NCBI RefSeq assembly: GCF_001518815.1 | Contig: NZ_CP013987.1 | Location: forward strand, 3,060,501 to 3,124,500 | Length of the DNA stretch: 64,000 nucleotides | DNA from: Pseudomonas oryzihabitans | GTDB lineage: Bacteria; Pseudomonadota; Gammaproteobacteria; Pseudomonadales; Pseudomonadaceae | Direction: 5' to 3' | In this document: piece by piece, positions 1 through 64,000 of the stretch | How the letters are laid out: each line of letters begins with the position of its first letter | How positions within the stretch are numbered: the first letter of the stretch is position 1 | Translations under genes and position numbers: made by a program | Notes under the pieces: generated by a model | Seen by the model: only the letters and a program-made list of their open reading frames with translations | Told to the model about the DNA's origin: nothing | The model's database searches: none

Positions 1-54
1 GAATTTAAGACGGGCAAGGGAGCATCCTTCCAGGCCATGTCCAACGCAGCCTGA
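1..54 (+). CDS. Possible 3' end of a gene cut by the window edge
   Basis: The first frame is open from base 1 and ends at a TGA at 52-54, giving a 17-residue tail rich in Lys, Ser and Ala. It could be the C-terminus of a small basic protein, but so short a tail cannot be assigned. A second frame also stays open through this stretch, so the call is weak. The remaining bases up to the next gene show no clear feature. Confidence 0.25.
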   Translation, partial: EFKTGKGASFQAMSNAA

Positions 55-162
55 CCAGCGCCTGGCAGAGACTGGACAGTCACTCGGGGCCCGGACGAAC
101 GGCTGGAACAACAGGGCGGTCTCCCGCGGTCTATCGCTCCATCAGCCCCGGAGACCTTCGCC

Positions 163-468
163 ATGACTACACCGCTTTCTGCCGACGCCGCCAGCAAGAT
201 CCTGGTCGACGCCTTCCAGCCTCTGGGTTGCGTGGTGTCCTCTGGCGCCGATGGCCATGACCTGGCATTAGGTGTAGTCGATGCGCAAGGTAAGACGCTC
301 TACGCGGAAGAGCAGCTCGGCGAAGCCGACTACAGCGATCCGCTACGCCTGGCCGGCTACATAGGTACCGTGCGCAGCGAACTGGAAGGCCGCGGTCAGA
401 CCCTCGATAGCTGGCAGATGCCCTTCATCACCGATCCTGACGCCCTGCCCCCGCCGGTATTCAACTAG
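163..468 (+). CDS. Hypothetical protein, 101 aa
   Basis: This is a small soluble acidic protein without a signal peptide, membrane segment or motif that I recognise. The ATG start has a GGAGA ribosome-binding site about 8 bases upstream, and the stop sits right before a strong bidirectional terminator shared with the convergent potassium transporter gene. Codon use matches the neighbours, so I take it as a real gene. It could be a conserved Pseudomonas hypothetical protein; no function can be given. Confidence 0.7.
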   Translation: MTTPLSADAASKILVDAFQPLGCVVSSGADGHDLALGVVDAQGKTLYAEEQLGEADYSDPLRLAGYIGTVRSELEGRGQTLDSWQMPFITDPDALPPPVFN

Positions 469-476
469 GCAAAGAA

Positions 477-496
477 AAGGCCCCTGCTGGGGCCTT
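477..496. terminator. Bidirectional intrinsic terminator
   Basis: A perfect 8-bp stem (AAGGCCCC / GGGGCCTT) with a TGCT loop lies between two convergent genes. A-rich sequence flanks the left arm and T-rich sequence the right arm, so it can work on both strands. Confidence 0.85.
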
Positions 497-510
497 CTTT
501 CTGCGCTCGG

Positions 511-2403
511 TCAGATCTCGACCTGGGTGCCCAGTTCGATCACCCGATTCACCGGCAGCTTGAAGAATCTCAGGTTGCCGTTGGCGTTCTTCATCAGGAA
601 GACGAAGAGATTTTCTCGCCAGGGCGCCATGCCCAGGCGCTTGGAGGCGATCACCGTTTCCCGGCTGAGGAAGTAGGTGGTGCGCATCGGGGTGAAATCC
701 AGACCTGGATAGGGGCAATGGCTGAGCGCCAGGGGGATGTCCGGCTCGTCCATGAAACCGTAGTGCAGTACCACCCGATAGAAGCCGTCACCAAAGTCCT
801 CGACCTCCATGCGCTCCCCACGCGATACCCGCGGCCGGTCCTCATAGCGCACCGTGAGCAGCACCACCTGCTCATGCAGCACCTGGTTGTGCAGCAGGTT
901 GTGCAGCATGGCATGGGGGACCACATCGGTCCGCGCCGTGAGGAACACCGCGGTGCCCTTGGCGCGGAATGGCGGCTGGGCGCGGATGCTGCTGATAAAG
1001 ATCGGCAGCGGCAGCGCCCCGTCGTCCAGGCGCTCCACCACCAGCTGCCGGCCACGCTTCCAGGTGGTCAGCAGGATGAAGATGATGATACCGGCGATCA
1101 CCGGGAAGGAGCCGCCGGAGAAGATCTTCGGCGCGTTGGCGGAGAAGTACAGGACATCCACCATCAGGAAGCCGATCAGCAGCGGCACCATGATCCAGCG
1201 TGGCCACTTCCACAGCAGCAGGATCACCGCCGACACCAGGCAGCTGGTGATCAGCATGGTACCGGTCACGGCGACGCCATAGGCTTCGGCCAGGTTGGCG
1301 GAAGACTGGAAGGTGAGGATCAGGAAGATCACGCCCAGCATCAGCGCCCAATTCATCAGCGGGATGTAGATCTGCCCCTGCTCCTGGCTTGAGGTGTGCT
1401 GGATCTGCATGCGCGGGATGTAGCCCAGCTGGATGGCCTGGCGAGTCATGGAGAAGGCACCGGTGATCACCGCTTGGGAAGCGATGACGGTGGCCAGGGT
1501 CGCCAGGCCGATCATCGGCAACAGCAGCCATTCCGGCGCCAGCAGATAGAAGGGATTGCGCACGGCCGCGGGATCGGCGAGCAACAGCGCACCCTGACCG
1601 AAATAGTTGAGCACCAGCCCCGGCAACACCAGCATCAGCCAAGCGCGGGCGATGGGCTTGCGGCCGAAGTGGCCCATGTCGGCATAGAGCGCTTCGGCGC
1701 CGGTAAGCGCCAGCACGGCGGCGCCCAGGACGATGAAGCCCTTCACCGGGTTGGCGGCAAAGAACTCCACCGCCCAGTAGGGATTGAAGGCCTTGAGCAC
1801 CTCGGGCTGCTGGACGATGCCATAGACACCCAGGGCGCCCAGGGTGGTGAACCAAAGCACCATCACCGGCCCGAAGAACTTGCCGATGGTGGCCGTGCCA
1901 CGCTTCTGAATGGCGAAGATGCCGACCAGGATCACCAGGGCGATGGGTACCACCCAGGCTTCCAGCCCATCGAAGGCCAGTTCCAGGCCTTCCACCGCCG
2001 ACAGCACCGAGACCGCCGGGGTGATCATGCTGTCGCCATAGAAGAGCGCCGCACCGAACAGGCCCAGCAGCACCAGGGTGGTGGCCAGCCGGGGCGAGCC
2101 TTGCGCCGCGCGACGGGCCAGCGCGGTCAGGGCCATGATGCCGCCCTCGCCCTGGTTGTCGGCGCGCATGACGAAGGTGATGTACTTGAGGGTGACGACC
2201 CAGATGAGCGACCAGAAGATCAGCGACAGGATGCCGAGTACGCTGTCGTGATTCAGCGGCAGGCCGTAGTGCGGGGAAAAGACTTCCTTGAGCGTATAGA
2301 GAGGGCTGGTGCCGATGTCGCCGTAGACCACGCCGGTGGCGAGCACGATCATTCCCAAGGCCGAAGGGGCTTTACCACCGTGCTCGTGTTCCGGACGGCT
2401 CAT
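511..2403 (-). CDS. kup: Kup low-affinity potassium transporter
   Basis: Kup (Trk-independent) carriers import K+ with protons across the inner membrane. The protein has 630 residues, close to the usual 620-630. The family signature [11 protein letters not shown] lies at about residues 26-36, and roughly twelve hydrophobic segments fill the first 450 residues. A soluble cytoplasmic tail of about 170 residues follows, as is typical. It is a single gene, transcribed away from rimO and ending at the bidirectional terminator. The ATG start is preceded by a GGAGC-type ribosome-binding site. Nothing is truncated or altered. Confidence 0.95.
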
Positions 2404-2574
2404 GCGGGGCTCCTAGAGTCGAAAATCGGCGCATCCTGCGCCGAAGCGGCGCCGGGATCAAGCTGAAAAGGCCAGGGGCGTGGTGCCGGCAACCTCTCAG
2501 CGCCGCGCTTCACGCACCCTAGACTCTCTCGTCGGCAAAAAGCTCCGTGCTGTCGACAGGGCTTGCATGCCCCT

Positions 2575-2602
2575 TCCAAGCAGTGACAGAGATGGCTAGA
2601 AT
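2575..2602 (+). promoter_or_regulatory. Candidate sigma-70 promoter of rimO
   Basis: TTCCAA (-35) and TAGAAT (-10) are separated by 16 bases and lie about 50 bases upstream of the rimO ATG. The -10 hexamer is good and the -35 is weak. A short GGCGC/GCGCC hairpin lies in the leader between this site and the gene. Confidence 0.45.
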
Positions 2603-2652
2603 CGCGCGTTTTTTGATCAAGGCGCCTCCTGAGCGCCCGCCGAGGTTAGCCC

Positions 2653-3984
2653 ATGTCCATCCAAACGTCCGCCCCCAAGGTCGGTTTCGTCAGCCTCGGC
2701 TGCCCCAAGGCCACCGTCGATTCCGAACGCATCCTCACCCAGCTGCGCATGGAAGGCTACGAGATCGTACCGACCTATGAAGACGCCGACGTGGTGGTGG
2801 TCAACACCTGTGGCTTCATCGACAGCGCCAAGGCCGAGTCCCTGGATGCCATTGGCGAGGCCATCGCCGAGAACGGCAAGGTGATCGTCACCGGGTGCAT
2901 GGGCGTGGACGAGGGCAATATCCGCGGCGTCCATCCCAGTGTGCTGGCAGTGACCGGTCCGCAGCAGTACGAGCAGGTGGTCAGCGCCGTGCACGAGGTG
3001 GTGCCGCCACAGCTGGAGCACAATCCGCTGATCGATCTGGTGCCGCCCCAGGGCATCAAGCTGACCCCGCGCCACTACGCCTACCTGAAGATTTCCGAAG
3101 GCTGCAACCACAGCTGCAGCTTCTGCATCATCCCCTCCATGCGCGGCAAGCTGGTCAGCCGCCCGGTGGGCGATGTGCTGTCCGAGGCCGAGCGGCTGGT
3201 CAAGGCGGGCGTGAAGGAGCTGCTGGTGATCTCCCAGGACACCAGCGCCTACGGCGTCGACCTCAAGTACCGGCTGGACTTCTGGAACGGCCAGCCGGTC
3301 AAGACGCGCATGCTGGAACTCTGCGAGGCGCTGTCGGGCATGGGGGTCTGGGTGCGCCTGCATTATGTCTACCCCTACCCCAATGTCGACGACGTCATCC
3401 CGCTGATGGCCGCCGGCAAGCTGCTGCCCTACCTGGACATCCCCTTCCAGCACGCCAGCCCCAAGGTACTCAAGTCCATGAAGCGCCCGGCCTTCGAGGA
3501 CAAGACCCTGGCGCGCATCAAGCGCTGGCGGGAGATCTGCCCGGAGCTGACCATCCGCTCTACCTTCATCGTCGGCTTTCCCGGCGAGACCGAGGAAGAC
3601 TTCCAGTACCTGCTGGATTGGCTGACCGAAGCCCAGCTGGATCGCGTCGGCTGCTTCCAGTATTCGCCCGTTGAGGGCGCACCGGCCAACGAGCTGGGCC
3701 TGGAGCCTGTTCCGGACGAGATCAAGCAGGATCGTTGGGAACGCTTCATGGCGCATCAGCAGGCCATTTCCGCGGCGCGGCTACAACTCAAGGTAGGTCG
3801 TGAGATCGAGGTGCTGATCGACGAGGTGGACGATCAGGGCGCGATCGGCCGCTCCTATGCCGATGCCCCGGAAATCGACGGCAACGTCTATGTCGACAGC
3901 GCGACTCCGCTCAAGCCGGGCGACAAGGTCTGGGTGCGGGTCACCGACGCCGATGAATACGATCTCTGGGCGGAAGTGATCTAA
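2653..3984 (+). CDS. rimO: Ribosomal protein S12 methylthiotransferase RimO
   Basis: RimO is a radical-SAM enzyme that adds a methylthio group to an aspartate of ribosomal protein S12. The 443-residue protein has the family's full layout. An N-terminal methylthiotransferase domain carries Cys17, Cys53 and Cys82 for the auxiliary iron-sulfur cluster. The radical-SAM motif CNHSCSFC holds Cys151, Cys155 and Cys158. A C-terminal TRAM domain covers about residues 375-443. The ATG start is supported by GAGG 8 bases upstream. The stop overlaps that of the convergent cadR by two bases, so there is no terminator between them. Confidence 0.96.
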
Positions 3985-4451
3985 TCCTGCAAGCGGTGAG
4001 TGCCGGGCACATGGGCATGCCCGGCCGCACTGCAACTGGCGGTGGTCGATGACGGCGCCGCCGGCTGGCCGAGTTCGCGCAGGATCCCGCAGCGATCTCC
4101 TTCGCCTTCCCCCTGGCACTGGCGCCTCAGGGTCACCAGTTGCTCGCGTAGCTGATCCAGCTCGCGGATGCGCACCTCGACATGGTGCAGATGAGCACCG
4201 ATCAGGGCATCCACCTGGGCACAGCCGGGTTCGCTGGTATCGCGCAGGGCCAGCAACGCGCGGATCTCTTCCAGGGTCATGTCAAGAGAGCGGCAATGAC
4301 GTACGAAGACCAGTCGCTCGACGTGGCTCTCGTCGTAACTACGGTAATTGCTGCTGCTGCGGGCGGCAGGACTCAGCAGCCCCTCACGCTCATAGTATCT
4401 GATGGTCTCGACCGCGCAGTCGGTACGCTTGGCCAATTCGCCGATCTTCAT
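3981..4451 (-). CDS. cadR: CadR, MerR-family Cd(II)/Pb(II)-responsive regulator
   Basis: CadR is a MerR-type dimer that binds a promoter spacer and activates metal-efflux genes when it binds cadmium or lead. The 156-residue protein begins MKIGELAK and has the winged helix, the long dimer helix and the three metal cysteines, Cys77, Cys112 and Cys121. The loop between the last two is two residues longer than in the P. putida protein as I recall it. A His-containing tail follows. I chose the ATG at 4451 over a GTG three codons upstream because the GAGG ribosome-binding site fits only the ATG. The usual divergent cadA efflux ATPase is absent here. Confidence 0.85.
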
Positions 4452-4652
4452 CGCCCCCACCTCAACGCTCTGTCAGCCATACAGACTGCCGCGCCAGAGG
4501 CTCTGGAGCAAGGGTTATCGGCGCAGGAGGGAGGTACTGGTTCGGGAGCGTTCGTGGGCGGGGGATGGAGCCAGCCGCGACGGCGGCGCGGTGGAGAAAA
4601 GCCGACGCCCCGGCGATGAGTGGATCGCCAGGGCGTCGTGACAGCGACCAAC

Positions 4653-4832
4653 CTAGTTGGCGTTGTTCTGGTAGAGCGCGGAGGCGCGCGCCGGATGTTC
4701 CGACTGGAACTGGGTCTGGGAATTGGCGCGAATGGACTTGCTGGACACATCACGGCTGGCAGCCGATGCGGTGCCTGACAGTAGACCCAGGAACAGAACG
4801 GTAACGATGGCTTGGACACCCAGGACTTTCAT
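4653..4832 (-). CDS. Small secreted peptide, 59 aa
   Basis: The reading frame starts at an ATG preceded by AAGAGG 8 bases upstream; an upstream in-frame ATG lacks such a site. The first 24 residues form a clear signal peptide ending in TASA, leaving a mature part of about 35 polar residues rich in Ser, Gln, Asn and Arg. No cysteine, repeat or known motif is visible. A similar architecture is common among Pseudomonas periplasmic peptides of unknown role. It lies upstream of cadR on the same strand, 200 bases away, which need not mean a shared function. Confidence 0.6.
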   Translation of the reverse strand: MKVLGVQAIVTVLFLGLLSGTASAASRDVSSKSIRANSQTQFQSEHPARASALYQNNAN

Positions 4833-4993
4833 AGCGAATACCTCTTGGTTGTGCTGTTTCAATAGACACAGCGTACCTCCAGTACCAATCCGCTAAAAAG
4901 TAGCCTTTTAGAGAGTGATCATTACCTAAAAGGCAAATATCGTAGGAGAACTCTTGCCGCTCTCCGGTCGTCCCTTGCCTGATCGTCCAGCGG

Positions 4994-6406
4994 CTAGCGC
5001 AGCTCTACCAGATGCTTTTTCAGCCCCATGGCGTCATCAGCACCCAGACTGGTCATGTGGAAGAAGCCATAGTCCTCCAGATAGCTCCAGTGACTCAGGG
5101 GCCCCTTGCTCGCCTTGCCATGCCGACACTCCAGCGTCTTGGCTCGTCCGCTCAAGGACGCCAGTAGCTGGCGGGCCTCGCCCTCGGCTACCACCTTGCA
5201 GGACACCTGGATCTCCCGCTGCTCGCGACCCTGCCGATTGCCGGTCAAAGTCTGCTGCGCCTGATAACCGACCTGACTGCCCACGGCCAGTGCCCGCCAG
5301 TCACCATTGAACGTCAGGTGTGTCAGGCTGGCCGATTCTTCGACCGGCAACCCACCGTTGTCGACCTCCGTGCGCCGTACCAGATCGATCAGGCCACGCC
5401 AGCTGAGCGCATCCATCCGTGCTGCCTTGCCCTGTGCAGTGAACCTGAACAGGCCTGGCAAGGGGCCGGCACTGACCTGCAGGGCCTGGCGATAGGGATG
5501 AGACTGGCCGGCGTAGCGACTCTCGCCCTCCTCCACCACGGTCTGAATGGCGGCACGGGGCGCGGGTAGCGCCAGCGCCTGGAGGGCCTGCAATGGCTGA
5601 GGCTGGGCCACAGGCAATTCGGTCGGAGATGCCATGGTCGAGGCTGGGACCGCGGCGGCCGGAGTGGTCGCCACCGCAGGCATTCGCGGTGCGGCCAGCA
5701 GAGCGTCACGATGATCGCATACGGCTTCCAGCACATGCCGACGTTCGACCGGAGCGGTGGTGAAGGCCTCCTGGGTCAACCTGGCCGGTTCGCTATCGGT
5801 GATGCGACCGCTGTCATCGAGGCCATAGCGCGCCAGCAGGAGGTAGCGGCGCGCCGTGCAATCCGCGGCCAGGGATTCACGCCACTGGCGCACGGGGGCG
5901 CCATAGCGCGGTGTCTTGACCGTAACGCCCAGTTGCTGCCCGCCCCAAAAACGACGGACGCCCTGACCGTCCACCAGGCTGTTGCGGTCGATGACCAGAG
6001 TATCGCCACCGGCGGAACTGGCCAGGACGCGCCAATCCGTGTTCGCCGGCTGGGCGCAAAGTGCCGCGATATCGGCACGCTGCCTGAGCGCGGCGCTCTT
6101 GGCGGTGCTCAGGGGCAGCGGTGCGGCATAGGCATTCACCTGCCCCGGATAGACTCGCTGGGCGCCATCGAGATAGAGCAGCTCCGCCTTGTCGGCGGCG
6201 CAGTCCAGAGCGACCAGCGCCGACCCCTCTTCCGGCAAGGCCAGCGCGAATTGGAGCCGAGAGCCGTCTCGTAGCACGCTTTCTGGCATGAGAGGACGAG
6301 TGAAGAGGTCTTCGGCCTGGGGAGCAGGCTCGGTCGACTGCTGCTGAAGGGTGCAGCCGGCCAGGATCGATAGCAGGCAGAGGGCGGAAAGACGACTGGG
6401 AATCAT
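4994..6406 (-). CDS. Predicted lipoprotein of unknown function, 470 aa
   Basis: The protein starts at an ATG preceded by GAGAGGA. It has a lipoprotein signal peptide with lipobox LAGC at residues 15-18, so it should be anchored to a membrane from the periplasmic side. The middle contains a low-complexity Ala/Pro/Val/Gln-rich linker at about residues 230-290 that separates two globular parts. I do not recognise either domain. The frame stays open well upstream of the chosen start, but that part carries no signal peptide and overlaps the divergent CsbD gene. It appears to be a single-gene unit. Confidence 0.7.
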   Translation of the reverse strand: MIPSRLSALCLLSILAGCTLQQQSTEPAPQAEDLFTRPLMPESVLRDGSRLQFALALPEEGSALVALDCAADKAELLYLDGAQRVYPGQVNAYAAPLPLSTAKSAALRQRADIAALCAQPANTDWRVLASSAGGDTLVIDRNSLVDGQGVRRFWGGQQLGVTVKTPRYGAPVRQWRESLAADCTARRYLLLARYGLDDSGRITDSEPARLTQEAFTTAPVERRHVLEAVCDHRDALLAAPRMPAVATTPAAAVPASTMASPTELPVAQPQPLQALQALALPAPRAAIQTVVEEGESRYAGQSHPYRQALQVSAGPLPGLFRFTAQGKAARMDALSWRGLIDLVRRTEVDNGGLPVEESASLTHLTFNGDWRALAVGSQVGYQAQQTLTGNRQGREQREIQVSCKVVAEGEARQLLASLSGRAKTLECRHGKASKGPLSHWSYLEDYGFFHMTSLGADDAMGLKKHLVELR

Positions 6407-6544
6407 GGATCCTCTCGGCAGCAAATCGCGATGGATATCGCGAACAACGAACTGGACCTGAACGAAATGCGTCTGGTGCGGATCAATAAGGGAAGCATGT
6501 CGTTTGGCATGACCTCCCCCGTTCCCACAACACGAGGTGCATTT

Positions 6545-6796
6545 ATGAATACCGATCAGATCATAGGCAATGCCAAGGACGCTACCGGCAAGGTCCAGGA
6601 TAGCTTTGGTGCCGCCACCGGCAACACCGACTGGCAAGCCGAGGGCAAGTCCCGTCAGCTGGAGGGCAAACTGCAGGAGCAGTATGGCCAGGCTGTCGAT
6701 TGCGCACGCAACGTGACGGCCGACAAACCCTTTACCGCACTGGCCGTGGCCGGTGGCATCGGTTTCGTCCTCGGCGTACTGCTGTCGCGCTCCTGA
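6545..6796 (+). CDS. CsbD-family stress protein with C-terminal membrane segment
   Basis: CsbD-like proteins are small, often stress-induced proteins of unclear biochemistry. The 83-residue product starts MNTDQIIGNAKDATGK, the family's typical opening. It contains the repeated NTDWQAEGKSRQLEGKLQE-type pattern at about 29-46. It ends with a glycine-rich hydrophobic helix (residues 65-80) and LLSRS, so it is probably tail-anchored in the inner membrane. The start was set at the ATG with GAGG upstream; a longer in-frame version from 6431 would overlap the lipoprotein promoter region. The gene ends at a very strong terminator. Confidence 0.85.
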   Translation: MNTDQIIGNAKDATGKVQDSFGAATGNTDWQAEGKSRQLEGKLQEQYGQAVDCARNVTADKPFTALAVAGGIGFVLGVLLSRS

Positions 6797-6824
6797 TCGG
6801 AGACGCGGGGCTGGCCGTGATGCC

Positions 6825-6874
6825 AGCCCCAAAACAAAAAGGCCTGCTCAGACAGGCCTTTTTGTTTTGGGGCT
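6825..6874. terminator. Bidirectional terminator with perfect 22-bp arms
   Basis: The arms at 6825-6846 and 6853-6874 are perfectly complementary around a six-base loop. They contain GGCCTG next to the loop, then an A/T-rich block, then GCCCC. The A-tract and T-tract make it work in both directions, separating the CsbD gene from the convergent receiver gene. Confidence 0.9.
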
Positions 6875-6876
6875 TT

Positions 6877-7245
6877 TCACTGATTGAGGGTGAGGAGATG
6901 CTTGCGTACCGTCTCCACGATGTCGCCGATATTGAAGGGCTTCTGGAAGACGGCGTCGAACAGCTCGGAACTCTCCTGCGCCAGATGCGCCTGAGCGCCA
7001 CTCATCAGGATGATGGGAAGGTGCTGCAGGCCCTGACGTTCACGTAGCGCTTCTGCGAGCTCGCGGCCATTCATCACCGGCATCATGAAATCGGTGATGA
7101 CCAGCGACGGTAGTTCGCGATCGAATACGTCTAGCGCTCGGCGACCGTTGCTCGCCTTGACCACCATGTAGCCTTCGTCTTCAAGAGCGAAGGCCAGGAT
7201 GTCCGCTATCAGAAATTCGTCATCGACTACCAGTATCGTCGTCAT
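6877..7245 (-). CDS. Stand-alone response-regulator receiver (CheY-like)
   Basis: This 122-residue protein is a single receiver domain with the acidic pair Asp8/Asp9, the phospho-acceptor Asp52 in LVITDFMMP, a switch Ser/Thr in LMSG and the Lys-Pro of QKPF. It has no output domain, so it probably acts by protein contact. It lies 25 bases downstream of the KaiC-like gene on the same strand and is likely co-transcribed with it. No histidine kinase is in the same operon; the nearest is the LOV hybrid kinase 2.6 kb away on the other strand. A link between them is only a guess. Confidence 0.9.
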   Translation of the reverse strand: MTTILVVDDEFLIADILAFALEDEGYMVVKASNGRRALDVFDRELPSLVITDFMMPVMNGRELAEALRERQGLQHLPIILMSGAQAHLAQESSELFDAVFQKPFNIGDIVETVRKHLLTLNQ

Positions 7246-7270
7246 GTGGAAGCTCTCCCAGCCGACGCGA

Positions 7271-8719
7271 TCATGGTTGTATTGAGGGCATGGCTGAACC
7301 TGAAAGCACCTTCACCATGTCTTTGAACGCCTTTTTCAGTTCGATTCCCGAATCGTCTATCACCATCTCACGTAGCGAGGGGTCATAAAGGCTATCCCGC
7401 ACCTTGAGGATGGACAGGACTCTTTTGATCTCCGCCTCAGCCTCGACGAATCGCAGCAAGATCAGATTGTCCACCATGCTGGAAAGTTCGGGGGCCGGCG
7501 CTGCTATATCCGCGCCGAACACGTCCCGTAATTCCCAGGTGGCTAGAACTGTGACGCCCTGGGTACGCAGCTCGTTCAGTAACGCGCTGAAGTATTCGAT
7601 GAGCCGCCCCTGTGGCAGGGCGAAGCGGGCAATGGCGCCCAGACTGTCGATCACCAGCCGCTTGATGCCATGCTGCTTGACCAGCGCGAGCAGCTTCAGA
7701 CCTACCTCATCAAGGCGCAATTCGGTCGTGGGCTGCCAGTGCATATGCAGCGCGCCCTCGTCGATACGGCCGGCCAGATCGAGCCCTAGGGCATTGGCCT
7801 TGAGCTGCAGCCGCTCCGGCGGCTCATAGAAGCTGAACATCAGACCGGGTGCCTCGGGCGTGCAGGCGGCCAGGAAGTTCAGGCAGATGGACGTCTTGCC
7901 GGCCCCCGAAGGCCCCATGAGCAGCGTGGTCGAACTTTCCGGCAACCCGTTTTCGATCATCGCATCCAGCGAGGCCACGCCGCTGGTCACCCGCTGGTGA
8001 CCGACGCGGTAGGTTGCCCCGGCCGAGGGATCTCGATACAGGGTTTCCAGCCGTGGAAACACCGTGATGCCGGCATTGGAGATGGTGAATTCGTGAAAAC
8101 CCGACAGGGCTCCGCTACCGCGGGTCTTGCGCAGCGCCATACGGCGGATACTGCGACTGCCGATGTCCTCTTCGTGCAGATCCAGCACGCCATCGACCAT
8201 GGTGTGTTCCGGACTGCCGTCTTCGAGGCGAGCGCTGGTGAGAAAGATTACCGTACAGCCGGCGAAGGCCGCGTGCCCCTGCAGTTCGGCGATGAACTTC
8301 TTGGTGTCGATGGGCGTTTCCGCGCGCGAGCGGGCATTGAGCAGGCCGTCCACCACCAAAAGACTGGCCTTCTGCCGGCTGATTTCTCGCCGCAAGAGCC
8401 GCACGACCTCATCCAGCCCTTCGCCTTCCATGGTATCGAAGGCACTCAGGTACTGGACCTGATCCCCGATGCAGGAACGATCGAAGAAATCCAGTGTGGA
8501 AAAGAACTGGAACATCCGCTCGTGAGTTTCCGACAGCATGGTCGCGAACAGCACCCGGCCACCGCCACGCACATGATTGAAGGCGATCTGATTGGCCATG
8601 ATCGATTTGCCGGAACCCGGACGACCCTGGATGACATAGGACGCACCTGCAACCAGGCCTCCCTTCAAGATCTCATCCAGCCCCTGGATACCGGTTACGA
8701 CGCGCTCGAGTCGATTCAA
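7271..8719 (-). CDS. KaiC-like double-domain ATPase
   Basis: The 482-residue protein has two tandem KaiC/RecA-like domains, with Walker A GRPGSGKS at 32-39 and GPSGAGKT at 269-276. The paired glutamates that follow the beta strand in cyanobacterial KaiC read Ser63-Glu64 in the first domain and Glu299-Pro300 in the second. The C-terminal domain keeps an ELSSMVDN stretch (Ser413, Ser414) where KaiC has its Ser-Thr phosphorylation pair. No kaiA or kaiB is nearby; a receiver gene follows directly. The start is a TTG with GAGG 8 bases upstream, since no in-frame ATG fits the conserved N-terminus. A role in stress or signalling is inferred, not shown. Confidence 0.88.
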   Translation of the reverse strand: MNRLERVVTGIQGLDEILKGGLVAGASYVIQGRPGSGKSIMANQIAFNHVRGGGRVLFATMLSETHERMFQFFSTLDFFDRSCIGDQVQYLSAFDTMEGEGLDEVVRLLRREISRQKASLLVVDGLLNARSRAETPIDTKKFIAELQGHAAFAGCTVIFLTSARLEDGSPEHTMVDGVLDLHEEDIGSRSIRRMALRKTRGSGALSGFHEFTISNAGITVFPRLETLYRDPSAGATYRVGHQRVTSGVASLDAMIENGLPESSTTLLMGPSGAGKTSICLNFLAACTPEAPGLMFSFYEPPERLQLKANALGLDLAGRIDEGALHMHWQPTTELRLDEVGLKLLALVKQHGIKRLVIDSLGAIARFALPQGRLIEYFSALLNELRTQGVTVLATWELRDVFGADIAAPAPELSSMVDNLILLRFVEAEAEIKRVLSILKVRDSLYDPSLREMVIDDSGIELKKAFKDMVKVLSGSAMPSIQP

Positions 8720-8833
8720 GAACGATGCCTCAAACTAATGATGTGTCTGGGACGCCTTTGGACAGGCGCCCGGTGCTTCGCAGGCAAGAGGGTATAAGCC
8801 TGGTGCGCAAATAGCCAGCTAGAGCGCGCGCGT

Positions 8834-9694
8834 TCAGCCGCGTTTGCGAATCAGGCCTTCCTGGGCCACCGAGGCCACCAGCTGGCCCGCGCGGTTGTAG
8901 ATGCTGCCGCGGCACAGGCCACGCGCGCCGCCAGCCCAGGGGCTGTCGATGGCGTACAGCAGCCAGTCGTCCAGGCGGAAATCGCGATGAAACCAGACCG
9001 CGTGGTCGAGACTGGCGATCTGCAGCGAGCGATCCCAGAAACTGGTGCCATGGGGCAGTAGCGAACTGGGCAGCAGGTTGAAGTCCGACGCATAGGCCAG
9101 CAGGTAGCGGTGCAGCGCCGGCTGATCCGGCAGATCGCCGGTGGCGCGGAACCAGACGTGGCGGACCGGCTCGGTGGGCTCCGGATTGAAGGGATCGGTA
9201 AAGACCACTGGGCGCATTTCGATGGGGCGTGGTCCCAGTAGCTTGTCGCGCAGCGGCGCCGGAATCAGCTCGGCATACCGCTGGGCATGGGCAATCTCCG
9301 ATTGCAGGGTCTCGGGCGCAGGCACTTCGGGCATGGTGGTCTGATGCTCGAAACCCGGCTCTTCTATATGGAAGGAGGCGCTGCAGAAGAAGATCGGTTG
9401 CTCACCCTGGAAGGCGGTGACCCGGCGCGTGGAAAAGCTGCCGCCATCGCGAATGCGATCCACCTGATAGGTCACCGCCTCCACCGCCGAGCCGGCGCGC
9501 AGGAAATAGCCATGCAGGGAATGCACGCGGCGCTCCGCCGGGACGGTCTGACTGGCCGCCGACAGGGCCTGCCCCAGTACCTGGCCACCAAAGAGCTGGG
9601 GAAAGCCAAGGTCCTGACTGCCGCCGCGATACAGGTCGGGAGCCAGGGAGTCGAGGCTCAGGAGATCGACCAGGTTGTCCAGCACCTTGCTCAT
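8834..9694 (-). CDS. tesB: Acyl-CoA thioesterase II
   Basis: TesB hydrolyses medium- and long-chain acyl-CoA to free fatty acid and CoA in the cytoplasm. The 286-residue protein has the double hot-dog layout, with N-terminal DLYRG and FGGQVLGQAL and C-terminal SLDHAVWFHRDFRLDDW and ARGLCRGSIYNRAGQLVAS. The length is the usual one for the family. I placed the start at the ATG with AAGGAA upstream; an ATG 13 codons earlier adds residues not found in the family. It stands alone between the KaiC-like gene and the divergent LOV kinase. Confidence 0.93.
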   Translation of the reverse strand: MSKVLDNLVDLLSLDSLAPDLYRGGSQDLGFPQLFGGQVLGQALSAASQTVPAERRVHSLHGYFLRAGSAVEAVTYQVDRIRDGGSFSTRRVTAFQGEQPIFFCSASFHIEEPGFEHQTTMPEVPAPETLQSEIAHAQRYAELIPAPLRDKLLGPRPIEMRPVVFTDPFNPEPTEPVRHVWFRATGDLPDQPALHRYLLAYASDFNLLPSSLLPHGTSFWDRSLQIASLDHAVWFHRDFRLDDWLLYAIDSPWAGGARGLCRGSIYNRAGQLVASVAQEGLIRKRG

Positions 9695-9866
9695 GGGTAG
9701 GGTTCCTTGACAGAGAGCGGTCATCATACGCAAAACCGGTCAAATCCTGTGCGTTCGCCGTGCATCTGCCCACGTTACTCATCGTATGACGACAATTGGT
9801 GGAGCTTGTGGCTGCAATAGTGGTCACAATGGGGGTATTCGCTGTTCGCTCGCAGGCTTTCTCTCC

Positions 9867-11483
9867 ATGACCGAAACCTCAACCGCTTCGTCTCCTGCAC
9901 CCTCCGCGCCTCAGATTGCGGAGCTGGGCAAGCGTCTCGGGCACAACGACGTCTTCTTCGCGGCCGTGAAGAAGACGCGTATGCCGATGATCGTGACGGA
10001 CCCGCATCAGCCGGACAATCCGATCATCTTCGCCAACGAGGCCTTCTTGCGCACCACCGGCTACGAGCTGGATGAAGTGATGGGCCGCAACTGCCGTTTC
10101 CTGCAGGGGCCTGATACCCGTCCGGAACACATCGCCGAAATCCGCAACGCCCTGCGCGAACACCGCGATTGCAATGTCGAGTTGCTGAACTACCGCAAGG
10201 ATGGCACCACCTTCTGGAATGCCCTCTTCATATCGCCGGTCCTCGACGCGGAAGGCACGCTCATCTACTACTTTGCCTCGCAATTGGATGTGTCCCGCCG
10301 CCGCGATGCCGAGGACGCCTTGCGCCAGTCGCAGAAGATGGAGGCGCTGGGCCAACTCACAGGCGGTATCGCCCACGATTTCAACAACCTGCTACAGGTG
10401 ATGGTTGGCTACCTGGACATCCTGCGAATCAATCTGAATCGTCCCGAATTGGACCGCGACAAGGCCAAGCGGCATGTCGACAACACCCGCGATGCGGTGA
10501 ATCGAGCCGCGACCCTGACGCAGCAGTTGCTGGCCTTCGCCCGCAAGCAGCGCCTGACCGGGCGTGCGGTGGACCTGAACAAGCTCATCGAAGCCGGCCA
10601 GGGACGTTTCTCGCAGGCGTTGGGCGCCCCCTTCCGCTTCATCTTCCGTCCCGCCCACAGTCTGTGGAATTGTCGCCTCGATCCAATCCAGCTGGAAACA
10701 GCGCTGCTCAACATCATCGACAACGCCCGCCTGGCCATGCTGGAGCGTGGTACCGGCACCCTGACCCTGGAAACCCTCAATGTAGAGGTCAATGGGCAGG
10801 ATCTGGCCCATGGTGGACTTTCCCAGGGACACTATGTCTGCATCGCCCTTACCGACACCGGATGTGGCATGTCCACCGATGTGCTCGGGCGTGCGCTGGA
10901 TCCCTTCTTCACTACCCGTGACGAGGGCCAGGGCAGCGGCCTGGGCCTGTCCATGGTCTATGGCTTTCTCAAGCAGTCGGGCGGTCTGGTCCGACTCTAT
11001 TCCGAAGTTGGGATAGGGACTTCGGTACGTCTCTACTTCCCGGTCTCGGAGGAGGAGGCACGCGAGCATCCGGCGCCGCTCCCTAGCCTGCACGAGGATG
11101 GCGGTGGCTCCGAAACGATTCTGGTGGTGGACGACCGCCCGGACGTGGCAGCCCTGGCCCAGGCCATCCTGGAAGAAACCGGCTATCAGGTGCTGGTCGC
11201 GCACAACGGGCAACAGGCTCTGGATATCCTCGCCCGTGAGCCTTCCATCGATCTGCTGTTCAGTGATCTGATCATGCCCGGCGGTATGAACGGCGTCATG
11301 CTGGCCAAGGAGGCGCAAAAGCGGCAACCGAACCTGCGTATCCTGCTCACCACCGGCTATGCCAACAATGCCCTGGACGTCGAAGAAGGCAATGGCGAGC
11401 GTTTTCCCATCCTCAACAAGCCCTATGGTCGCCAGGATTTGACCCGTTGGATTCGCCGCATGCTGGACGCCGAGCAGCCATGA
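9867..11483 (+). CDS. LOV-domain hybrid histidine kinase (blue-light sensor)
   Basis: The 538-residue protein contains a LOV domain (about 25-145) with the flavin-binding motif GRNCRFLQG, whose Cys76 forms the light-induced adduct. A histidine kinase core follows with phospho-acceptor His170 in GGIAHDFNN, an ATPase domain (about 275-395) with DTGCGM and GSGLGL motifs, and a C-terminal receiver with Asp467. The order and wording match the P. syringae LOV histidine kinase as I know it. The start was taken at MTETS to match that family. Its stop overlaps the next ATG, so exoD is translationally coupled. Its output partner is not evident. Confidence 0.93.
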
Positions 11484-12112
11484 GTGACGAAGCCCTGGAG
11501 CGCGAGCCAGCCAGCTGTGACGCCGGGCAGGATGGCCCGGTGGATCTCCAGAGCTTCCTGGCCTGTCTCGAACGGGTGGGCAACAGTCCCGAGCAGGTGT
11601 CGGTCCAGCATCTGATCGATGCCATCGGCAGTCGCTCCTTCGGCCCCATGATCCTCTTGCCAGGCGTGCTGGCGATCTCGCCGCTGACCGGCATTCCCGG
11701 CATCGCCACGGCCATCGCCGTCTTCGTGATGCTGGTGAGTGCCCAGTTGCTGCTGGGACGCGACCATTTCTGGCTGCCGCGCTGGGTCCTGCAGCGCAAT
11801 GTCTCGCGCGGCAAGCTGCGCAAATCGCTGCGGCTGCTGCAGAAACCGGCGCGGTGGGTGGACAAGGTGGTCAGGTCACGCCTGCGGGTGCTCACCTCGC
11901 GACCGGCGCACTTCGTCACTGCCCTGCTCTGCATCCTCATCGCCGCGACCATGCCGGTGCTGGATCTGGTGCCCTTCGCCAACACCACGGCCGGTCTGGC
12001 CCTGACCTCCTTCGCCCTGTCGCTGATCGCCCGCGACGGACTGCTATTCCTCCTGGCGCTGGGCTTCTGCACCGGGATCGTCTGGTTCATCCTGGAGCTG
12101 TTGGTGTTTTGA
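11480..12112 (+). CDS. ExoD-family membrane protein
   Basis: ExoD proteins are inner-membrane proteins first linked to exopolysaccharide production and alkaline tolerance in rhizobia; their biochemical role is unknown. The 210-residue product has the ExoD pattern: a cytoplasmic start, then hydrophobic hairpins including FGPMILLPGVLAISPLTGIPG and a C-terminal pair of helices. The ATG overlaps the stop of the LOV kinase (ATGA), and its own stop overlaps the next start. The three genes therefore look like one operon. Confidence 0.85.
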   Translation: MSDEALEREPASCDAGQDGPVDLQSFLACLERVGNSPEQVSVQHLIDAIGSRSFGPMILLPGVLAISPLTGIPGIATAIAVFVMLVSAQLLLGRDHFWLPRWVLQRNVSRGKLRKSLRLLQKPARWVDKVVRSRLRVLTSRPAHFVTALLCILIAATMPVLDLVPFANTTAGLALTSFALSLIARDGLLFLLALGFCTGIVWFILELLVF

Positions 12113-13035
12113 GCGCTCGCCTGCCGCTGGTCTATCACGAGGACTACAGTCCGCCCTTCCCCGCCAGCCATCGCTTTCCGATGGATAAATTTCGCCTGCT
12201 GCACGAGCACCTGAGCGCGACCGGCATACTGGGCGCGGACAATTGGCAGCGCCCCGAGCCATGCCCAGACGCGCTGCTGGCCCTGGCACACGCGCCCGAC
12301 TACATCCAGGCCTTCCAGGCCGGCGAACTGGCACCACCGCTGCAGCGCCAGCTGGGCCTGCCCTGGAGCGAAGCCCTGGTGCGCCGCACCGTCCGCGCGG
12401 TGGGCGGCTCCTTGCTCACACTGGAGCTGGCGCTGCGGCATGGCCTGGCCTGCCACCTCGCCGGCGGCACTCACCATGCCCACCATGACTATCCAGCCGG
12501 CTTCTGCATCTTCAATGACCTGGCGATCCTGGCGCTGTCACTGCTGGAAAGTGGTCGGGCCGGGCGGGTACTGATCCTGGATTGCGACGTCCACCAGGGC
12601 GATGGCACGGCGCGCATTCTCGCCGAGGTCCCTGACGCCATCACCGTCTCGCTGCACTGCGCCACCAACTATCCGGCACGCAAGGCGCAAAGCGACTGGG
12701 ATATCCCGTTGCCACGCGGCCTGGACGACGCTGGCTATCTGCGGGTCCTCGACGACGCCCTGGGCTATCTGCTGCCCCTCCACCAGCCCGACGTGGTGCT
12801 CTACGACGCCGGGGTGGATGTGCATCGCGACGATGCCCTGGGGTATCTGGCGCTCACCGACGCCGGCCTCGCGGCTCGTGATGGCCTGGTCTTGCGACGC
12901 TGCCTGGCGGCGGATATACCGGTGGCAGGGGTGATCGGCGGCGGCTACTCGGCCGATCGCACCGCCCTGGCCCGCCGCCACGGGATCCTGCACCACACGG
13001 CGACCCAGGTCTGGCATGAGCTGGGCCTGAACTGA
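12109..13035 (+). CDS. Histone-deacetylase-family amidohydrolase
   Basis: Bacterial members of this zinc-dependent family remove acetyl or larger acyl groups from amines or acetoin-related substrates. The 308-residue protein shows the active-site pair in GGTHHAHHDYPAGFCIFND, the zinc ligands in DCDVHQGDGT, the third ligand in YDAGVDVHRDD and the glycine loop GGGY. There is no ATG at the conserved N-terminus. The TTG at 12109 overlaps the exoD stop, with GGAG 11 bases upstream, and gives the start LPLVYHEDY expected for the family. The true substrate cannot be read from sequence. Confidence 0.88.
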   Translation: MSARLPLVYHEDYSPPFPASHRFPMDKFRLLHEHLSATGILGADNWQRPEPCPDALLALAHAPDYIQAFQAGELAPPLQRQLGLPWSEALVRRTVRAVGGSLLTLELALRHGLACHLAGGTHHAHHDYPAGFCIFNDLAILALSLLESGRAGRVLILDCDVHQGDGTARILAEVPDAITVSLHCATNYPARKAQSDWDIPLPRGLDDAGYLRVLDDALGYLLPLHQPDVVLYDAGVDVHRDDALGYLALTDAGLAARDGLVLRRCLAADIPVAGVIGGGYSADRTALARRHGILHHTATQVWHELGLN

Positions 13036-13047
13036 ACGGGAGTTTTC

Positions 13048-13821
13048 ATGAGCAAGACCGCCAAGACATCCGAATCCAGCCAGGCACGCCTGGCCGTGCT
13101 GATCGACGCTGACAACGCACCCGCCGCCATCGTCGACGGGCTCATGGCCGAGATCGCCCGCTTCGGCGTGGCCAGCGTCAAGCGCATCTATGGCGACTGG
13201 ACCCAGCCGCAACTGAACAGCTGGAAGAAGGTGCTGCTCGACCATTCCATCCAGCCGGTGCAGCAATTCGGCTACACCAAGGGCAAGAACGCTACCGACA
13301 GCGCCCTGATCATCGACGCCATGGACTTGCTCTACACCCGGCGCTTCGATGGTTTCTGCCTGGTCTCCAGCGACAGCGACTTCACCCGCCTGGCCGCGCG
13401 ACTGCGCGAGGAAGGGCTGACGGTCTATGGCTTCGGCGAGGAGAAGACGCCGGATCCCTTCGTCTCGGCGTGCGACAGATTCATCTACACCGAAATCCTC
13501 AGGTCCAAGCCACGCGAGGAAAATCGCGAGACGACGCCTGCCGACAAGCCCGCCAGCAGCAACCGCGGCAAGCCCAAGTTGAGCGCCATCCTCAAGCTCA
13601 TCGAACAGGCGGTGGAAGATGCCTCCGACGAAGGCGGCTGGGCGAATTTGGGGCTGGTCGGTACCAACCTGGGCAAGGTGCGTCCGGACTTCGATGCCCG
13701 CCTCTATGGGCATCGCAAGTTCAGCGGCCTGGTAAAGGCCCATGGCGATCGATTCGAGGTTCAGGAACGGGATCCCGCCGATGGCAGCGCCGGCAAGGCC
13801 GTCTACATCCGCAACCGCTGA
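13048..13821 (+). CDS. NYN/PIN-like ribonuclease with C-terminal OST-HTH (LOTUS) domain
   Basis: The N-terminal NYN domain (about 14-150) has the acidic metal-binding residues typical of these RNases: Asp20 and Asp22 in LIDADNAP, Asp84 and Asp90 in NATDSALIIDAMD, and Asp109/Asp111 in SSDSDF. A charged linker leads to a winged OST-HTH/LOTUS-like domain (about 175-255), a proposed RNA-binding module. The gene follows the deacetylase-like gene after 12 bases, with GGGAG before its ATG. It is 257 residues and intact. Its RNA target is unknown. Confidence 0.85.
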   Translation: MSKTAKTSESSQARLAVLIDADNAPAAIVDGLMAEIARFGVASVKRIYGDWTQPQLNSWKKVLLDHSIQPVQQFGYTKGKNATDSALIIDAMDLLYTRRFDGFCLVSSDSDFTRLAARLREEGLTVYGFGEEKTPDPFVSACDRFIYTEILRSKPREENRETTPADKPASSNRGKPKLSAILKLIEQAVEDASDEGGWANLGLVGTNLGKVRPDFDARLYGHRKFSGLVKAHGDRFEVQERDPADGSAGKAVYIRNR

Positions 13822-13832
13822 CGCCGTCCCGC

Positions 13833-13855
13833 TTGCCCGGCTCTGGACCGGGCAA
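13833..13855 (+). terminator. Probable terminator hairpin after the NYN gene
   Basis: A perfect 8-bp stem (TTGCCCGG / CCGGGCAA) with a seven-base loop lies 11 bases after the stop. It lacks a T-tract, so it may be a weak or Rho-assisted terminator. Confidence 0.45.
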
Positions 13856-13975
13856 TGGCAGCGAAAGCCGGTGATCGGTCGCCATCAAGGTGCCATACCA
13901 TCGGTCTGACGTTGCGGAACCGCTCGGCTGGCGGCGGCCTCCACCTCTAGGTAAACGCTACCAACGGAGACCGCC

Positions 13976-15217
13976 ATGCGAGCCTTGACCTACCACGGTG
14001 CCCACGATGTCCGTGTCGATACCGTACCTGATCCGACCATCCAGGATGCCGACGACATCGTCCTGCGGGTAACCGCCACGGCCATCTGCGGCTCGGACCT
14101 GCACCTGTATCGCGGCAAGATTCCCACGGTCGAGCATGGCGATATCTTCGGCCACGAGTTCATGGGCGTCGTCGAGGAAACCGGGCCGGCCGTCACCGCG
14201 GTCCAGAAGGGCGACCGGGTGGTGATTCCCTTCGTCATCGCCTGCGGCAGCTGCTTCTTCTGCAACCAGGATCTCTACGCGGCCTGCGAGACCACCAATA
14301 CCGGACGCGGCGCCATTCTCAACAAGAAGCAGATCCCGCCGGGCGCGGCGCTGTTCGGCTTCAGCCATCTCTACGGTGGCGTACCGGGTGGCCAGGCCGA
14401 ATACGTGCGCGTACCCAAGGCCAATACCGGCCCCTTCAAGGTGCCCGGCACCCTCGCTGACGAAAAGGTGCTGTTCCTTTCCGATATCCTGCCCACCGCC
14501 TGGCAGGCCGTGCTCAACACCGGCATTGGCCAGGGTTCGAGCATCGCCATCTATGGCGCCGGACCGGTCGGCCTGCTGTCGGCCGCCTGCGCGCGGATGC
14601 TGGGTGCCGACCGTATCTTCATGGTCGACCACCACCCCTACCGCCTGGCCTATGCCCAGCAGACCTATGGCGTGATCCCGATCAATTTCGACGAGGACGA
14701 CGATCCGGCGGCCACCATCATCGAGCAGACCCCCGGCAAGCGGGGCGTGGACGGAGTCGTGGATGCCGTGGGCTTCGAGGCCAAGGGCAGCACCACCGAG
14801 ACCATTCTCGCCAACCTCAAGCTGGAAGGCAGCAGTGGTAAGGCCCTGCGCCAGTGCATCGCGGCCGTACGACGCGGTGGCACCGTAAGTGTCCCCGGGG
14901 TCTATGCCGGCTTCATCCATGGCTTTCTGTTCGGCGACGCCTTCGACAAGGGCCTGACCTTCAAGATGGGTCAGACCCACGTCCAGCGCTATCTGCCGGA
15001 ATTGCTGGAACATATCGAGCGCGGCGATCTCGCCCCCGAGGCGATCATCACCCACCGGATGTCCCTGGAGCAGGCGGTCGAAGGCTACAAGATCTTCGAC
15101 AAGAAGCAGGAAGACTGTCGCAAGGTGATCCTCACGCCCGGCCGGACCGAGCCACTGGTGCCCGAGCGCCTGGAGGAGCCCTTGGCAGCGCCACTGGGCC
15201 AAGCCGGCGTGGTCTAA
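13976..15217 (+). CDS. Zinc-dependent alcohol/formaldehyde dehydrogenase-like protein
   Basis: The 413-residue protein belongs to the medium-chain zinc dehydrogenases. It has the catalytic zinc motifs [10 protein letters not shown] and GHEFMG, a structural zinc loop [15 protein letters not shown] and the nucleotide-binding motif [10 protein letters not shown]. The long insert in the cofactor domain resembles the glutathione-independent formaldehyde dehydrogenase group, but the specific substrate cannot be fixed. The ATG has GGAG upstream. It appears monocistronic; the next gene has its own -10-like sequence. The tail beyond about residue 390 is divergent. Confidence 0.85.
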
Positions 15218-15272
15218 GAGACTAGCACCTCGCGTACAATGGCGGCCTTTCCGTAGTCTCCTGGATGCCGCC

Positions 15273-16505
15273 ATGCCGCTCTCCCCTTCCACCCCTGCCG
15301 TCGCTGTCATCGGGGGTGGCCCCGCCGGTCTGATGGCGGCCGAGACCCTGGCCGCAGCCGGCATGCCTGTCGACCTCTTCGATGCCATGCCCTCCGTCGG
15401 CCGCAAGTTCCTGCTGGCAGGCGTGGGCGGTATGAACATCACCCATGCTGAAGAGCAGGCAGCGTTCCGTCAGCGATACCGTGAGCGCAAAAGCCAGGTA
15501 GGCGTCTGGCTCGATACCTTCGACAGCGACGCCTTGCGCGCCTGGATCCATGAGCTGGGCATCGAGACCTTCGTCGGCACCTCGGGGCGGGTGTTTCCCG
15601 CCGACATGAAGGCCGCGCCCCTGCTGCGCGCCTGGCTACATCGCCTGCGTGACCAAGGGGTGCGGATCCATACCCGCAGCCGTTGGCTCGGCTGGGACAC
15701 CGAAGGCCGGCTACGCCTCGCCACTCCAGAAGGTGAACGGCTGTTGCAACCACAAGCCTGCGTCTTGGCGCTGGGCGGCGGCAGTTGGCCACGCCTGGGC
15801 TCGGATGGCGCCTGGCAAACCCTGCTGGCCTCGCGCGGCATCGAATTGCGCCTACTGGAACCGGCCAACTGCGGTTTCGAGGTAAAGGGCTGGAGCGATT
15901 TTCTCAAGACCCGCCATGCCGGCGCGCCGATCAAGCCCGCCGCCCTGGCCTTGCCCGGCCAGCCAGCGCGCCAGGGCGAATTCGTCCTGACCGATGCCGG
16001 GATCGAAGGCAGCCTGGTCTACGCGCTAGCTGCCGAGATCCGTACGGCCATCGACCGCGACGGCCAGGCGACCCTGAGCCTGGATCTGGCACCCCAGCGC
16101 AACCTGGCCGAACTGGACCGGGCCCTTTGCAGACCCCGTGGCAGCCAGTCCCTTGCCAACCATCTGCGGCGCCATGCCGGAATCGACGGCGCCCGAGCCG
16201 CCCTGCTTCGCGAGCTGGCTCCGGCCGAGGCCTTCCAGGACATGACCCGGCTGGCCCAGGCCTGCAAGGCCGTGCCCCTCACCGTGGTCCGACCGCGCCC
16301 CCTGGCGGAAGCCATCAGCAGCGCTGGCGGCGTGCCCCTGGAGGCGCTGGACGACGGCCTGATGCTACGGCAATTGCCGGGGGTCTTCTGTGCCGGCGAG
16401 ATGCTTGATTGGGAAGCTCCCACGGGCGGCTATCTGCTCACCGCCTGCTTCGCCAGTGGTCGGGCAGCGGGCCAGGGCGTGTTGCGCTGGCTGGCCGGCC
16501 GCTAG
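15273..16505 (+). CDS. HI0933/YhiN-like flavoprotein (TIGR03862-type)
   Basis: This 410-residue FAD protein has an N-terminal Rossmann motif GGGPAGLMAAE at 14-24, the conserved GRKFLLAGVGGMN block, a GGGSWPRLGSDG segment and the C-terminal FAD-binding stretch FCAGEMLDWEAPTGGY. Such proteins are predicted NAD(P)/FAD-dependent oxidoreductases whose reaction is not established. The start ATG lies 55 bases after the dehydrogenase gene; a TACAAT at 15235 may be a -10 element, but no good -35 is seen. It converges with the PhoD-like gene with only 2 bases between the stops. Confidence 0.85.
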   Translation: MPLSPSTPAVAVIGGGPAGLMAAETLAAAGMPVDLFDAMPSVGRKFLLAGVGGMNITHAEEQAAFRQRYRERKSQVGVWLDTFDSDALRAWIHELGIETFVGTSGRVFPADMKAAPLLRAWLHRLRDQGVRIHTRSRWLGWDTEGRLRLATPEGERLLQPQACVLALGGGSWPRLGSDGAWQTLLASRGIELRLLEPANCGFEVKGWSDFLKTRHAGAPIKPAALALPGQPARQGEFVLTDAGIEGSLVYALAAEIRTAIDRDGQATLSLDLAPQRNLAELDRALCRPRGSQSLANHLRRHAGIDGARAALLRELAPAEAFQDMTRLAQACKAVPLTVVRPRPLAEAISSAGGVPLEALDDGLMLRQLPGVFCAGEMLDWEAPTGGYLLTACFASGRAAGQGVLRWLAGR

Positions 16506-16507
16506 CG

Positions 16508-18400
16508 TCAGGCCGGGCGCTCGACGAACTCGGTGGCTGGGGAGCCATTGGCATTGTGCTGGCGGATCACCGCCGGGCGCCCTTCCTCATCCAGTAGCAC
16601 CTGGCCGATACCGGCCCCGTTCCACAGGCGCTCGCCAGCCTCGCGGCGGTCCGGCAGACGCGGCTGCAACTCCCAGCGCCGTCGCTTGGTGAAGCCGTTG
16701 AGGGGCGACCAGGGCGCATAGAGCCAGCGATTGAGCCTGTCCAGGGTCGCCAGCAGACGCGGCGGAAACTCGTTCTTGATACCGCTGCTGGTGATCTGCC
16801 ACAGCCGTGGCTCGCCGCGCCTGTCGCGAATACGGATGTCGTAGGCGAAGGAATAGTGGACATCGCCCGAGAGCACCACATAGTTGCCCGGGGTACGGCG
16901 ATGGCGAAAGATATTGAGCATGGTCTTGGCGGCACCGGGGTGGGCCATCCAGTTCTCGGCATCCACCATCAGCGGCTGGCCGAACCAGGTGAAGATCCGC
17001 TGCACCGCCTCGATCAGCTTGACGCCGAACATGGGCGCGGCCGAGACGATCACCGCCGAGGGATGATCCAGCAGCTCCTGCTGCAGTTCGCACAGGGCTT
17101 CCCAATCCATCAGCCCCGAGGGGTGCCCCAGACGCCGCTCGCTGCGCCAGCGGCGGGTACGGGTGTCCAGCACGATCAGTGGCGGTTCGGTCTTGAGCAC
17201 ATAGTGCCAGCCCTGGAAACGCAAGAGGTCGTCGATGCAGGCATTCTGCGTCTGGCAATCCAGCCAGCCGTCTTCGGCGGCCGTGGCCAGTAGCCGATCG
17301 GCCGCCGCCAGGGGTTTGGCCACCGACTCGGGCGCGTTGCCCCAGGCTTGGCAGAGGAGATAGGCCAGCAGGGCATTGCCGATGATCCGGCGGGAGAACG
17401 GATGACCATAGGCGGTCTCCTCCCAGCGCGCCGATAGATTCCAGTCGTCGGTGACATCGTGATCATCGAAGATCATCAAGGTCGGCACTCCGGCCAGGGC
17501 CCGCGCCGCCTGGGGCAGCGTCGCGACGAAAGCCCTTATGCACTCCGATTCGGCCGCGTACCGCTCGCGGTCCTTGTCGTCGAGCACGGGTGGCACGACC
17601 TCGATCAGGGTCCAGGGCGTCGGCGACCAGCTGAGCAGGTACAGCGCCAGCACCTCGCTCAGGGTCACCAGATGATTGTGGGCATTGGTGGAGGTGAAGA
17701 TCGGCTTTTCCACCCCACCGAAGAAGCGCTCGCGCAGCGCCCGATTGGACTTGAAGGCCGGCAGCAGGTCTTCGCGGTGATAGAGGTTGGCGGCATGGGC
17801 CATCAGCGCATCGCTGTCTGCCACCACGGCGCCTTCGAGACATTCGCCATAAAGGCCGAGGCGCCGGATCAGCGCCTGTACGGCCAGCAGCATGGGGCCG
17901 GCCACGTCGTCGGCATAGACCTGGTCACCGGTGAGCAACAGCGCCGCCGGCCGCTCCTCGGGCGTCGCACAGTCCTGCAGCAGGCGATCGACCGCGACCA
18001 AGCCATCGGCCGAGGAGTGATGGGGCTTGCGACAGGATCCGTGGAGCAGATGATCGAAGCGGGCGCGCAGGACCAGGCGTGGCAGGTCGCCGTTGGCCGA
18101 AAGCAGATGCGGCGCCCAGTCGCGGATCCCGCCCGCGCTTAATTGCAGGTCGTATTGGATGAAGGTATCCAGCGGCAGCTCGATCTCGGGCCTGACGTCC
18201 AGCAACTGCAGATAGGCCTGCTCACCCAGGCGCAGGCACTGAACCTCGCTCTGTATCCCCCACTCGGCTTCACCCTGCCAAAGCCGCGGCACAGGTGTCT
18301 CGGTGGTGGTGGTCACCAGCCAGAGCAGCAACCGGGACGACTCGACCCGGCGCAACAGCGGACCGGCCAGTACCGGGGGCAAGGCAGAGGTATCGCTCAT
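16508..18400 (-). CDS. PhoD-like alkaline phosphatase/phosphodiesterase family protein
   Basis: The protein has 630 residues and the metallophosphatase signatures of the PhoD family: LLTGDQVYADD at about 165, IFDDHDVTDDWN in the middle and LSGDVHYSF near the C-terminus. No signal peptide or Tat motif is visible, so it probably works in the cytoplasm, unlike classical secreted PhoD. The ATG at 18400 has a strong AGGAGAG site upstream; an earlier in-frame start is disfavoured. It is transcribed divergently from rhlE. The substrate is unknown. Confidence 0.82.
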   Translation of the reverse strand: MSDTSALPPVLAGPLLRRVESSRLLLWLVTTTTETPVPRLWQGEAEWGIQSEVQCLRLGEQAYLQLLDVRPEIELPLDTFIQYDLQLSAGGIRDWAPHLLSANGDLPRLVLRARFDHLLHGSCRKPHHSSADGLVAVDRLLQDCATPEERPAALLLTGDQVYADDVAGPMLLAVQALIRRLGLYGECLEGAVVADSDALMAHAANLYHREDLLPAFKSNRALRERFFGGVEKPIFTSTNAHNHLVTLSEVLALYLLSWSPTPWTLIEVVPPVLDDKDRERYAAESECIRAFVATLPQAARALAGVPTLMIFDDHDVTDDWNLSARWEETAYGHPFSRRIIGNALLAYLLCQAWGNAPESVAKPLAAADRLLATAAEDGWLDCQTQNACIDDLLRFQGWHYVLKTEPPLIVLDTRTRRWRSERRLGHPSGLMDWEALCELQQELLDHPSAVIVSAAPMFGVKLIEAVQRIFTWFGQPLMVDAENWMAHPGAAKTMLNIFRHRRTPGNYVVLSGDVHYSFAYDIRIRDRRGEPRLWQITSSGIKNEFPPRLLATLDRLNRWLYAPWSPLNGFTKRRRWELQPRLPDRREAGERLWNGAGIGQVLLDEEGRPAVIRQHNANGSPATEFVERPA

Positions 18401-18477
18401 GGGCTCTCCTGTGGACGCAGAACTGACCACTATGCCGCGTCCGGATTCAGCCCGCAGCCGCCGCCTGGCTACAAAGT

Positions 18478-18506
18478 TTGAGCCCGCATCACAGTCGGCC
18501 TAGAAT
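18478..18506 (+). promoter_or_regulatory. Sigma-70 promoter of rhlE
   Basis: TTGAGC and TAGAAT are spaced by 17 bases and lie 33 bases before the ATG of the helicase gene. Both hexamers match the consensus well. Confidence 0.65.
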
Positions 18507-18538
18507 TCGCTCCCTTTTCGTCGCCATCCGGGCCTGTC

Positions 18539-19855
18539 ATGACCTTTGCCGACCTCGGCCTCATCGATCCGCTGCTGCAGGCGCTCGCCGCCCTGGAGCA
18601 CAGCTCCCCCACTCCCATCCAGCGCCAGGCCATCCCGGCGGTGCTGGCCGGACGCGATCTGCTGGCCGCGGCCCAGACCGGTACCGGCAAGACCGGCGCC
18701 TTCGGGCTGCCGCTCTTGCAGCGACTGGTGCAGGAAGGTCCGGCGGTGACGCCCAACCATATCCGTGCGCTGATCCTCACACCTACCCGCGAACTGGCCG
18801 AGCAGGTCCATGCCAGCCTGCATGACTATGCCCGGCACCTGCCGCTGCGCACCGCGGTGGCCTATGGTGGCGTGAGCATCAATCCGCAGATGATGAAACT
18901 GCGCAAGGGTGTCGATGTACTGGTGGCGACCCCGGGTCGCCTGCTCGACCTGTTCAGCCAGAACGCCGTGCGCTTCGATCAGGTGCAGCTGCTGGTGCTG
19001 GATGAAGCCGATCGCATGCTCGACCTCGGCTTTTCCCGCCAACTGGGCGAGCTGTTCGTCATGCTGCCGCGCAAGCGCCAGACCCTGCTGTTCTCGGCGA
19101 CCTTCTCCGACGCCGTGCGCCAATTGGCCGCTCCGGTACTGCGCGATCCCCAGACCATCGACGTCAGCCCGCGCAACACGGCTGCCGTGACCGTCAAGCA
19201 GTGGGTCGTGCCGGTGGACAAGAAGCGCAAGACCGAACTCTTCCTGCACCTCTATCGCAGCGGTCCTCGCCAGCAGGTGCTGGTGTTCGCCAAGACGCGC
19301 AAGGGCGTGGAACAACTGGTGGAGGTGCTGCAGGCCGAAGGCCTGGCGGCGGAGTCCATCCATGGTGACAAGCCCCAGCCGGCGCGGCTGCGCGCCCTCG
19401 CCCGCTTCAAGGCTGGCGAGGCGGATATCCTGGTCGCCACCGACGTGGCCGCCCGCGGCCTGGACATCCAGGACCTACCCCTGGTGGTCAACCTGGACCT
19501 GCCCATCGTCGCCGAGGATTACGTGCATCGCATTGGCCGGACCGGCCGCGCGGGCAACCAGGGCCAGGCGGTTTCGCTGGTCTGCGCCGATGAAGTGGAC
19601 CAACTGGCGGCCATCGAGACCCTCATCGGCCAGGTCCTGCCGCGCCGCGACGAACCGGACTTCATCCCCGATCACCGTGTTCCGGAAACCCGGCCCAACG
19701 GGCTGGTGGTGAAAAAGCCCAAGAAGCCGAAAAAGCCCAAGGTCGGCGCACCGGTGTCCGACAAGCCGCTGGGGCGCTGGGTGGAAGATGGCAAGCCCAA
19801 GGTCAAGTCGGTGCGTAAGTCACCCGGCTTCGGCAAGGCGCGCAAGAAGCCCTGA
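18539..19855 (+). CDS. rhlE: DEAD-box RNA helicase RhlE
   Basis: RhlE-type helicases unwind RNA in ribosome assembly and RNA decay. All core motifs are present in the 438-residue protein: the Q motif PTPIQRQAIP, AQTGTGKT, PTRELA, DEADRMLDLGF, SAT and HRIGRTGRAG. A basic C-terminal tail with repeated KKPKKPK units (about 390-438) is likely to bind RNA. It has its own promoter. The ribosome-binding site is weak, which with the close promoter suggests a very short leader. A repeat region follows the stop. Confidence 0.92.
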   Translation: MTFADLGLIDPLLQALAALEHSSPTPIQRQAIPAVLAGRDLLAAAQTGTGKTGAFGLPLLQRLVQEGPAVTPNHIRALILTPTRELAEQVHASLHDYARHLPLRTAVAYGGVSINPQMMKLRKGVDVLVATPGRLLDLFSQNAVRFDQVQLLVLDEADRMLDLGFSRQLGELFVMLPRKRQTLLFSATFSDAVRQLAAPVLRDPQTIDVSPRNTAAVTVKQWVVPVDKKRKTELFLHLYRSGPRQQVLVFAKTRKGVEQLVEVLQAEGLAAESIHGDKPQPARLRALARFKAGEADILVATDVAARGLDIQDLPLVVNLDLPIVAEDYVHRIGRTGRAGNQGQAVSLVCADEVDQLAAIETLIGQVLPRRDEPDFIPDHRVPETRPNGLVVKKPKKPKKPKVGAPVSDKPLGRWVEDGKPKVKSVRKSPGFGKARKKP

Positions 19856-19928
19856 GGATTGGGGTGGCGGACAAGGCTGCGCCGTTGTCCACCCTATGGG
19901 ATTGGCGGTGGAGCGGCGGTAGAGGGTG

Positions 19929-20000
19929 ATCGCGGCCATGGGCCGCTCCTACAAGAGAATCCGTACCGATAGCCTGGAAAACCGCGCAGCGTTTTCCAGG
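19929..20000. repeat. Dispersed palindromic repeat pair (locus 1)
   Basis: Two modules lie between rhlE and cysS. A 25-base palindrome-rich block at 19929-19953 is identical to the left arm of the cruciform at 56643. A hairpin at 19973-20000 with perfect 10-bp arms (CCTGGAAAAC / GTTTTCCAGG) has its reverse complement at 56827-56852. The whole 210-base gap holds no gene; the hairpin may end both convergent transcripts. Confidence 0.75.
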
Positions 20001-20065
20001 GATGGGATCGAAGTGTCTTGCACCGGGTGAAGGAGGCGAAGCCGTCATTCACCCGGCCCTGCCCC

Positions 20066-21454
20066 CTACTCCGCCAGGCGCCAGGTGGTGCCGCCCTTGC
20101 CGTCTTCCAGCACCACGCCCAGGGCGGTGAGCTGGTCGCGAATGCGGTCGGATTCCGCCCAGTTCTTTTCGGCACGCGCGCTCAGGCGCGCCTGGATCAG
20201 TGCCTCGACCTCGGCCGCATCCACCCGGCCCGCCGCATCGGCGCGCAGGAAGGCTTCCGGCTCCAGCTGCAGCACACCCAGCACATCAGCCAGCTCGCGC
20301 AGACGCCCGGCCAGACCGGCCGCGGCGGCGGGATCGCTCTCGCGCAGGCGATTGATCTCACGCGCCAGTTCGAACAGCACGCCGCAGGCACCGGCGGTGT
20401 TGAAGTCGTCGTCCATGCACTGGGCGAAGCGCTCGGCGTAGCTTTCGCCGCCTTGCGCCGGAGCCTGGGGCAAACCCTTGAGCGAGTGGTAGAAGCGCTC
20501 CAGGGCGCCCTTGGCTTCGCGCAGGTTGTCTTCCGAGTAGTTGATCGGGCTGCGGTAGTGGCTGGCGATCAGCAGGTAGCGCACCACTTCCGGGTGATAC
20601 TTCTCCAGCACCTCGCGCAGGGTGAAGAAGTTGCCCAGGGACTTGGACATCTTCTCGCCATTGATGGTGATCATCCCGCAGTGCAGCCAGGCGTTGGCGT
20701 AGGGCTTGCCAGTGGCCGCCTCGCTCTGGGCGATCTCGTTCTCGTGGTGCGGGAATTCCAGGTCGTTGCCGCCACCGTGGATGTCGAAGGTGTCGCCCAG
20801 GCAGCAGGTGGACATCACCGAGCACTCGATGTGCCAGCCCGGACGCCCGGCGCCCCAGGGCGACGGCCAGCTCGGCTCACCCGGCTTGGCAGCCTTCCAC
20901 AGGACGAAGTCCAGGGGATCTTCCTTGGCCTCGCCCGGCTCGATGCGGGCGCCGATGCGCAGGTCCTCGACGCGCCGCCGCGACAGCTTGCCGTAGCCGG
21001 CGAAGCGGTTGACCCGGTAGTAGACGTCGCCATTGCCCGGGGCATAGGCGTAGCCCTTGTCGATCAGGGTCTGGATCATGGCGTGCATGCCATCGATGTG
21101 ATCGGTGGCGCGCGGCTCCTGGTCCGGCTTCTTGATATTCAGCCGTGCCTCGTCCTCGTGCATCGCCTCGATCATCCGCGCCACCAGGTCGGTGAAGGGC
21201 TCACCGTTGGCGTTGGCGCGGTTGATGATCTTGTCGTCGATGTCGGTGATGTTGCGCACGTAGGTCAGGTCGTAGCCGCTATGGCGCAGCCAGCGGGTGA
21301 TGACGTCGAAGGCCACCATGCTGCGACCATGACCCAGGTGGCAGTAGTCGTAGACGGTCATGCCGCAGACGTACATGCGCACTTGCCCCGGCACCAACGG
21401 CGTGAAGGCTTCCTTGGTCTTGGTCAGGGTGTTGTAGAGGTGCAGCGCCATCAT
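20066..21454 (-). CDS. cysS: Cysteinyl-tRNA synthetase
   Basis: CysS charges tRNA-Cys. The 462-residue class I synthetase carries the zinc ligand in [10 protein letters not shown], the HIGH-type motif HLGHGRS at about residues 40-46 and the KMSKS loop in [10 protein letters not shown]. The length is typical. Its ATG overlaps the glnS stop (ATGA), so the two synthetases are co-transcribed and coupled, a pairing seen across pseudomonads. A second Met directly follows the first and could equally be the start. Confidence 0.97.
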
Positions 21455-23139
21455 TGCCCCCAGGAATCGCGCAGGGTCACGGTGCGGTTGAATACCGGCT
21501 TGCCCGGCGCCGAATCCTTCAGATCGACGCAGAAGTAGCCTTCGCGCTCGAACTGGAAGCGGTCTTCCGGCTGGGCCTGGGCCAGCGACGGCTCGGCACG
21601 GCAGCCCTTGAGCACCACCAGGGAATCAGGATTGATGTTGTCGAGGAAGCTGCCGCCCTCTTCGCTCTTCTCCGGCTGCGCCGAACGGAACAGGCGATCG
21701 TAGAGGCGCACCTCGCACTCCACGCTGCCCTCGGTCGGCACCCAGTGGATCACGCCCTTGACCTTGCGCCCTTCCGGGTTCTTGCCCAGGGTGTCCGGAT
21801 CGTAGCTGCAACGCAGCTCGACCACGTTGCCGTCGGCATCCTTGATGGCCTCGTCGGCGCGGATCACGTAGCTGCCGCGCAGGCGCACCTCGCCACCCGG
21901 CTCCAGGCGCTTGTAGCCCTTGGGCGGATTCTCTTCGTAGTCACCCTGGTCGATGTACAGCTCGCGGGCAAAGGGCAGCTGACGCAGCCCCAGATCCTGC
22001 TTGGGATGCCGCGCCAGCTCCAGGTTTTCCACCTGGCCCTCGGGGTAGTTGGTGATCACCACCTTGAGCGGCTTGAGCACGCACATGGCACGCGGCGCGT
22101 TCTGGTCCAGGTCCTCGCGAATGGCGAATTCCAGCATGGCCACGTCGACCACGCCATTGGAGCGGGTCACGCCGATCATCTCGCAGAAGTTGCGGATGGC
22201 GGCCGGGGTGTAGCCACGACGGCGATAGCCCGACAGGGTCGACATGCGCGGATCGTCCCAACCCTGCACATGGGCCTCGTCCACCAGTTGCTTGAGCTTG
22301 CGCTTGCTGGTGACGGTGTAGTTCAGGTTGAGGCGGGCGAATTCGTACTGGCGCGGCTGGGCCGGCACCGGCAGCTTGGCCAGGAACCACTCGTACAGCG
22401 GACGATGGTCCTCGAACTCCAGGGTGCAGATGGAGTGGGTCACGCCTTCCAGGGCATCGGACTGACCATGGGTGAAGTCATAGCTCGGGTAGATGCACCA
22501 GGCGTCACCGGTCTGGTGGTGATGGGCGTGGCGGATGCGATAGAGGATGGGATCGCGCAGGTTCATGTTGGGCGAGGCCATGTCGATCTTGGCGCGCAGC
22601 ACCTTTTCGCCGTCCTTGAACTCGCCGGCCTTCATGCGGGCGAAGAGGTCCAGGTTCTCGGCCACCGAGCGGTCGCGGAAAGGACTGTTGCGACCCGGCT
22701 CGGTGAGGCTGCCGCGGTATTCGCGAGCCTGCTCGGGAGTCAGGTCGCAGACATAGGCCAGGCCCTGCTCGATCAGGTTCACCGCCCAGGCATAGAGCTG
22801 GTCGAAATAGGCGGAGGCGTAGCGCACCTCGCCGGCCCAGTCGAAGCCCAGCCAGTGCACGTCGCTCTTGATGGCGTCGATGTATTCCTGGTCTTCCTTG
22901 GCCGGGTTGGTGTCGTCGAAGCGCAGATGGCAGTCGCCGCCGAATTCCCTGGCCAGACCGAAGTTCACGCAGATCGACTTGGCGTGGCCGATGTGCAGGT
23001 AGCCATTGGGCTCGGGGGGAAAGCGGGTGACGATCTTGGCCTGCTTGCCGGCGTCCAGGTCAGCCTGGACGATCTGCCGCAGGAAATGCGCGGGGGCGGC
23101 TTTGGCGGCGGTGGACGAGTCGGAAGTCGGCTTGCTCAT
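21451..23139 (-). CDS. glnS: Glutaminyl-tRNA synthetase
   Basis: GlnS charges tRNA-Gln directly. The 562-residue class I enzyme has the HIGH motif within [15 protein letters not shown], the KMSKS equivalent VTSKRKL and the C-terminal anticodon-binding beta barrels. The start ATG at 23139 is preceded by AAGGA; an upstream in-frame ATG would add 23 residues that read as leader. It forms an operon with cysS and is divergent from ppiB. A normal, intact gene. Confidence 0.97.
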
Positions 23140-23285
23140 GGGATCCTTAACTGGGCAGGCGCACGGCCAGGGTAGGCCGAGCAAAGGTAAACCCGTATCA
23201 TAGCCCAACCCGTCAAGTCCCGGCGAAACCCTTGAGGCCCTCGCCGGGTCTGGATGCTGTCCCCCTTAGCTACGGATTCGCTGCC

Positions 23286-23780
23286 ATGATCAAGCTGCAC
23301 ACCAACCACGGCGTCATCACCCTGGAACTGTTCGAGGACAAGGCGCCCGAAACCGCGGCCAACTTCAAGGAATACGTCAAGAGCGGTCACTACGACGGCA
23401 CCATCTTCCACCGTGTGATCAGCAACTTCATGGTCCAGGGCGGTGGTTTCGAGCCGGGCATGAAGCAGAAGCCGACCCGCGCCCCGATCAAGAACGAGGC
23501 CAACAACGGCGTTTCCAACGAGATCGGCACCGTCGCCATGGCTCGTACCATGGATCCGCATTCCGCCTCGGCGCAGTTCTTCATCAACGTGTCCGACAAC
23601 ACCTTCCTCAACCACACCGCACCCACCAGCCAGGGCTGGGGCTATGCAGTGTTCGGCAAGGTCGTCGAGGGCATGGACGTGGTCAACGCCATCAAGGCCG
23701 TCGCCACCACCAGCAAGGCCGGTCACCAGGACGTGCCGAGCGAAGACGTGATCATCGAGAAGGCCGAGATCGTCGAGTGA
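23286..23780 (+). CDS. ppiB: Cytoplasmic peptidyl-prolyl cis-trans isomerase B (cyclophilin)
   Basis: PpiB speeds proline isomerisation during folding. The 164-residue protein starts at MIKLHTNHG, as in the E. coli enzyme, and lacks a signal peptide. The cyclophilin core is complete: [15 protein letters not shown], the [17 protein letters not shown] segment and [15 protein letters not shown]. The stop overlaps the GTG start of lpxH, a gene order common in gammaproteobacteria. Confidence 0.95.
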
Positions 23781-24505
23781 TTTTACTGGTCTCAGACCTG
23801 CATCTCGAACCGCAACGCCCGGACCTGGTCCGGGCGTTTTTGCATTTCCTCCAGAACCGCGCCCGCGGTGTCGAGGCGCTGTACATCCTTGGGGATCTGT
23901 TCGAGGCCTGGATCGGCGATGACGCCATGGGCCCCTTCGAGCAGGAGATCGCCACCGCCCTGCGTCAGCTGGCGGACAGCGGTACGGCCATCTATCTGAT
24001 GCATGGCAATCGCGATTTCCTCATTGGCAAGGCGTTCTGCCGCCAGGCAGGCTGCCAGCTGCTGCCGGATCGCCATATCGCTGACTTCCAGGGTCGCCGG
24101 GTGCTGCTGATGCATGGCGATACCCTCTGCACCCGTGACGAGGGCTACCAGAAGCTGCGCCGCATCCTGCGCAACCCCCTCACCCTCTTCGTGCTGCGCC
24201 ACCTGCCCCTGGCCAGCCGCCAGAAGCTGGCGCGCAAGCTGCGCAACGAGAGTCGCCAGCAGACCCGCGCCAAGGCCATGGACATCACAGATGTCACCGA
24301 GGCCGAGGTCGAGCGAGAGATGCGCGCTGCCCAGGTGACGACGCTGATCCACGGCCATACCCACAGACCCGCTCGCCATGAGCTGCTGCTCAATGGCCAG
24401 CCGGCCGAGCGCATCGTGCTGGGGGACTGGGACCGCCGAGGCTGGGTGCTGGAAGCCAGCGAAGCGGGCCTGACCCAGGTCGATTTCGCTCTCGACGAAC
24501 GGTAA
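23777..24505 (+). CDS. lpxH: UDP-2,3-diacylglucosamine diphosphatase
   Basis: LpxH cleaves UDP-2,3-diacylglucosamine to lipid X and UMP in lipid A synthesis, at the inner face of the inner membrane. The 242-residue protein has the metal-binding metallophosphoesterase motifs [27 protein letters not shown] and HGHTHRP in order. It begins with a GTG that overlaps the ppiB stop (GTGA), so translation is coupled. The length is normal. Confidence 0.96.
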
Positions 24506-24688
24506 TGGCGCGGCCAGGCATGCCTGGCTTTCTTGCAGCAATTACCTGATCAGTAAAGCAATTTTGCTTGGCTACCCGGTCGTGGCCACTCCGGCTGCGA
24601 CCGATCGTCACAGGACCGCTACAGAAATCCGCGCAGGCGACCGATGACGAGGGTGTAAGGAGATGTAACCCTTTTCGCGGAGACGCCC

Positions 24689-25501
24689 ATGCAACTCGAT
24701 ACCCTCTTTGCCCAGCTGCACAACCTGCCCAACGTCCCCGAAGTGGCGCAGGTCCTGATCCAGCAGTTCGACGACCCCAACACCAGCATCGAAACCCTGT
24801 CGCGCACCGTGGCGCGTGACCCGGTCATTGCCGCCAAGGTACTGCGCCTGGCCAACTCGGCGCGTTTCCGTGGCGCCCGCGAATCTACCAGTATCGAAGA
24901 CGCTGCCCTGCGCCTGGGCTTCAACACCCTGCGCACCCTGGTGCTGGCCTCGGCCTTCGCCAGCGGCTTCAAGGCCGCGCCTGGCTTCGACCTGCAGGCC
25001 TTCTGGTACAACAGTTTTCTGGTCGCAAGCCTGTGCAAGCCACTGGCCAAGCAGGCCGGCCTGGACCAGGAAACCGCCTTCACCTGCGGCATGCTGCATG
25101 ACATCGGCGAATTGCTGATTCAGAGCGGCGCGCCCGAACTGGCACCGAGCCTGGCCGGTCGCGCGACCGCCAGCAGCCACCGCGCCGCCGACGAGACTCT
25201 GCAACTGGGCTTCGGCTATCCGGAAGTCGGTGCGGAACTGGCCCGCCGCTGGCAGCTGCCCCAGGTACTGCGCGACGCCATCGCCTTCCAGGCGCGTCCG
25301 CTGCAGGCGCCCGAGGGCAAGGGCTATGCACTGATCGTGGCCCAGGCAGTGGCCGTGGCCGAGGTCCTTCAAGAGAACGCCGGTGACAGCAAGGTGCAGG
25401 ACCTGGGCGGCCCGCTGTTCGCCAGCATCGACCTGGAACAGCTCACCGCCGTACTGCCAAGCGCCCGGGATACCGCGGCAAGCTTCAGTCAGGCCGCCTG
25501 A
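24689..25501 (+). CDS. HDOD-domain signalling protein
   Basis: HDOD proteins are catalytically degenerate relatives of HD phosphohydrolases that act as scaffolds in signalling. The 270-residue protein is almost entirely the HDOD domain, with LPNVPEVAQVLIQQFDDP near the start, the VARDPVIAAKVLRLANSA helix and CGMLHDIGELL at about 130. No second output domain is present. The ATG has GGAG 6 bases upstream. It stands alone, followed by the tRNA-Ser on the other strand. Confidence 0.88.
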   Translation: MQLDTLFAQLHNLPNVPEVAQVLIQQFDDPNTSIETLSRTVARDPVIAAKVLRLANSARFRGARESTSIEDAALRLGFNTLRTLVLASAFASGFKAAPGFDLQAFWYNSFLVASLCKPLAKQAGLDQETAFTCGMLHDIGELLIQSGAPELAPSLAGRATASSHRAADETLQLGFGYPEVGAELARRWQLPQVLRDAIAFQARPLQAPEGKGYALIVAQAVAVAEVLQENAGDSKVQDLGGPLFASIDLEQLTAVLPSARDTAASFSQAA

Positions 25502-25536
25502 ATTCCTGGCGCCTGGCCGAATCGCAGGCAAGAAAA

Positions 25537-25564
25537 AACCCCTGGAGCTTGGCTCTCAGGGGTT
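25537..25564 (-). terminator. Terminator of tRNA-Ser
   Basis: A stem AACCCCTG / CAGGGGTT with a 12-base loop region lies 10 bases after the mature tRNA 3' end. On the minus strand it is followed by a run of six T residues, so it works mainly for the tRNA. Confidence 0.85.
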
Positions 25565-25574
25565 CTCTCAGATC

Positions 25575-25664
25575 TGGCGGTGAGGGAGGGATTCGAACCC
25601 TCGATAAGATTTCTCCTATACACACTTTCCAGGCGTGCTCCTTCAACCGCTCGGACACCTCACC
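25575..25664 (-). tRNA. tRNA-Ser (anticodon GGA)
   Basis: The 90-base gene, including an encoded CCA, folds as a class II tRNA. It has acceptor GGTGAGG paired with CCTCACC, anticodon loop CTGGAAA, a long variable arm typical of tRNA-Ser, and the T arm GAGGGTTCGAATCCCTC. The discriminator base is G, as expected for serine. It reads UCC and UCU codons. Confidence 0.95.
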
Positions 25665-25900
25665 AGATTTACTCGGCATCTGCATCTGCATCACCGAGGC
25701 GCGCAACTATAGGCAAAGACGATTTCAATGGCAAGCTTTTTCTTCAATCTATTCATGCATTTGCACGACGCACTGGCGCGAGGGGGTCGTAAGCACCGTT
25801 CACAGGATGACCGGCCGGTCGCTGTTGCTAGTCCGCCCGCCTGTCAGGCGTCCGACCAATGGTAGCGTCGTAACCAATTCACTAATTGCCTGAAAGCAAA

Positions 25901-26060
25901 GGAGAAATATTGCAAGACGACACTTTTGATAACCAGTTGGTCGTTACCTGCCACAAAACTGAAATTTATGTTCTATAGCTACTGGATAGTGCTTAAGTCC
26001 GCGGGAATCAGTAGCTACATGCCGCTGTTGCGCAAGCGCTACGCGCTGAAGACGTAAAGG
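25901..26060 (+). other. Candidate small RNA or leader with tiny reading frames
   Basis: This stretch is clearly more AT-rich than its surroundings and has no long gene. An AAGGAG at 25900 precedes a 22-codon frame starting TTG (25910-25978). A 29-codon ATG frame follows at 25968-26057. A 9-bp perfect inverted repeat (TAGCTACTG at 25976, CAGTAGCTA at 26009) with a 24-base loop overlaps both. It could be a regulatory RNA, or a leader for the small protein at 26093. Neither is proven. Confidence 0.3.
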
Positions 26061-26092
26061 CTCTAAACAGCTAACAATAAAGGCCCCGAGTC

Positions 26093-26194
26093 ATGTTCAA
26101 GAATCCCGTCCCCAAGTGGCGTCAGGCGAGCTTCGTATTTATCGTTACCACCGTGGTGTTGGTCATACCCAACCTCTCGCGGTTCTTTGGCTGA
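26093..26194 (+). CDS. Possible small membrane protein, 33 aa
   Basis: A short frame from an ATG encodes a product beginning MFKNPVPKWRQ, followed by one hydrophobic stretch (about residues 14-26) and a short basic/aromatic tail SRFFG. That is the layout of small single-pass membrane proteins, with the positive N-terminus inside. AAAGG lies 9 bases upstream. I know no family name. The plausible topology and the AT-rich upstream region support it, but the short length makes chance possible. Confidence 0.4.
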   Translation: MFKNPVPKWRQASFVFIVTTVVLVIPNLSRFFG

Positions 26195-26566
26195 TCTCCC
26201 AGGATCACCGTTCGCGGGTGCGTCCTTTCGCCCAGCCCTTGCATGAGGCTTGGACGCCGGGTTCATTGCATCCCCAAAGCGCCGGCTGCTGACCTGCATC
26301 CGAATGAATCGTGGCCGGACCATCGGTACCAGCGGCAGCCCTAACGGCACGTCGCTGCGGATGACGGTATCGAAGGAAGGCCGCGCGCCGCGCACGCCAT
26401 CGCTAGCAGGCAATCGAGCATTGGCTTGCCTTACCTGTTCACACCGATCTGGCGAGCAGACCTATCGTGGACGACACCTGTGCCATTGCCGTAAGGCTGC
26501 TCTATGGCAGCGCAACAGACGAAGGTGGACCCTGGCCGCCTCCGCGTCTGTTGCAGGCACCTTTGA
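26195..26566. other. Gap without a supported gene
   Basis: About 370 bases lie between the small membrane frame and the end of the transglutaminase gene. Frames on both strands are open but have unlikely composition, for example Cys- and Arg-rich runs, and no ribosome-binding site. I see no repeat, terminator or RNA gene. Confidence 0.5.
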
Positions 26567-27367
26567 TCATTGCTGTTGCTGCACCTGCTGCAGCGGCTCG
26601 ACCAGCACCCTGGCTTCCATCTGCTCTACCCCACCACCCCGGCGCATGCCCCGTACCGGACAGGCATCGAGGTAGTCCAGGCCTATGGCCAGGCGCAGGT
26701 GGCGCTCAGGCCGGATCAGGCGATTGGTGACGTCATAGCTGTACCAGGCACCTTCATGCCAGGCTTCGGCCCAGGCATGGCTGGAGAGGTGTGCGCTGTC
26801 GTCGGTGCATAGATAGCCGGACACGTAGCGCGCCGGAATGCCCAGACTGCGGGCGCAGGCCAGGAAGGCATGGGCATGGTCCTGGCAGACGCCAGCGCCC
26901 TTGGCGAAAGCCTGGGCGGCGTTGCCGTCAACCTCGGTGGAACCGGGTAGATAGGTCATGCGCTCGTGTAGCCTCTCCATGAGCTGGATCAGCGTGGCGC
27001 GATCCCGGCGACCGTCGCAGATGTCACGGGCGAAGGCCGTCAGGGCCTCGTCGGCGTCCGTCAGGCGGGTCTGACGCAGGAAGGGAAAGGGTGAGGCCTG
27101 GCAGGGCTCGGATTCGAAGCCCTCGTCGATTTCCACCTGACCACTGGCGGTGATGGTGATGGCGTCATGCGGGGTGTCCAGGGTCAGGACATGCAGGATG
27201 TTGCCGAAGGGATCGCGCTGTGCCCGCGCCGGGCGCGGCAACGACAGTTCCCAGCCGAGGATTCGCTGACGCGCGTCATCCTGGGGCGTGAGCCGCAGGT
27301 ACTGGATGCTGGCGCGAACCTGGTCGGCGTAGCGATACAGCGTTTCGTGATGGATCGCGAGCCTCAT
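26567..27367 (-). CDS. Transglutaminase-like protease family protein
   Basis: The 266-residue protein has an N-terminal bacterial-transglutaminase-like beta domain (about 1-90) and a papain-like transglutaminase core. The catalytic Cys lies in GAGVCQDHAHAF, the His in SSHAWAEAW and the Asp in YSYDVTNR. There is no signal peptide, so it is cytoplasmic. The ATG overlaps the stop of the alpha-E gene. In this conserved three-gene set the transglutaminase, alpha-E and ATP-grasp proteins are thought to make or process a peptide, but the product is unknown. The C-terminus ends in a short Gln run. Confidence 0.9.
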   Translation of the reverse strand: MRLAIHHETLYRYADQVRASIQYLRLTPQDDARQRILGWELSLPRPARAQRDPFGNILHVLTLDTPHDAITITASGQVEIDEGFESEPCQASPFPFLRQTRLTDADEALTAFARDICDGRRDRATLIQLMERLHERMTYLPGSTEVDGNAAQAFAKGAGVCQDHAHAFLACARSLGIPARYVSGYLCTDDSAHLSSHAWAEAWHEGAWYSYDVTNRLIRPERHLRLAIGLDYLDACPVRGMRRGGGVEQMEARVLVEPLQQVQQQQ

Positions 27368-28317
27368 ACGGCCTCCAGATAAGCGGTGTTGATGGCGCTG
27401 GCGAGCTGGCGGACATGGACGATGAAGCCGCCGATCCAGGCATGCAGCCCTTCGTCCAGCACCTCGTCGATGCTGGTATAGCGCAGCCGCGCCTCCAGGC
27501 CGGCGGCCAGGCGCTTGGCCTCGCGGCCGTTCTCGCCGGGCAGGCTGGCCAGCACCCGGTGCAGTTCGATCACGCAGGCCAGCAGCGAGCGTGGCAGGTC
27601 TTCCTGCAACAACAGCAACTCGGCACCGTTGCGCACATTGAGGGCATCGCGATAGAGCTCGGTGTAGGCCTCGAAGGCGCTCAGGGCGCGCAAGAGCGCA
27701 CTCCACTGATAGAAGCCGCGGGCGGAGGCGTCGCTGATGGCTTCGGCCTCCTCCTCGCCCAGTACCTGGTAGCGGGCGTCGAGCATGCGCAGAGTGTTGT
27801 CGGCGCGCTCGACGAAGGTGCCCAGGCGGATGAAACGATAGGCGTCGTTTCTCATGATGGTGCCGACGGTGGCCCCACGGAACAGGTGGGATCTCTCCTT
27901 GACCCATTCGCAGAAGCGGCTGATGCCGAAACGGATCAGGCCGGTGACGGCGATCTCGCGCATCTCCAGCCACGTGGCGTTGACGTTCTCCCACATGTCG
28001 GCGGTGATGCGTCCACGCACCGCGTGGGCATTGCTGCGCGCGGCCTGCAGGCAGCAATAGATGCTGCCGGGATTGCGCTCGTCCAGGGCGAAGAAGTGCA
28101 GCAGGCGCTCGGGGTGCAGGGCCCCGTGCTTTTCCCGGTAGTCATCCAGGGTGCCGGTGATGAGCAGCGGCATGGCCAGTTCATCCAGGCCTCCGCCCTG
28201 CCCGCTCTGCGGCATCATCGACAGCGAATAGCTCACGTCCAGCATCCGCGCGAGATTCTCGGCGCGCTCAAGGTTGCGGGACATCCAGTACAGATCGGCA
28301 GCGGTACGACTCAACAT
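27364..28317 (-). CDS. Alpha-E domain protein
   Basis: The alpha-E family is a helical domain of unknown biochemistry, usually found beside circularly permuted ATP-grasp and transglutaminase genes. The 317-residue protein opens with the family motif MLSRTAADLYWMSRNLERAENLARMLD and carries a second hallmark, RLGTFVERADNTLRMLD. It is all-helical by composition. It is the middle gene of the operon, with 62 bases to the upstream gene and a four-base overlap downstream. It most likely serves as a partner of the ATP-grasp protein. Confidence 0.9.
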   Translation of the reverse strand: MLSRTAADLYWMSRNLERAENLARMLDVSYSLSMMPQSGQGGGLDELAMPLLITGTLDDYREKHGALHPERLLHFFALDERNPGSIYCCLQAARSNAHAVRGRITADMWENVNATWLEMREIAVTGLIRFGISRFCEWVKERSHLFRGATVGTIMRNDAYRFIRLGTFVERADNTLRMLDARYQVLGEEEAEAISDASARGFYQWSALLRALSAFEAYTELYRDALNVRNGAELLLLQEDLPRSLLACVIELHRVLASLPGENGREAKRLAAGLEARLRYTSIDEVLDEGLHAWIGGFIVHVRQLASAINTAYLEAV

Positions 28318-28379
28318 GGTGGGGTCGCCTTTCAAAGGTCCTTGCGGGGCCGCCGTGGCGGCCACTGTTCTGTGGCGAT

Positions 28380-29789
28380 CTAGTCCTGGACCACCCAGGT
28401 GTCCTTGGTGCCGCCGCCTTGGGAGGAATTCACCACCAGCGAGCCTTCCCGCAGCGCGACCCGGGTCAGGCCGCCGGGCACCAGACGCGTCTTGCGCCCG
28501 GACAGCACGAAGGGCCGCAGGTCGATGTGCCGCGGCGCGATGCCGCTTTCGACGAAGGTCGGACAGGTGGACAGCGACAGGGTCGGTTGGGCGATGTAGG
28601 CGCTGGGATTGGCCTTGAGCCGCGCGCGAAAGGCTTCGATCTCCATGCTGCTGGCGGTGGGGCCGACCAGCATGCCGTAGCCGCCGGAGCCATGGACTTC
28701 CTTGACGACCAGCTCGGGCAGATTGGCCAGCACATGGGACAGCTCGTCCGGCTTGCGGCACTGCCAGGTGGGCACGTTGTAGAGGATGGGTTCCTCACTG
28801 AGATAGAAGCGGATCATCTCCGGCACATAGGGATAGATCGACTTGTCGTCAGCGACCCCGGTGCCGATGGCATTGGCCAGGATGACGTTACCGGCGCGAT
28901 AGGCGGCCAGCAGGCCCGGCACGCCGAGCATGGAGTCCGGATTGAAGGCCAGGGGATCGAGGAAGGCATCGTCGAGACGTCGGTAGATGACATCGACCTT
29001 TCGGAAGCCCGACGTGGTACGCATGAACACCTGTTCGTCGCGCACCAGCAAGTCGGCCCCCTCCACCAGTTCCACGCCCATCTCACGAGCCAGGAAGGCA
29101 TGTTCGAAGTAGGCGCTGTTGAAACGGCCTGGTGTGAGGACCACCACCGTGGGGTTATTGACCGGGGTGGAGCTGCGCAAGGTATCGAGCAGGATGTTCG
29201 GATAGTGGTCGATGGGCGCGATGCGCTCCAGGGTGAACAGCTCGGGAAACAACCGCATCATCATCTTGCGGTTCTCGAGCATGTAGGACACCCCGCTCGG
29301 AGTGCGCAGGTTGTCTTCCAGCACGTAGTAGGCACCATCGCCGTCGCGGACCAGATCGACACCGGCGATATGGGCATAGATGCCGTTGGGCAAATCCAGC
29401 CCCTGCATGGCCAGCTGGTACTGGTCGTTGGCCAGCACCTGCTCGGCCGGAATGACCCCTGCCTTGATGATGCGCTGGTCATGATAGAGGTCATGGAGAA
29501 ACATGTTCAGCGCCTGGACCCGCTGAATGCAGCCGCGCTCGATGATCTGCCACTCGCTGGCAGGAATCGCCCGCGGCAGGGCGTCGAAGGGAATCAGACG
29601 TTCCGTGCCCTGCTCGTCGCCATAAAGGGTGAAGGTGATACCCGCGCGATGGAACAGCAAGTCGGCTTCGCGGCGGCGCTGGGCCAGGAGTTCAGGGGGT
29701 GTTTCCTTCAGCCACTGGGCATAGCGACCATAGTGCGGTCGGCATTGCGCCTGGACGTCATACATCTCGTTATACAGTTGGCGGCTCAT
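28380..29789 (-). CDS. Circularly permuted ATP-grasp family protein
   Basis: The 469-residue protein belongs to the circularly permuted ATP-grasp type 2 family, predicted to form amide bonds between peptides or amino acids. Visible hallmarks are YYVLEDNLRTPSGVSYMLENR (about 165-185), the VVVLTPGRFNSAYFEHAFLA segment, and the C-terminal KEVHGSGGYGMLVGP nucleotide-binding loop with HIDLRPF. The ATG has a strong AAGGAGA site. It heads a three-gene operon with alpha-E and transglutaminase genes. The 257 bases upstream hold the promoter region and a short hairpin. Confidence 0.9.
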   Translation of the reverse strand: MSRQLYNEMYDVQAQCRPHYGRYAQWLKETPPELLAQRRREADLLFHRAGITFTLYGDEQGTERLIPFDALPRAIPASEWQIIERGCIQRVQALNMFLHDLYHDQRIIKAGVIPAEQVLANDQYQLAMQGLDLPNGIYAHIAGVDLVRDGDGAYYVLEDNLRTPSGVSYMLENRKMMMRLFPELFTLERIAPIDHYPNILLDTLRSSTPVNNPTVVVLTPGRFNSAYFEHAFLAREMGVELVEGADLLVRDEQVFMRTTSGFRKVDVIYRRLDDAFLDPLAFNPDSMLGVPGLLAAYRAGNVILANAIGTGVADDKSIYPYVPEMIRFYLSEEPILYNVPTWQCRKPDELSHVLANLPELVVKEVHGSGGYGMLVGPTASSMEIEAFRARLKANPSAYIAQPTLSLSTCPTFVESGIAPRHIDLRPFVLSGRKTRLVPGGLTRVALREGSLVVNSSQGGGTKDTWVVQD

Positions 29790-30008
29790 GCCGATCTCCT
29801 TGTCACCCACGGTGCAGCGTCGCAAGCCGCGTGCCACCGTAAGGGCCCTCAAGATCAGGCCCTCGCGTAGCTGCGAGGCGCGCGGTGCACCAAAGCCAGG
29901 CACGTAAGCGTGCGCATGCACCGCAACGTTTCCGTCATGAGCCTAAGACGGTGCGCCAAGCGGAAAGTGCGATGATTGAGGGGCGCGACGGTTACCGGAG
30001 ATGAGACG

Positions 30009-30028
30009 GGCATCCCGTCCGGGATGCC
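30009..30028 (-). terminator. Hairpin downstream of the rraB-like gene
   Basis: A perfect 8-bp stem (GGCATCCC / GGGATGCC) with a four-base loop lies 18 bases past the stop on the minus strand. It has no T-run, so terminator function is tentative. Confidence 0.4.
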
Positions 30029-30046
30029 GCCTCGCAACGCGTGGGA

Positions 30047-30388
30047 TCAGGCAGGGCTGCGGTTGACTTCCTGGGTGACGCCCCAGCCATCAAGCTGCCC
30101 GCCGAGGGGTACCACCACGGCCTCGAGATCGCTTTCGAAATCATCGATGGTGGCGTGGGTGGCGAACATCACCTTGCTGACCTGCAGGTGCCAACCGCCC
30201 TCTTCGTGGGGCACCACCTGGGCGTTGAGGGACTCGCCGTGAAATTGGTCCGCAGCGATGCGGGCCTTGCCTTCATCGGCGAAGATGGCGAAGAAGTCGA
30301 TGGGATGAAAGCGGGCGAAATCGAAGCCGCCCTCTTTCATCCGCTGCAGCAGGTTCAAGCTCACATCATCGGCAAACGACAAGGACAT
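30047..30388 (-). CDS. RraB-like protein (ribonuclease E inhibitor family)
   Basis: RraB binds RNase E and tunes RNA decay. This 113-residue protein has the compact alpha-beta fold suggested by its pattern and ends in the family-like LDGWGVTQE segment, which corresponds to YDGWG in E. coli RraB. The acidic tail of the E. coli protein is missing, so it may be a paralogue with another target. The ATG is preceded by GGAAG. It stands as a single gene upstream of the ATP-grasp operon. Confidence 0.65.
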   Translation of the reverse strand: MSLSFADDVSLNLLQRMKEGGFDFARFHPIDFFAIFADEGKARIAADQFHGESLNAQVVPHEEGGWHLQVSKVMFATHATIDDFESDLEAVVVPLGGQLDGWGVTQEVNRSPA

Positions 30389-30490
30389 AGGACTTCCCTC
30401 CTCTGGTTCGGATGATCGTCTCGCTGGCCATCGCTACCGACGCCAGCGAGTCGCGGCTGAGAACTCGAACGGTGCCGCGACCGCCAGGGC

Positions 30491-31342
30491 TTACGCCTTG
30501 CCGATGGCCTCCAGCACGTATCGAGGTAGAGCAAAGGCAGCGGCATGCAGCTCCGGGGTGTAATAACGGGTCTGGATGCCTGTATCACTGTAGCGTTGCG
30601 CCAGGGTTTCGGCACTCTGCCGACGCAAGGTCGGGTCCTTGCTACCCCAGGCCAGGGTCATGACGCCCCCTATGTAGGTAGGCACCGCCGACAGATAAAA
30701 GTGCCAATCGGCGAACAGCCCGGACAGGCGGCTGGCGGTGGTCTTGACCTCGTCCAGCTGCAGGAACGGGGTACCGTTCTGCGCGACCATCACACCGTTG
30801 TCGTTCAGGCAGCGGTGGCAGGCCTCATAGAAATTCTCGGAAAAGAGCACCTCGGCCGGGCCGATGGGGTCGGTGGAATCGGAGATGATGACGTCGTAGC
30901 GCTCGGTGGTGTTGGCGACGAAATTCATGCCGTCGTCGATCACCAGATTCAGGCGCGGATCGTCGAAGGCGCCCGCCGAATGACCGGGGAAGTATTCCTT
31001 GCACATCTCCACCACCGAGCCGTCGATCTCGACCATGGTGATGTGCTCGACGCCCTGATGCTTGGCCACTTCACGCAGGATGCCGCCGTCACCACCGCCG
31101 ATGATGAGCACCCGCCGCGGGGCCGGATGGGCAAGCAGGGGCACCTGGGTCAGCATCTCGTGATAGATGAATTCATCGGCCTCGGTGGTCTGGATGACGC
31201 CATCCAGGGCCATGACCTTGCCCAGCACCGCGTTCTCGAAGATCACCAGATGCTGATGCTCGGTCCGCACCTCGTGGAGCAGGCGTTCGACGGTGAACCG
31301 CTGACCGTAGCCGTCGTAGAGGGTTTCCAGGTAGTCGCTCAT
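30491..31342 (-). CDS. speE: Spermidine synthase
   Basis: SpeE transfers an aminopropyl group from decarboxylated S-adenosylmethionine to putrescine, giving spermidine and 5'-methylthioadenosine. The 283-residue protein contains the cofactor motif IIGGGDGGILRE, the acidic ligand in MVEIDGSVV, the catalytic DSTDPIGPAE and the C-terminal GGVMTLAWGS. The ATG has GGAGA 6 bases upstream. Methylthioadenosine made here feeds the methionine-salvage genes 1-2 kb upstream on the same strand. Confidence 0.96.
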   Translation of the reverse strand: MSDYLETLYDGYGQRFTVERLLHEVRTEHQHLVIFENAVLGKVMALDGVIQTTEADEFIYHEMLTQVPLLAHPAPRRVLIIGGGDGGILREVAKHQGVEHITMVEIDGSVVEMCKEYFPGHSAGAFDDPRLNLVIDDGMNFVANTTERYDVIISDSTDPIGPAEVLFSENFYEACHRCLNDNGVMVAQNGTPFLQLDEVKTTASRLSGLFADWHFYLSAVPTYIGGVMTLAWGSKDPTLRRQSAETLAQRYSDTGIQTRYYTPELHAAAFALPRYVLEAIGKA

Positions 31343-31373
31343 GTCGATCTCCGCAGGTAGCTGGCCGAGACAG

Positions 31374-31402
31374 ACAATGCCCGACCAAAAGCCGGGCATT
31401 GT
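31374..31402 (-). other. Perfect 10-bp inverted repeat upstream of speE
   Basis: ACAATGCCCG and CGGGCATTGT flank a nine-base loop, 32 bases before the speE start and 36 bases after the preceding gene. Without a T-tract it could be a weak terminator of the upstream gene or a leader hairpin of speE. Confidence 0.45.
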
Positions 31403-31438
31403 AAGAGCTGGATGTGACAGGCTCCAGCGTTGCGCTGA

Positions 31439-31654
31439 CTAGCCTTTATGGGTAGGCGCGGTGGCCGATCGATTGCCGCGCGGACCGGCGGCGGCCCAGG
31501 CGATCAGGCCGATCACCGGCAGTACGATGATGAGCACCGTCCAAACGATCTTGGCGTTGCTGGTGCTATCACTGCGGATCACATTGACGATTGCCCAGAT
31601 GTCGAGCAGGAAGACGATGAAGCCCAGTACACCGCCGATGGTGGAATTGATCAT
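31439..31654 (-). CDS. PLDc_N-type small membrane protein
   Basis: The 71-residue protein has two hydrophobic helices (about 8-25 and 37-55) separated by a polar turn with DSTSNAKIVW, then a charged tail. This is the layout of the phospholipase-D N-terminal-like family of short inner-membrane proteins, whose role is not known. The ATG is preceded by GGGAG. It sits between mtnC and speE on the same strand but with gaps of about 100 bases on both sides. Confidence 0.8.
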   Translation of the reverse strand: MINSTIGGVLGFIVFLLDIWAIVNVIRSDSTSNAKIVWTVLIIVLPVIGLIAWAAAGPRGNRSATAPTHKG

Positions 31655-31756
31655 GTCGCGACTCCCGTTGCGAGGACAAAGGTCTCGTCAATTGGGACTG
31701 GCGATGAGGGCGTGGAGTTCGGCCGGCTCGCTTGGCAGCGGCGCCAGCCGTGGGCC

Positions 31757-32443
31757 TCAACCGAAAGCGGTGAGATCGATGTCGGCGAAGGACGTAACGC
31801 AAGGATGATCGCCCAGCTGGCCGCCGGCACGCACCAGGCCACAGGTGGGCAGACCGGCCTGCCGCGCGGCATCCAGCTCTTCCACCACGTCGGATAGGAA
31901 CAGCAGTTCCGCCGGCACGTGGGTGGTAGCCGAGGCAATGCGCGCATAGGACTCGGCCTCGCGCTTGCCGCCGGTCAGGGTATCGAAATACCCGGAAAAC
32001 AGCGGAGTGAGATCACCATGCTCGGAGCAGCCGAAGATCAGCTTCTGCGCCTGCACCGAGCCCGAGGAATAGACATACAGTGGAATACCGGCAGCGTGCC
32101 ACTGGCGCAGGGCCTGGACGGCGTCGGGATAGACATGCCCCTGGAGCGTGCCAGCGCGATAGCCCTCCTCCCACACCTGCCCCTGCAGCGCCTTGAGCGG
32201 CGTGGCCTTGCGGTCGCTGGCGAGCCACTCCAGCAGGATGGCGATCACTCGCTCCACATCGGCATCCAGCTCGCCGGCTTCGGCGCGCACGGCGTCGAGC
32301 TGTTCGGCTACTGCCGGCTCCCCGGCATGAGCACGGACATGGGCCGGCAGATGCTCGCGGGCATAGGGAAAGAGCACGTCGAAGACGAAGCTGACGGCGC
32401 TGGTGGTGCCTTCGATATCGGTCAGAATGCCCTTGATGGTCAC
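31757..32443 (-). CDS. mtnC: Enolase-phosphatase E1 (methionine salvage)
   Basis: MtnC enolises and dephosphorylates 2,3-diketo-5-methylthiopentyl-1-phosphate, forming the acireductone used by MtnD. The 228-residue HAD-family protein has the nucleophile motif TDIEGTT at about 7-13, YSSGS for the second motif, and the acidic loop [12 protein letters not shown]. It starts with GTG overlapping the mtnD stop (GTGA). The order mtnB-mtnD-mtnC is a typical compact methionine-salvage operon. Confidence 0.95.
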
Positions 32444-32991
32444 GCCTCGACCTCCAGGCGCGGGAAGCGCTGGGCGATGTCCACACCGGTGAAGTGGGCG
32501 ACCCAGCCGTCGGGATTGTCGAACAGGCGGATGGCGACGAAGGACGGCGACTCGCTCATGTCGAACCAGTGCGGCGTGCCGGCCGGCACCGAGATGAGGT
32601 CATCCTTCTCGCAGAGTACGGCATAGACCTGGTCGTCGATGTGCAGGGTGAAGAGGCCCTGACCGGCGACGAAGAAGCGCACCTCGTCCTCGTTGTGCCG
32701 GTGCTCTTCGAGGAACTTGGCACGCAATGCCTCCTTCTGCGGGTGCTCCGGGCTCATGCTGATGACGTCGACGGTCTGGTAGCCGCGCTCCTGGATCAGG
32801 CGGTCGATCTCCGGCCGGTAGGCGGCGATCACCTCCTCCTGGCTGGCACCGGGCGCCACCGGTGCGCTGGCCTGCCAGCGCTCGAAACGCACCCCGACCT
32901 CGGCCAGGGTGGCGGCGATGTGTTCGCCATCGCTGATCACCTTCAGCGGCTGGCGGGGTTCGGCATCATGGTAGACGGTCAGTCGGCTCAT
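32440..32991 (-). CDS. mtnD: Acireductone dioxygenase
   Basis: MtnD oxidises acireductone to formate and the keto acid precursor of methionine, using Fe(II); the Ni(II) form gives a different product. The 183-residue cupin has the metal ligands in [13 protein letters not shown] and the fourth ligand in [10 protein letters not shown]. Start and stop overlap the adjacent mtn genes by four bases each, so the operon is tightly coupled. The length is standard. Confidence 0.95.
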
Positions 32992-33602
32992 GGGCGCAGG
33001 CTCCGGGTCTTGAGTTCGCATTCGAAGAGGAATTCGAAGGCTTCCACGTGGCGCAAGGCATCGGCCATGCGCGGGCCCCAAGTATAGAGGCCGTGTCCGC
33101 GGATCAGGTACCCCACGCAGTCGGGGTGCACGTCCAGCCAGGTCTGCACCTGGTCGGCCAGGCGCGGGATGTCCTGGTCGTTATCGAACACCGGGATCTC
33201 CACCCTGACGTCATGGGTGGTGACGCCGTGCAGGGCTTTTTGCAGCTCATAGCCATCCAGCAGCAGACGATCGCCTTGGAGCTGGCGCGAGAGCACCGTC
33301 GAGTTCACCGAATGGGTATGCAGCACCGCGCCGATCTCCGGCTGCCAGCGGTAGAGCTGGGTATGCAGCGCCGTCTCCGCGGAAGGCTTCTTGTCCTCCA
33401 GCGGGGTACCGTCGAGATCCGTGGCGAGGATGTCGTCCAGCTCAAGTTGACCCTTGTGCTTGCCGGAGACGGTCAGCAGCAAGCGGCTGTCGGACAGCCG
33501 TACCGAGTAGTTGCTACTGGTGGCCGGCGACCAGCCGCGGCCATAGAGGAAGCGACCGGCGTCGATGATTTCCTGGGCCAGTTGCTCACGCTGCTGGATC
33601 AT
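32988..33602 (-). CDS. mtnB: Methylthioribulose-1-phosphate dehydratase
   Basis: MtnB removes water from 5-methylthioribulose-1-phosphate. The 204-residue class II aldolase-type protein has the zinc motif VLHTHSVNS, a third His in IRGHGLYTWG and the conserved acidic residue in PSAETALH. The ATG is preceded by AGGAGA 8 bases upstream; an in-frame ATG 22 codons earlier lies inside the adjacent repeat element and is not favoured. It is the first gene of the mtnBDC operon. Confidence 0.95.
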   Translation of the reverse strand: MIQQREQLAQEIIDAGRFLYGRGWSPATSSNYSVRLSDSRLLLTVSGKHKGQLELDDILATDLDGTPLEDKKPSAETALHTQLYRWQPEIGAVLHTHSVNSTVLSRQLQGDRLLLDGYELQKALHGVTTHDVRVEIPVFDNDQDIPRLADQVQTWLDVHPDCVGYLIRGHGLYTWGPRMADALRHVEAFEFLFECELKTRSLRP

Positions 33603-33616
33603 GGAGGGTTCTCCTA

Positions 33617-33830
33617 GGTTCTGTACGAAAAGTCGCCGAGCGACGGTCAGGCGAGGCGCAACGACCAACGGGAGTAACAGCCAACGGCTGGCCCAGAGGG
33701 TGAGCGCCAGCGAATCAAAACGCTGAGGAAGCGGAGTTTACGAGAGGTAAATGAGCATTGCGACCGGGCTGGCGATCCAGGTGTTTTTCAACGAAGCATC
33801 ACCGAGCGCAGGCACTTTTCGTACTGGACC
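33617..33830. mobile_element. MITE-like element with 17-bp terminal inverted repeats
   Basis: GGTTCTGTACGAAAAGT at 33617 and its imperfect inverse at 33814-33830 match at 15 of 17 positions. Each is flanked on the outside by TA (33615-33616 and 33831-33832), the target duplication of IS630/Tc1-type transposons. The 214-bp element encodes no transposase. Its core TGAGGAAGCGGAGTTTAC and GGTAAATGAGCATT recurs at 35029-35066. One end lies inside the 3' end of the MFS gene. Confidence 0.65.
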
Positions 33831-34962
33831 TAACGGACAAGAGGATGAGGAAGGCCCCTGCCAATGCCGCCAAGGAGGCACCGGCAAAGGCGGCAAGGGC
33901 GCCGGATACCTGCCAGGCATAGCCAGCATACAGCGCGCCCAGCGCACCGCCAGCCCCGGAAAGTGCCGCGTAGAGCGATTGGGCCTGGCCCTGGCGGCGG
34001 CGGTCGAAATGGGATTGGACGAACTGAATGGCGGCGGCGTGAAAGCAGGCGAAGGTGGCCGCATGCAGGAGCTGGGCGAACAATAGCACTGGCAACTGGT
34101 CCGCGAGGGCGCCCAGCAGCAGCCAGCGTCCGGCAGCGATCAGGAAGGCGCCGACCAGCAGGGTGGTCAGGGCGATCCGCGCCAGCAGCTGGGGCATGAA
34201 CAGGAAGATCAGCACCTCGGTGATCACGCCCAGGGACCAGAGCTGGCCAATGACGCCGCGGCCATAGCCAAGGGCTTCCAGGTGCAGGGTGAAGACCGTG
34301 TAGTAGGGGCCGTGGGACAGCTGCATCAGCGCCGCGGCAGAGAAGAAGGCCAGTACCCGCGGTTGCCGCAGGGTGGTCAGGAAGGGCTCGGCCGGCGCCT
34401 CGGGGCGCTGGCCGGGATCCACCGCCACCCCTGGCACCGCCAGCGAGGCGAGCAGGATGATCGCCATCACTAGCAGCAGATAGGCCGGATAGAGATTCAG
34501 GCTGACGTATTCGAAGGCCCAGCCGAGTCCGGCCACCGCGGCGATGAAACCCACCGAGCCCCAGAGGCGGATACGCGCATAGCGCTGGGGCTGGTCACGC
34601 AGATGGGCCAGGGTGATGGCTTCGAACTGGGGCAGCACGGCATGCCAGAAGAAGGCATGGCCCGCCATGATCAGCGCCAGCCAGGCGAACCCCTGGCCCA
34701 GGTAGATGCCGGAGAAACACAGCAGGGTGCAGGCGGCGCCCAGGCGGACGATGCTCAACCGGCGCCCGGTACGATCGGCCAGCCAGCCCCAGAGATTAGG
34801 CGCCAGCACCCGCATCAGCATGGGAATGGCCACCAATTGGCCGATGGCGGTGCCGGAAAAGCCCAGGTGGTGGAAGTACAGCCCCAGGTAGGGCGCCGTG
34901 GCACCCAGCAAGGCGAAGTAGGCAAAGTAGAAGCCTGACAGTCGCCAATAGGGAACCGGCAT
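33799..34962 (-). CDS. MFS transporter (MFS_1-like/HcaT type)
   Basis: The 387-residue protein is a major-facilitator carrier with about twelve hydrophobic segments. Its cytoplasmic loop GWLADRTGRRLSI at about 60-72 is the classic MFS loop 2-3 signature. The sequence opens MPVPYWRLSGFYFAYFALLG, typical of the HcaT-like group of uncharacterised permeases. The last ten codons and the stop are read from the MITE-like element at the 3' side, so the natural C-terminus was replaced. The start has no strong ribosome-binding site. The substrate is unknown. Confidence 0.82.
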   Translation of the reverse strand: MPVPYWRLSGFYFAYFALLGATAPYLGLYFHHLGFSGTAIGQLVAIPMLMRVLAPNLWGWLADRTGRRLSIVRLGAACTLLCFSGIYLGQGFAWLALIMAGHAFFWHAVLPQFEAITLAHLRDQPQRYARIRLWGSVGFIAAVAGLGWAFEYVSLNLYPAYLLLVMAIILLASLAVPGVAVDPGQRPEAPAEPFLTTLRQPRVLAFFSAAALMQLSHGPYYTVFTLHLEALGYGRGVIGQLWSLGVITEVLIFLFMPQLLARIALTTLLVGAFLIAAGRWLLLGALADQLPVLLFAQLLHAATFACFHAAAIQFVQSHFDRRRQGQAQSLYAALSGAGGALGALYAGYAWQVSGALAAFAGASLAALAGAFLILLSVRSSTKSACAR

Positions 34963-34985
34963 CGTCTGCCCGGTGCCTGGCGCGC

Positions 34986-35113
34986 GTTCAGGATCTCGCG
35001 AGCTAGAGGCAAACAAGGCGAAAATGCCTGAGGAAGCGGAGTTTACAAAAGGTAAATGAGCATTCCGAAGGCATTTTCAACGCCGTTTGGCCGACGCGCA
35101 GCTGATCATGAAC
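34986..35113. repeat. Second repeat element related to the MITE core
   Basis: GTTCAGGATC at 34986 and GATCATGAAC at 35104-35113 form a 9-of-10 terminal inverted repeat around a 128-base palindromic unit. Its centre, TGAGGAAGCGGAGTTTAC then AGGTAAATGAGCATT, matches the element at 33617. Internal arms AAAATGCC and GGCATTTT add a long hairpin. It fills almost all of the gap between aroC and the MFS gene and could act as terminator for aroC. Confidence 0.65.
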
Positions 35114-35119
35114 AGGTGC

Positions 35120-36211
35120 TCAGAGCTGGGGCAGGACGGGTGTGGAGACCCGCACCTCGGCGTTCTGCGCGCGATGGCGCAGGAGGTGATCCATCAACAC
35201 CAGGGCCATCATGGCTTCGGCGATCGGAGTGGCGCGGATGCCCACACAGGGATCGTGGCGACCCTTGGTGATGAGTTCGACCGGATTGCCGTGGACGTCG
35301 ATGGAGCGTCCTGAAGTGGTGATACTGGAGGTGGGCTTGAGCGCCAGATGGGCAACGATGGGCTGGCCGGATGAGATGCCGCCCAGCACGCCACCGGCGT
35401 TGTTGGACAGGAAGCCTTCCGGGGTCAGCTCGTCACGGTGCTCGGTACCGCGTTGGGCGACGCTGGCGAAGCCGGCGCCGATTTCCACGCCCTTGACCGC
35501 GTTGACGCTCATCAGCGCATAGGCCAGTTCGGCGTCGAGGCGGTCGAAGATGGGCTCGCCCAGACCGGGTGGCACGCCGTCGGCGACCACGGTGATGCGC
35601 GCACCCACCGAGTCCTGGTCGCGGCGCAGCTGATCCATGTAGGCCTCCAGCTCCGGCACCTTGGCGGGGTCGGGGCTGAAGAAAGCGTTCTCTTCCACGC
35701 TATCCCAGGTCTTGAAAGGGATCTCGATCGGACCCAGCTGGCTCATGTAGCCGCGCACCCGGATGCCCTGGGTCGCCAGGTACTTCTTGGCGATGGCACC
35801 GGCCGCCACACGCATGGCGGTTTCCCGCGCCGAGCTGCGACCGCCGCCGCGGTAGTCGCGCAGGCCATATTTATGGTGGTAGGCGTAATCGGCGTGGGCT
35901 GGGCGGAACAGGTCCTTGATCGCCGAGTAGTCCTTGGACTTCTGGTCGGTGTTGCGGATCAGCAGACCAATCGGCGTGCCGGTAGTGACCCCTTCGAAGA
36001 CCCCGGACAGGATCTCCACCTCGTCCGCTTCCTGGCGCTGGGTGGTGTGGCGGCTGGTGCCGGGCTTGCGCCGATCCAGGTCGCGCTGCAGGTCGGCGAT
36101 GTCCAGGGGCAGTCCGGGTGGGCAACCGTCGACGATGGCGACCAGCGCCGGGCCATGGCTTTCGCCGGCGGTGGTGACGGTAAACAGCGTGCCGAGGGTA
36201 TTGCCGGACAT
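35120..36211 (-). CDS. aroC: Chorismate synthase
   Basis: AroC makes chorismate from 5-enolpyruvylshikimate-3-phosphate using reduced FMN, the last common step of aromatic amino acid synthesis. The 363-residue protein has the signatures [38 protein letters not shown] and the C-terminal [18 protein letters not shown]. The ATG is preceded by GGAG. It is upstream of the MFS gene on the same strand, separated by a palindromic repeat. Intact. Confidence 0.97.
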
Positions 36212-36344
36212 GCGAGGGCTCCGCGCTACGGGTGAAAGGTATAGATTCAAAATGGGAATGGGCGATTTTACACGCGCCGTGGTCTTTTACACGGATTGTG
36301 TGCGGGATAGGCCCCCACACCCCAGCCTCGGTGCCCTCCTCGTC

Positions 36345-37313
36345 ATGCGTCTGCTGTTCTCCCTGCTGCTGTGCCTCGCCCTGCCCGCCCTGGCCAAGGC
36401 CGCCGATCCCGTGCTCTTTCGTCCCCTCCAGCTCGACACCGGCAGCGGCGTGCTCAAGGGCAGCCTGATCCTGCCCCGCAGCGAGCGTCCGCAACCGGTG
36501 GTGCTCTTCGTTTCCGGCTCGGGCCCCCTCGACCGCAATGGCAACGCCCCCGGCGCCCGCAATGCCGCCCTGCAACGCCTGGCCGAGGCCCTCGGCAAGC
36601 GGCGGATCGCCAGCGTGCGCTTCGACAAGCGCGGCGTGGCGGAAAGCCGCAGCGCCGAGCCGGACGAGAGCCATTTGAGCGTAGAGCGCTATGTCGACGA
36701 TCTGGTCGGCTGGATCCGGCTGCTGCGCGCCGATCCGCGCTTTTCCGAGGTGATCCTGCTCGGTCACAGCGAAGGCGCCCTGATCGCCAGCTTGGCCGCC
36801 GACCGGGTGCCGGTCGCGGGCGTGGTGACCCTGGCCGGCAGCGGCCGCCCGATCGACGTGGTGCTGCGCGAGCAGCTGGCGGGCAAGCTGTCGCCCGCGG
36901 CCCTGGCCAGCGCCCAGTGGATCATCGACCAGTTGCTGCGTGGCACGCCGGTACCCGAGGTGCCGAAGGAGCTGCTGGTGCTGTTCCGACCCAGCGTCCA
37001 GCCCTATCTGATCTCGCTGTTCCGCCAGGATCCGGCCAAGGCCTTTGCCGGCATCCAGGCACCGGCGCTGATCATCCAGGGCACCCACGATGTCCAGGTG
37101 GAGGTCGATGACGCCCGGGCGCTGCACCGGGCCAAGCCAGATGCCGAACTGGCGATCATTCCCGGGATGAACCACGTGCTGCGCATCGCCCCTGCGGACT
37201 TCCAGGCGCAACTGCCCACCTACGACAATCCCAACCTGCCCCTGGCCCGCGAGTTGATCGAGCGCGTAGCCGCCTTTGTCCAGCGCTCAGGTTCCCCGCA
37301 CACCGGCCGATAA
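36345..37313 (+). CDS. Exported alpha/beta hydrolase
   Basis: The 322-residue protein has a cleavable signal peptide (about residues 1-19, ending AKA) and an alpha/beta-hydrolase fold. The nucleophile Ser lies in LLGHSEGA, the oxyanion loop in VSGSGPLDRNG, the acid in QGTHDVQV and the His in GMNHVLR. It is probably a periplasmic esterase or lipase-like enzyme of unknown substrate. It is divergent from aroC, as in P. aeruginosa to my recollection. The ribosome-binding site is poor, so the start is slightly uncertain. Confidence 0.82.
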   Translation: MRLLFSLLLCLALPALAKAADPVLFRPLQLDTGSGVLKGSLILPRSERPQPVVLFVSGSGPLDRNGNAPGARNAALQRLAEALGKRRIASVRFDKRGVAESRSAEPDESHLSVERYVDDLVGWIRLLRADPRFSEVILLGHSEGALIASLAADRVPVAGVVTLAGSGRPIDVVLREQLAGKLSPAALASAQWIIDQLLRGTPVPEVPKELLVLFRPSVQPYLISLFRQDPAKAFAGIQAPALIIQGTHDVQVEVDDARALHRAKPDAELAIIPGMNHVLRIAPADFQAQLPTYDNPNLPLARELIERVAAFVQRSGSPHTGR

Positions 37314-37355
37314 GCCGTAAAGGCGCCCAGGAGGCGCGCCAGCTGGAGCCTGCCC

Positions 37356-38135
37356 GTGGAAACCCCTGACCAAGAATCGCCGGCCGTCGAGGCTGCCCCC
37401 CATGAGCCCCATCCCTGGGCCAGCCTGCCGCCCGAGCGTTTCCAGCTGCTGCGGCTGATGCCCCAGCCGGCGGATCGCCGAGTCGGTGCACGCCCTCTGC
37501 GCTTCGTGCAACTCGGCCTCGTCGAGCGCCATGGCGAGGAGGAAAGCCTGCTGCGACTGACGGTGCAAATTCCCGGGCAACTGTTGCACCGGGAGGTCAA
37601 CGTGCTGGAGGTCTGGGTCGACCATCGCCTCGGCGAAATCCGCCTGGGCCCCGAGCGGGGTCTGCAAGTCGAACCGGAAGAACGCGGCCTGGGACGCTTC
37701 CTGCTGGCCCGAGCGGCCGCCTGGGCGCGCCTGCGCTGGAACCACTACCGGGTACAGGACCTGCCCCTGGCGCGCCGCGACGCCCTCGACGAAGACAGCC
37801 GCAAGCGCCGTGACCACGTGCTCAGTGCCCAGGGCTTCACCGTCGAGACGGCCGCGGACGACGAGCGCCAGCAGCTCTGCCGGGCGGCACGGGTCAGCCA
37901 GCTGCGCGAGGACTGGAATGCCGACAAGGTGCAGCTGCTGTCGCTGCTGGACGGTGCCACCCTGCTGGAACAGTGCGATCGGGTAATCGACGAGCGTGAC
38001 TCCAGCCTGAGGCAGCTGGAGGACCGCATCGCCCTCTATCGCCGCGACGACATCTCACTGCGTTTCGCCATCGGCTGCCTGGCGGTGTTCTGCCTGTTCC
38101 AGGCCGCACTGCTGATCTGGATGGCCCTGCGCTAG
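37356..38135 (+). CDS. Hypothetical tail-anchored protein
   Basis: The 259-residue product starts at a GTG with GGAG 7 bases upstream. The N-terminal half is globular, with many Arg and Glu residues and an EERGLGRFLLARAAAWA stretch. A charged helical region that may form a coiled coil (about 160-230) follows, and one C-terminal membrane helix (about 238-257) ends at the last residues. It is probably inserted post-translationally with the bulk in the cytoplasm. It follows the hydrolase by 42 bases. No family name is recognised. Confidence 0.75.
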   Translation: METPDQESPAVEAAPHEPHPWASLPPERFQLLRLMPQPADRRVGARPLRFVQLGLVERHGEEESLLRLTVQIPGQLLHREVNVLEVWVDHRLGEIRLGPERGLQVEPEERGLGRFLLARAAAWARLRWNHYRVQDLPLARRDALDEDSRKRRDHVLSAQGFTVETAADDERQQLCRAARVSQLREDWNADKVQLLSLLDGATLLEQCDRVIDERDSSLRQLEDRIALYRRDDISLRFAIGCLAVFCLFQAALLIWMALR

Positions 38136-38261
38136 GTGGCAGGCCCGGACGACCTGTCGGCAGCGCTCAGGCGCCACCCCTCGCCAGAGGCTTGCTCCCC
38201 CCGTGGACCCTGCTAACGTAGCCACCCGTTCGCATCCATCCGCTCGGAGTGCCCGCTGTTC

Positions 38262-40643
38262 ATGGTCTCGCCTCTTTCCTTTCGCCGGCGCGCGCCTCTG
38301 CGCCTCGCTACCCTCGGCCTGTTGACGACCCTCGCCGGTTGCCAGTACTTCGCCGAGGAGCAGCCGACTCGCAATCAGCCGCAACTCAAGGGCAGCCTGC
38401 CCCTGCGTGGCCTGGCGCAGACCGCTTCGGTGCGCCGTAACGCCGATGGCCAGCCGTTGATCGAGACCACCACCTTCCACGACGCCCTCTTCGCCCTCGG
38501 CTACGTTCACGCCAGCGAACGCCTGGCGCAGATGGTCGAGCTGCGCCTGCTGGCCCAGGGTCGGCTGGCCGAAGCCTATGGTGACAGCCGGCTGGATACC
38601 GACCGTTTCATGCGCGCGGTCGATCTGCGCAAGGCTGCCCAGGTGGCTTACAGCAACGCCTCGCCGCGCATGAAGACCTTTTTCGAGGTCTATGCCCGGG
38701 GCGTCAATGCCTACCTCTATCGCGCCGGCGAGCGAGTCGAGTTGGATGGCCACGAGTACCGCGCCGAGTACTGGAAGCCGGAAGACAGTGCCCTGCTCTT
38801 CGAACTGCTGAACTTCGCCCAGGCAGTGGACCTGCGCAAGGAGACCGCCGCGCTGGCACTGGCCGCCCAGGTCGGCCCCGAGCGCCTCGCCTGGCTGCTG
38901 CCCACCTATCCGGACGAACCCCTGCCCGAGGAGGAGACGGCCAAGCTGCGCGGCTTGAATCTGCGGGGCCAGTTGCCCGGCCTCGACGCCCTGCTGGACG
39001 TCCAGCGCCAGCTGGCGCAACTGGCGCCCTTCGGTGGCCCGACCGGTACCGCCTGGGCGGCCACTCCGGGCCACACCCGCAGCGGCCGCAGCCTGCTCGG
39101 GGTGGACAAGGTCAGCGCCTTCAATGGCCAGTCGCCCTTCACCCTGGTGACCCTGAGAGCGCCCCGTTTCGAAGCCGTGGGCACCACCCTGCCCGGCCTG
39201 CCGCTGCTGCTCGATGGCTACAACGGCAAGCTGGCCTGGGGCGCCGCGACCCTGATGGGCGACAGCCAGGACCTCTACCTCGAGCGCCTGCAACGCCAGG
39301 GCGGTCGCCTGCAGGTGCAGAGCGGCGGCCAGTGGCAACCCGCCGGCGAACGGGTGGAAACCTTCTTCGTGCGCGGCGAGAAACCGCGTCGCGAAACCCT
39401 TTACACCAGCCCGCGCGGCCCCCTGCTGAATCTGGCGCTGGCGCCGGACGCCAACGGCTATGGCCTGGCCTTGCGCAGCAGCCGTCTGGAAGCCGACAAG
39501 AGCCTGGACGCGCTCTTCGACCTGTCCCGCGCCAAGGACGTGGAACGCGCCTTCGAACTGGCCCGCGAGCTACGCGCCAGTGACTGGAACCTGGTGTTCG
39601 CCGATGCCGAGCACGTCGGCTGGCAGGTGACCGGGCGCTATCCCAATCGCCGCAGCGGTTTGGGGCTGCTGCCCTCGCCCGGCTGGGACGAGCGTTACGC
39701 CTGGGACGGCTACGCCGATCCCATGCTGCACCCCTATGATCAGGACCCGGCCCAGGGCTGGCTGGGCGCCGCCAACCAGCGTGTGGTGCCGCGCGGCTAC
39801 GGCATGCAGCTGTCCAGCAACTGGTCGGGCCCCGAGCGCCAGGAGCGCCTGGCGCAACTGGCCGGGCGCTCGGCGCGCCTGGACAGCCGCGACGCCATGG
39901 CGCTACAGCAGGACCAGACCACCACCCTCGCCGCCAAGCTGAAGACGCAACTCGACGCCCCCGGCTTCGCCGCCCCGCTGCGCCAGGCCATCGCGGCGCT
40001 ACCCGCTGCCCAGCGCCAGGCGGCGGAAGAAGCCCTGCGGCGTCTGCAGAACTTCGACGGTCGCCTGGCCGCCGGCTCAGCCGATGCGGCGCTCTACGAG
40101 GCCTTCTTGCAGGTTTTGGCCGAACAGACCTTCGCCGATGAACTGGGTGGCACCAGGAGCAAGGCCTGGCAGGCCTTCACCACCCTTAGCGACACCGGCT
40201 ACAACGCCATCGTCGATCACCTCCTGGCCCGCGACGACAGCCCCTATTGGGATGACGTCAGCACGGCCACCCGCGAAGACAAGCCGGCGATCTTCGCCCG
40301 CTCCCTGGCCGGGGCCATTGCGACCTGCGAGGCCAAGCTGAGCAGCGATCGCGCCGCCTGGCAGTGGGGCCGCCTGCATCGTCTGGACGGCAATGCGAGC
40401 GGTGGTGACGGCTCGACCCTGGACCTGACCGCCAGCCACTGGGGCGGTAACGATCAGGTCTGGCTGGCACCCGCACTTCGCCTAGTGGTGGACTTCGGCC
40501 TGGCCGAACCCCTGCAGGCGAGTCAGGCCGGCACCCCGGGCAAGGGGTGGGCCCAAGGGCAGTATCGGAGCCTGCCGCTGCAGCCACAGAATCTGGAGCG
40601 CGTCTATGGGCGCGACCGCCTGCTGTTGATCCCGCAGAAGTAG
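38262..40643 (+). CDS. Penicillin-acylase-family lipoprotein, likely non-canonical
   Basis: The 793-residue protein has a lipoprotein signal with lipobox LAGC and Cys27, then the full penicillin/acyl-homoserine-lactone acylase architecture: alpha chain, junction and beta chain with GYNGKLAWG. Active members are cut before a Ser in an S-N-x-W context, and that Ser becomes the N-terminal nucleophile. Here the junction reads PTGTAW (260-265), with Gly at the Ser position and Thr at the Asn position, and the later DPH is also lost. Classical self-processing is therefore doubtful. The gene is intact and ends at a strong terminator. Confidence 0.8.
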   Translation: MVSPLSFRRRAPLRLATLGLLTTLAGCQYFAEEQPTRNQPQLKGSLPLRGLAQTASVRRNADGQPLIETTTFHDALFALGYVHASERLAQMVELRLLAQGRLAEAYGDSRLDTDRFMRAVDLRKAAQVAYSNASPRMKTFFEVYARGVNAYLYRAGERVELDGHEYRAEYWKPEDSALLFELLNFAQAVDLRKETAALALAAQVGPERLAWLLPTYPDEPLPEEETAKLRGLNLRGQLPGLDALLDVQRQLAQLAPFGGPTGTAWAATPGHTRSGRSLLGVDKVSAFNGQSPFTLVTLRAPRFEAVGTTLPGLPLLLDGYNGKLAWGAATLMGDSQDLYLERLQRQGGRLQVQSGGQWQPAGERVETFFVRGEKPRRETLYTSPRGPLLNLALAPDANGYGLALRSSRLEADKSLDALFDLSRAKDVERAFELARELRASDWNLVFADAEHVGWQVTGRYPNRRSGLGLLPSPGWDERYAWDGYADPMLHPYDQDPAQGWLGAANQRVVPRGYGMQLSSNWSGPERQERLAQLAGRSARLDSRDAMALQQDQTTTLAAKLKTQLDAPGFAAPLRQAIAALPAAQRQAAEEALRRLQNFDGRLAAGSADAALYEAFLQVLAEQTFADELGGTRSKAWQAFTTLSDTGYNAIVDHLLARDDSPYWDDVSTATREDKPAIFARSLAGAIATCEAKLSSDRAAWQWGRLHRLDGNASGGDGSTLDLTASHWGGNDQVWLAPALRLVVDFGLAEPLQASQAGTPGKGWAQGQYRSLPLQPQNLERVYGRDRLLLIPQK

Positions 40644-40657
40644 ACTTCTCCTCCGGC

Positions 40658-40681
40658 AACCCGCGACTTGGCGCGGGTTTT
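40658..40681 (+). terminator. Intrinsic terminator of the acylase-like gene
   Basis: An 8-bp stem (AACCCGCG / CGCGGGTT) with a six-base loop is followed by a T-run, 15 bases after the stop. The rest of the gap to nasS contains a 7-bp hairpin but no gene. Confidence 0.8.
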
Positions 40682-40887
40682 GCCCCTGCCCTGGCAGACC
40701 TCAGCCGGCGTCGTCTCCTTTCACCGCGCCGCGGACCGCTGTAGAGGCGCGGTCCCGCAGGTGCCTGGCAATGGAAGCGCCCGGTGATGGTGCCGTGCCT
40801 GTCACCACAATGGTGCAGGCCCTAGTCGAGACGTCCATAGCGGTGCACAGAGAGGCGCCCTGGCGTCCGTCAGCCGCCGGAGACACC

Positions 40888-42084
40888 ATGCCTGCCCAGT
40901 TTCCTCCTCACGCCGCGCATCTCTGGGTCGCGGGTTCGGATGCCCCGGAAAAGCCCGAGCTCAATCTGGGCTTCCTGCCCCTGAGCGACGCCGCCTCGCT
41001 AATCGTGGCGGCGACCCAGGGCTTTGGCGAGCCACACGGCCTGACCCTGAACCTGCACCGCCAGCCATCCTGGTCGGCCCTGCGCGACAACCTGCTCAAC
41101 GGCCACCTCGACGCCGCCCACTGCCTCTATGGCCTGGTCTATGGCATGCACCTGGGGCTGGGCGGCACTCCCGCCACCGACATGGCGGTGCTTATGGGTC
41201 TCGCGCAGAATGGCCAGAGCCTCAACCTGGCGCGCAGCCTGACCCGGGAAGGGGTTCAGGACACGGCCTCGCTGGTCGAGCGGATCCGCCAGCCGGGCAC
41301 CAGCCCCCTGACCCTGGCGCACACCTTTCCCACCGGCACCCACATTTTCTGGCTCTACTACTGGCTGGCCGCCCAGGGCATTCATCCGCTACGGGACGTG
41401 CGCACCGCGCTGGTACCACCACCGCAGATGCCCGAGCACCTGGCCGCCGGCCGGGTCGATGGCTTCTGCGTCGGCGAACCCTGGGGCGCCGCCGCCGTCG
41501 CCCGCGGCCAGGGTTTCACCCTGACCACCACCCAGGCGATCTGGCCGGACCATCCGGAAAAGGTGCTGGCCTGCACCGGCCGCTTCGCCGAGCGCTATCC
41601 CAATACGGCCCGGGCGTTAATCCGCACCCTGCTCGATGCCAGCCGCTTCATCGAGGAAAGTCGTGAGAACCGCCTCGGCACCGCCCAGCTGATCAGCGAT
41701 GCCGCCTACGTGAACGCCGATCCGGCGCTGCTGGCCGGACGCTTCCTCGGCCACTACGAAGATGGCCTCGACCACCGCTGGGAGGACGAACATCCCCTGG
41801 CCTTCCATCGCCAGGGCGCGGTCAACCCGCCCTATCTCTCCGACGGCCTCTGGTTCCTTACCCAGTTCCGCCGCTGGGGCCTGCTGCGCGAGGACCCGGA
41901 CTACTTGGCCATCGCCGAGGCCGTGCAATGCACCGAGCTGTACCGCGAGGCTGCCACCGAGCTCGGTCTGGCGGTACCGCCGCCCCGGCGCAGCAGCACC
42001 CTGTTCGACGGTCGCACCTGGGACGGCAGTGATCCAGCCGGTTACGCCCGCAGCTTCGCCATCCACGCGCTCAGCGATCACTAG
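40888..42084 (+). CDS. nasS: NasS-type nitrate/nitrite sensor (periplasmic-binding fold, cytoplasmic)
   Basis: NasS binds NasT in the absence of nitrate or nitrite and releases it when the ligand binds. The 398-residue protein is a NrtA/CmpA-like binding fold without a signal peptide, which fits a cytoplasmic sensor rather than a transport protein. Typical stretches are LNLGFLPLSDAASLIVA, HCLYGLVYGMHLGLGG and GFCVGEPWGAAAV. The start was chosen at MPAQF with GGAG 6 bases upstream; an earlier ATG lacks such a site. The gap to nasT is 11 bases. Confidence 0.88.
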   Translation: MPAQFPPHAAHLWVAGSDAPEKPELNLGFLPLSDAASLIVAATQGFGEPHGLTLNLHRQPSWSALRDNLLNGHLDAAHCLYGLVYGMHLGLGGTPATDMAVLMGLAQNGQSLNLARSLTREGVQDTASLVERIRQPGTSPLTLAHTFPTGTHIFWLYYWLAAQGIHPLRDVRTALVPPPQMPEHLAAGRVDGFCVGEPWGAAAVARGQGFTLTTTQAIWPDHPEKVLACTGRFAERYPNTARALIRTLLDASRFIEESRENRLGTAQLISDAAYVNADPALLAGRFLGHYEDGLDHRWEDEHPLAFHRQGAVNPPYLSDGLWFLTQFRRWGLLREDPDYLAIAEAVQCTELYREAATELGLAVPPPRRSSTLFDGRTWDGSDPAGYARSFAIHALSDH

Positions 42085-42095
42085 GGAGAACGACC

Positions 42096-42668
42096 TTGCG
42101 CATTCTGCTCATCGACGACACCCCCAAGCAGGTCGGCCGCCTGAAGAGCGCGCTGATCGAAGCCGGTTTCGAGGTCATCGAGGAATCCGGCCTGACCATC
42201 GACCTGCCGGCGCGCATCGAGACGCTACGGCCGGACGTCATCCTGTTCGACACCCAGTCACCCGGTCGCGACGTCATGGAACAGGTCTGTCTGGTGACCC
42301 GCGACCAGCCGCGCCCCATCGTCATGTTCACCGACGAACACGACCCGGCGGTGATGCGCCGGGCCATCCAGTCCGGCGTAAGCGCCTATATCGTGGAGGG
42401 CATCCAGACCAGTCGCCTGCAGGCCATCATCGACGTCGCCCGCGCCCGCTTCGAGACCGACCAGGCGCTGCGCGCCGAACTCCAGGCCCGCGAGCAGCAG
42501 TTGCTGGAGCGCAAGAAGGTCGACCAGGCCAAGGGCCTGCTGATGAAGATGCGTGGTTGCAGCGAGGACGAGGCCTACACCCTGATGCGCCGCCAGGCCA
42601 TGAGCAAGCAACAGAAGCTGATCCAGGTGGCCGACCAGATCATCGCCATGAGCGAATTGCTGGGCTGA
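42096..42668 (+). CDS. nasT: NasT, ANTAR-domain antiterminator
   Basis: NasT binds hairpins in the leader of nitrate-assimilation mRNAs and prevents termination. The 190-residue protein has a receiver-like domain with Asp7/Asp8 and Asp52. A coiled helix leads into the RNA-binding ANTAR domain (about 130-186), recognisable in KVDQAKGLLMKMRGCSEDEA and TLMRRQAM. It begins with TTG, supported by GGGAGAA upstream. It forms a two-gene operon with nasS. A likely target leader lies at 46364-46468. Confidence 0.92.
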   Translation: MRILLIDDTPKQVGRLKSALIEAGFEVIEESGLTIDLPARIETLRPDVILFDTQSPGRDVMEQVCLVTRDQPRPIVMFTDEHDPAVMRRAIQSGVSAYIVEGIQTSRLQAIIDVARARFETDQALRAELQAREQQLLERKKVDQAKGLLMKMRGCSEDEAYTLMRRQAMSKQQKLIQVADQIIAMSELLG

Positions 42669-42766
42669 ACCGGCGCCAGGGGCAGAACTCTGGAAATAGT
42701 CTGGCACCGATTTGTGTGGCAATATCCGCGCCCCCTGGATATCCACGCTCGAAAAGGACTTCTGTC

Positions 42767-43090
42767 ATGAGCTCGCTGCAAGCTGAAATGCTGGTCGAAC
42801 AAAAGGTCGCCAATGCGCGCAAATCCACCGGCGCCGCCTACCTGATCTGGTTTTTTCTCGGCATGCTCGGCGGTCATCGCTTTTACCTCGGCCGCACCGG
42901 CACCGCCGCCATCATGCTGGTGCTCTCGCTGCTCGGCTGGGTCACCTTCTTCATCCCCTGGATCATCCTGGGTATCTGGTGCCTGATCGACGCCTTCCTC
43001 ATCCCTGGCATGATCCAGCAGCATCAGGACAAGGCACGCCAGCAGGCGCGGCTGGAAGTGGCGGCGCTGCAGACGAGCCACGCGCTCTGA
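42767..43090 (+). CDS. TM2-domain membrane protein
   Basis: The 107-residue protein has the TM2 pattern: a short cytoplasmic start with Lys residues, a first helix AYLIWFFLGMLGGHRFYLG, a GRTGTA turn, and a second helix ending at WCLIDAFLIPGM. The DAF acidic motif after helix two is typical. A charged helical tail rich in Gln and Arg follows. The role of TM2 proteins in bacteria is unknown. The ATG has AAGGA 8 bases upstream. It lies 98 bases after nasT. Confidence 0.85.
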   Translation: MSSLQAEMLVEQKVANARKSTGAAYLIWFFLGMLGGHRFYLGRTGTAAIMLVLSLLGWVTFFIPWIILGIWCLIDAFLIPGMIQQHQDKARQQARLEVAALQTSHAL

Positions 43091-43240
43091 GCCGTTCCGG
43101 GGCGCTTCGCCACCCGACAGCACCCCGCTGATTTTTTCCTCGACAAGCGCAGCGGCCTGCGGCTACTGTCCGCTGCAGGTCACCTCCTGTGACCCACGTC
43201 GCTCGGACGGTTCCGGGCGCTTACGTACTTCGAGGAACGC

Positions 43241-44482
43241 ATGACTGATTCCAGTCCCGTGCGCCGCTTTGCGCGCATCGATCGCCTGCCCCCCTACGTC
43301 TTCAACATCACCGCCGAACTCAAGATGGCCGCGCGCCGTCGGGGTGAGGACATCATCGATCTGTCCATGGGCAATCCCGACGGCCCTACCCCGCCGCACA
43401 TCGTCGAGAAGCTCTGCCAAGTCGCCCAGCGCGAAGACACTCACGGCTATTCCAGCTCCAAGGGCATTCCCCGCCTGCGTCGCGCCATCTCCCACTGGTA
43501 TCGCGACCGCTATCAGGTGGAAATCGACGCCGACAGCGAAGCCATCGTCACCATTGGCTCCAAGGAAGGCCTGGCGCACCTGATGCTGGCGACCCTGGAT
43601 GCCGGCGACACCGTACTGGTGCCCAACCCCAGCTACCCGATCCACATCTATGGCGCGGTGATCGCCGGGGCACAGGTGCGCTCGGTGCCCCTGGTGCAGG
43701 GCATGGACTTCTTCGCCGAACTGGAAAGAGCCATCCGCGAGAGCATTCCCAAGCCGAAGATGATGATCCTCGGTTTCCCTTCCAACCCCACCGCCCAATG
43801 CGTGGAGCTGGACTTCTTCGAGCGCGTGGTGGAATTGGCCAAGCGCTACAACGTGCTGGTGGTGCACGACCTGGCCTATGCCGACATCGTCTTCGACGGC
43901 TGGCAGGCGCCCTCCATCATGCAGGTGCCCGGGGCCAAGGACATCGCGGTGGAATTCTTCACCCTGTCCAAGAGCTACAACATGGCCGGCTGGCGGATCG
44001 GCTTCATGGTCGGCAATCCCGAGCTGGTCGCCGCCCTGGCGCGGATCAAGAGCTACCACGACTATGGCACCTTCACCCCACTGCAGGTGGCGGCCATCGC
44101 CGCCCTGGAAGGCGACCAGCAGTGCGTGCGCGACATCGCCCAGCAGTACCAGCAGCGTCGTGACGTGCTGGTGCGTGGCCTGCACGAAGCCGGCTGGATG
44201 GTGGAGATCCCCAAGGCCTCCATGTACGTCTGGGCCAAGATTCCCGAGCCCTACGCCCAGCTGGGCTCGCTGGAATTCGCCAAGAAGCTGCTCGCCGAGG
44301 CCAAGGTCTGCGTCTCGCCAGGTCTGGGCTTCGGGGACTATGGCGACGACCACGTGCGCTTCGCGCTGATCGAGAACCAGGACCGCATCCGCCAGGCGGT
44401 GCGCGGTATCAAGCAGATGTTCCGCGCCGATGGCCTGCTGCCCAAGGTTGCCTCGCGTAAAACGGGGGTCGAACCGGCCTGA
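43241..44482 (+). CDS. alaC: Alanine-forming aminotransferase AlaC
   Basis: AlaC is a PLP-dependent class I aminotransferase that makes alanine from pyruvate and glutamate. The 413-residue protein has the conserved [12 protein letters not shown] start, the GSKEGLAHL cofactor contact, [10 protein letters not shown], and the PLP-binding Lys in [15 protein letters not shown]. The start ATG follows CGAGGAACGC. It appears to be transcribed alone. The family can also use other amino acids, so the substrate call rests on similarity. Confidence 0.9.
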
Positions 44483-44576
44483 GTCATCGCCGCGCCGTCG
44501 ACCGGCGGCGCGGCGAATCCTTGCCGGTTCTGGTGTTCCAAGCTATAAGCGCCTAGTGCACCCTCGGGATATCGTC

Positions 44577-44771
44577 ATGCTGAAAGGCCTGTTCAACCTG
44601 CTCAAATCGCCCTCCGCGGACGACCTCAAGCTGGCCGCGAGCATCAACAACTCCTACAAGTCCATGCGCGTGGTCGGCCGCGGCACCCTGCGCATCGACC
44701 CGGCGGAGGTCTTCGACTCCCCCGAATTCAAGGAAGACCTGGACCGCGCCCGGCGGCTCATCAACCGCTGA
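44577..44771 (+). CDS. Small hypothetical protein, 64 aa
   Basis: A short basic protein with MLKGLFNLLKSPSADDLKLA at its start, probably an amphipathic helix, and an otherwise polar sequence. No domain is known to me. An in-frame GTG lies seven codons upstream, but the ATG with GGGAT before it seems more likely. Its stop overlaps the next start by one base (TGATG), so it is coupled to the membrane protein that follows and probably works with it. Confidence 0.65.
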   Translation: MLKGLFNLLKSPSADDLKLAASINNSYKSMRVVGRGTLRIDPAEVFDSPEFKEDLDRARRLINR

Positions 44772-45526
44772 TGTTCCTGCTGCTGCTCCTGCCGATCCTG
44801 GTCAGCGGTTTTCTCGTCTGCCACAAGCATCCGCTGTACTTCTATCGCCTGCATCGCTACGAGGGCCAGTACCTCTATCTGCAGAGCGCCCGCTTCGGTC
44901 TGTTCTGCACCCTGCTCGCCGTGAGCCTGCACCTGGGCATCGCCCAATTGCTGCAGGGGCGCAGCTGGTCATGGGGTGAGCGGACCTTTTCCCTCGACTA
45001 TTTCGCGGGTCTCGCCGAGTTGTTGCGCCGCACTGGTACCCTGGACGATCCGCTGCAGGCCGCCTGGATCCTGCTGGTGACGGTGACCGCCTTGCTGATC
45101 CCCACGGCCTGGGCAGCACTGGCTCGCTCGACCATCAAGCGCAAGTACGGCCTGACCGAGGACAACTACCGCACCTTTATCCTGGCCGGCATCCTCAAGG
45201 ACAGTCCGCTGGACGATCTGCTGATGACCGCCTCGATCAACCGGGAGACGCTGATGCTGACCCTGGAAGAGCGCAAGGTGTATGTCGGTCGCATTACCAC
45301 CCTGGGCGAGCCGAGCGAAACGGAAGGGGCCGACCAGGACGTCTGCATCAAGCCGATCATGAGTGGCTACCGCGACAAGGACAAACTCTGGGTGACCTTC
45401 ACCACCCATTATGCGGACAAGGGCAAGGACATCTACCTGACGCTGAAACAGAGCCAGATCGTCTCGGCGACGCGCTTCGATTTCGACGCCTATGAAGCGT
45501 TTCGCTCAAGCGTCAGCCGCAATTGA
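44771..45526 (+). CDS. Hypothetical inner-membrane protein, 251 aa
   Basis: The protein has three hydrophobic segments, at about 1-17, 42-62 and 96-116. A cytoplasmic half (120-251) containing the ERKVYVGRITTLGEPSE and DIYLTLKQSQIVSATRFDFD stretches follows. It looks like a membrane protein with a soluble beta-rich domain. I know no family name. It is coupled to the 64-residue gene in front. Confidence 0.7.
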   Translation: MFLLLLLPILVSGFLVCHKHPLYFYRLHRYEGQYLYLQSARFGLFCTLLAVSLHLGIAQLLQGRSWSWGERTFSLDYFAGLAELLRRTGTLDDPLQAAWILLVTVTALLIPTAWAALARSTIKRKYGLTEDNYRTFILAGILKDSPLDDLLMTASINRETLMLTLEERKVYVGRITTLGEPSETEGADQDVCIKPIMSGYRDKDKLWVTFTTHYADKGKDIYLTLKQSQIVSATRFDFDAYEAFRSSVSRN

Positions 45527-45649
45527 TAGGGTTTGGCGACGCTTTCGCAGGGAACGTATGACTTTTTAGGCAGGTCCCATTTTGCAGGCGCATTCACTGC
45601 CACGCGGTGACGCCCTTTCCTAACTGCCTAAGAAATCAGGAGCACGTCC

Positions 45650-46165
45650 ATGACGCCCATGCTGAAGAAAGCCTCCAGCCTGTCCCTCGCCATCCTGCTG
45701 GCTGCCGGTGCCGGTCTGGCCCAGGCCGCTGACAAGCTGTCTCCGGCCGAATTCGTCGACGACGCCTCGGCCAAGGGCATCGCTGAGATCGAAGCAGGCA
45801 AGCTGGCCCTGGAAAAGAGCAAGTCCCAGGACATCAAGACCTTCGCCCAGAGCATGATCGACGACCACACCAAGGCCAACGAGCAGCTCAAGAGCCTGGC
45901 CCAGGAGAAGAAGCTGAAAGTCTCCACAGACGCAGAGCTGATGGACAAGGCCAAGGCCATGATCCTGCAGGTGCGTGACGATTCCTTCGATCGCTCCTAC
46001 GCCAACAACCAGGTCGTAGCCCACGAGCAGACCATCGAGATCTTCCGCACCGAAGCCAAGAACAGCGATGACGCCGCGCTGAAGGCTTTCGCCGAGAAGA
46101 CTCTGCCGAAGCTGGAACACCACCTGCAGGAAGCCAAGGCGCTGCAGACCAAGTACGCCAAGTAA
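45650..46165 (+). CDS. DUF4142 periplasmic protein
   Basis: The 171-residue protein has a signal peptide (about 1-26, ending AQA) and a helical DUF4142 domain. Typical are DDASAKGIAEIEAGKLALEK, the AQSMIDDHTKANEQL helix and the C-terminal FAEKTLPKLEHHLQEAKAL. DUF4142 proteins resemble ferritin-like four-helix bundles; their role is not established. The ATG is preceded by AGGAG. The gap in front holds a spaced inverted repeat, TTAGGCAG at 45566 and CTGCCTAA at 45624. It ends at a strong terminator. Confidence 0.9.
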   Translation: MTPMLKKASSLSLAILLAAGAGLAQAADKLSPAEFVDDASAKGIAEIEAGKLALEKSKSQDIKTFAQSMIDDHTKANEQLKSLAQEKKLKVSTDAELMDKAKAMILQVRDDSFDRSYANNQVVAHEQTIEIFRTEAKNSDDAALKAFAEKTLPKLEHHLQEAKALQTKYAK

Positions 46166-46182
46166 TAGGGTTATCCCGATAG

Positions 46183-46216
46183 AAAAGGCCGTGGCGAGTG
46201 ATCGCCACGGCCTTTT
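46183..46216 (+). terminator. Intrinsic terminator of the DUF4142 gene
   Basis: Perfect 15-bp arms (AAAAGGCCGTGGCGA and its complement) enclose a four-base loop, followed by a T-rich tail. It isolates the DUF4142 transcript from the nitrate transporter leader. Confidence 0.9.
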
Positions 46217-46287
46217 CTTTTAGCCTATCGCGGCCGCTCCCACAGGGCGCCAATAGAGGGCGACTTTTTGTAGCTACGCCCAATCCT

Positions 46288-46303
46288 TGGGCGGTGGCTT
46301 GCC
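46288..46303 (+). promoter_or_regulatory. Candidate sigma-54 promoter of the nitrate transporter
   Basis: TGGGCGGTGGCTTGCC has the invariant GG and GC spaced by 10 bases and a full TTGC at -12, but only partly matches the -24 block. Nitrogen-regulated genes commonly use sigma-54. Transcription would start near 46314, leaving a leader of about 185 bases that contains the hairpins and terminator listed next. Confidence 0.45.
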
Positions 46304-46363
46304 CCGATACCCATTCCGAATCCCGCCAAGGCCCGTGACTACCGGGCTCGCACGACTTGGCGT

Positions 46364-46407
46364 CGCTCTTGCAAAGACCTGGGCAGCGGTGGCCAACGGC
46401 GGTCACC
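46364..46407 (+). promoter_or_regulatory. ANTAR-type RNA hairpins in the nitrate transporter leader
   Basis: The second hairpin (46388-46407) has a 7-bp stem, GGTGGCC with GGTCACC including one G-U pair. Its hexaloop AACGGC has the A at position 1 and G at position 4 that ANTAR proteins recognise. The first (46364-46388) is less regular: CGCTCTT pairs with GGGCAGCG around a loop holding AAAGAC, again A at 1 and G at 4. The arms of the two touch, as in known two-hairpin ANTAR targets. Confidence 0.55.
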
Positions 46408-46419
46408 CCAATCGACAAA

Positions 46420-46468
46420 GGCGTCAGTTCACCTCCCGGCAACGGGTCAGGGTGACTGGCGCCTTTTT
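46420..46468 (+). terminator. Leader terminator, probably relieved by NasT
   Basis: A long stem starting GGCGTCAG and closing with CTGGCGCC contains an inner CCCG-GCAA-CGGG hairpin and is followed by TTTTT. It stands 29 bases before the transporter ATG, so it acts on the leader and not on the previous gene, which has its own terminator. Confidence 0.75.
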
Positions 46469-46497
46469 CATGCCCGTGACGTGCCCGAGGTGCCTCC

Positions 46498-47709
46498 ATG
46501 AGTCCCAGTTTCTGGAAAGCCGGCCATGCGCCGACCCTGTTCGCCGCCTTCCTGTACTTCGACCTCAGCTTCATGGTCTGGTACGTGCTCGGCCCCATGG
46601 CCGTGCAGATCGCCACCGACCTGCAATTGACCACCCAGCAGCGCAGCCTGATGGTGGCGACGCCCATCCTCGCCGGGGCGGTCCTGCGCCTGATCCTGGG
46701 CTTCGTCGCTGATCGACTGTCGCCGAAGACCGCCGGCATCATCGGCCAGGTGGTGGTGATCCTGGCGCTGCTGGTGGCCTGGCAGCACGGCGTGCACAGC
46801 TATGAGCAAACCCTGGTGCTGGGCCTGTTCCTCGGCTTCGCCGGGGCCTCCTTCGCCGTGGCCCTGCCGCTGGCCTCCCAGTGGTATCCGCCGCAGCACC
46901 AGGGCAAGGCCCTGGGCATCGCCGGCGCCGGCAATTCCGGCACCGTGTTAGCCGCTCTCTTCGCCCCGGCGCTGGCCAAGGCCTTTGGCTGGACCAACGT
47001 GTTCGGCTTCGCGCTGATCCCGTTGATCCTGACCCTGGTGGTCTTCGTGCTCTGTGCGCGCAACGCACCGGAACGCCCGGCCCCGAAGAAGCTGGCGGAC
47101 TACGCCCGTGCCCTGGGCGACCAGGACAGCTGGTGGTTCATGTTCTTCTACAGCGTGACCTTTGGTGGCTTCCTGGGTCTGGCCAGCACCCTGCCCGGCT
47201 ACTTCCATGACCAGTACGCCCTGGAACCGGTGATCGCCGGCTACTACACCGCCGCCTGCGTCTTCGCTGGCAGCCTGATGCGGCCCCTGGGCGGCGCCCT
47301 GGCCGACCGCATCGGTGGCATCCGTGCCTTGCTGGGCATGTACACCGTGGCGGCCATCTGCATCGCCGCCGTGGGCTTCCACCTGCCCAGCGCCATGGCC
47401 GCCCTGGCGCTGTTCGTGGTCGCCATGCTCAGCCTGGGCGCCGGCAACGGCGCGGTGTTCCAGCTGGTGCCCCAGCGCTTTCGCAAGGAGATCGGCGTCA
47501 TGACCGGACTGATCGGCATGGCGGGCGGCATCGGCGGCTTCGCCCTCACCGCGGGCCTGGGCACGATCAAGCAGGCCACCGGTGACTACCAGCTCGGCCT
47601 CTGGCTGTTCGCGGGCCTGGGCGTACTCGCCTGGTTCGGCCTGCTGAGCGTCAAGCGCCGCTGGCGCACCACGTGGGGCTCGGCTGCGGTCACGGCGGCA
47701 CGCGTCTGA
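46498..47709 (+). CDS. NarK/NasA-type nitrate/nitrite MFS transporter
   Basis: The 403-residue protein belongs to the nitrate-nitrite porter branch of the MFS. It has about twelve membrane helices and the nitrate signature stretches GFAGASFAVALPLASQWYPP (helix 5) and GAGNGAVFQLVPQRF (helix 11), with GAGNSGTV between. It is likely the assimilatory nitrate importer nasA. The leader suggests control by nitrogen status and NasT. The reductase genes that normally follow are absent; a terminator and GNAT genes come next. Confidence 0.9.
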   Translation: MSPSFWKAGHAPTLFAAFLYFDLSFMVWYVLGPMAVQIATDLQLTTQQRSLMVATPILAGAVLRLILGFVADRLSPKTAGIIGQVVVILALLVAWQHGVHSYEQTLVLGLFLGFAGASFAVALPLASQWYPPQHQGKALGIAGAGNSGTVLAALFAPALAKAFGWTNVFGFALIPLILTLVVFVLCARNAPERPAPKKLADYARALGDQDSWWFMFFYSVTFGGFLGLASTLPGYFHDQYALEPVIAGYYTAACVFAGSLMRPLGGALADRIGGIRALLGMYTVAAICIAAVGFHLPSAMAALALFVVAMLSLGAGNGAVFQLVPQRFRKEIGVMTGLIGMAGGIGGFALTAGLGTIKQATGDYQLGLWLFAGLGVLAWFGLLSVKRRWRTTWGSAAVTAARV

Positions 47710-47715
47710 GCCAGG

Positions 47716-47740
47716 ACCCGGCGGATCAACCTCGCCGGGT
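47716..47740. terminator. Terminator between the transporter and the GNAT genes
   Basis: Stem ACCCGGCG / CGCCGGGT with a nine-base loop lies 6 bases after the transporter stop and 8 before the end of the convergent gene. The T-run is only three bases. Confidence 0.65.
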
Positions 47741-47748
47741 TTCGTCCT

Positions 47749-48321
47749 TCAAGGGGCGGGACGAACGTAGCTGGTCAGCACATGGTCCCGCCAGACGCCG
47801 TCGATTTGCAGATAACGGCGGGCTAGGCCCTCGCGTTCGAAGCCCAGGCTCTGGAGCAGATGAGCGCTGCGCAGGTTGTCCGGCAGATGGTTGGCCATGA
47901 TGCGATTGAGGCCCAACTCGCCGATGACGAAATCGCGGCCCAACCGTACGGCATTGCACATCAGGCCGCGCCCCTGCCAGGCCTCGTCCAGGCCATAGCC
48001 CAGGAAGCAAGCCTGGAAGCCGCCGCGAAAGATCTGGCTGAAATTCACCGTGCCGATGACCAATGGCCCCGCTCGCAGCACCAGGCGCACTTCGCTCACG
48101 CCCGGTCCGCCCGCCCGATAGGCCGCTACCTGCCCTTGCCATTGGGCCTGGGTGTAGAAGGCGTCGGAGCGCCGCGGCATCGACTGCGCCAGATGCTGGC
48201 GATTGCGCCGATAGTAGTCGGCCACCGCGGCGGGATCGGCCAGGGTCAGGTCGATCAGTTCCACCGCCTCGGTCACGGTGAAGCGGGGTGGATACTGCAG
48301 CGGAATGGTCAGAGCGGTCAT
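47749..48321 (-). CDS. GNAT acetyltransferase, RimJ-like
   Basis: The 190-residue protein is a GNAT enzyme of the ribosomal-protein-alanine acetyltransferase type. GYGLDEAWQGRGLMCNAV holds the acetyl-CoA loop and NLRSAHLLQSLGFEREGLARRYL gives the C-terminal signature. It could acetylate the N-terminus of a ribosomal protein or another amine. Its ATG overlaps the stop of the next GNAT gene (ATGA), so the two are coupled. Confidence 0.82.
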   Translation of the reverse strand: MTALTIPLQYPPRFTVTEAVELIDLTLADPAAVADYYRRNRQHLAQSMPRRSDAFYTQAQWQGQVAAYRAGGPGVSEVRLVLRAGPLVIGTVNFSQIFRGGFQACFLGYGLDEAWQGRGLMCNAVRLGRDFVIGELGLNRIMANHLPDNLRSAHLLQSLGFEREGLARRYLQIDGVWRDHVLTSYVRPAP

Positions 48322-48850
48322 CGCTTCGTCTCCGGCGGCAATTCGTAGACCCAGGTGGCGCAGCGTCCGCCCTCGGGTCCCTCACGATCGTTCTCCAGCA
48401 CCCGGATGCGGCGAAAGCCGACCCGCTCGGCCAGCCGCTGGCTGGCGGCATTGGCCGCCGAGGTGGTGAGATAGAGCCCCGCGGCGCCGCGCCCTTCGAC
48501 GAAGTGGCGCAGCGCCGCGGTCATATGGCCCTGCCCCGCGTGACGGCTGTGCGTCCAGTAGCCGATCTCGTAGCGGCGGCCGCCCTCCAGCGGCGTGAGT
48601 CCCAGGCAGCCGAGCATCTCGTCACCGCGCACCAGGAAGTAGCGCTTCTCGCCCTGGGCCAGGGTGAAGGCGCCGCGGGCCGCGAGCAGGCTGTCGCGCG
48701 CCTGGGCGACCGTGGTGTGCTCCCGGGCCCAGCCGAGGAAGCGGCGATGCTCGGCATAGCTCCAGTTAAGCGCCTCGGCGAAGGCCTCTGCCAGGCGCGG
48801 TTGCGGCCACACCAGCTCGAAGTCGGCCAGGGCGATACGGGGCGGAAAGT

Positions 48851-48854
<4 letters not shown>
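48318..48854 (-). CDS. GNAT acetyltransferase
   Basis: The 178-residue protein has the RimL/RimJ-like pattern, EIGYWTHSRHAGQGHMTAAL for the cofactor loop and NAASQRLAERVGFRRIRVLEND at the end. The target is unknown. It overlaps the gene on each side by four bases, so it is read in one transcript with the peptide importer upstream and the second GNAT downstream. Confidence 0.82.
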
Positions 48855-50499
<1,645 letters not shown>

Positions 50500-50503
<4 letters not shown>

Positions 50504-51957
50504 GGCTGCACCTCACCCTGGCCAGGCCTTCTTCTGAGCCAGGCGGACCTCAATCGGCGACTGCGCGGATCGAAGGCGTCGCGCACGGCATCGGCGAAGA
50601 GATTGGCAGCCAGCACCAGCGTCAGCATGAAGGCGAAGGCGCTCAGCAGATTCCACCAGATCATGGGGCTGCGGGACATCTCGGTGCGGGCGTCATTGAT
50701 CATGGAGCCGAAGGAATTCATGGTCGGATCGACCCCGATACCCAGGTACGACAGCACCGCCTCGTAGAGCACCAGGCTGGAGAACTCCAGGGTCAGGGTG
50801 ATGAGCACCAGGTAGAAGACATTGGGCAGCAGGTGCCGGCGCAGGATGGTGAAGTGGGAGACGCCAAAGGCGCGCGCCGCCTGGACGTATTCCAGCTCGC
50901 GCAGCTTGAGCGCCTCGGCGCGCAGCAGACGGCACAGCCCGGCCCAGCCGGTGAGGCCGAGGATCAGGCAGAGCATGAACAACCGCAGGTCGGCGCGCGC
51001 CGCGCCGGTGTCGAACAGCTCCGGGTGACGGTCGATGAACACCTGCATCATCAGCACGCAGGCCGCCACCAGCAGCACCCCGGGGATGGAGGTCAGGGTG
51101 GTGTAGAGATAGGTGATGATGTCGTCCACCCGGCCCTTGAAATAGCCGGCGGCCAGGCCGAAACCGATGGCCGGCGGCAGCATGGCCAGGGTGGTCAGAC
51201 TGCCGATCACGAAGGCGGTGCGGATGCTCTTGAGCGACTGGTAGAGGACATCGTTGCCGGTGCTGTCGGTCCCCAGCACGTGATAGCCGCTGGCCAGGGC
51301 GGTCACGCTGCCGGCCACCAGGCAGACGCCCAGCCAGGTTAGCAGGATGGCGCGCCAGGGGGTGGTGGTATGACCGCGAAGGATCAGCAGGCAGCGCGCA
51401 CCCAGGCCACCCGCCTCGCGCAACCGCGCCGCCGCCAGCACAGCGGCCACCAAGGCCACTGCCAGACCGCCGAGAAGCCCCACCAGCAACCGCTGGAACA
51501 CATCGCCGCGCCACTCTCTAGCAGGATCGGCCAAGGTCGTACCGGCATGCTTGAGACGTGGAAAGTCGCGTAGCGGCTGGCCATCGGCGGTGGTGCCCAG
51601 GGTCTCCTTGGAGAACTGGTGGGTGGCCAGCGGTGCGGAGTAGGTTTTCTCGCGCTGGGTGAGACTGGTCCCGGCCAGCAGGCCGTCGAGGGCCGAGAGC
51701 ACCGTGGGTGAATAGATAGGCGCCGTCGCGCCAGGCGCGGCCGGCAGTTGCGGACGGTAGTGCACGGAATCCAGCAGGGCGATGGCGACGAAGCTGGCCA
51801 GCACCACGGCCGCGCTCATCGCTGGCGCGTCCTGCAGCACCCGTCGCCAACTGGCGCGCAGGGCCGGCTGACGACGGGCACGCCAGGCGTAAAACAGGCT
51901 ACCGGCCACCAGCAGGTAGAGGGCGATATCGGTCCAGAGCAAGACGAATTTCGGCAT
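50500..51957 (-). CDS. Peptide ABC transporter permease (YejE type)
   Basis: The 485-residue protein has the C-terminal BPD permease domain (about 245-470) with the EAA-loop LRAEALKLRELEYVQAARAFG. The N-terminal 240 residues are longer than in the usual 340-residue YejE. They include a first membrane helix, a second at about 48-66, a polar region of roughly 90 residues and two more hydrophobic segments. The extra part should be partly periplasmic. It overlaps the ATPase gene by four bases and starts 5 bases after the stop of the YejB-like gene. Confidence 0.88.
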
Positions 51958-51962
51958 GGCGG

Positions 51963-52940
51963 CTACCTGAAGCGAACGCGCGGATCAGCGAGGGTGTAGG
52001 ACAGGTCCGCCAGGATCAGCCCGACGATGTAGAGCACCGAACCCAGGAACACCATGGTGCGGACCACGGCGAAGTCCTGGCCGTTGATGGCGTCGATGGT
52101 GTAGCTGCCCAGGCCCGGGATGCCAAAGAAGGACTCGGCGATCAGGCTGCCCATGATCAGCAGCGGGATGGCCGAGACCACGCCGGTGAGAATCGGCAGC
52201 GCCGCATTGCGCAGCACGTGGCGCAGCAGTACCTGGCGCTCGGCCAGGCCCTTGGCGCGGGCGGTGCGCACATAGTCCTTGCCGATCTCTTCGAGAAACA
52301 GCGCACGGTAGAAACGCGCCTGGCTGCCGAGGCCGGAGATCACCGCCACCACCACCGGCAGCAGCAGGAAGCGCAGCAGATTCCAGCCTTCCTCGTAGCC
52401 CGAATAGGGCACCAGCCGCAGGATCTTCGCGAACAGCCACTGACCGGCGATGATGTAGAACAGCGAGGAGATCGACAGCAGCACCACACAGAGCACCACG
52501 CCCCAGAAGTCCAGGCGGGTGGCGCGAAAGAACACCAGCAGCAGGGCGAAGCCCACGCTGGCGACCAGGCCGAGCACGAAAGTCGGCAGCGCCAGCGCCA
52601 GGCTGGGCCCGGCGCGCTCGCCGATCTCCCGGGCGATACTGCGACCGCTGTCGGAGGTGCCGAAATCGAAGGCCAGCAGCTTCACCGAGCGCTCGAAGAA
52701 GAGCGTATCGGTGAAGCGCCCCACCCCTTCACGGGTGGTATTAATAAGCAGCGGCTTGTCGTAGCCGTGCTCCGCCTTCCAGTCCTCGATGGCGTCGGCG
52801 GTGACGTACTTGCCGCCAATCGCCAGGCGCGCCATGTCGTCCGGGGTGTTGACGGCAAAGAACAGCACGAAGGTGAGCAGGTTCACCCCGATGAGGATGA
52901 GCACGCCATAGGCCAGGCGCCGCAGCAGATAGCCGATCAT
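51963..52940 (-). CDS. Peptide ABC transporter permease (YejB type)
   Basis: The 325-residue inner-membrane protein has the DppB/YejB layout. It starts MIGYLLRRLAYGVLILIGVN, has a long periplasmic loop (about 35-120) and then five or so helices with the EAA-loop EEIGKDYVRTARAKGLAERQVL. It pairs with the YejE-like permease. The ATG overlaps the stop of the binding-protein gene by four bases. Confidence 0.92.
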   Translation of the reverse strand: MIGYLLRRLAYGVLILIGVNLLTFVLFFAVNTPDDMARLAIGGKYVTADAIEDWKAEHGYDKPLLINTTREGVGRFTDTLFFERSVKLLAFDFGTSDSGRSIAREIGERAGPSLALALPTFVLGLVASVGFALLLVFFRATRLDFWGVVLCVVLLSISSLFYIIAGQWLFAKILRLVPYSGYEEGWNLLRFLLLPVVVAVISGLGSQARFYRALFLEEIGKDYVRTARAKGLAERQVLLRHVLRNAALPILTGVVSAIPLLIMGSLIAESFFGIPGLGSYTIDAINGQDFAVVRTMVFLGSVLYIVGLILADLSYTLADPRVRFR

Positions 52941-55162
52941 GGCCGCTTCTCCCCTGCCGAATCGCCAAAGGCAGTCTGGCGTTCACGGCGCCGGAGGATG
53001 CGCCAGGCCGGCCACACCAGCAGCAGCGCGAGCCCCAGCAGCAGCCACAGTGGCCAGAGCACCGGTTGGTTCCACTCCTGGACCTTGCGCTCACGCAGGG
53101 CCGGATCCAGGCGCAGGTAGCGCAGTTGGTCGCGCACCATCTGGGTCGGCTTGGCGTTGTACACCCACTGCTGATAGGCACCCGCCGACAGGGGATTCCA
53201 GCCGAACAGCCAAGGCGCATCCTGTTGCACGATGGCGACCATGCGCCGGATCAGCGCCACCTTTTCGGGACCGTCGTCGAGACTCTTCATCTGCTCGAAC
53301 AGCCGGTCGTACTCGGGGTTGCTGTAGTTGCCGGCATTCTCGCCACCATGCTTGGCCTTGCCCTGGGGGCCGTAGAAAAGGAACAGGAAGTTCTCGGCAT
53401 CGGGATAGTCGGCGTTCCAGCCCCAGAAGAAGATCTGCGCCGCGCCCTTGCGCATCTTGTCCTGGAATCGGTTGTAGTCCGAGCCGCGCAGTTCCAGCTG
53501 GATACCCAGCTTGGCGGTCTGCTGGCGCATCCAGTCGAACATGGCGCTGTCGCCACTGCTCTGGGCGTCGTACTGCAGGATCAGCGGCCGCCCGCTCTTG
53601 GCATCGCGGCCATCGGGATAGCCGGCCTCGGCCAGCAGCTGCCGCGCGTCTTCGATGGGCCGCCGTTCGGGCTTGCCGTCCACCAACCGGTAGACCACCG
53701 GGTTGGCACCGGCCGGCGACGCCTCATAGCCCAGCACACCGGGCGGCAGCGGGCCATTGGCGACCAGGCCGTTGCCGTTGAGGAAGACGGTGATGTAGCT
53801 CTCCCAGTCGAAGGCGATGGACAGCGCCTGGCGCAGCTTGCGATTACGCACCTGCTGCTCGGGGGTCGCGCCCTGCCCTACCACCGGATCCAGCCAGTTG
53901 AAGCCCAGGTACCAGTTGGAGGCCTCCACCGCGGTGGGTAACTTGAGGCCGCGCTCGCGATAGAGTTCGGCGGAGTCGGCCGAGTCGCCCGCCTTGGTGC
54001 GCAGCGCCACGCCATACTCGCCGCGCTCGACCTGCGGGGTGTCGTAGTAGCCCTGGATGAACTTGCCCATCAGCGGCACCCCTTCCTTTTCCAGGCTGAA
54101 CACCGCGCGGTCGATCAGCGGCATGGGCTTGCCGCAGTCGTCCAGCCGACCCTCCTCGCGATCAACAGGCTCACCTTCGCAGGGATAGGGATCGGCGCGG
54201 TAGTTGGGATTGCGCTCCAGCACATGGCGGCGATTGGGAATGGATTCGGCCAGGCGATAGGGCCCGGTACCCACCGGCCAGCTGTTGAAGCTGAGGTTGT
54301 GCTCGGCCATACCCGGCTGGCTGTAGAAGCGATCCGCCTCCCAGGGCACCGGCGCGGCGAAGGTCGTGGCCAGCCAGTAGCTGAACTGGGGGTATTTGCC
54401 GATCACCCGCAACCTCAGGGTGTGGTCATCCAGCACCTCTATCCCGGGCAACTCGCCCTGGCGCAGGTCCAGCCAGGGCAGCGGCGCGCCCTTGGGCAAG
54501 CCGGCGCGCAGGGTCTTGTCGGCGGCGCGCAGGCCATCGCCAAACGCCTGCATGCCCACCAGGTGCTCGGCGAAGATGGCGTAGCTGGGCGAGACCAGCC
54601 GCGGACTGGCCAGGCGGCGCAGGCCGTAGGCATAGTCGGCGGCGGTCAGGGCGCGGCTGCCGGGCTCGGGGAAGTCGGGGATCTGGTAGCGATCGGCCAG
54701 ATCGTCCGGCTTGATCGGGAAGTAACGGTAATTGCCCTGGACATCGCGGGCAAAGGCCGGATGCGGCGCATAGCGGGCATCACGGCGGATGGGAATGTCG
54801 TAGACGCTCTCGGCGATCTGCGCCGGCGGCGCATCGTCCGGCAGGCGCCGGCCCTGGGCGTCCAGGTAATAGGGTGCGACCACTCGCTCCGCGCCGCGGG
54901 CGATCAGCTCATAGGGCCGCTTGAGATAGTGATAGCCATAGAGCGGCTCATAGATGTTGTAGGTGAAGTTGGTCTCGTCGCCGGAATAGGAACTGGCCGG
55001 ATCCAGGTACTTCGGCGAACGGGTGGTAAAGGCGGTATAGAGGGTATTCTGGCCTTCGGCTCCTGCGCGGTAGGGGCTGTTGATCGGCGTATCGTCGGGT
55101 GAACAGCCACCGAGCAGCACCAGGGTCAGCAGTGCGAGGAATTGTCTGGACAGTCTGGGCAT
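52937..55162 (-). CDS. Peptide-binding lipoprotein of the ABC importer (SBP family 5)
   Basis: The 741-residue protein is a family 5 extracellular solute-binding protein. It has a lipobox LGGC (Cys20), the SPKYLDPASSYSG start, a NIYEPLYGYHYL stretch, and GWNADYPDAENFLFLFYG near the end. It is unusual in having a C-terminal hydrophobic helix (about 706-724) followed by a basic tail, which would add a second membrane anchor. The relatives in this operon type import oligopeptides and, in P. aeruginosa, peptidyl antibiotics. It is the first gene of the operon. Confidence 0.87.
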   Translation of the reverse strand: MPRLSRQFLALLTLVLLGGCSPDDTPINSPYRAGAEGQNTLYTAFTTRSPKYLDPASSYSGDETNFTYNIYEPLYGYHYLKRPYELIARGAERVVAPYYLDAQGRRLPDDAPPAQIAESVYDIPIRRDARYAPHPAFARDVQGNYRYFPIKPDDLADRYQIPDFPEPGSRALTAADYAYGLRRLASPRLVSPSYAIFAEHLVGMQAFGDGLRAADKTLRAGLPKGAPLPWLDLRQGELPGIEVLDDHTLRLRVIGKYPQFSYWLATTFAAPVPWEADRFYSQPGMAEHNLSFNSWPVGTGPYRLAESIPNRRHVLERNPNYRADPYPCEGEPVDREEGRLDDCGKPMPLIDRAVFSLEKEGVPLMGKFIQGYYDTPQVERGEYGVALRTKAGDSADSAELYRERGLKLPTAVEASNWYLGFNWLDPVVGQGATPEQQVRNRKLRQALSIAFDWESYITVFLNGNGLVANGPLPPGVLGYEASPAGANPVVYRLVDGKPERRPIEDARQLLAEAGYPDGRDAKSGRPLILQYDAQSSGDSAMFDWMRQQTAKLGIQLELRGSDYNRFQDKMRKGAAQIFFWGWNADYPDAENFLFLFYGPQGKAKHGGENAGNYSNPEYDRLFEQMKSLDDGPEKVALIRRMVAIVQQDAPWLFGWNPLSAGAYQQWVYNAKPTQMVRDQLRYLRLDPALRERKVQEWNQPVLWPLWLLLGLALLLVWPAWRILRRRERQTAFGDSAGEKRP

Positions 55163-55250
55163 CGCGTTCCTGCACCGAAAGAGACCTGAGGCGGCAGCGC
55201 CGGCCTAAACGACTAAGCTTGAGCTATTTTCCCGCGAGGCGCAGCACCCC

Positions 55251-55772
55251 ATGCAATCCCGGAAAGATTTCGACAAGATCGTCCACTGGTCCCAGCTCCA
55301 GGCCCCGGATGGCCCCGGCTATCCCGACAGTGACGAGCGCTTTTCCCTGGGCGCTGCCTTCGGCCGCCACTTCGGCTTCGCCCGCCTGGGCATCCACCAT
55401 GAATGGCTGCCACCTGGCCGGCGTACCTCAAGGCCCCATGCCGAGGCCACCGAGGACGAATTCATCTATGTGATCGCGGGCCACCCCACGGCCTGGATCG
55501 ACGGCCACGCCCACCGACTCGATCCGGGCGATGGCGTAGGCTTCAAGGCCGGCGATGGCGTCACCCACACCTTCATCAACGAGACCACGGAGCCGGTGGA
55601 GCTGCTGGTGGTGGGCGATACCAGCCGGGCGGACAATCGGCTGCACTATCCGCTGCATCCGGAATACACCGCAGGTCTTGGGGACAAGCAGTGGCGGGAG
55701 TGTCCCAAGCGAGAATTGGGGCCGCATTCGGGTAAGGCACTGTCGCCACGAGAGGACGACGAATGCCCGTGA
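55251..55772 (+). CDS. Cupin-domain protein
   Basis: The 173-residue protein is a single cupin. The metal-binding motif appears in HHEWLPPGRRTSRPHAEATEDEF (about 49-71), and the second motif has PGDGVGFKAGDGVTHTFIN with its His. It may be a dioxygenase or isomerase, or a binding protein; nothing narrows this down. It is divergent from the importer operon, and its stop overlaps the next gene by ten bases. Confidence 0.85.
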   Translation: MQSRKDFDKIVHWSQLQAPDGPGYPDSDERFSLGAAFGRHFGFARLGIHHEWLPPGRRTSRPHAEATEDEFIYVIAGHPTAWIDGHAHRLDPGDGVGFKAGDGVTHTFINETTEPVELLVVGDTSRADNRLHYPLHPEYTAGLGDKQWRECPKRELGPHSGKALSPREDDECP

Positions 55773-56593
55773 ATCCGTTGCGACTCCCCGCCTCCATTCG
55801 CGCCAACGCAGGCCTTCTCACCCAGCTGCAATTGGCGCCCGATACCCGCCTGACCTACGGTGAGCATGAGATGGCGATCCGCACACCGGACTGCCCCGAC
55901 TACTACTTCGGCAACTACCTGCTGCTGGATCAGCGCCCGACCGCCCAGCAGGTGTTGGCCTGGTCCGCGGCCTTCGAGCAGCTGCTCGACAGCCCACAGC
56001 CCCTGGGGCATCGTGCTTTCGTCTGGCCAGAGCCGCAGGGCAAGGCGCCACCGGCGGACCTGCCTTGCGGCTACGATTATCAGCGCCTAGTCTGGATGCG
56101 TCTGGCCGCCGATGCCCTGCAGCCCGCCCCGGTCCTGCCTGAAGGACTTCACGTCAGAACCTTCCAACACCCCACCGACTGGCAACAGTGGCGTGAGCTC
56201 CAGGCAGAGGTGACTCCGGGCGCGGAGGATCCTGAAGCGCACCGGCGCTATCTGGATTATCAGGCGCGACGCTATCGATCACTGAGCGACAGCGGCCTGG
56301 GCGACTGGTGGGGTGTATTCGATGGCGAGGAGCGGCTGCTGGCCTATCTTGGCCTCTATCGCCTGGGCCGACTGGGCCGTTTCCAAGCGGTTACCACGCG
56401 GGTGGACTGGCGTCGGCGCGGACTCTGCCAGGCCTTGCTCGGCACGGTGCTTCGGCACCAACGACATCGCGTGGACGCCTTCGTGATCGTGGCGGAAAGC
56501 GAACATCACGCCCAACGGCTCTATGCCAAGGCGGGGTTCGCCGTAGAGGGCGGCATAGGAACCCTGCTGTGGGCAGGTGCCGGCAGAGGATAG
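55763..56593 (+). CDS. GNAT-family acetyltransferase with an N-terminal extension
   Basis: The 276-residue protein has an N-terminal domain of about 130 residues with a DYYFGNYLLLD segment. A GNAT-like C-terminal domain follows, with VTTRVDWRRRGLCQALLGTVLR as the acetyl-CoA loop and YAKAGFAVEG near the end. The N-terminal part also resembles a GNAT half, so it may be a tandem pseudo-GNAT. The substrate is unknown. It is coupled to the cupin gene by overlap. Confidence 0.78.
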   Translation: MPVNPLRLPASIRANAGLLTQLQLAPDTRLTYGEHEMAIRTPDCPDYYFGNYLLLDQRPTAQQVLAWSAAFEQLLDSPQPLGHRAFVWPEPQGKAPPADLPCGYDYQRLVWMRLAADALQPAPVLPEGLHVRTFQHPTDWQQWRELQAEVTPGAEDPEAHRRYLDYQARRYRSLSDSGLGDWWGVFDGEERLLAYLGLYRLGRLGRFQAVTTRVDWRRRGLCQALLGTVLRHQRHRVDAFVIVAESEHHAQRLYAKAGFAVEGGIGTLLWAGAGRG

Positions 56594-56918
56594 CAATCTA
56601 GCTCTCATGCCGAGGTAAGCGTGTGCTTCCCTACCCTGATCTATCGCGGCCATGGGCCGCTCCTACAGTGTAGGAGCGGCCCATGGCCGCGATGGCCTAC
56701 GCACGACTTCTTACCCGGCCGTTGGGCTTCGGCGATGGAGCCGCCTCAACCCAACCTACGAAACCCTACCGTAGGTTGGGTTGAGCGCAGCGAAGCCCAA
56801 CATGACCTCGGCCAACACCTTTGCGCGTGGAAAACGCTGCGCGGTTTTCCACTCTACACGGGATCTGTGGGAGCACCCCCTCTCCATTTGGGAGAGGGTC
56901 GGGGTGAGGGGCGGCGGC
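56594..56918. repeat. Repeat island between the GNAT and aroQ-like genes
   Basis: The 325-base gap contains no gene but four palindromic modules. They are a near-perfect cruciform at 56643-56693, a nested palindrome at 56721-56801 with outer GTTGGGCTTCG / CGAAGCCCAAC and inner 14-bp arms, a hairpin at 56827-56852 and a CCCTCTCC / GGAGAGGG hairpin at 56878-56898. Two of the modules recur at 19929-20000. This resembles REP-type repeat clusters. Confidence 0.75.
56643..56693. repeat. Perfect 25-bp-arm inverted repeat
   Basis: The arms 56643-56667 and 56669-56693 are perfect complements around a single G. Each arm contains the sub-palindrome GCGGCCCATGGCCGC-like core. The left arm occurs once more, at 19929. 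A structure like this should extrude as a cruciform or a very stable RNA hairpin. Confidence 0.85.
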
Positions 56919-57365
56919 TCAGGCCCTTCGCGCCTGGGCCGCGCTCACTGCCGCGCGTAGCGCTAGCAAATAGCTGTCCACGCCGAAGCCGGCGATCTGC
57001 CCCAGCACGATCTCGGCGAACACCGAATGATGGCGGAAGCCTTCACGGGCATGGATGTTGGACATGTGCAGCTCCACCACCGGCACGGTGAGGATCGCCA
57101 AGGCGTCGCGGATGCCGTAGCTGTAGTGGGTCCAGGCGCCAGCGTTGATCAGTACCGCGTCGACGCCCTCCTCATAGCCACGATGGATGCGCTCCACCAT
57201 CGCCCCTTCGTGGTTGCTCTGGAAGCTTTCCACCTCGACGCCCAGTTCAGCACCCAGGGCCGTTAGCCTGGCGTCGATCTCGGCCAGGGTCACGGTGCCG
57301 TACTGCACCGGGTCGCGCTTGCCAAACATATTGTGGTTGATACCGTGCAACATCAGGATCTTCAT
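56919..57365 (-). CDS. aroQ: Type II 3-dehydroquinate dehydratase-like protein
   Basis: The 148-residue protein has the type II dehydroquinase fold. The N-terminal MLHGINHNMFGKRDPVQYG replaces the usual LNLLGxREPxxYG and keeps the catalytic Tyr and Arg. The C-terminal ELHMSNIHAREGFRHHS holds the His and substrate loop. The divergent start suggests a paralogue used in a catabolic setting rather than the biosynthetic AroQ. It is the last gene of the LysR-linked operon, 8 bases after the aroE-like gene. Confidence 0.82.
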   Translation of the reverse strand: MKILMLHGINHNMFGKRDPVQYGTVTLAEIDARLTALGAELGVEVESFQSNHEGAMVERIHRGYEEGVDAVLINAGAWTHYSYGIRDALAILTVPVVELHMSNIHAREGFRHHSVFAEIVLGQIAGFGVDSYLLALRAAVSAAQARRA

Positions 57366-57373
57366 GGGTTTGC

Positions 57374-58192
57374 TCACTGCAGCGGAATGGTCAGCTGGTC
57401 GATGACCGCCCGGGTCTCGGGGCGCACGCCGCGCCACCAGGCGAAGGCTTCGGCAGCCTGCTCCACCAGCATGCCCACGCCGTCCGCCAACTGAGGCACG
57501 CCCTGCTCCCGAGCCAGACGCAGGAAGGGGGTCAGACCCTTGCCATAGGCCAGTTCGTAGGCCAGCGCGGCCTGGGCGAAGACGCCTGCCGGCACCGGCG
57601 GCAATTCGCCGACCAGACTGGCCGAGGTGGCATTGATCACCAGATCGAATGTCTCCCCTTCCAACGCCGCGTAGCTCTTTAGGCTGAGCAGCTGATGGTC
57701 GATCTCCTGGGCGAGCGCCGTCGCCTTTTGCCCGTCGCGATTGACCAGCACCAGCTCCGTCGGCTTCGCCGCGAGCAAGGGCAACAGGGCGCCGCGCACC
57801 GCACCACCGGCACCCAGCAACAGCACCCGCTTGCCGGCCAGGGGTTGGCCGAGATTGACCTCGAGGTCGCGCAGCAGGCCGATGCCGTCGAAGTTCTCCG
57901 CCAGCACCCGCTCGCCCTCGAACTTCAGGGCGTTGGCCGCCCGGGCTAGACGTGCCCTTTCGCTGGACTCGGTGGCCAACTGGAAGGCCTGCAGCTTGAA
58001 CGGCGCGGTCACATTCAGGCCCTGCCCGCCCTGGGCGCGAAAGCGCTGCACGTCGCCGGCGAAGTCCTCCGGCGAGCCCTCGATGGCGCCATATTCCAAG
58101 TCTTGATCGGCAGCCGCCGCGAATAGCCCATGGATCAGCGGCGACTTGGTGTGGTTGATCGGGCGGCCAATCACCGCGTAGTGGTCGGTCAT
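57374..58192 (-). CDS. Shikimate/quinate dehydrogenase-like protein
   Basis: The 272-residue protein is in the AroE family. The substrate motif GLNVTAPFK holds the catalytic Lys, ENFDGIGLLRDL holds the catalytic Asp (Phe replaces the usual Thr of NTD), and GAGGAVRGALLPLL is the nucleotide loop. NATSASL and DGVGMLVEQA are also conserved. The primary AroE of the cell is probably elsewhere, since this copy sits in a catabolic operon. It may reduce a shikimate-like substrate. The ATG overlaps the CoA-transferase stop. Confidence 0.85.
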   Translation of the reverse strand: MTDHYAVIGRPINHTKSPLIHGLFAAAADQDLEYGAIEGSPEDFAGDVQRFRAQGGQGLNVTAPFKLQAFQLATESSERARLARAANALKFEGERVLAENFDGIGLLRDLEVNLGQPLAGKRVLLLGAGGAVRGALLPLLAAKPTELVLVNRDGQKATALAQEIDHQLLSLKSYAALEGETFDLVINATSASLVGELPPVPAGVFAQAALAYELAYGKGLTPFLRLAREQGVPQLADGVGMLVEQAAEAFAWWRGVRPETRAVIDQLTIPLQ

Positions 58193-59421
58193 GCGCAGGG
58201 CTCCTGGCTGAAGAGCACGCCATCGGCCTGCAGCCGGGCAATCTCTTCCGCGCTGTAGCCCAGGCTCTGGGCCACCACGGCATTGTGCTCGCCGAGATCC
58301 GGCGCCACTTGCTGGATGGTGGTGTCGCACCCGGAAAAGCGGAATGGCAGATTGGGCATACGCAAGGTGCCGAAGCGTGGGTGCTGTTGCTCCTGGATCA
58401 TGCCGCGCGCCTTGATCTGAGGATCCTCGATCACCTCGTCGATGCGCTGCACCTTGGCACAGGGCACGTCGATCTCATCGAGCAGCGCCAACAGCCGCGC
58501 CACCGGATTGGCTGCCACCCAGGCCTTGACGACGGGTAGGATGGCTTCGCGATGGGCGTTGCGGCCGGTAGAGGTGTGGAAGCGAACGTCACTGCCAAAA
58601 CCCGGCTGGCCCGCGTCCTGCTCCACCAGGGCGGCGAAGCGCTTCCAGGATTCGTCCACCTGGGCGGCGATGACCAGGTCGCCGTCCTGGGCGCGAAACA
58701 CGCCATAGAGGGTCGAGGTGGGCATGTCATGACCGGTCTGCTGCGGCAGGATCTCGCCGCCGGACAGGGTATAGCACTGCACCGCGTATTCGTGCATCGA
58801 TACCAGGGTGTCGTACAACGCCATGTCGATGTGCTGGCCGCGCCCGCTGGTGACCCGTCCCAGCAGCGCCGCGTTGATGGCGGCCACCGCGTGGGCGCCG
58901 GTGTACATGTCGCCCAGGGAGATGCGCAGCAGCGGCGGCGCCTCGCCCGGCGTGCCGACCATTTGCATGATGCCGCTCTTGGCCTCGGCGATCAGCCCGA
59001 AGCCGGCGCGGTGCGCGTCGGGCCCGGTATGGCCATAGGCCGAAATCGAGCAATACACCAGTCGCGGATTGCGCGCGGACAACTCCGCATAGCCCAGGCC
59101 GAGCCTGTCCAGGGCGCCGGGCCGGTAGTTCTCGATGAAGACGTCGGCGCTGTCGCAGAGCTGCTGCATGAAGGCCTTGCCGCGCGGGTCCTTCATGTTG
59201 ACGCTGACGCCCTGCTTGCCCATGTTGAGTTGCAGGAAGTAGCCGCTCTGCTGGTCATCCAGGACGAAGGCGTGCTGGCGACCGGCATCGCCGCTGCCGG
59301 GCCGCTCCACCTTGATCACCTCGGCGCCCAAGGCCGCCAGGCAGCGCCCCACATAGGGGCCGGCGAGGAAGTGGCTGTAATCGATGACCCTCAGGCCCTG
59401 CAGCGGCAGTGGCTGGCTCAT
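58189..59421 (-). CDS. CaiB/BaiF family CoA-transferase
   Basis: Class III CoA-transferases move CoA between carboxylic acids. The 410-residue protein has the family's opening LQGLRVIDYSHFLAGPYVGR and the IKVERPGSGD loop. The nucleophile Asp lies in RISLGDMYTGAHA, and RGQHIDMALYDT follows. It would activate an acid for the MaoC hydratase encoded just upstream. It overlaps both neighbours by four bases. The substrate is unknown. Confidence 0.9.
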   Translation of the reverse strand: MSQPLPLQGLRVIDYSHFLAGPYVGRCLAALGAEVIKVERPGSGDAGRQHAFVLDDQQSGYFLQLNMGKQGVSVNMKDPRGKAFMQQLCDSADVFIENYRPGALDRLGLGYAELSARNPRLVYCSISAYGHTGPDAHRAGFGLIAEAKSGIMQMVGTPGEAPPLLRISLGDMYTGAHAVAAINAALLGRVTSGRGQHIDMALYDTLVSMHEYAVQCYTLSGGEILPQQTGHDMPTSTLYGVFRAQDGDLVIAAQVDESWKRFAALVEQDAGQPGFGSDVRFHTSTGRNAHREAILPVVKAWVAANPVARLLALLDEIDVPCAKVQRIDEVIEDPQIKARGMIQEQQHPRFGTLRMPNLPFRFSGCDTTIQQVAPDLGEHNAVVAQSLGYSAEEIARLQADGVLFSQEPCA

Positions 59422-59876
59422 ATCGCACCCTCCCGCCGCGGCACCATCAGCCGGTGCTCGCCGCGCTGGACGACCTCGCCCTTCTGGTTGATCAGCTCGG
59501 ACGGCAGCACCACGATGCCCCAGCCCGGCTTGCTCTTGCTCAGGCGCATGGACCCCACGCGCAGCCTGACGTGCAATTCGTCGCCGACGCGGATCGGCAG
59601 GAGGAAGTCCCAGGTCCAGCCCAGCGACATCCCTGGCAGGAAGCGGTAGTCGCACTGGGTCTTGAGGCCGTCGGCGATGGACAACCCCATCAGGCCATGG
59701 GCGACCAGGCCGCCGAAGTGACTGGCGTTGGCATAGGCCTCGTCGACATGGACCGGGGTGTGGTCGCCGGTGAGGTCGGCATAGGCCAGGATGCGCTCCC
59801 TGGTGACCTGGTAAGTCGGCGTGAGCGCCTCGTCGCCTTCGTGGGCATCCTCGAAGTATTTTTCTTGTACGGTCAT
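59418..59876 (-). CDS. MaoC-like (R)-hydratase/dehydratase
   Basis: The 152-residue hot-dog protein contains the R-hydratase active-site motif, with Asp and His in DLTGDHTPVHVDEAYA and the GLVAHGLMGLSIADG helix. It should hydrate or dehydrate an acyl-CoA made by the CaiB-type transferase. The pairing CaiB + MaoC recalls itaconate and methylfumarate pathways, but the citrate-lyase-like third enzyme is missing. It overlaps the CaiB gene by four bases. Confidence 0.88.
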   Translation of the reverse strand: MTVQEKYFEDAHEGDEALTPTYQVTRERILAYADLTGDHTPVHVDEAYANASHFGGLVAHGLMGLSIADGLKTQCDYRFLPGMSLGWTWDFLLPIRVGDELHVRLRVGSMRLSKSKPGWGIVVLPSELINQKGEVVQRGEHRLMVPRREGAI

Positions 59877-59884
59877 GGTCGCTG

Positions 59885-60280
59885 TCACTCGGCTTGACGG
59901 GCGTTGACGGCCAGGGCGTCGTGCACGGCGCGGGCCGGCACGGCCTGGATGAATTCCAGCGCCAGGCCATCGGGCAGGCGCAACCAGTTGGGGCCCTGGG
60001 GCAACTGCTCCACCCCCTCGAAGCGCCGGGCGGCGGCCAGGGCGGCGTCGAGGTCCTCGCACATCAGCCCCAGGTGGCCCAGGCGCCCTTCCGGGCCTTC
60101 GAAATCCGGCTGGCTCATGAACTGCATGCCACCCAGCGTCCAGTACTGGCAGGGCTCCTCTACCGTGCCCTGCACCTCGCGCAGGGTCATGCCGAACACC
60201 TCGTGGAAGAAGCGGATGTGCCAGTGGATGTCCTTGACCCAGATGGCCACGTGTTCCAGATAGGCCTTGGGAATGCTCAT
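59885..60280 (-). CDS. VOC/glyoxalase-fold protein
   Basis: The 131-residue protein is a single vicinal-oxygen-chelate module, with HVAIWVKDIHWHIRFFHEVFGM at the start and ALEFIQAVPA near the end. Metal ligands may be His and Glu residues in those stretches. Members act as isomerases, lyases or dioxygenases. It sits 8 bases before the MaoC gene and overlaps the PanE-like stop by four bases, so it takes part in the same pathway. Confidence 0.85.
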   Translation of the reverse strand: MSIPKAYLEHVAIWVKDIHWHIRFFHEVFGMTLREVQGTVEEPCQYWTLGGMQFMSQPDFEGPEGRLGHLGLMCEDLDAALAAARRFEGVEQLPQGPNWLRLPDGLALEFIQAVPARAVHDALAVNARQAE

Positions 60281-61227
60281 GCTGTCGCGTCCTCTCGTTG
60301 TCGGTCGGCCAGGGCGCGCTCGATGCCCTTGATGCAGGCGACCAGGGTGGCGTTGACCGGTGTGGGCACGCGGTACTGCTGGCCGAGCCGCACCACCGCG
60401 CCGTTGATGAAGTCGATTTCGGTGATGGAGCCCTTCTGCAAGCTCTGCAGCAGGGAGGTCTTGAACGACGGCGGCAACCCTTCGCGTGCCAGCTCCCAGG
60501 CAGCCTGCGGCTCCCGCAGGCCAAGCTCGACGCCGGCCGCGCGCGCCACCGCGATGGCCTCGCCCACCGCCTGTAGCGCCACGTCGCGCAGCAGCGGCTC
60601 GCTGTAAAGCTGGCCATAGGTGAGCTGGGTGATGCCGGTGAGGGCGCCGGTGGCGACGTTGACCAGCAGCTTGTCCCAGAGGGTGCCGAGGATGTTGCCG
60701 CTGACGGTAGTGGCCAGTCCCGCATTGTCGAAGACCGCGGCAACGGCCTGGACGCGCGCCGAGAGCTGACCATCGAGCTCACCGATGATCGTGCGCTTGC
60801 CCACGACCCCGCTGCGGATCTGACCGGGCCCGAGCAGCACGCCGCCGACATAGGTCTTGCCGGCGATCACCCGCTCCTGCCCGACGATCTCCGCCAACAG
60901 TTCTTCGTGACCGAGACCGTTCTGCAGCGACAGCACCAGGGTATGGGGACCGACCAGCGCCCGGGCCTGGCTCATGGCCGCGGTGGTGGCGAAGGACTTG
61001 ACCAGCACCACCACCAGATCGACCACGCCGACCGCTTCGGCATCCACTGCGGTCCGCACCTGAAGCCGGCGCGTGCCGTCGGCAGTCGTGACTTCCAGGC
61101 CGTCGTGCGCTATCACGTCGAGATGGGCATTGGGCCGGTTGAGCAGCCAGGTGTCATGCCCGGCCTCGCTCAGCCAGGCACCAAAGGTGCTGCCCAGGGC
61201 ACCAGCCCCGAGGATGCAGATTTTCAT
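60277..61227 (-). CDS. Ketopantoate reductase (PanE)-family oxidoreductase
   Basis: The 316-residue protein has the NADPH motif ILGAGALGSTFGAWLSEAGH, the VKSFATTAA segment, the LQNGLGHEELLAE loop and the C-terminal ketopantoate reductase domain with the catalytic Lys in GTLWDKLLVN. As first gene of the catabolic operon it is more likely to reduce or oxidise a pathway intermediate than to make pantothenate. The start ATG follows GGAGCC. Confidence 0.85.
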   Translation of the reverse strand: MKICILGAGALGSTFGAWLSEAGHDTWLLNRPNAHLDVIAHDGLEVTTADGTRRLQVRTAVDAEAVGVVDLVVVLVKSFATTAAMSQARALVGPHTLVLSLQNGLGHEELLAEIVGQERVIAGKTYVGGVLLGPGQIRSGVVGKRTIIGELDGQLSARVQAVAAVFDNAGLATTVSGNILGTLWDKLLVNVATGALTGITQLTYGQLYSEPLLRDVALQAVGEAIAVARAAGVELGLREPQAAWELAREGLPPSFKTSLLQSLQKGSITEIDFINGAVVRLGQQYRVPTPVNATLVACIKGIERALADRQREDATA

Positions 61228-61272
61228 GGCAGAGGCTCCTGATTAGCGCCCTACCCTAGGCCTGGGGATCCT

Positions 61273-61296
61273 ATTGAGCTATACAAAGACCTCAAT
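61273..61296. promoter_or_regulatory. Candidate LysR operator
   Basis: ATTGAG and CTCAAT form a perfect 6-bp inverted repeat with 12 bases between, in the 91-base gap between the divergent PanE-like operon and the LysR gene. LysR-type proteins typically bind such a site with a T-N11-A core. Confidence 0.55.
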
Positions 61297-61318
61297 CCGC
61301 CTATCAGGAAAGCTGATA

Positions 61319-62227
61319 ATGCTCCCCACGGACGGCCTGCCCGAACCCAAGTTGCTGATGCTGTTCGAGGTGCTCTATCGCACCGGCAGCGTCACCCGCG
61401 CCGCCGAGCAACTGGGCCAGAGCCAGCCCACCATCAGCCTCTGGCTCGGCAAGCTGCGCCGCCAGCTGCGCGACCCGCTGTTCGTGCGCACCCCGGGTGG
61501 CATGAAGCCCACGCCCCAGGCCGAAGCCCTGATCACGCCCTGTCGCGAAGTCCTCGAATCCCTGCGCCGCCTGGTCGCCTGGGAGGTCGCCTTCGAGCCC
61601 GCCACCGCCCAGCGGCTGTTTCGCCTCTGCCTGAGCGATGCCAGCCACATCACCCTGCTGCCACGGATACTGGCGCACCTGCGCGAGGTGGCGCCCGGCG
61701 TACGCCTGGAGGTCGCGCGGATCGATGGCAATACCGAACAGGCGCTGGAGATCGGCGAAGCCGACCTGGCAATCGGCTTCATCCCCTGGCTGGGTGGCAG
61801 TCTCTATCAGCAGCTGCTCTTTCCCCAGGATTGGGTCTGCCTGGTCAGCGCCAGCCATCCCCGGCTTGGAGCGCGCCTGACGGCGGCGGCCTATGCCCGG
61901 GAGGGTCATGTACTGGTGAGTGCCGGAACCGGCCAGAAGCTATTGGAAGCCGGCCTGGTCAGAGCCGAGGTGCAGCGCCGGATCGTGCTGGAGTTACCCG
62001 GCTTTCTCGGCGTCGGCGCGGTGGTGGGTAGCTCCGATCTCATCGTCACCCTGCCCCGGCATATCGGCACCACCCTCGCGGCCACCTATGGTCTCAAGGT
62101 CCATGAGTGCCCGGTGCCGATCGAGGGCTTCGCGGTCAGGCAGCACTGGCATGCGCGCTATCACCAGGATGCCGGCAATCGCTGGCTACGTGGGGTGCTG
62201 ATGGAGCTCTTCGGCCACGGGCGTTAG
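61319..62227 (+). CDS. LysR-family transcriptional regulator
   Basis: The 302-residue protein has a winged helix at the N-terminus (about 8-70) with TRAAEQLGQSQPTISLWLGKLR, and an effector-binding domain of about 200 residues. It is divergent from the PanE-to-AroQ operon and most likely controls it, as LysR genes usually control the divergent neighbour. I chose the ATG with AGGAAA 9 bases upstream; a TTG 15 codons earlier would overlap the probable operator. The inducer is unknown. Confidence 0.9.
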   Translation: MLPTDGLPEPKLLMLFEVLYRTGSVTRAAEQLGQSQPTISLWLGKLRRQLRDPLFVRTPGGMKPTPQAEALITPCREVLESLRRLVAWEVAFEPATAQRLFRLCLSDASHITLLPRILAHLREVAPGVRLEVARIDGNTEQALEIGEADLAIGFIPWLGGSLYQQLLFPQDWVCLVSASHPRLGARLTAAAYAREGHVLVSAGTGQKLLEAGLVRAEVQRRIVLELPGFLGVGAVVGSSDLIVTLPRHIGTTLAATYGLKVHECPVPIEGFAVRQHWHARYHQDAGNRWLRGVLMELFGHGR

Positions 62228-62246
62228 CGCAGCGGCCGGAAACGAA

Positions 62247-62273
62247 AAAGCCCCAGCTCAGGGCTGGGGCTTT
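62247..62273 (-). terminator. Terminator of ibpA
   Basis: An 11-bp stem (AAAGCCCCAGC / GCTGGGGCTTT) with a five-base loop is followed on the minus strand by five T residues. It can also stop LysR transcription from the other side, though with a shorter T-run. Confidence 0.85.
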
Positions 62274-62293
62274 GGGGCAGGACGCCTGGACGA

Positions 62294-62740
62294 TCAGTTG
62301 TCCAGGGCCGGGCGCTGGCCGGAGATGGCGATGCGCTTGGGCTTGGCTTCTTCCGGGATCACCCGCACCAGCTCGATGCTCAGCAGGCCATGCTTGAGAT
62401 CGGCGCCCTGCACCTCGATATGGTCGGCGAGGCGGAAGGACAGCTTGAAGGCGCGTTGGGCGATGCCCTGATGCAGGAATGTCACGCTCTCGGCGCTGTT
62501 TTCGCGCCGGCCGCCCTTGACGGTGAGAACGCCACGCTCGACTTCGATTTCCAGGTCATCTTCCTGGAGACCGGCGGCGGCGATCACGATGCGATACTGG
62601 TCGTCACCGTGCTTCTCGACGTTGTAGGGCGGATAGGAACTGCCAGCGTCGTTGCGCAAGGCGGATTCGAACAGGTCGTTGAACCGGTCGAAGCCAACGG
62701 AATGACGGAAGAGCGGGGCCAGGGACAGTACGTTGCTCAT
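62294..62740 (-). CDS. ibpA: Small heat-shock protein (Hsp20/IbpA family)
   Basis: IbpA binds misfolded proteins under heat stress. The 148-residue protein has the alpha-crystallin domain, from YPPYNVEKHGDDQYRIVIAAAG (about 36-57) to HGLLSIELVRVIPE, with the GVLTV strand. A short N-terminal part RFNDLFESAL and the C-terminal I-A-I motif in KRIAISG are typical. The ATG has AGGAGA upstream. Control appears to be double: a heat-shock promoter and an RNA thermometer-like leader. Confidence 0.94.
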   Translation of the reverse strand: MSNVLSLAPLFRHSVGFDRFNDLFESALRNDAGSSYPPYNVEKHGDDQYRIVIAAAGLQEDDLEIEVERGVLTVKGGRRENSAESVTFLHQGIAQRAFKLSFRLADHIEVQGADLKHGLLSIELVRVIPEEAKPKRIAISGQRPALDN

Positions 62741-62806
62741 GGTGAATCTCCTGATAGGTTCAGCAAGTTTCGGTATTGCCTGCGGGACCCGACTTCGGCA
62801 TCCCGC
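62741..62806 (-). promoter_or_regulatory. ROSE-like RNA thermometer in the ibpA leader
   Basis: On the minus strand the leader contains TTGCT (62762-62766) a few bases before the AGGAG ribosome-binding site (62748-62752), with the loop GAACCTATC between. Pairing of a U-Y-GCU motif with the ribosome-binding site is the hallmark of ROSE elements, which melt on heating. A second hairpin with TGCGGGA / TCCCGCA arms (62781-62807) sits upstream, also as expected. Confidence 0.6.
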
Positions 62807-62813
62807 ACGAACC

Positions 62814-62843
62814 TAGATAGGAATTCCCCAACAAATTTCAAGG
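62814..62843 (-). promoter_or_regulatory. Candidate sigma-32 promoter of ibpA
   Basis: CCTTGAAA (62836-62843) and CCTATCTA (62814-62821) are separated by 14 bases. They match the heat-shock consensus CTTGAAA and the C-rich -10 region partly. The start would lie near 62806, giving a leader of about 65 bases. Confidence 0.6.
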
Positions 62844-62869
62844 CCCAATCCCGACGAACGGTAGTGACG

Positions 62870-63028
62870 CTATTTCTTCTTCGGCTTGCGCTTTTTCTTC
62901 TTGGCTGCAGCCAGCGGCAGCGCCTGCTCGAAGGCCGAGCGCACCTCCTGCAGGCGACGCTCCTTGAGGTCGTGGATGCGCTTGCCGCGCTCGGTAGTGA
63001 AGTCGATGAGGTTGCTGTCGTCGCTCAT
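62870..63028 (-). CDS. Small Lys-rich protein, 52 aa
   Basis: The product starts MSDDSNLIDFTTERGKRIHDL, continues with a charged helix and ends in a run of Lys and Arg residues. Such a tail suggests binding to nucleic acid or ribosome, but no function is known to me. The ATG overlaps the alkB stop (ATGA), which supports it as a translated gene. A longer in-frame version exists but would start inside alkB. Confidence 0.65.
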   Translation of the reverse strand: MSDDSNLIDFTTERGKRIHDLKERRLQEVRSAFEQALPLAAAKKKKRKPKKK

Positions 63029-63609
63029 GTGGCTATCCGGCGAAAGGTGAGATTCAGCCGTACCCCGCTGGCTTTGCGGGTCTTGGCGATCTGGTGCTGC
63101 CAATGATGCTGGGTCGCGCCGCCCATGACCAGCAGGCTGCCGTGACCGAGTTCCAGGGAATGGCCGATGCGGCTGCTGCCCTTGCGGCGGAAATCGAAAC
63201 GTCGCGCAGCACCCAGGTTGAGCGAGGCGATCAGCGGATTGGGGCCGAGACTGGCCTCGTCATCGCTGTGCCAGCCCATGGAGTCCTGGCCGTCGCGATA
63301 GCGGTTGAGCAGCACGCCATTGAAGCCGTGGCCACAAGCCGCCTCGACGGCTTCGCGGATCCGCTGCAGCAGTGGCGTCCAGGGCAAGGCGGCATGATCC
63401 AGGCCGGCATAGCCGTAGACGACCCCTGCATCGGCGTACCAGGCGACCTGTCGCGGCACCGGATGCCAGCGGCCGAACACCCGCACCTGCGGTTGGCTCC
63501 AGGGCGTCTCGGCGTCGAGTTGCCGCAGCCAGGCGTCGGCGGTGTCCGCCGGCAGCCAGTGCGGATGAAAATCCAGCTCGGCATCGGCCAGGTGCAGGAC
63601 ATCGGCCAT
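63025..63609 (-). CDS. AlkB-like 2-oxoglutarate/Fe(II) dioxygenase
   Basis: AlkB-type enzymes remove methyl groups from nucleic-acid bases. The 194-residue protein has NRYRDGQDSMGWHSDDE (about 102-118), which contains the Fe ligands His and Asp, plus the third His and the 2-oxoglutarate Arg in GGATQHHWQHQI and KASGVRLNLTFR. The repair role is inferred from the family; some members act on RNA or protein. It overlaps the Lys-rich peptide and follows the next gene by 2 bases. Confidence 0.88.
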   Translation of the reverse strand: MADVLHLADAELDFHPHWLPADTADAWLRQLDAETPWSQPQVRVFGRWHPVPRQVAWYADAGVVYGYAGLDHAALPWTPLLQRIREAVEAACGHGFNGVLLNRYRDGQDSMGWHSDDEASLGPNPLIASLNLGAARRFDFRRKGSSRIGHSLELGHGSLLVMGGATQHHWQHQIAKTRKASGVRLNLTFRRIAT

Positions 63610-63611
63610 GG

Positions 63612-63878
63612 CTAGACGCGCAAATCCACCTGGACGCCCACCTGCTCCGGCTCCTCCAGGACCTGGGCCCGTTCGGCGCCGAGCCCCTGGCGCAGGGCTT
63701 CGCGCCGACGGCGCCGGCGGCGGGCTTCGCGATCCAGGGTGGCCTCGTCTTCCAAGGGGGTCTGCCCGGTCTGCGCGGCCGATTCCACCGGCGCCACGGG
63801 GGCGACCGGCGGTCGTAACGGCGCCGGGTCCAGCTGGTTGGGCGGGGTTACGCCCACAGGCGGAACGATGGGAATCAT
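63612..63878 (-). CDS. Hypothetical Pro- and Arg-rich protein, 88 aa
   Basis: The protein begins MIPIVPPVGVTPPNQLDPAPL, a proline-rich stretch, and continues with a linker and an Arg-rich helix (RREARRRRRRREALRQ-like, about 50-66). No domain is known to me. The ATG has GAGGT 8 bases upstream. It is the first gene of a short operon with alkB and the Lys-rich peptide. Low-complexity sequence means that the composition alone does not prove it is real. Confidence 0.6.
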   Translation of the reverse strand: MIPIVPPVGVTPPNQLDPAPLRPPVAPVAPVESAAQTGQTPLEDEATLDREARRRRRRREALRQGLGAERAQVLEEPEQVGVQVDLRV

Positions 63879-63940
63879 GACGGGGACCTCGAATTTGGAG
63901 CGGCGCCTGACGGACTGCGGCAAAGAGCACCGCCCTGGGG

Positions 63941-63970
63941 TTGGGCTTATGACTCCGCTTTCGCTAAAAT
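63941..63970 (+). promoter_or_regulatory. Promoter of a gene beyond the right edge
   Basis: TTGGGC and TAAAAT are spaced by 18 bases. A GGGGAGAAG ribosome-binding site ends the window at about 63990, so a gene on the plus strand should start just outside. Confidence 0.55.
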
Positions 63971-64000
63971 AGCCGGCTTTTTGATAGCTGGGGAGAAGCT

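Follow-up and report, generated by a model that had tools for sequence, protein, structure and literature searches.

A leader with a predicted sigma54 promoter and ANTAR-type hairpins: a probable NasT target before a NarK-type transporter gene of Pseudomonas oryzihabitans

The leader of a NarK-type transporter gene in Pseudomonas oryzihabitans very probably reads two signals: a sigma54 promoter would start its transcript under nitrogen limitation, and NasT would prevent termination before the transporter gene when nitrate is present. We base this reading on folding, comparison with relatives, and domain searches in a stretch of 64,000 nucleotides (the window). Since EutV, Paracoccus NasT, and NalA provide precedents for both the mechanism and the architecture, the transporter leader is a further example of an established type. 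With this reading, an Rfam family labelled merely as the cis-regulatory ‘narK RNA’ gains a specific candidate function as a NasT-controlled attenuator. Relative to an earlier note on this DNA, the hairpin pair and the bases of interest are corrected, and a compact nitrate regulon of four leaders is drawn.

Architecture and folding of the leader

The leader follows the terminator of a DUF4142 gene and precedes the transporter ATG at 46498; the earlier note had rightly placed a hairpin and a terminator in this gap. The gene (46498–47709, + strand) encodes a NarK family nitrate/nitrite MFS transporter of 403 aa (TIGR00886, 321.7 bits; cut-off 311.7). An Rfam scan matched RF03032, narK RNA, at 46359–46427 (+ strand), a stretch covering the promoter and the two hairpins P1 and P2. 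The score of 57.6 bits is above the gathering cut-off of 43.2 and places the leader in this family, with an E-value of 3.4e-8 over the entire window. The terms ‘narK RNA’, ‘RF03032’, and ‘narK motif’ were not found in the literature searched, the coverage of which was partial. Elsewhere in the window, a ROSE_3 RNA thermometer was matched at 62735–62807 (− strand; 60.8 bits, cut-off 43).

P1 (46388–46407, + strand) has the 7-bp stem and the hexaloop AACGGC (46395–46400, with A1 and G4) described earlier, and is indicated by folding, covariation, and loop conservation. P2 (46414–46425, + strand) reads GAC-AAAGGC-GUC and carries the hexaloop AAAGGC at 46417–46422, also with A1 and G4; it is drawn from the fold of a shortened leader and from conservation. 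The two loops are 22 nt apart. The strong intrinsic terminator (46417–46468, + strand; fold of 46414–46470) ends in the TTTTT already noticed in the earlier note, a U-run at 46464–46468. Its 5' arm starts within the P2 loop and includes the 3' strand of that hairpin. The leader shows the dual-hairpin form of ANTAR targets, namely hexaloops on stems of at least 3 bp (7 bp in P1 and 3 bp in P2) with A1 and G4 in both, the second hairpin overlapping the terminator.

Folding of 46384–46470 gave −48 kcal/mol against −27.8 ± 3.0 kcal/mol in shuffles (z −6.8), mostly from the terminator: 46414–46470 folded at −36.1 kcal/mol (z −7.1), and none of 200 shuffles was as stable. P1 and P2 alone (46384–46432) did not stand out in stability (z −1.1), as 25 of 200 shuffles did equally well. 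P2 and the terminator are mutually exclusive in folding; a leader cut before the terminator is complete folded into P1 and P2, and the full leader into P1 and the terminator. The same two folds were predicted for the cobA, nirB, and nitrate-reductase-like leaders of this genome, the P2 of the last with an A·C mismatch. Two A1/G4 hexaloops on stems of at least 4 and 3 pairs arose in 2 of 400 shuffled leaders, and together with an overlapping terminator in none of the 400. A simple terminator scan gave one site (46446–46460) against 0.5 expected.

Conservation and covariation among relatives

We compared 101 RF03032 loci, which are not a random sample: 3 are from this genome, 30 are the best-scoring of the family, 56 were hand-picked from the family matches listed, and 12 are from the class. 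The alignment holds 74 leaders. The partial match L099 was removed ahead of dereplication, which kept 75, and L101 was dropped prior to alignment; the totals over 101 loci include both. Across the 74 dereplicated leaders, P1 and P2 were paired in 95.8% of cells, and their covariation score was 0.466; shuffles gave 0.173 ± 0.012, and sliding the pairing gave no more than 0.095. The covariation check proposed in the earlier note came out in favor of the P1/P2 pair, with nearly all of the signal in P1, and against the upstream hairpin that it had named as partner. Double changes were seen at six of the seven P1 pairs. P2 was paired in 93.6% of cells and showed double changes at one of its four pairs; with so short a stem (3 bp here) and hardly any variation in it, its covariation is weak. 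Its third pair is non-standard in 13 of the 74 leaders.

Both loops retain A1 and G4 almost throughout the 74 leaders. A1, A2, and G4 of the P1 loop are each found in 74 of 74, with positions 3, 5, and 6 variable, and A1 and G4 of the P2 loop are each found in 73 of 74. The spacing from loop to loop is 22–25 in 60 of 74. A strict automatic test, asking for an overlapping terminator and for stems without breaks (4 pairs or more in P1, 3 or more in P2), was passed by only 74 of the 101 RF03032 loci. The 27 failures stand before a nitrate-reductase-like gene (18), NarK (7), a NasS/NrtA-like gene (1), and no gene (1). Within the alignment, an A·C mismatch at the third P2 pair (GAC-loop-GCC) occurs in 12 of the 13 nitrate-reductase-like leaders (L002 at 1494–1575 on the − strand, L040, L043, L047, L061, L067, L070, L071, L076, L078, L079, and L080) and in none of the 61 others; perhaps it tunes the affinity for NasT. 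One of the 61 other leaders, L100, has A·G at this pair.

As an independent test of the promoter, public genomes were scanned with a pattern that specified nothing beyond the two loops and the GAC/GUC of P2. At least 118 stretches matched, with at least 91 sites in at least 80 loci; the 80 loci listed were all used, 63 of their sites being in loci with nitrate genes and 28 in others. Among the matches listed, an overlapping terminator, which the scan had not asked for, was present at 60 of the 63 nitrate-gene sites and 2 of the 28 others, and a P1 stem of at least 4 pairs at 56 of 63 and 2 of 28.

The sigma54 promoter and the upstream AAAGAC stretch

Sigma54 promoters have a −24/−12 form, GG-N10-GC, with a T before the GG and a C after. 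A promoter of this kind (RpoN), TTGG-CGTCGCTCTT-GCA, is predicted at 46357–46373 (+ strand), where ten bases separate the GG at 46359–46360 from the GC at 46371–46372, and in the genome RpoN was matched once, as was NtrC, the latter above its cut-off. GG-N10-GC is present in 98 of the 101 RF03032 loci, although the search model itself contains these letters. It is also present in 30 of 30 loci of P11 (RF00625), the best 30 of 72 listed matches, and so is the strict sigma54 pattern (30/30). In the pattern scan, the strict form lies 30–46 bases before the P1 loop at 30 of the 63 nitrate-gene sites and at none of the 28 others among the matches listed; the loose GG-N10-GC was found at 36 of 63 and 5 of 28, again among the matches listed.

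In 37 of the 74 leaders P1 stands at a distance of 16 from the −12 C, and in 71 of them at 14–18. If transcription began 12 bases past that C, P1 would thus fall at about +5. In the transporter leader such a start would be near 46384, and 25 of the 69 bases (about a third) of the stretch matched by RF03032 would precede the start. Both the RF03032 and the RF00625 models include an apparent sigma54 promoter near the 5' end, and the Rfam drawing of P11 pairs GCA with UGC as an RNA hairpin, letters that are those of the promoter boxes.

A promoter scan limited to sigma70 found no sigma70 promoters. The loose sigma54 pattern with 3 mismatches had 316 matches against 304 expected and is uninformative alone. 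No NtrC-like site (TGCACC-N5-GGTGCA, up to 3 mismatches) was found in 46166–46358, and in the window as a whole the pattern is no commoner than chance would give (56 matches against 55.9 expected). NtrC is a candidate activator of the leader. One NtrC-like site with 2 mismatches, at 40801–40817, lies close to where nasS is listed to begin, subject to the same chance level.

The promoter boxes overlap the looser AAAGAC hairpin that the earlier note had taken as the upstream partner of P1. In such an arrangement, the ANTAR pair would be the AAAGAC and AACGGC hairpins, followed by a separate terminator. The letters AAAGAC do exist at 46373–46378, with A1 and G4, but a C flanks them on either side, and no hexaloop can close there. 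Shuffling mostly gave folds at least as stable as that of the stretch itself (193 and 183 of 200), and the sole helix found there (46365–46368/46381–46384) is paired in 42.5% of cells across the 74 relatives, compared with 41.6% when shuffled, which leaves no covariation. The GG-N10-GC boxes that it would overlap are conserved across relatives, and NasT bound to such a pair would have no connection to the terminator. On its poor folding and absent covariation we reject the upstream hairpin as the ANTAR partner, and we regard a pair built on it as extremely improbable. The AAAGAC region is most likely the −12 region of the sigma54 promoter and is probably not transcribed.

Linking the leader to NasT

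The nasS-nasT pair reported upstream in the earlier note is present, nasT ending at 42668, 3.7 kb away (3.8 kb in that note). nasS (40771–42084, + strand) encodes a nitrate sensor of the NrtA/CmpA kind (NMT1_2 PF13379, 6.4e-86; NrtA 2g29, 7.2e-62), and nasT (42096–42668, + strand) a receiver and ANTAR protein of 190 aa with a TTG start as listed (PF03861, 6.5e-18; PF00072, 2.8e-10). The pair has the domains of a NasS-NasT system, PF00072 and PF03861 in NasT and PF13379 with NrtA similarity in NasS. nasS probably begins later than listed; the NrtA (2g29) similarity sets in at residue 51, and the ATG at 40888 fits better.

The window's nasT is the only ANTAR match found in the genome. Among 198 genomes of the family, the RNA was found in 152 (E ≤ 0.01; 137 over the cut-off) and an ANTAR gene in 158. 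Both are present in 151 genomes, the RNA alone in 1, the gene alone in 7, and neither in 39, a co-occurrence of 151/152 (6e-33, kinship ignored). The one genome with the RNA and no ANTAR gene, G035, has a match below the cut-off (E 0.005). In the class the RNA is rare and weak outside the family, with 13 of 274 genomes at E ≤ 0.001 and 3 over the cut-off; ANTAR genes occur in 12 of these 13 against 87 of 274 overall (6e-6, kinship ignored). All of these counts take any ANTAR gene, NasR and AmiR types included. Several class-level matches (G218, G225, G324, G365, and G447) lie within 300 bases after the ANTAR match. L101 (G298), the exception among the 13, was rejected as a target; it is a weak RF03032 match inside a 679-codon open frame, in a genome with no ANTAR match.

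NasT is similar to EutV (6wsh, 1.8e-18). It keeps the EutV residues that contact G4 (R142, K149, E160, and Y164) and also K143 and M172, and it differs at K147, N173, R175, and R177, which are Q, S, Q, and K in NasT; these assignments apply an inferred shift of two to the numbering of the paper. A triple change in EutV, N173A/R175A/R177A, is described as abolishing binding.

P1 and P2 could instead be read by a riboswitch or another factor, such as a small molecule or another RNA-binding protein. The Rfam table gives RF03032 as a plain cis-regulatory ‘narK RNA’, and NasT is assigned to the leader here by inference. The ANTAR hallmarks that could be checked are nevertheless present, apart from the weak covariation of P2; the genome has a single ANTAR match, the RNA and ANTAR genes co-occur, and hairpin-bearing NasT leaders have been tested in Paracoccus, as described in PMC3795266 and PMC5424462. 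A reader other than NasT is very improbable. The earlier proposal of NasT antitermination before the transporter holds well, given the covariation, the loop conservation, the co-occurrence with ANTAR genes, the downstream genes, and the single ANTAR gene in the genome; the partner hairpin that it named was wrong, and P2 was missed.

In Paracoccus, NasT is reported to bind the nasA leader, and hairpin changes have effects (PMC3795266; PMC5424462), with nitrate dissociating NasS from NasT (PMC3795266). P. putida without nasT is described as showing neither growth on nitrate nor depletion of nitrate from the medium (PMC7261876). A narK operon of Bradyrhizobium, which has predicted NasT hairpins, is reported to be higher in a nasT mutant under denitrifying conditions (PMC6759348), so the presence of the hairpins is no proof of activation.

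We propose the following sequence of events for the transporter leader. Under nitrogen limitation, sigma54 polymerase would start near 46384, and P1 and then P2 would fold as the first RNA is made. Judging from NasS-NasT of Paracoccus, NasS would hold NasT when nitrate is absent. The 5' arm of the terminator, starting in the P2 loop, would then pair with the 3' arm, and transcription would end at the U-run, 29 nt short of the transporter start codon, an ATG. When nitrate is present, freed NasT (REC-ANTAR) would bind both A1/G4 hexaloops and hold P2. The terminator could then not form, and the NarK-type transporter would be made. The leader would thus be nitrate-responsive, and the same device stands before the nitrate-reductase-like gene, nirB, and cobA in this genome.

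Other leaders in the genome and among relatives

A second model, R1, covers P1 and P2 without the promoter and was built from 54 of the 74 leaders, picked by hand. Its strong sites in the genome are the window leader (52.3 bits), the leader of the nitrate-reductase-like gene (45.8 bits), and that of cobA (34.1 bits), all three of which contributed to the model; the next site scores 17.9 bits. The nirB leader is below every threshold, with a P11 match of 27.6 bits against a cut-off of 70 and no R1 or listed P11-survey match. By eye and folding, it has GG-N10-GC, P1 with AACGGC, P2 with AAAGGC, and an overlapping terminator, at a loop spacing of 72 bases. The genome thus holds four such leaders, before the transporter gene, the nitrate-reductase-like gene, nirB, and cobA, one site each for transport, probably nitrate reduction, nitrite reduction, and siroheme synthesis. 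NirB and CobA are above their NCBIfam cut-offs. The nitrate-reductase-like gene is read as such from its molybdopterin domains, its fused flavodoxin-reductase half, and its divergent orientation to nirB; its protein is below all listed NCBIfam cut-offs, the closest being formate dehydrogenase alpha (533 of 666 bits) and then NasC (472 of 1100).

Downstream of the 101 RF03032 loci we found NarK (69), a nitrate-reductase-like gene (19), a NasS/NrtA-like gene (8), NirB (1), CobA (1), and no gene (3). L005 was rejected as a target; it scores 22.8 bits and lies inside an opposite-strand frame of 565 aa that is lactate-permease-like by eye. Among the matches listed in the pattern scan, some Pseudomonas contigs have an extra leader copy directly before nasS (L123 at 1224–1256, +; L138 at 5836–5868, +; L140 at 6227–6259, −; L180 at 96–128, +; L186 at 7174–7206, +), with just 2 unbroken P1 pairs in four of the five. 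A leader at this place suggests feedback on the sensor itself. Betaproteobacterial contigs (L121, L122, L130, L150, L152, L193, and others) have the leader before an NrtA-like gene, close after a NasT-like gene. In the six loci named, the NrtA-like genes match NasS at 46–51% and the leaders have the terminator; the sigma54 form is absent in five of the six.

Our P11 set (L236–L265) is the best 30 of 72 listed RF00625 matches in 99 genomes, and the counts that follow refer to these 30. They precede NirB in 29 and CobA in 1, and 28 show the dual hexaloop with an overlapping terminator. A third, middle hexaloop hairpin, CCCG-A..GA.-CGGG, is found in these P11/nirB leaders, 22–24 nt after the P1 loop and 17–20 before the P2 loop, with A1 in 29 of 30 and G4 and A5 in 30 of 30 each. 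Since the middle stem shows one compensatory change, its support comes from loop conservation and not from covariation. The way in which an ANTAR dimer engages a pair of hexaloops is a question raised in PMC8934654, and these three-hexaloop leaders bear on it.

P11 also brings in the reading that the leader is mainly a released small RNA (P1-P2-terminator) acting elsewhere, with antitermination secondary, a role proposed for P11 of P. aeruginosa. P11 has this architecture too, before nirB in 29 of the 30 loci, and P11 of PA14 is described in PMC12080996 as a small RNA regulating the nitrogen assimilation operon. The leader nonetheless stands directly before the gene that it would control, and the overlap of P2 with the terminator is kept across genera. 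A mainly trans-acting role is very improbable; the small-RNA and antitermination roles are compatible rather than exclusive.

More tentatively, RF03032 and P11 may be one composite device, in which an untranscribed sigma54 promoter stands at a set distance before ANTAR hexaloops, repeated before the transporter, nitrate-reductase, nirB, and cobA genes and tuned to each; we hold this as a possibility that is somewhat less probable than its opposite. The transporter version would carry two hexaloops, that of the nitrate reductase a mismatched P2, and that of nirB a three-hexaloop array with its middle hairpin at the canonical 22–24 nt. If this were true, rising nitrate would lead NasT to open the genes one after another in a fixed sequence.

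Comparison with known systems

The two-signal leader proposed here differs from the printed RF03032 model, which pairs P1 alone and leaves P2 unpaired, and the first 15 positions of which are read here as promoter DNA. Among nitrate systems, Klebsiella nasF is under sigma54 control. Like the transporter leader, the Klebsiella oxytoca nasF/NasR system has nitrate-responsive ANTAR antitermination, with A1 and G4 of the hexaloop described as important (PMC3369931); unlike it, NasR itself senses nitrate through a NIT domain, whereas here NasS would sense nitrate and NasT would bind the RNA. The eutP/EutV system of Enterococcus faecalis also has a pair of A1/G4 hexaloops, the second over the terminator (PMC3369931; PMC8934654), and by the printed numbering A29/A53 its loops are 24 nt apart (PMC3369931). 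It differs in its signal, ethanolamine through the EutW/EutV pathway, and the parts of these papers drawn on note no sigma54 promoter.

The closest likeness is with NalA, the leader of nirBD, which a review describes as starting at a sigma54 promoter under NtrC and needing NasT (PMC12830290). NalA is probably P11, judging from the shared position and the literature. NalA/P11 of Pseudomonas nirBD and the transporter leader belong to the same host family, and both have sigma54 boxes directly before the hairpins and a P2 hexaloop AAAGGC that overlaps the terminator. They differ in the gene that follows, here one for a NarK-type transporter, and in the number of hexaloops, with two at 22 nt in the transporter leader and three in P11.
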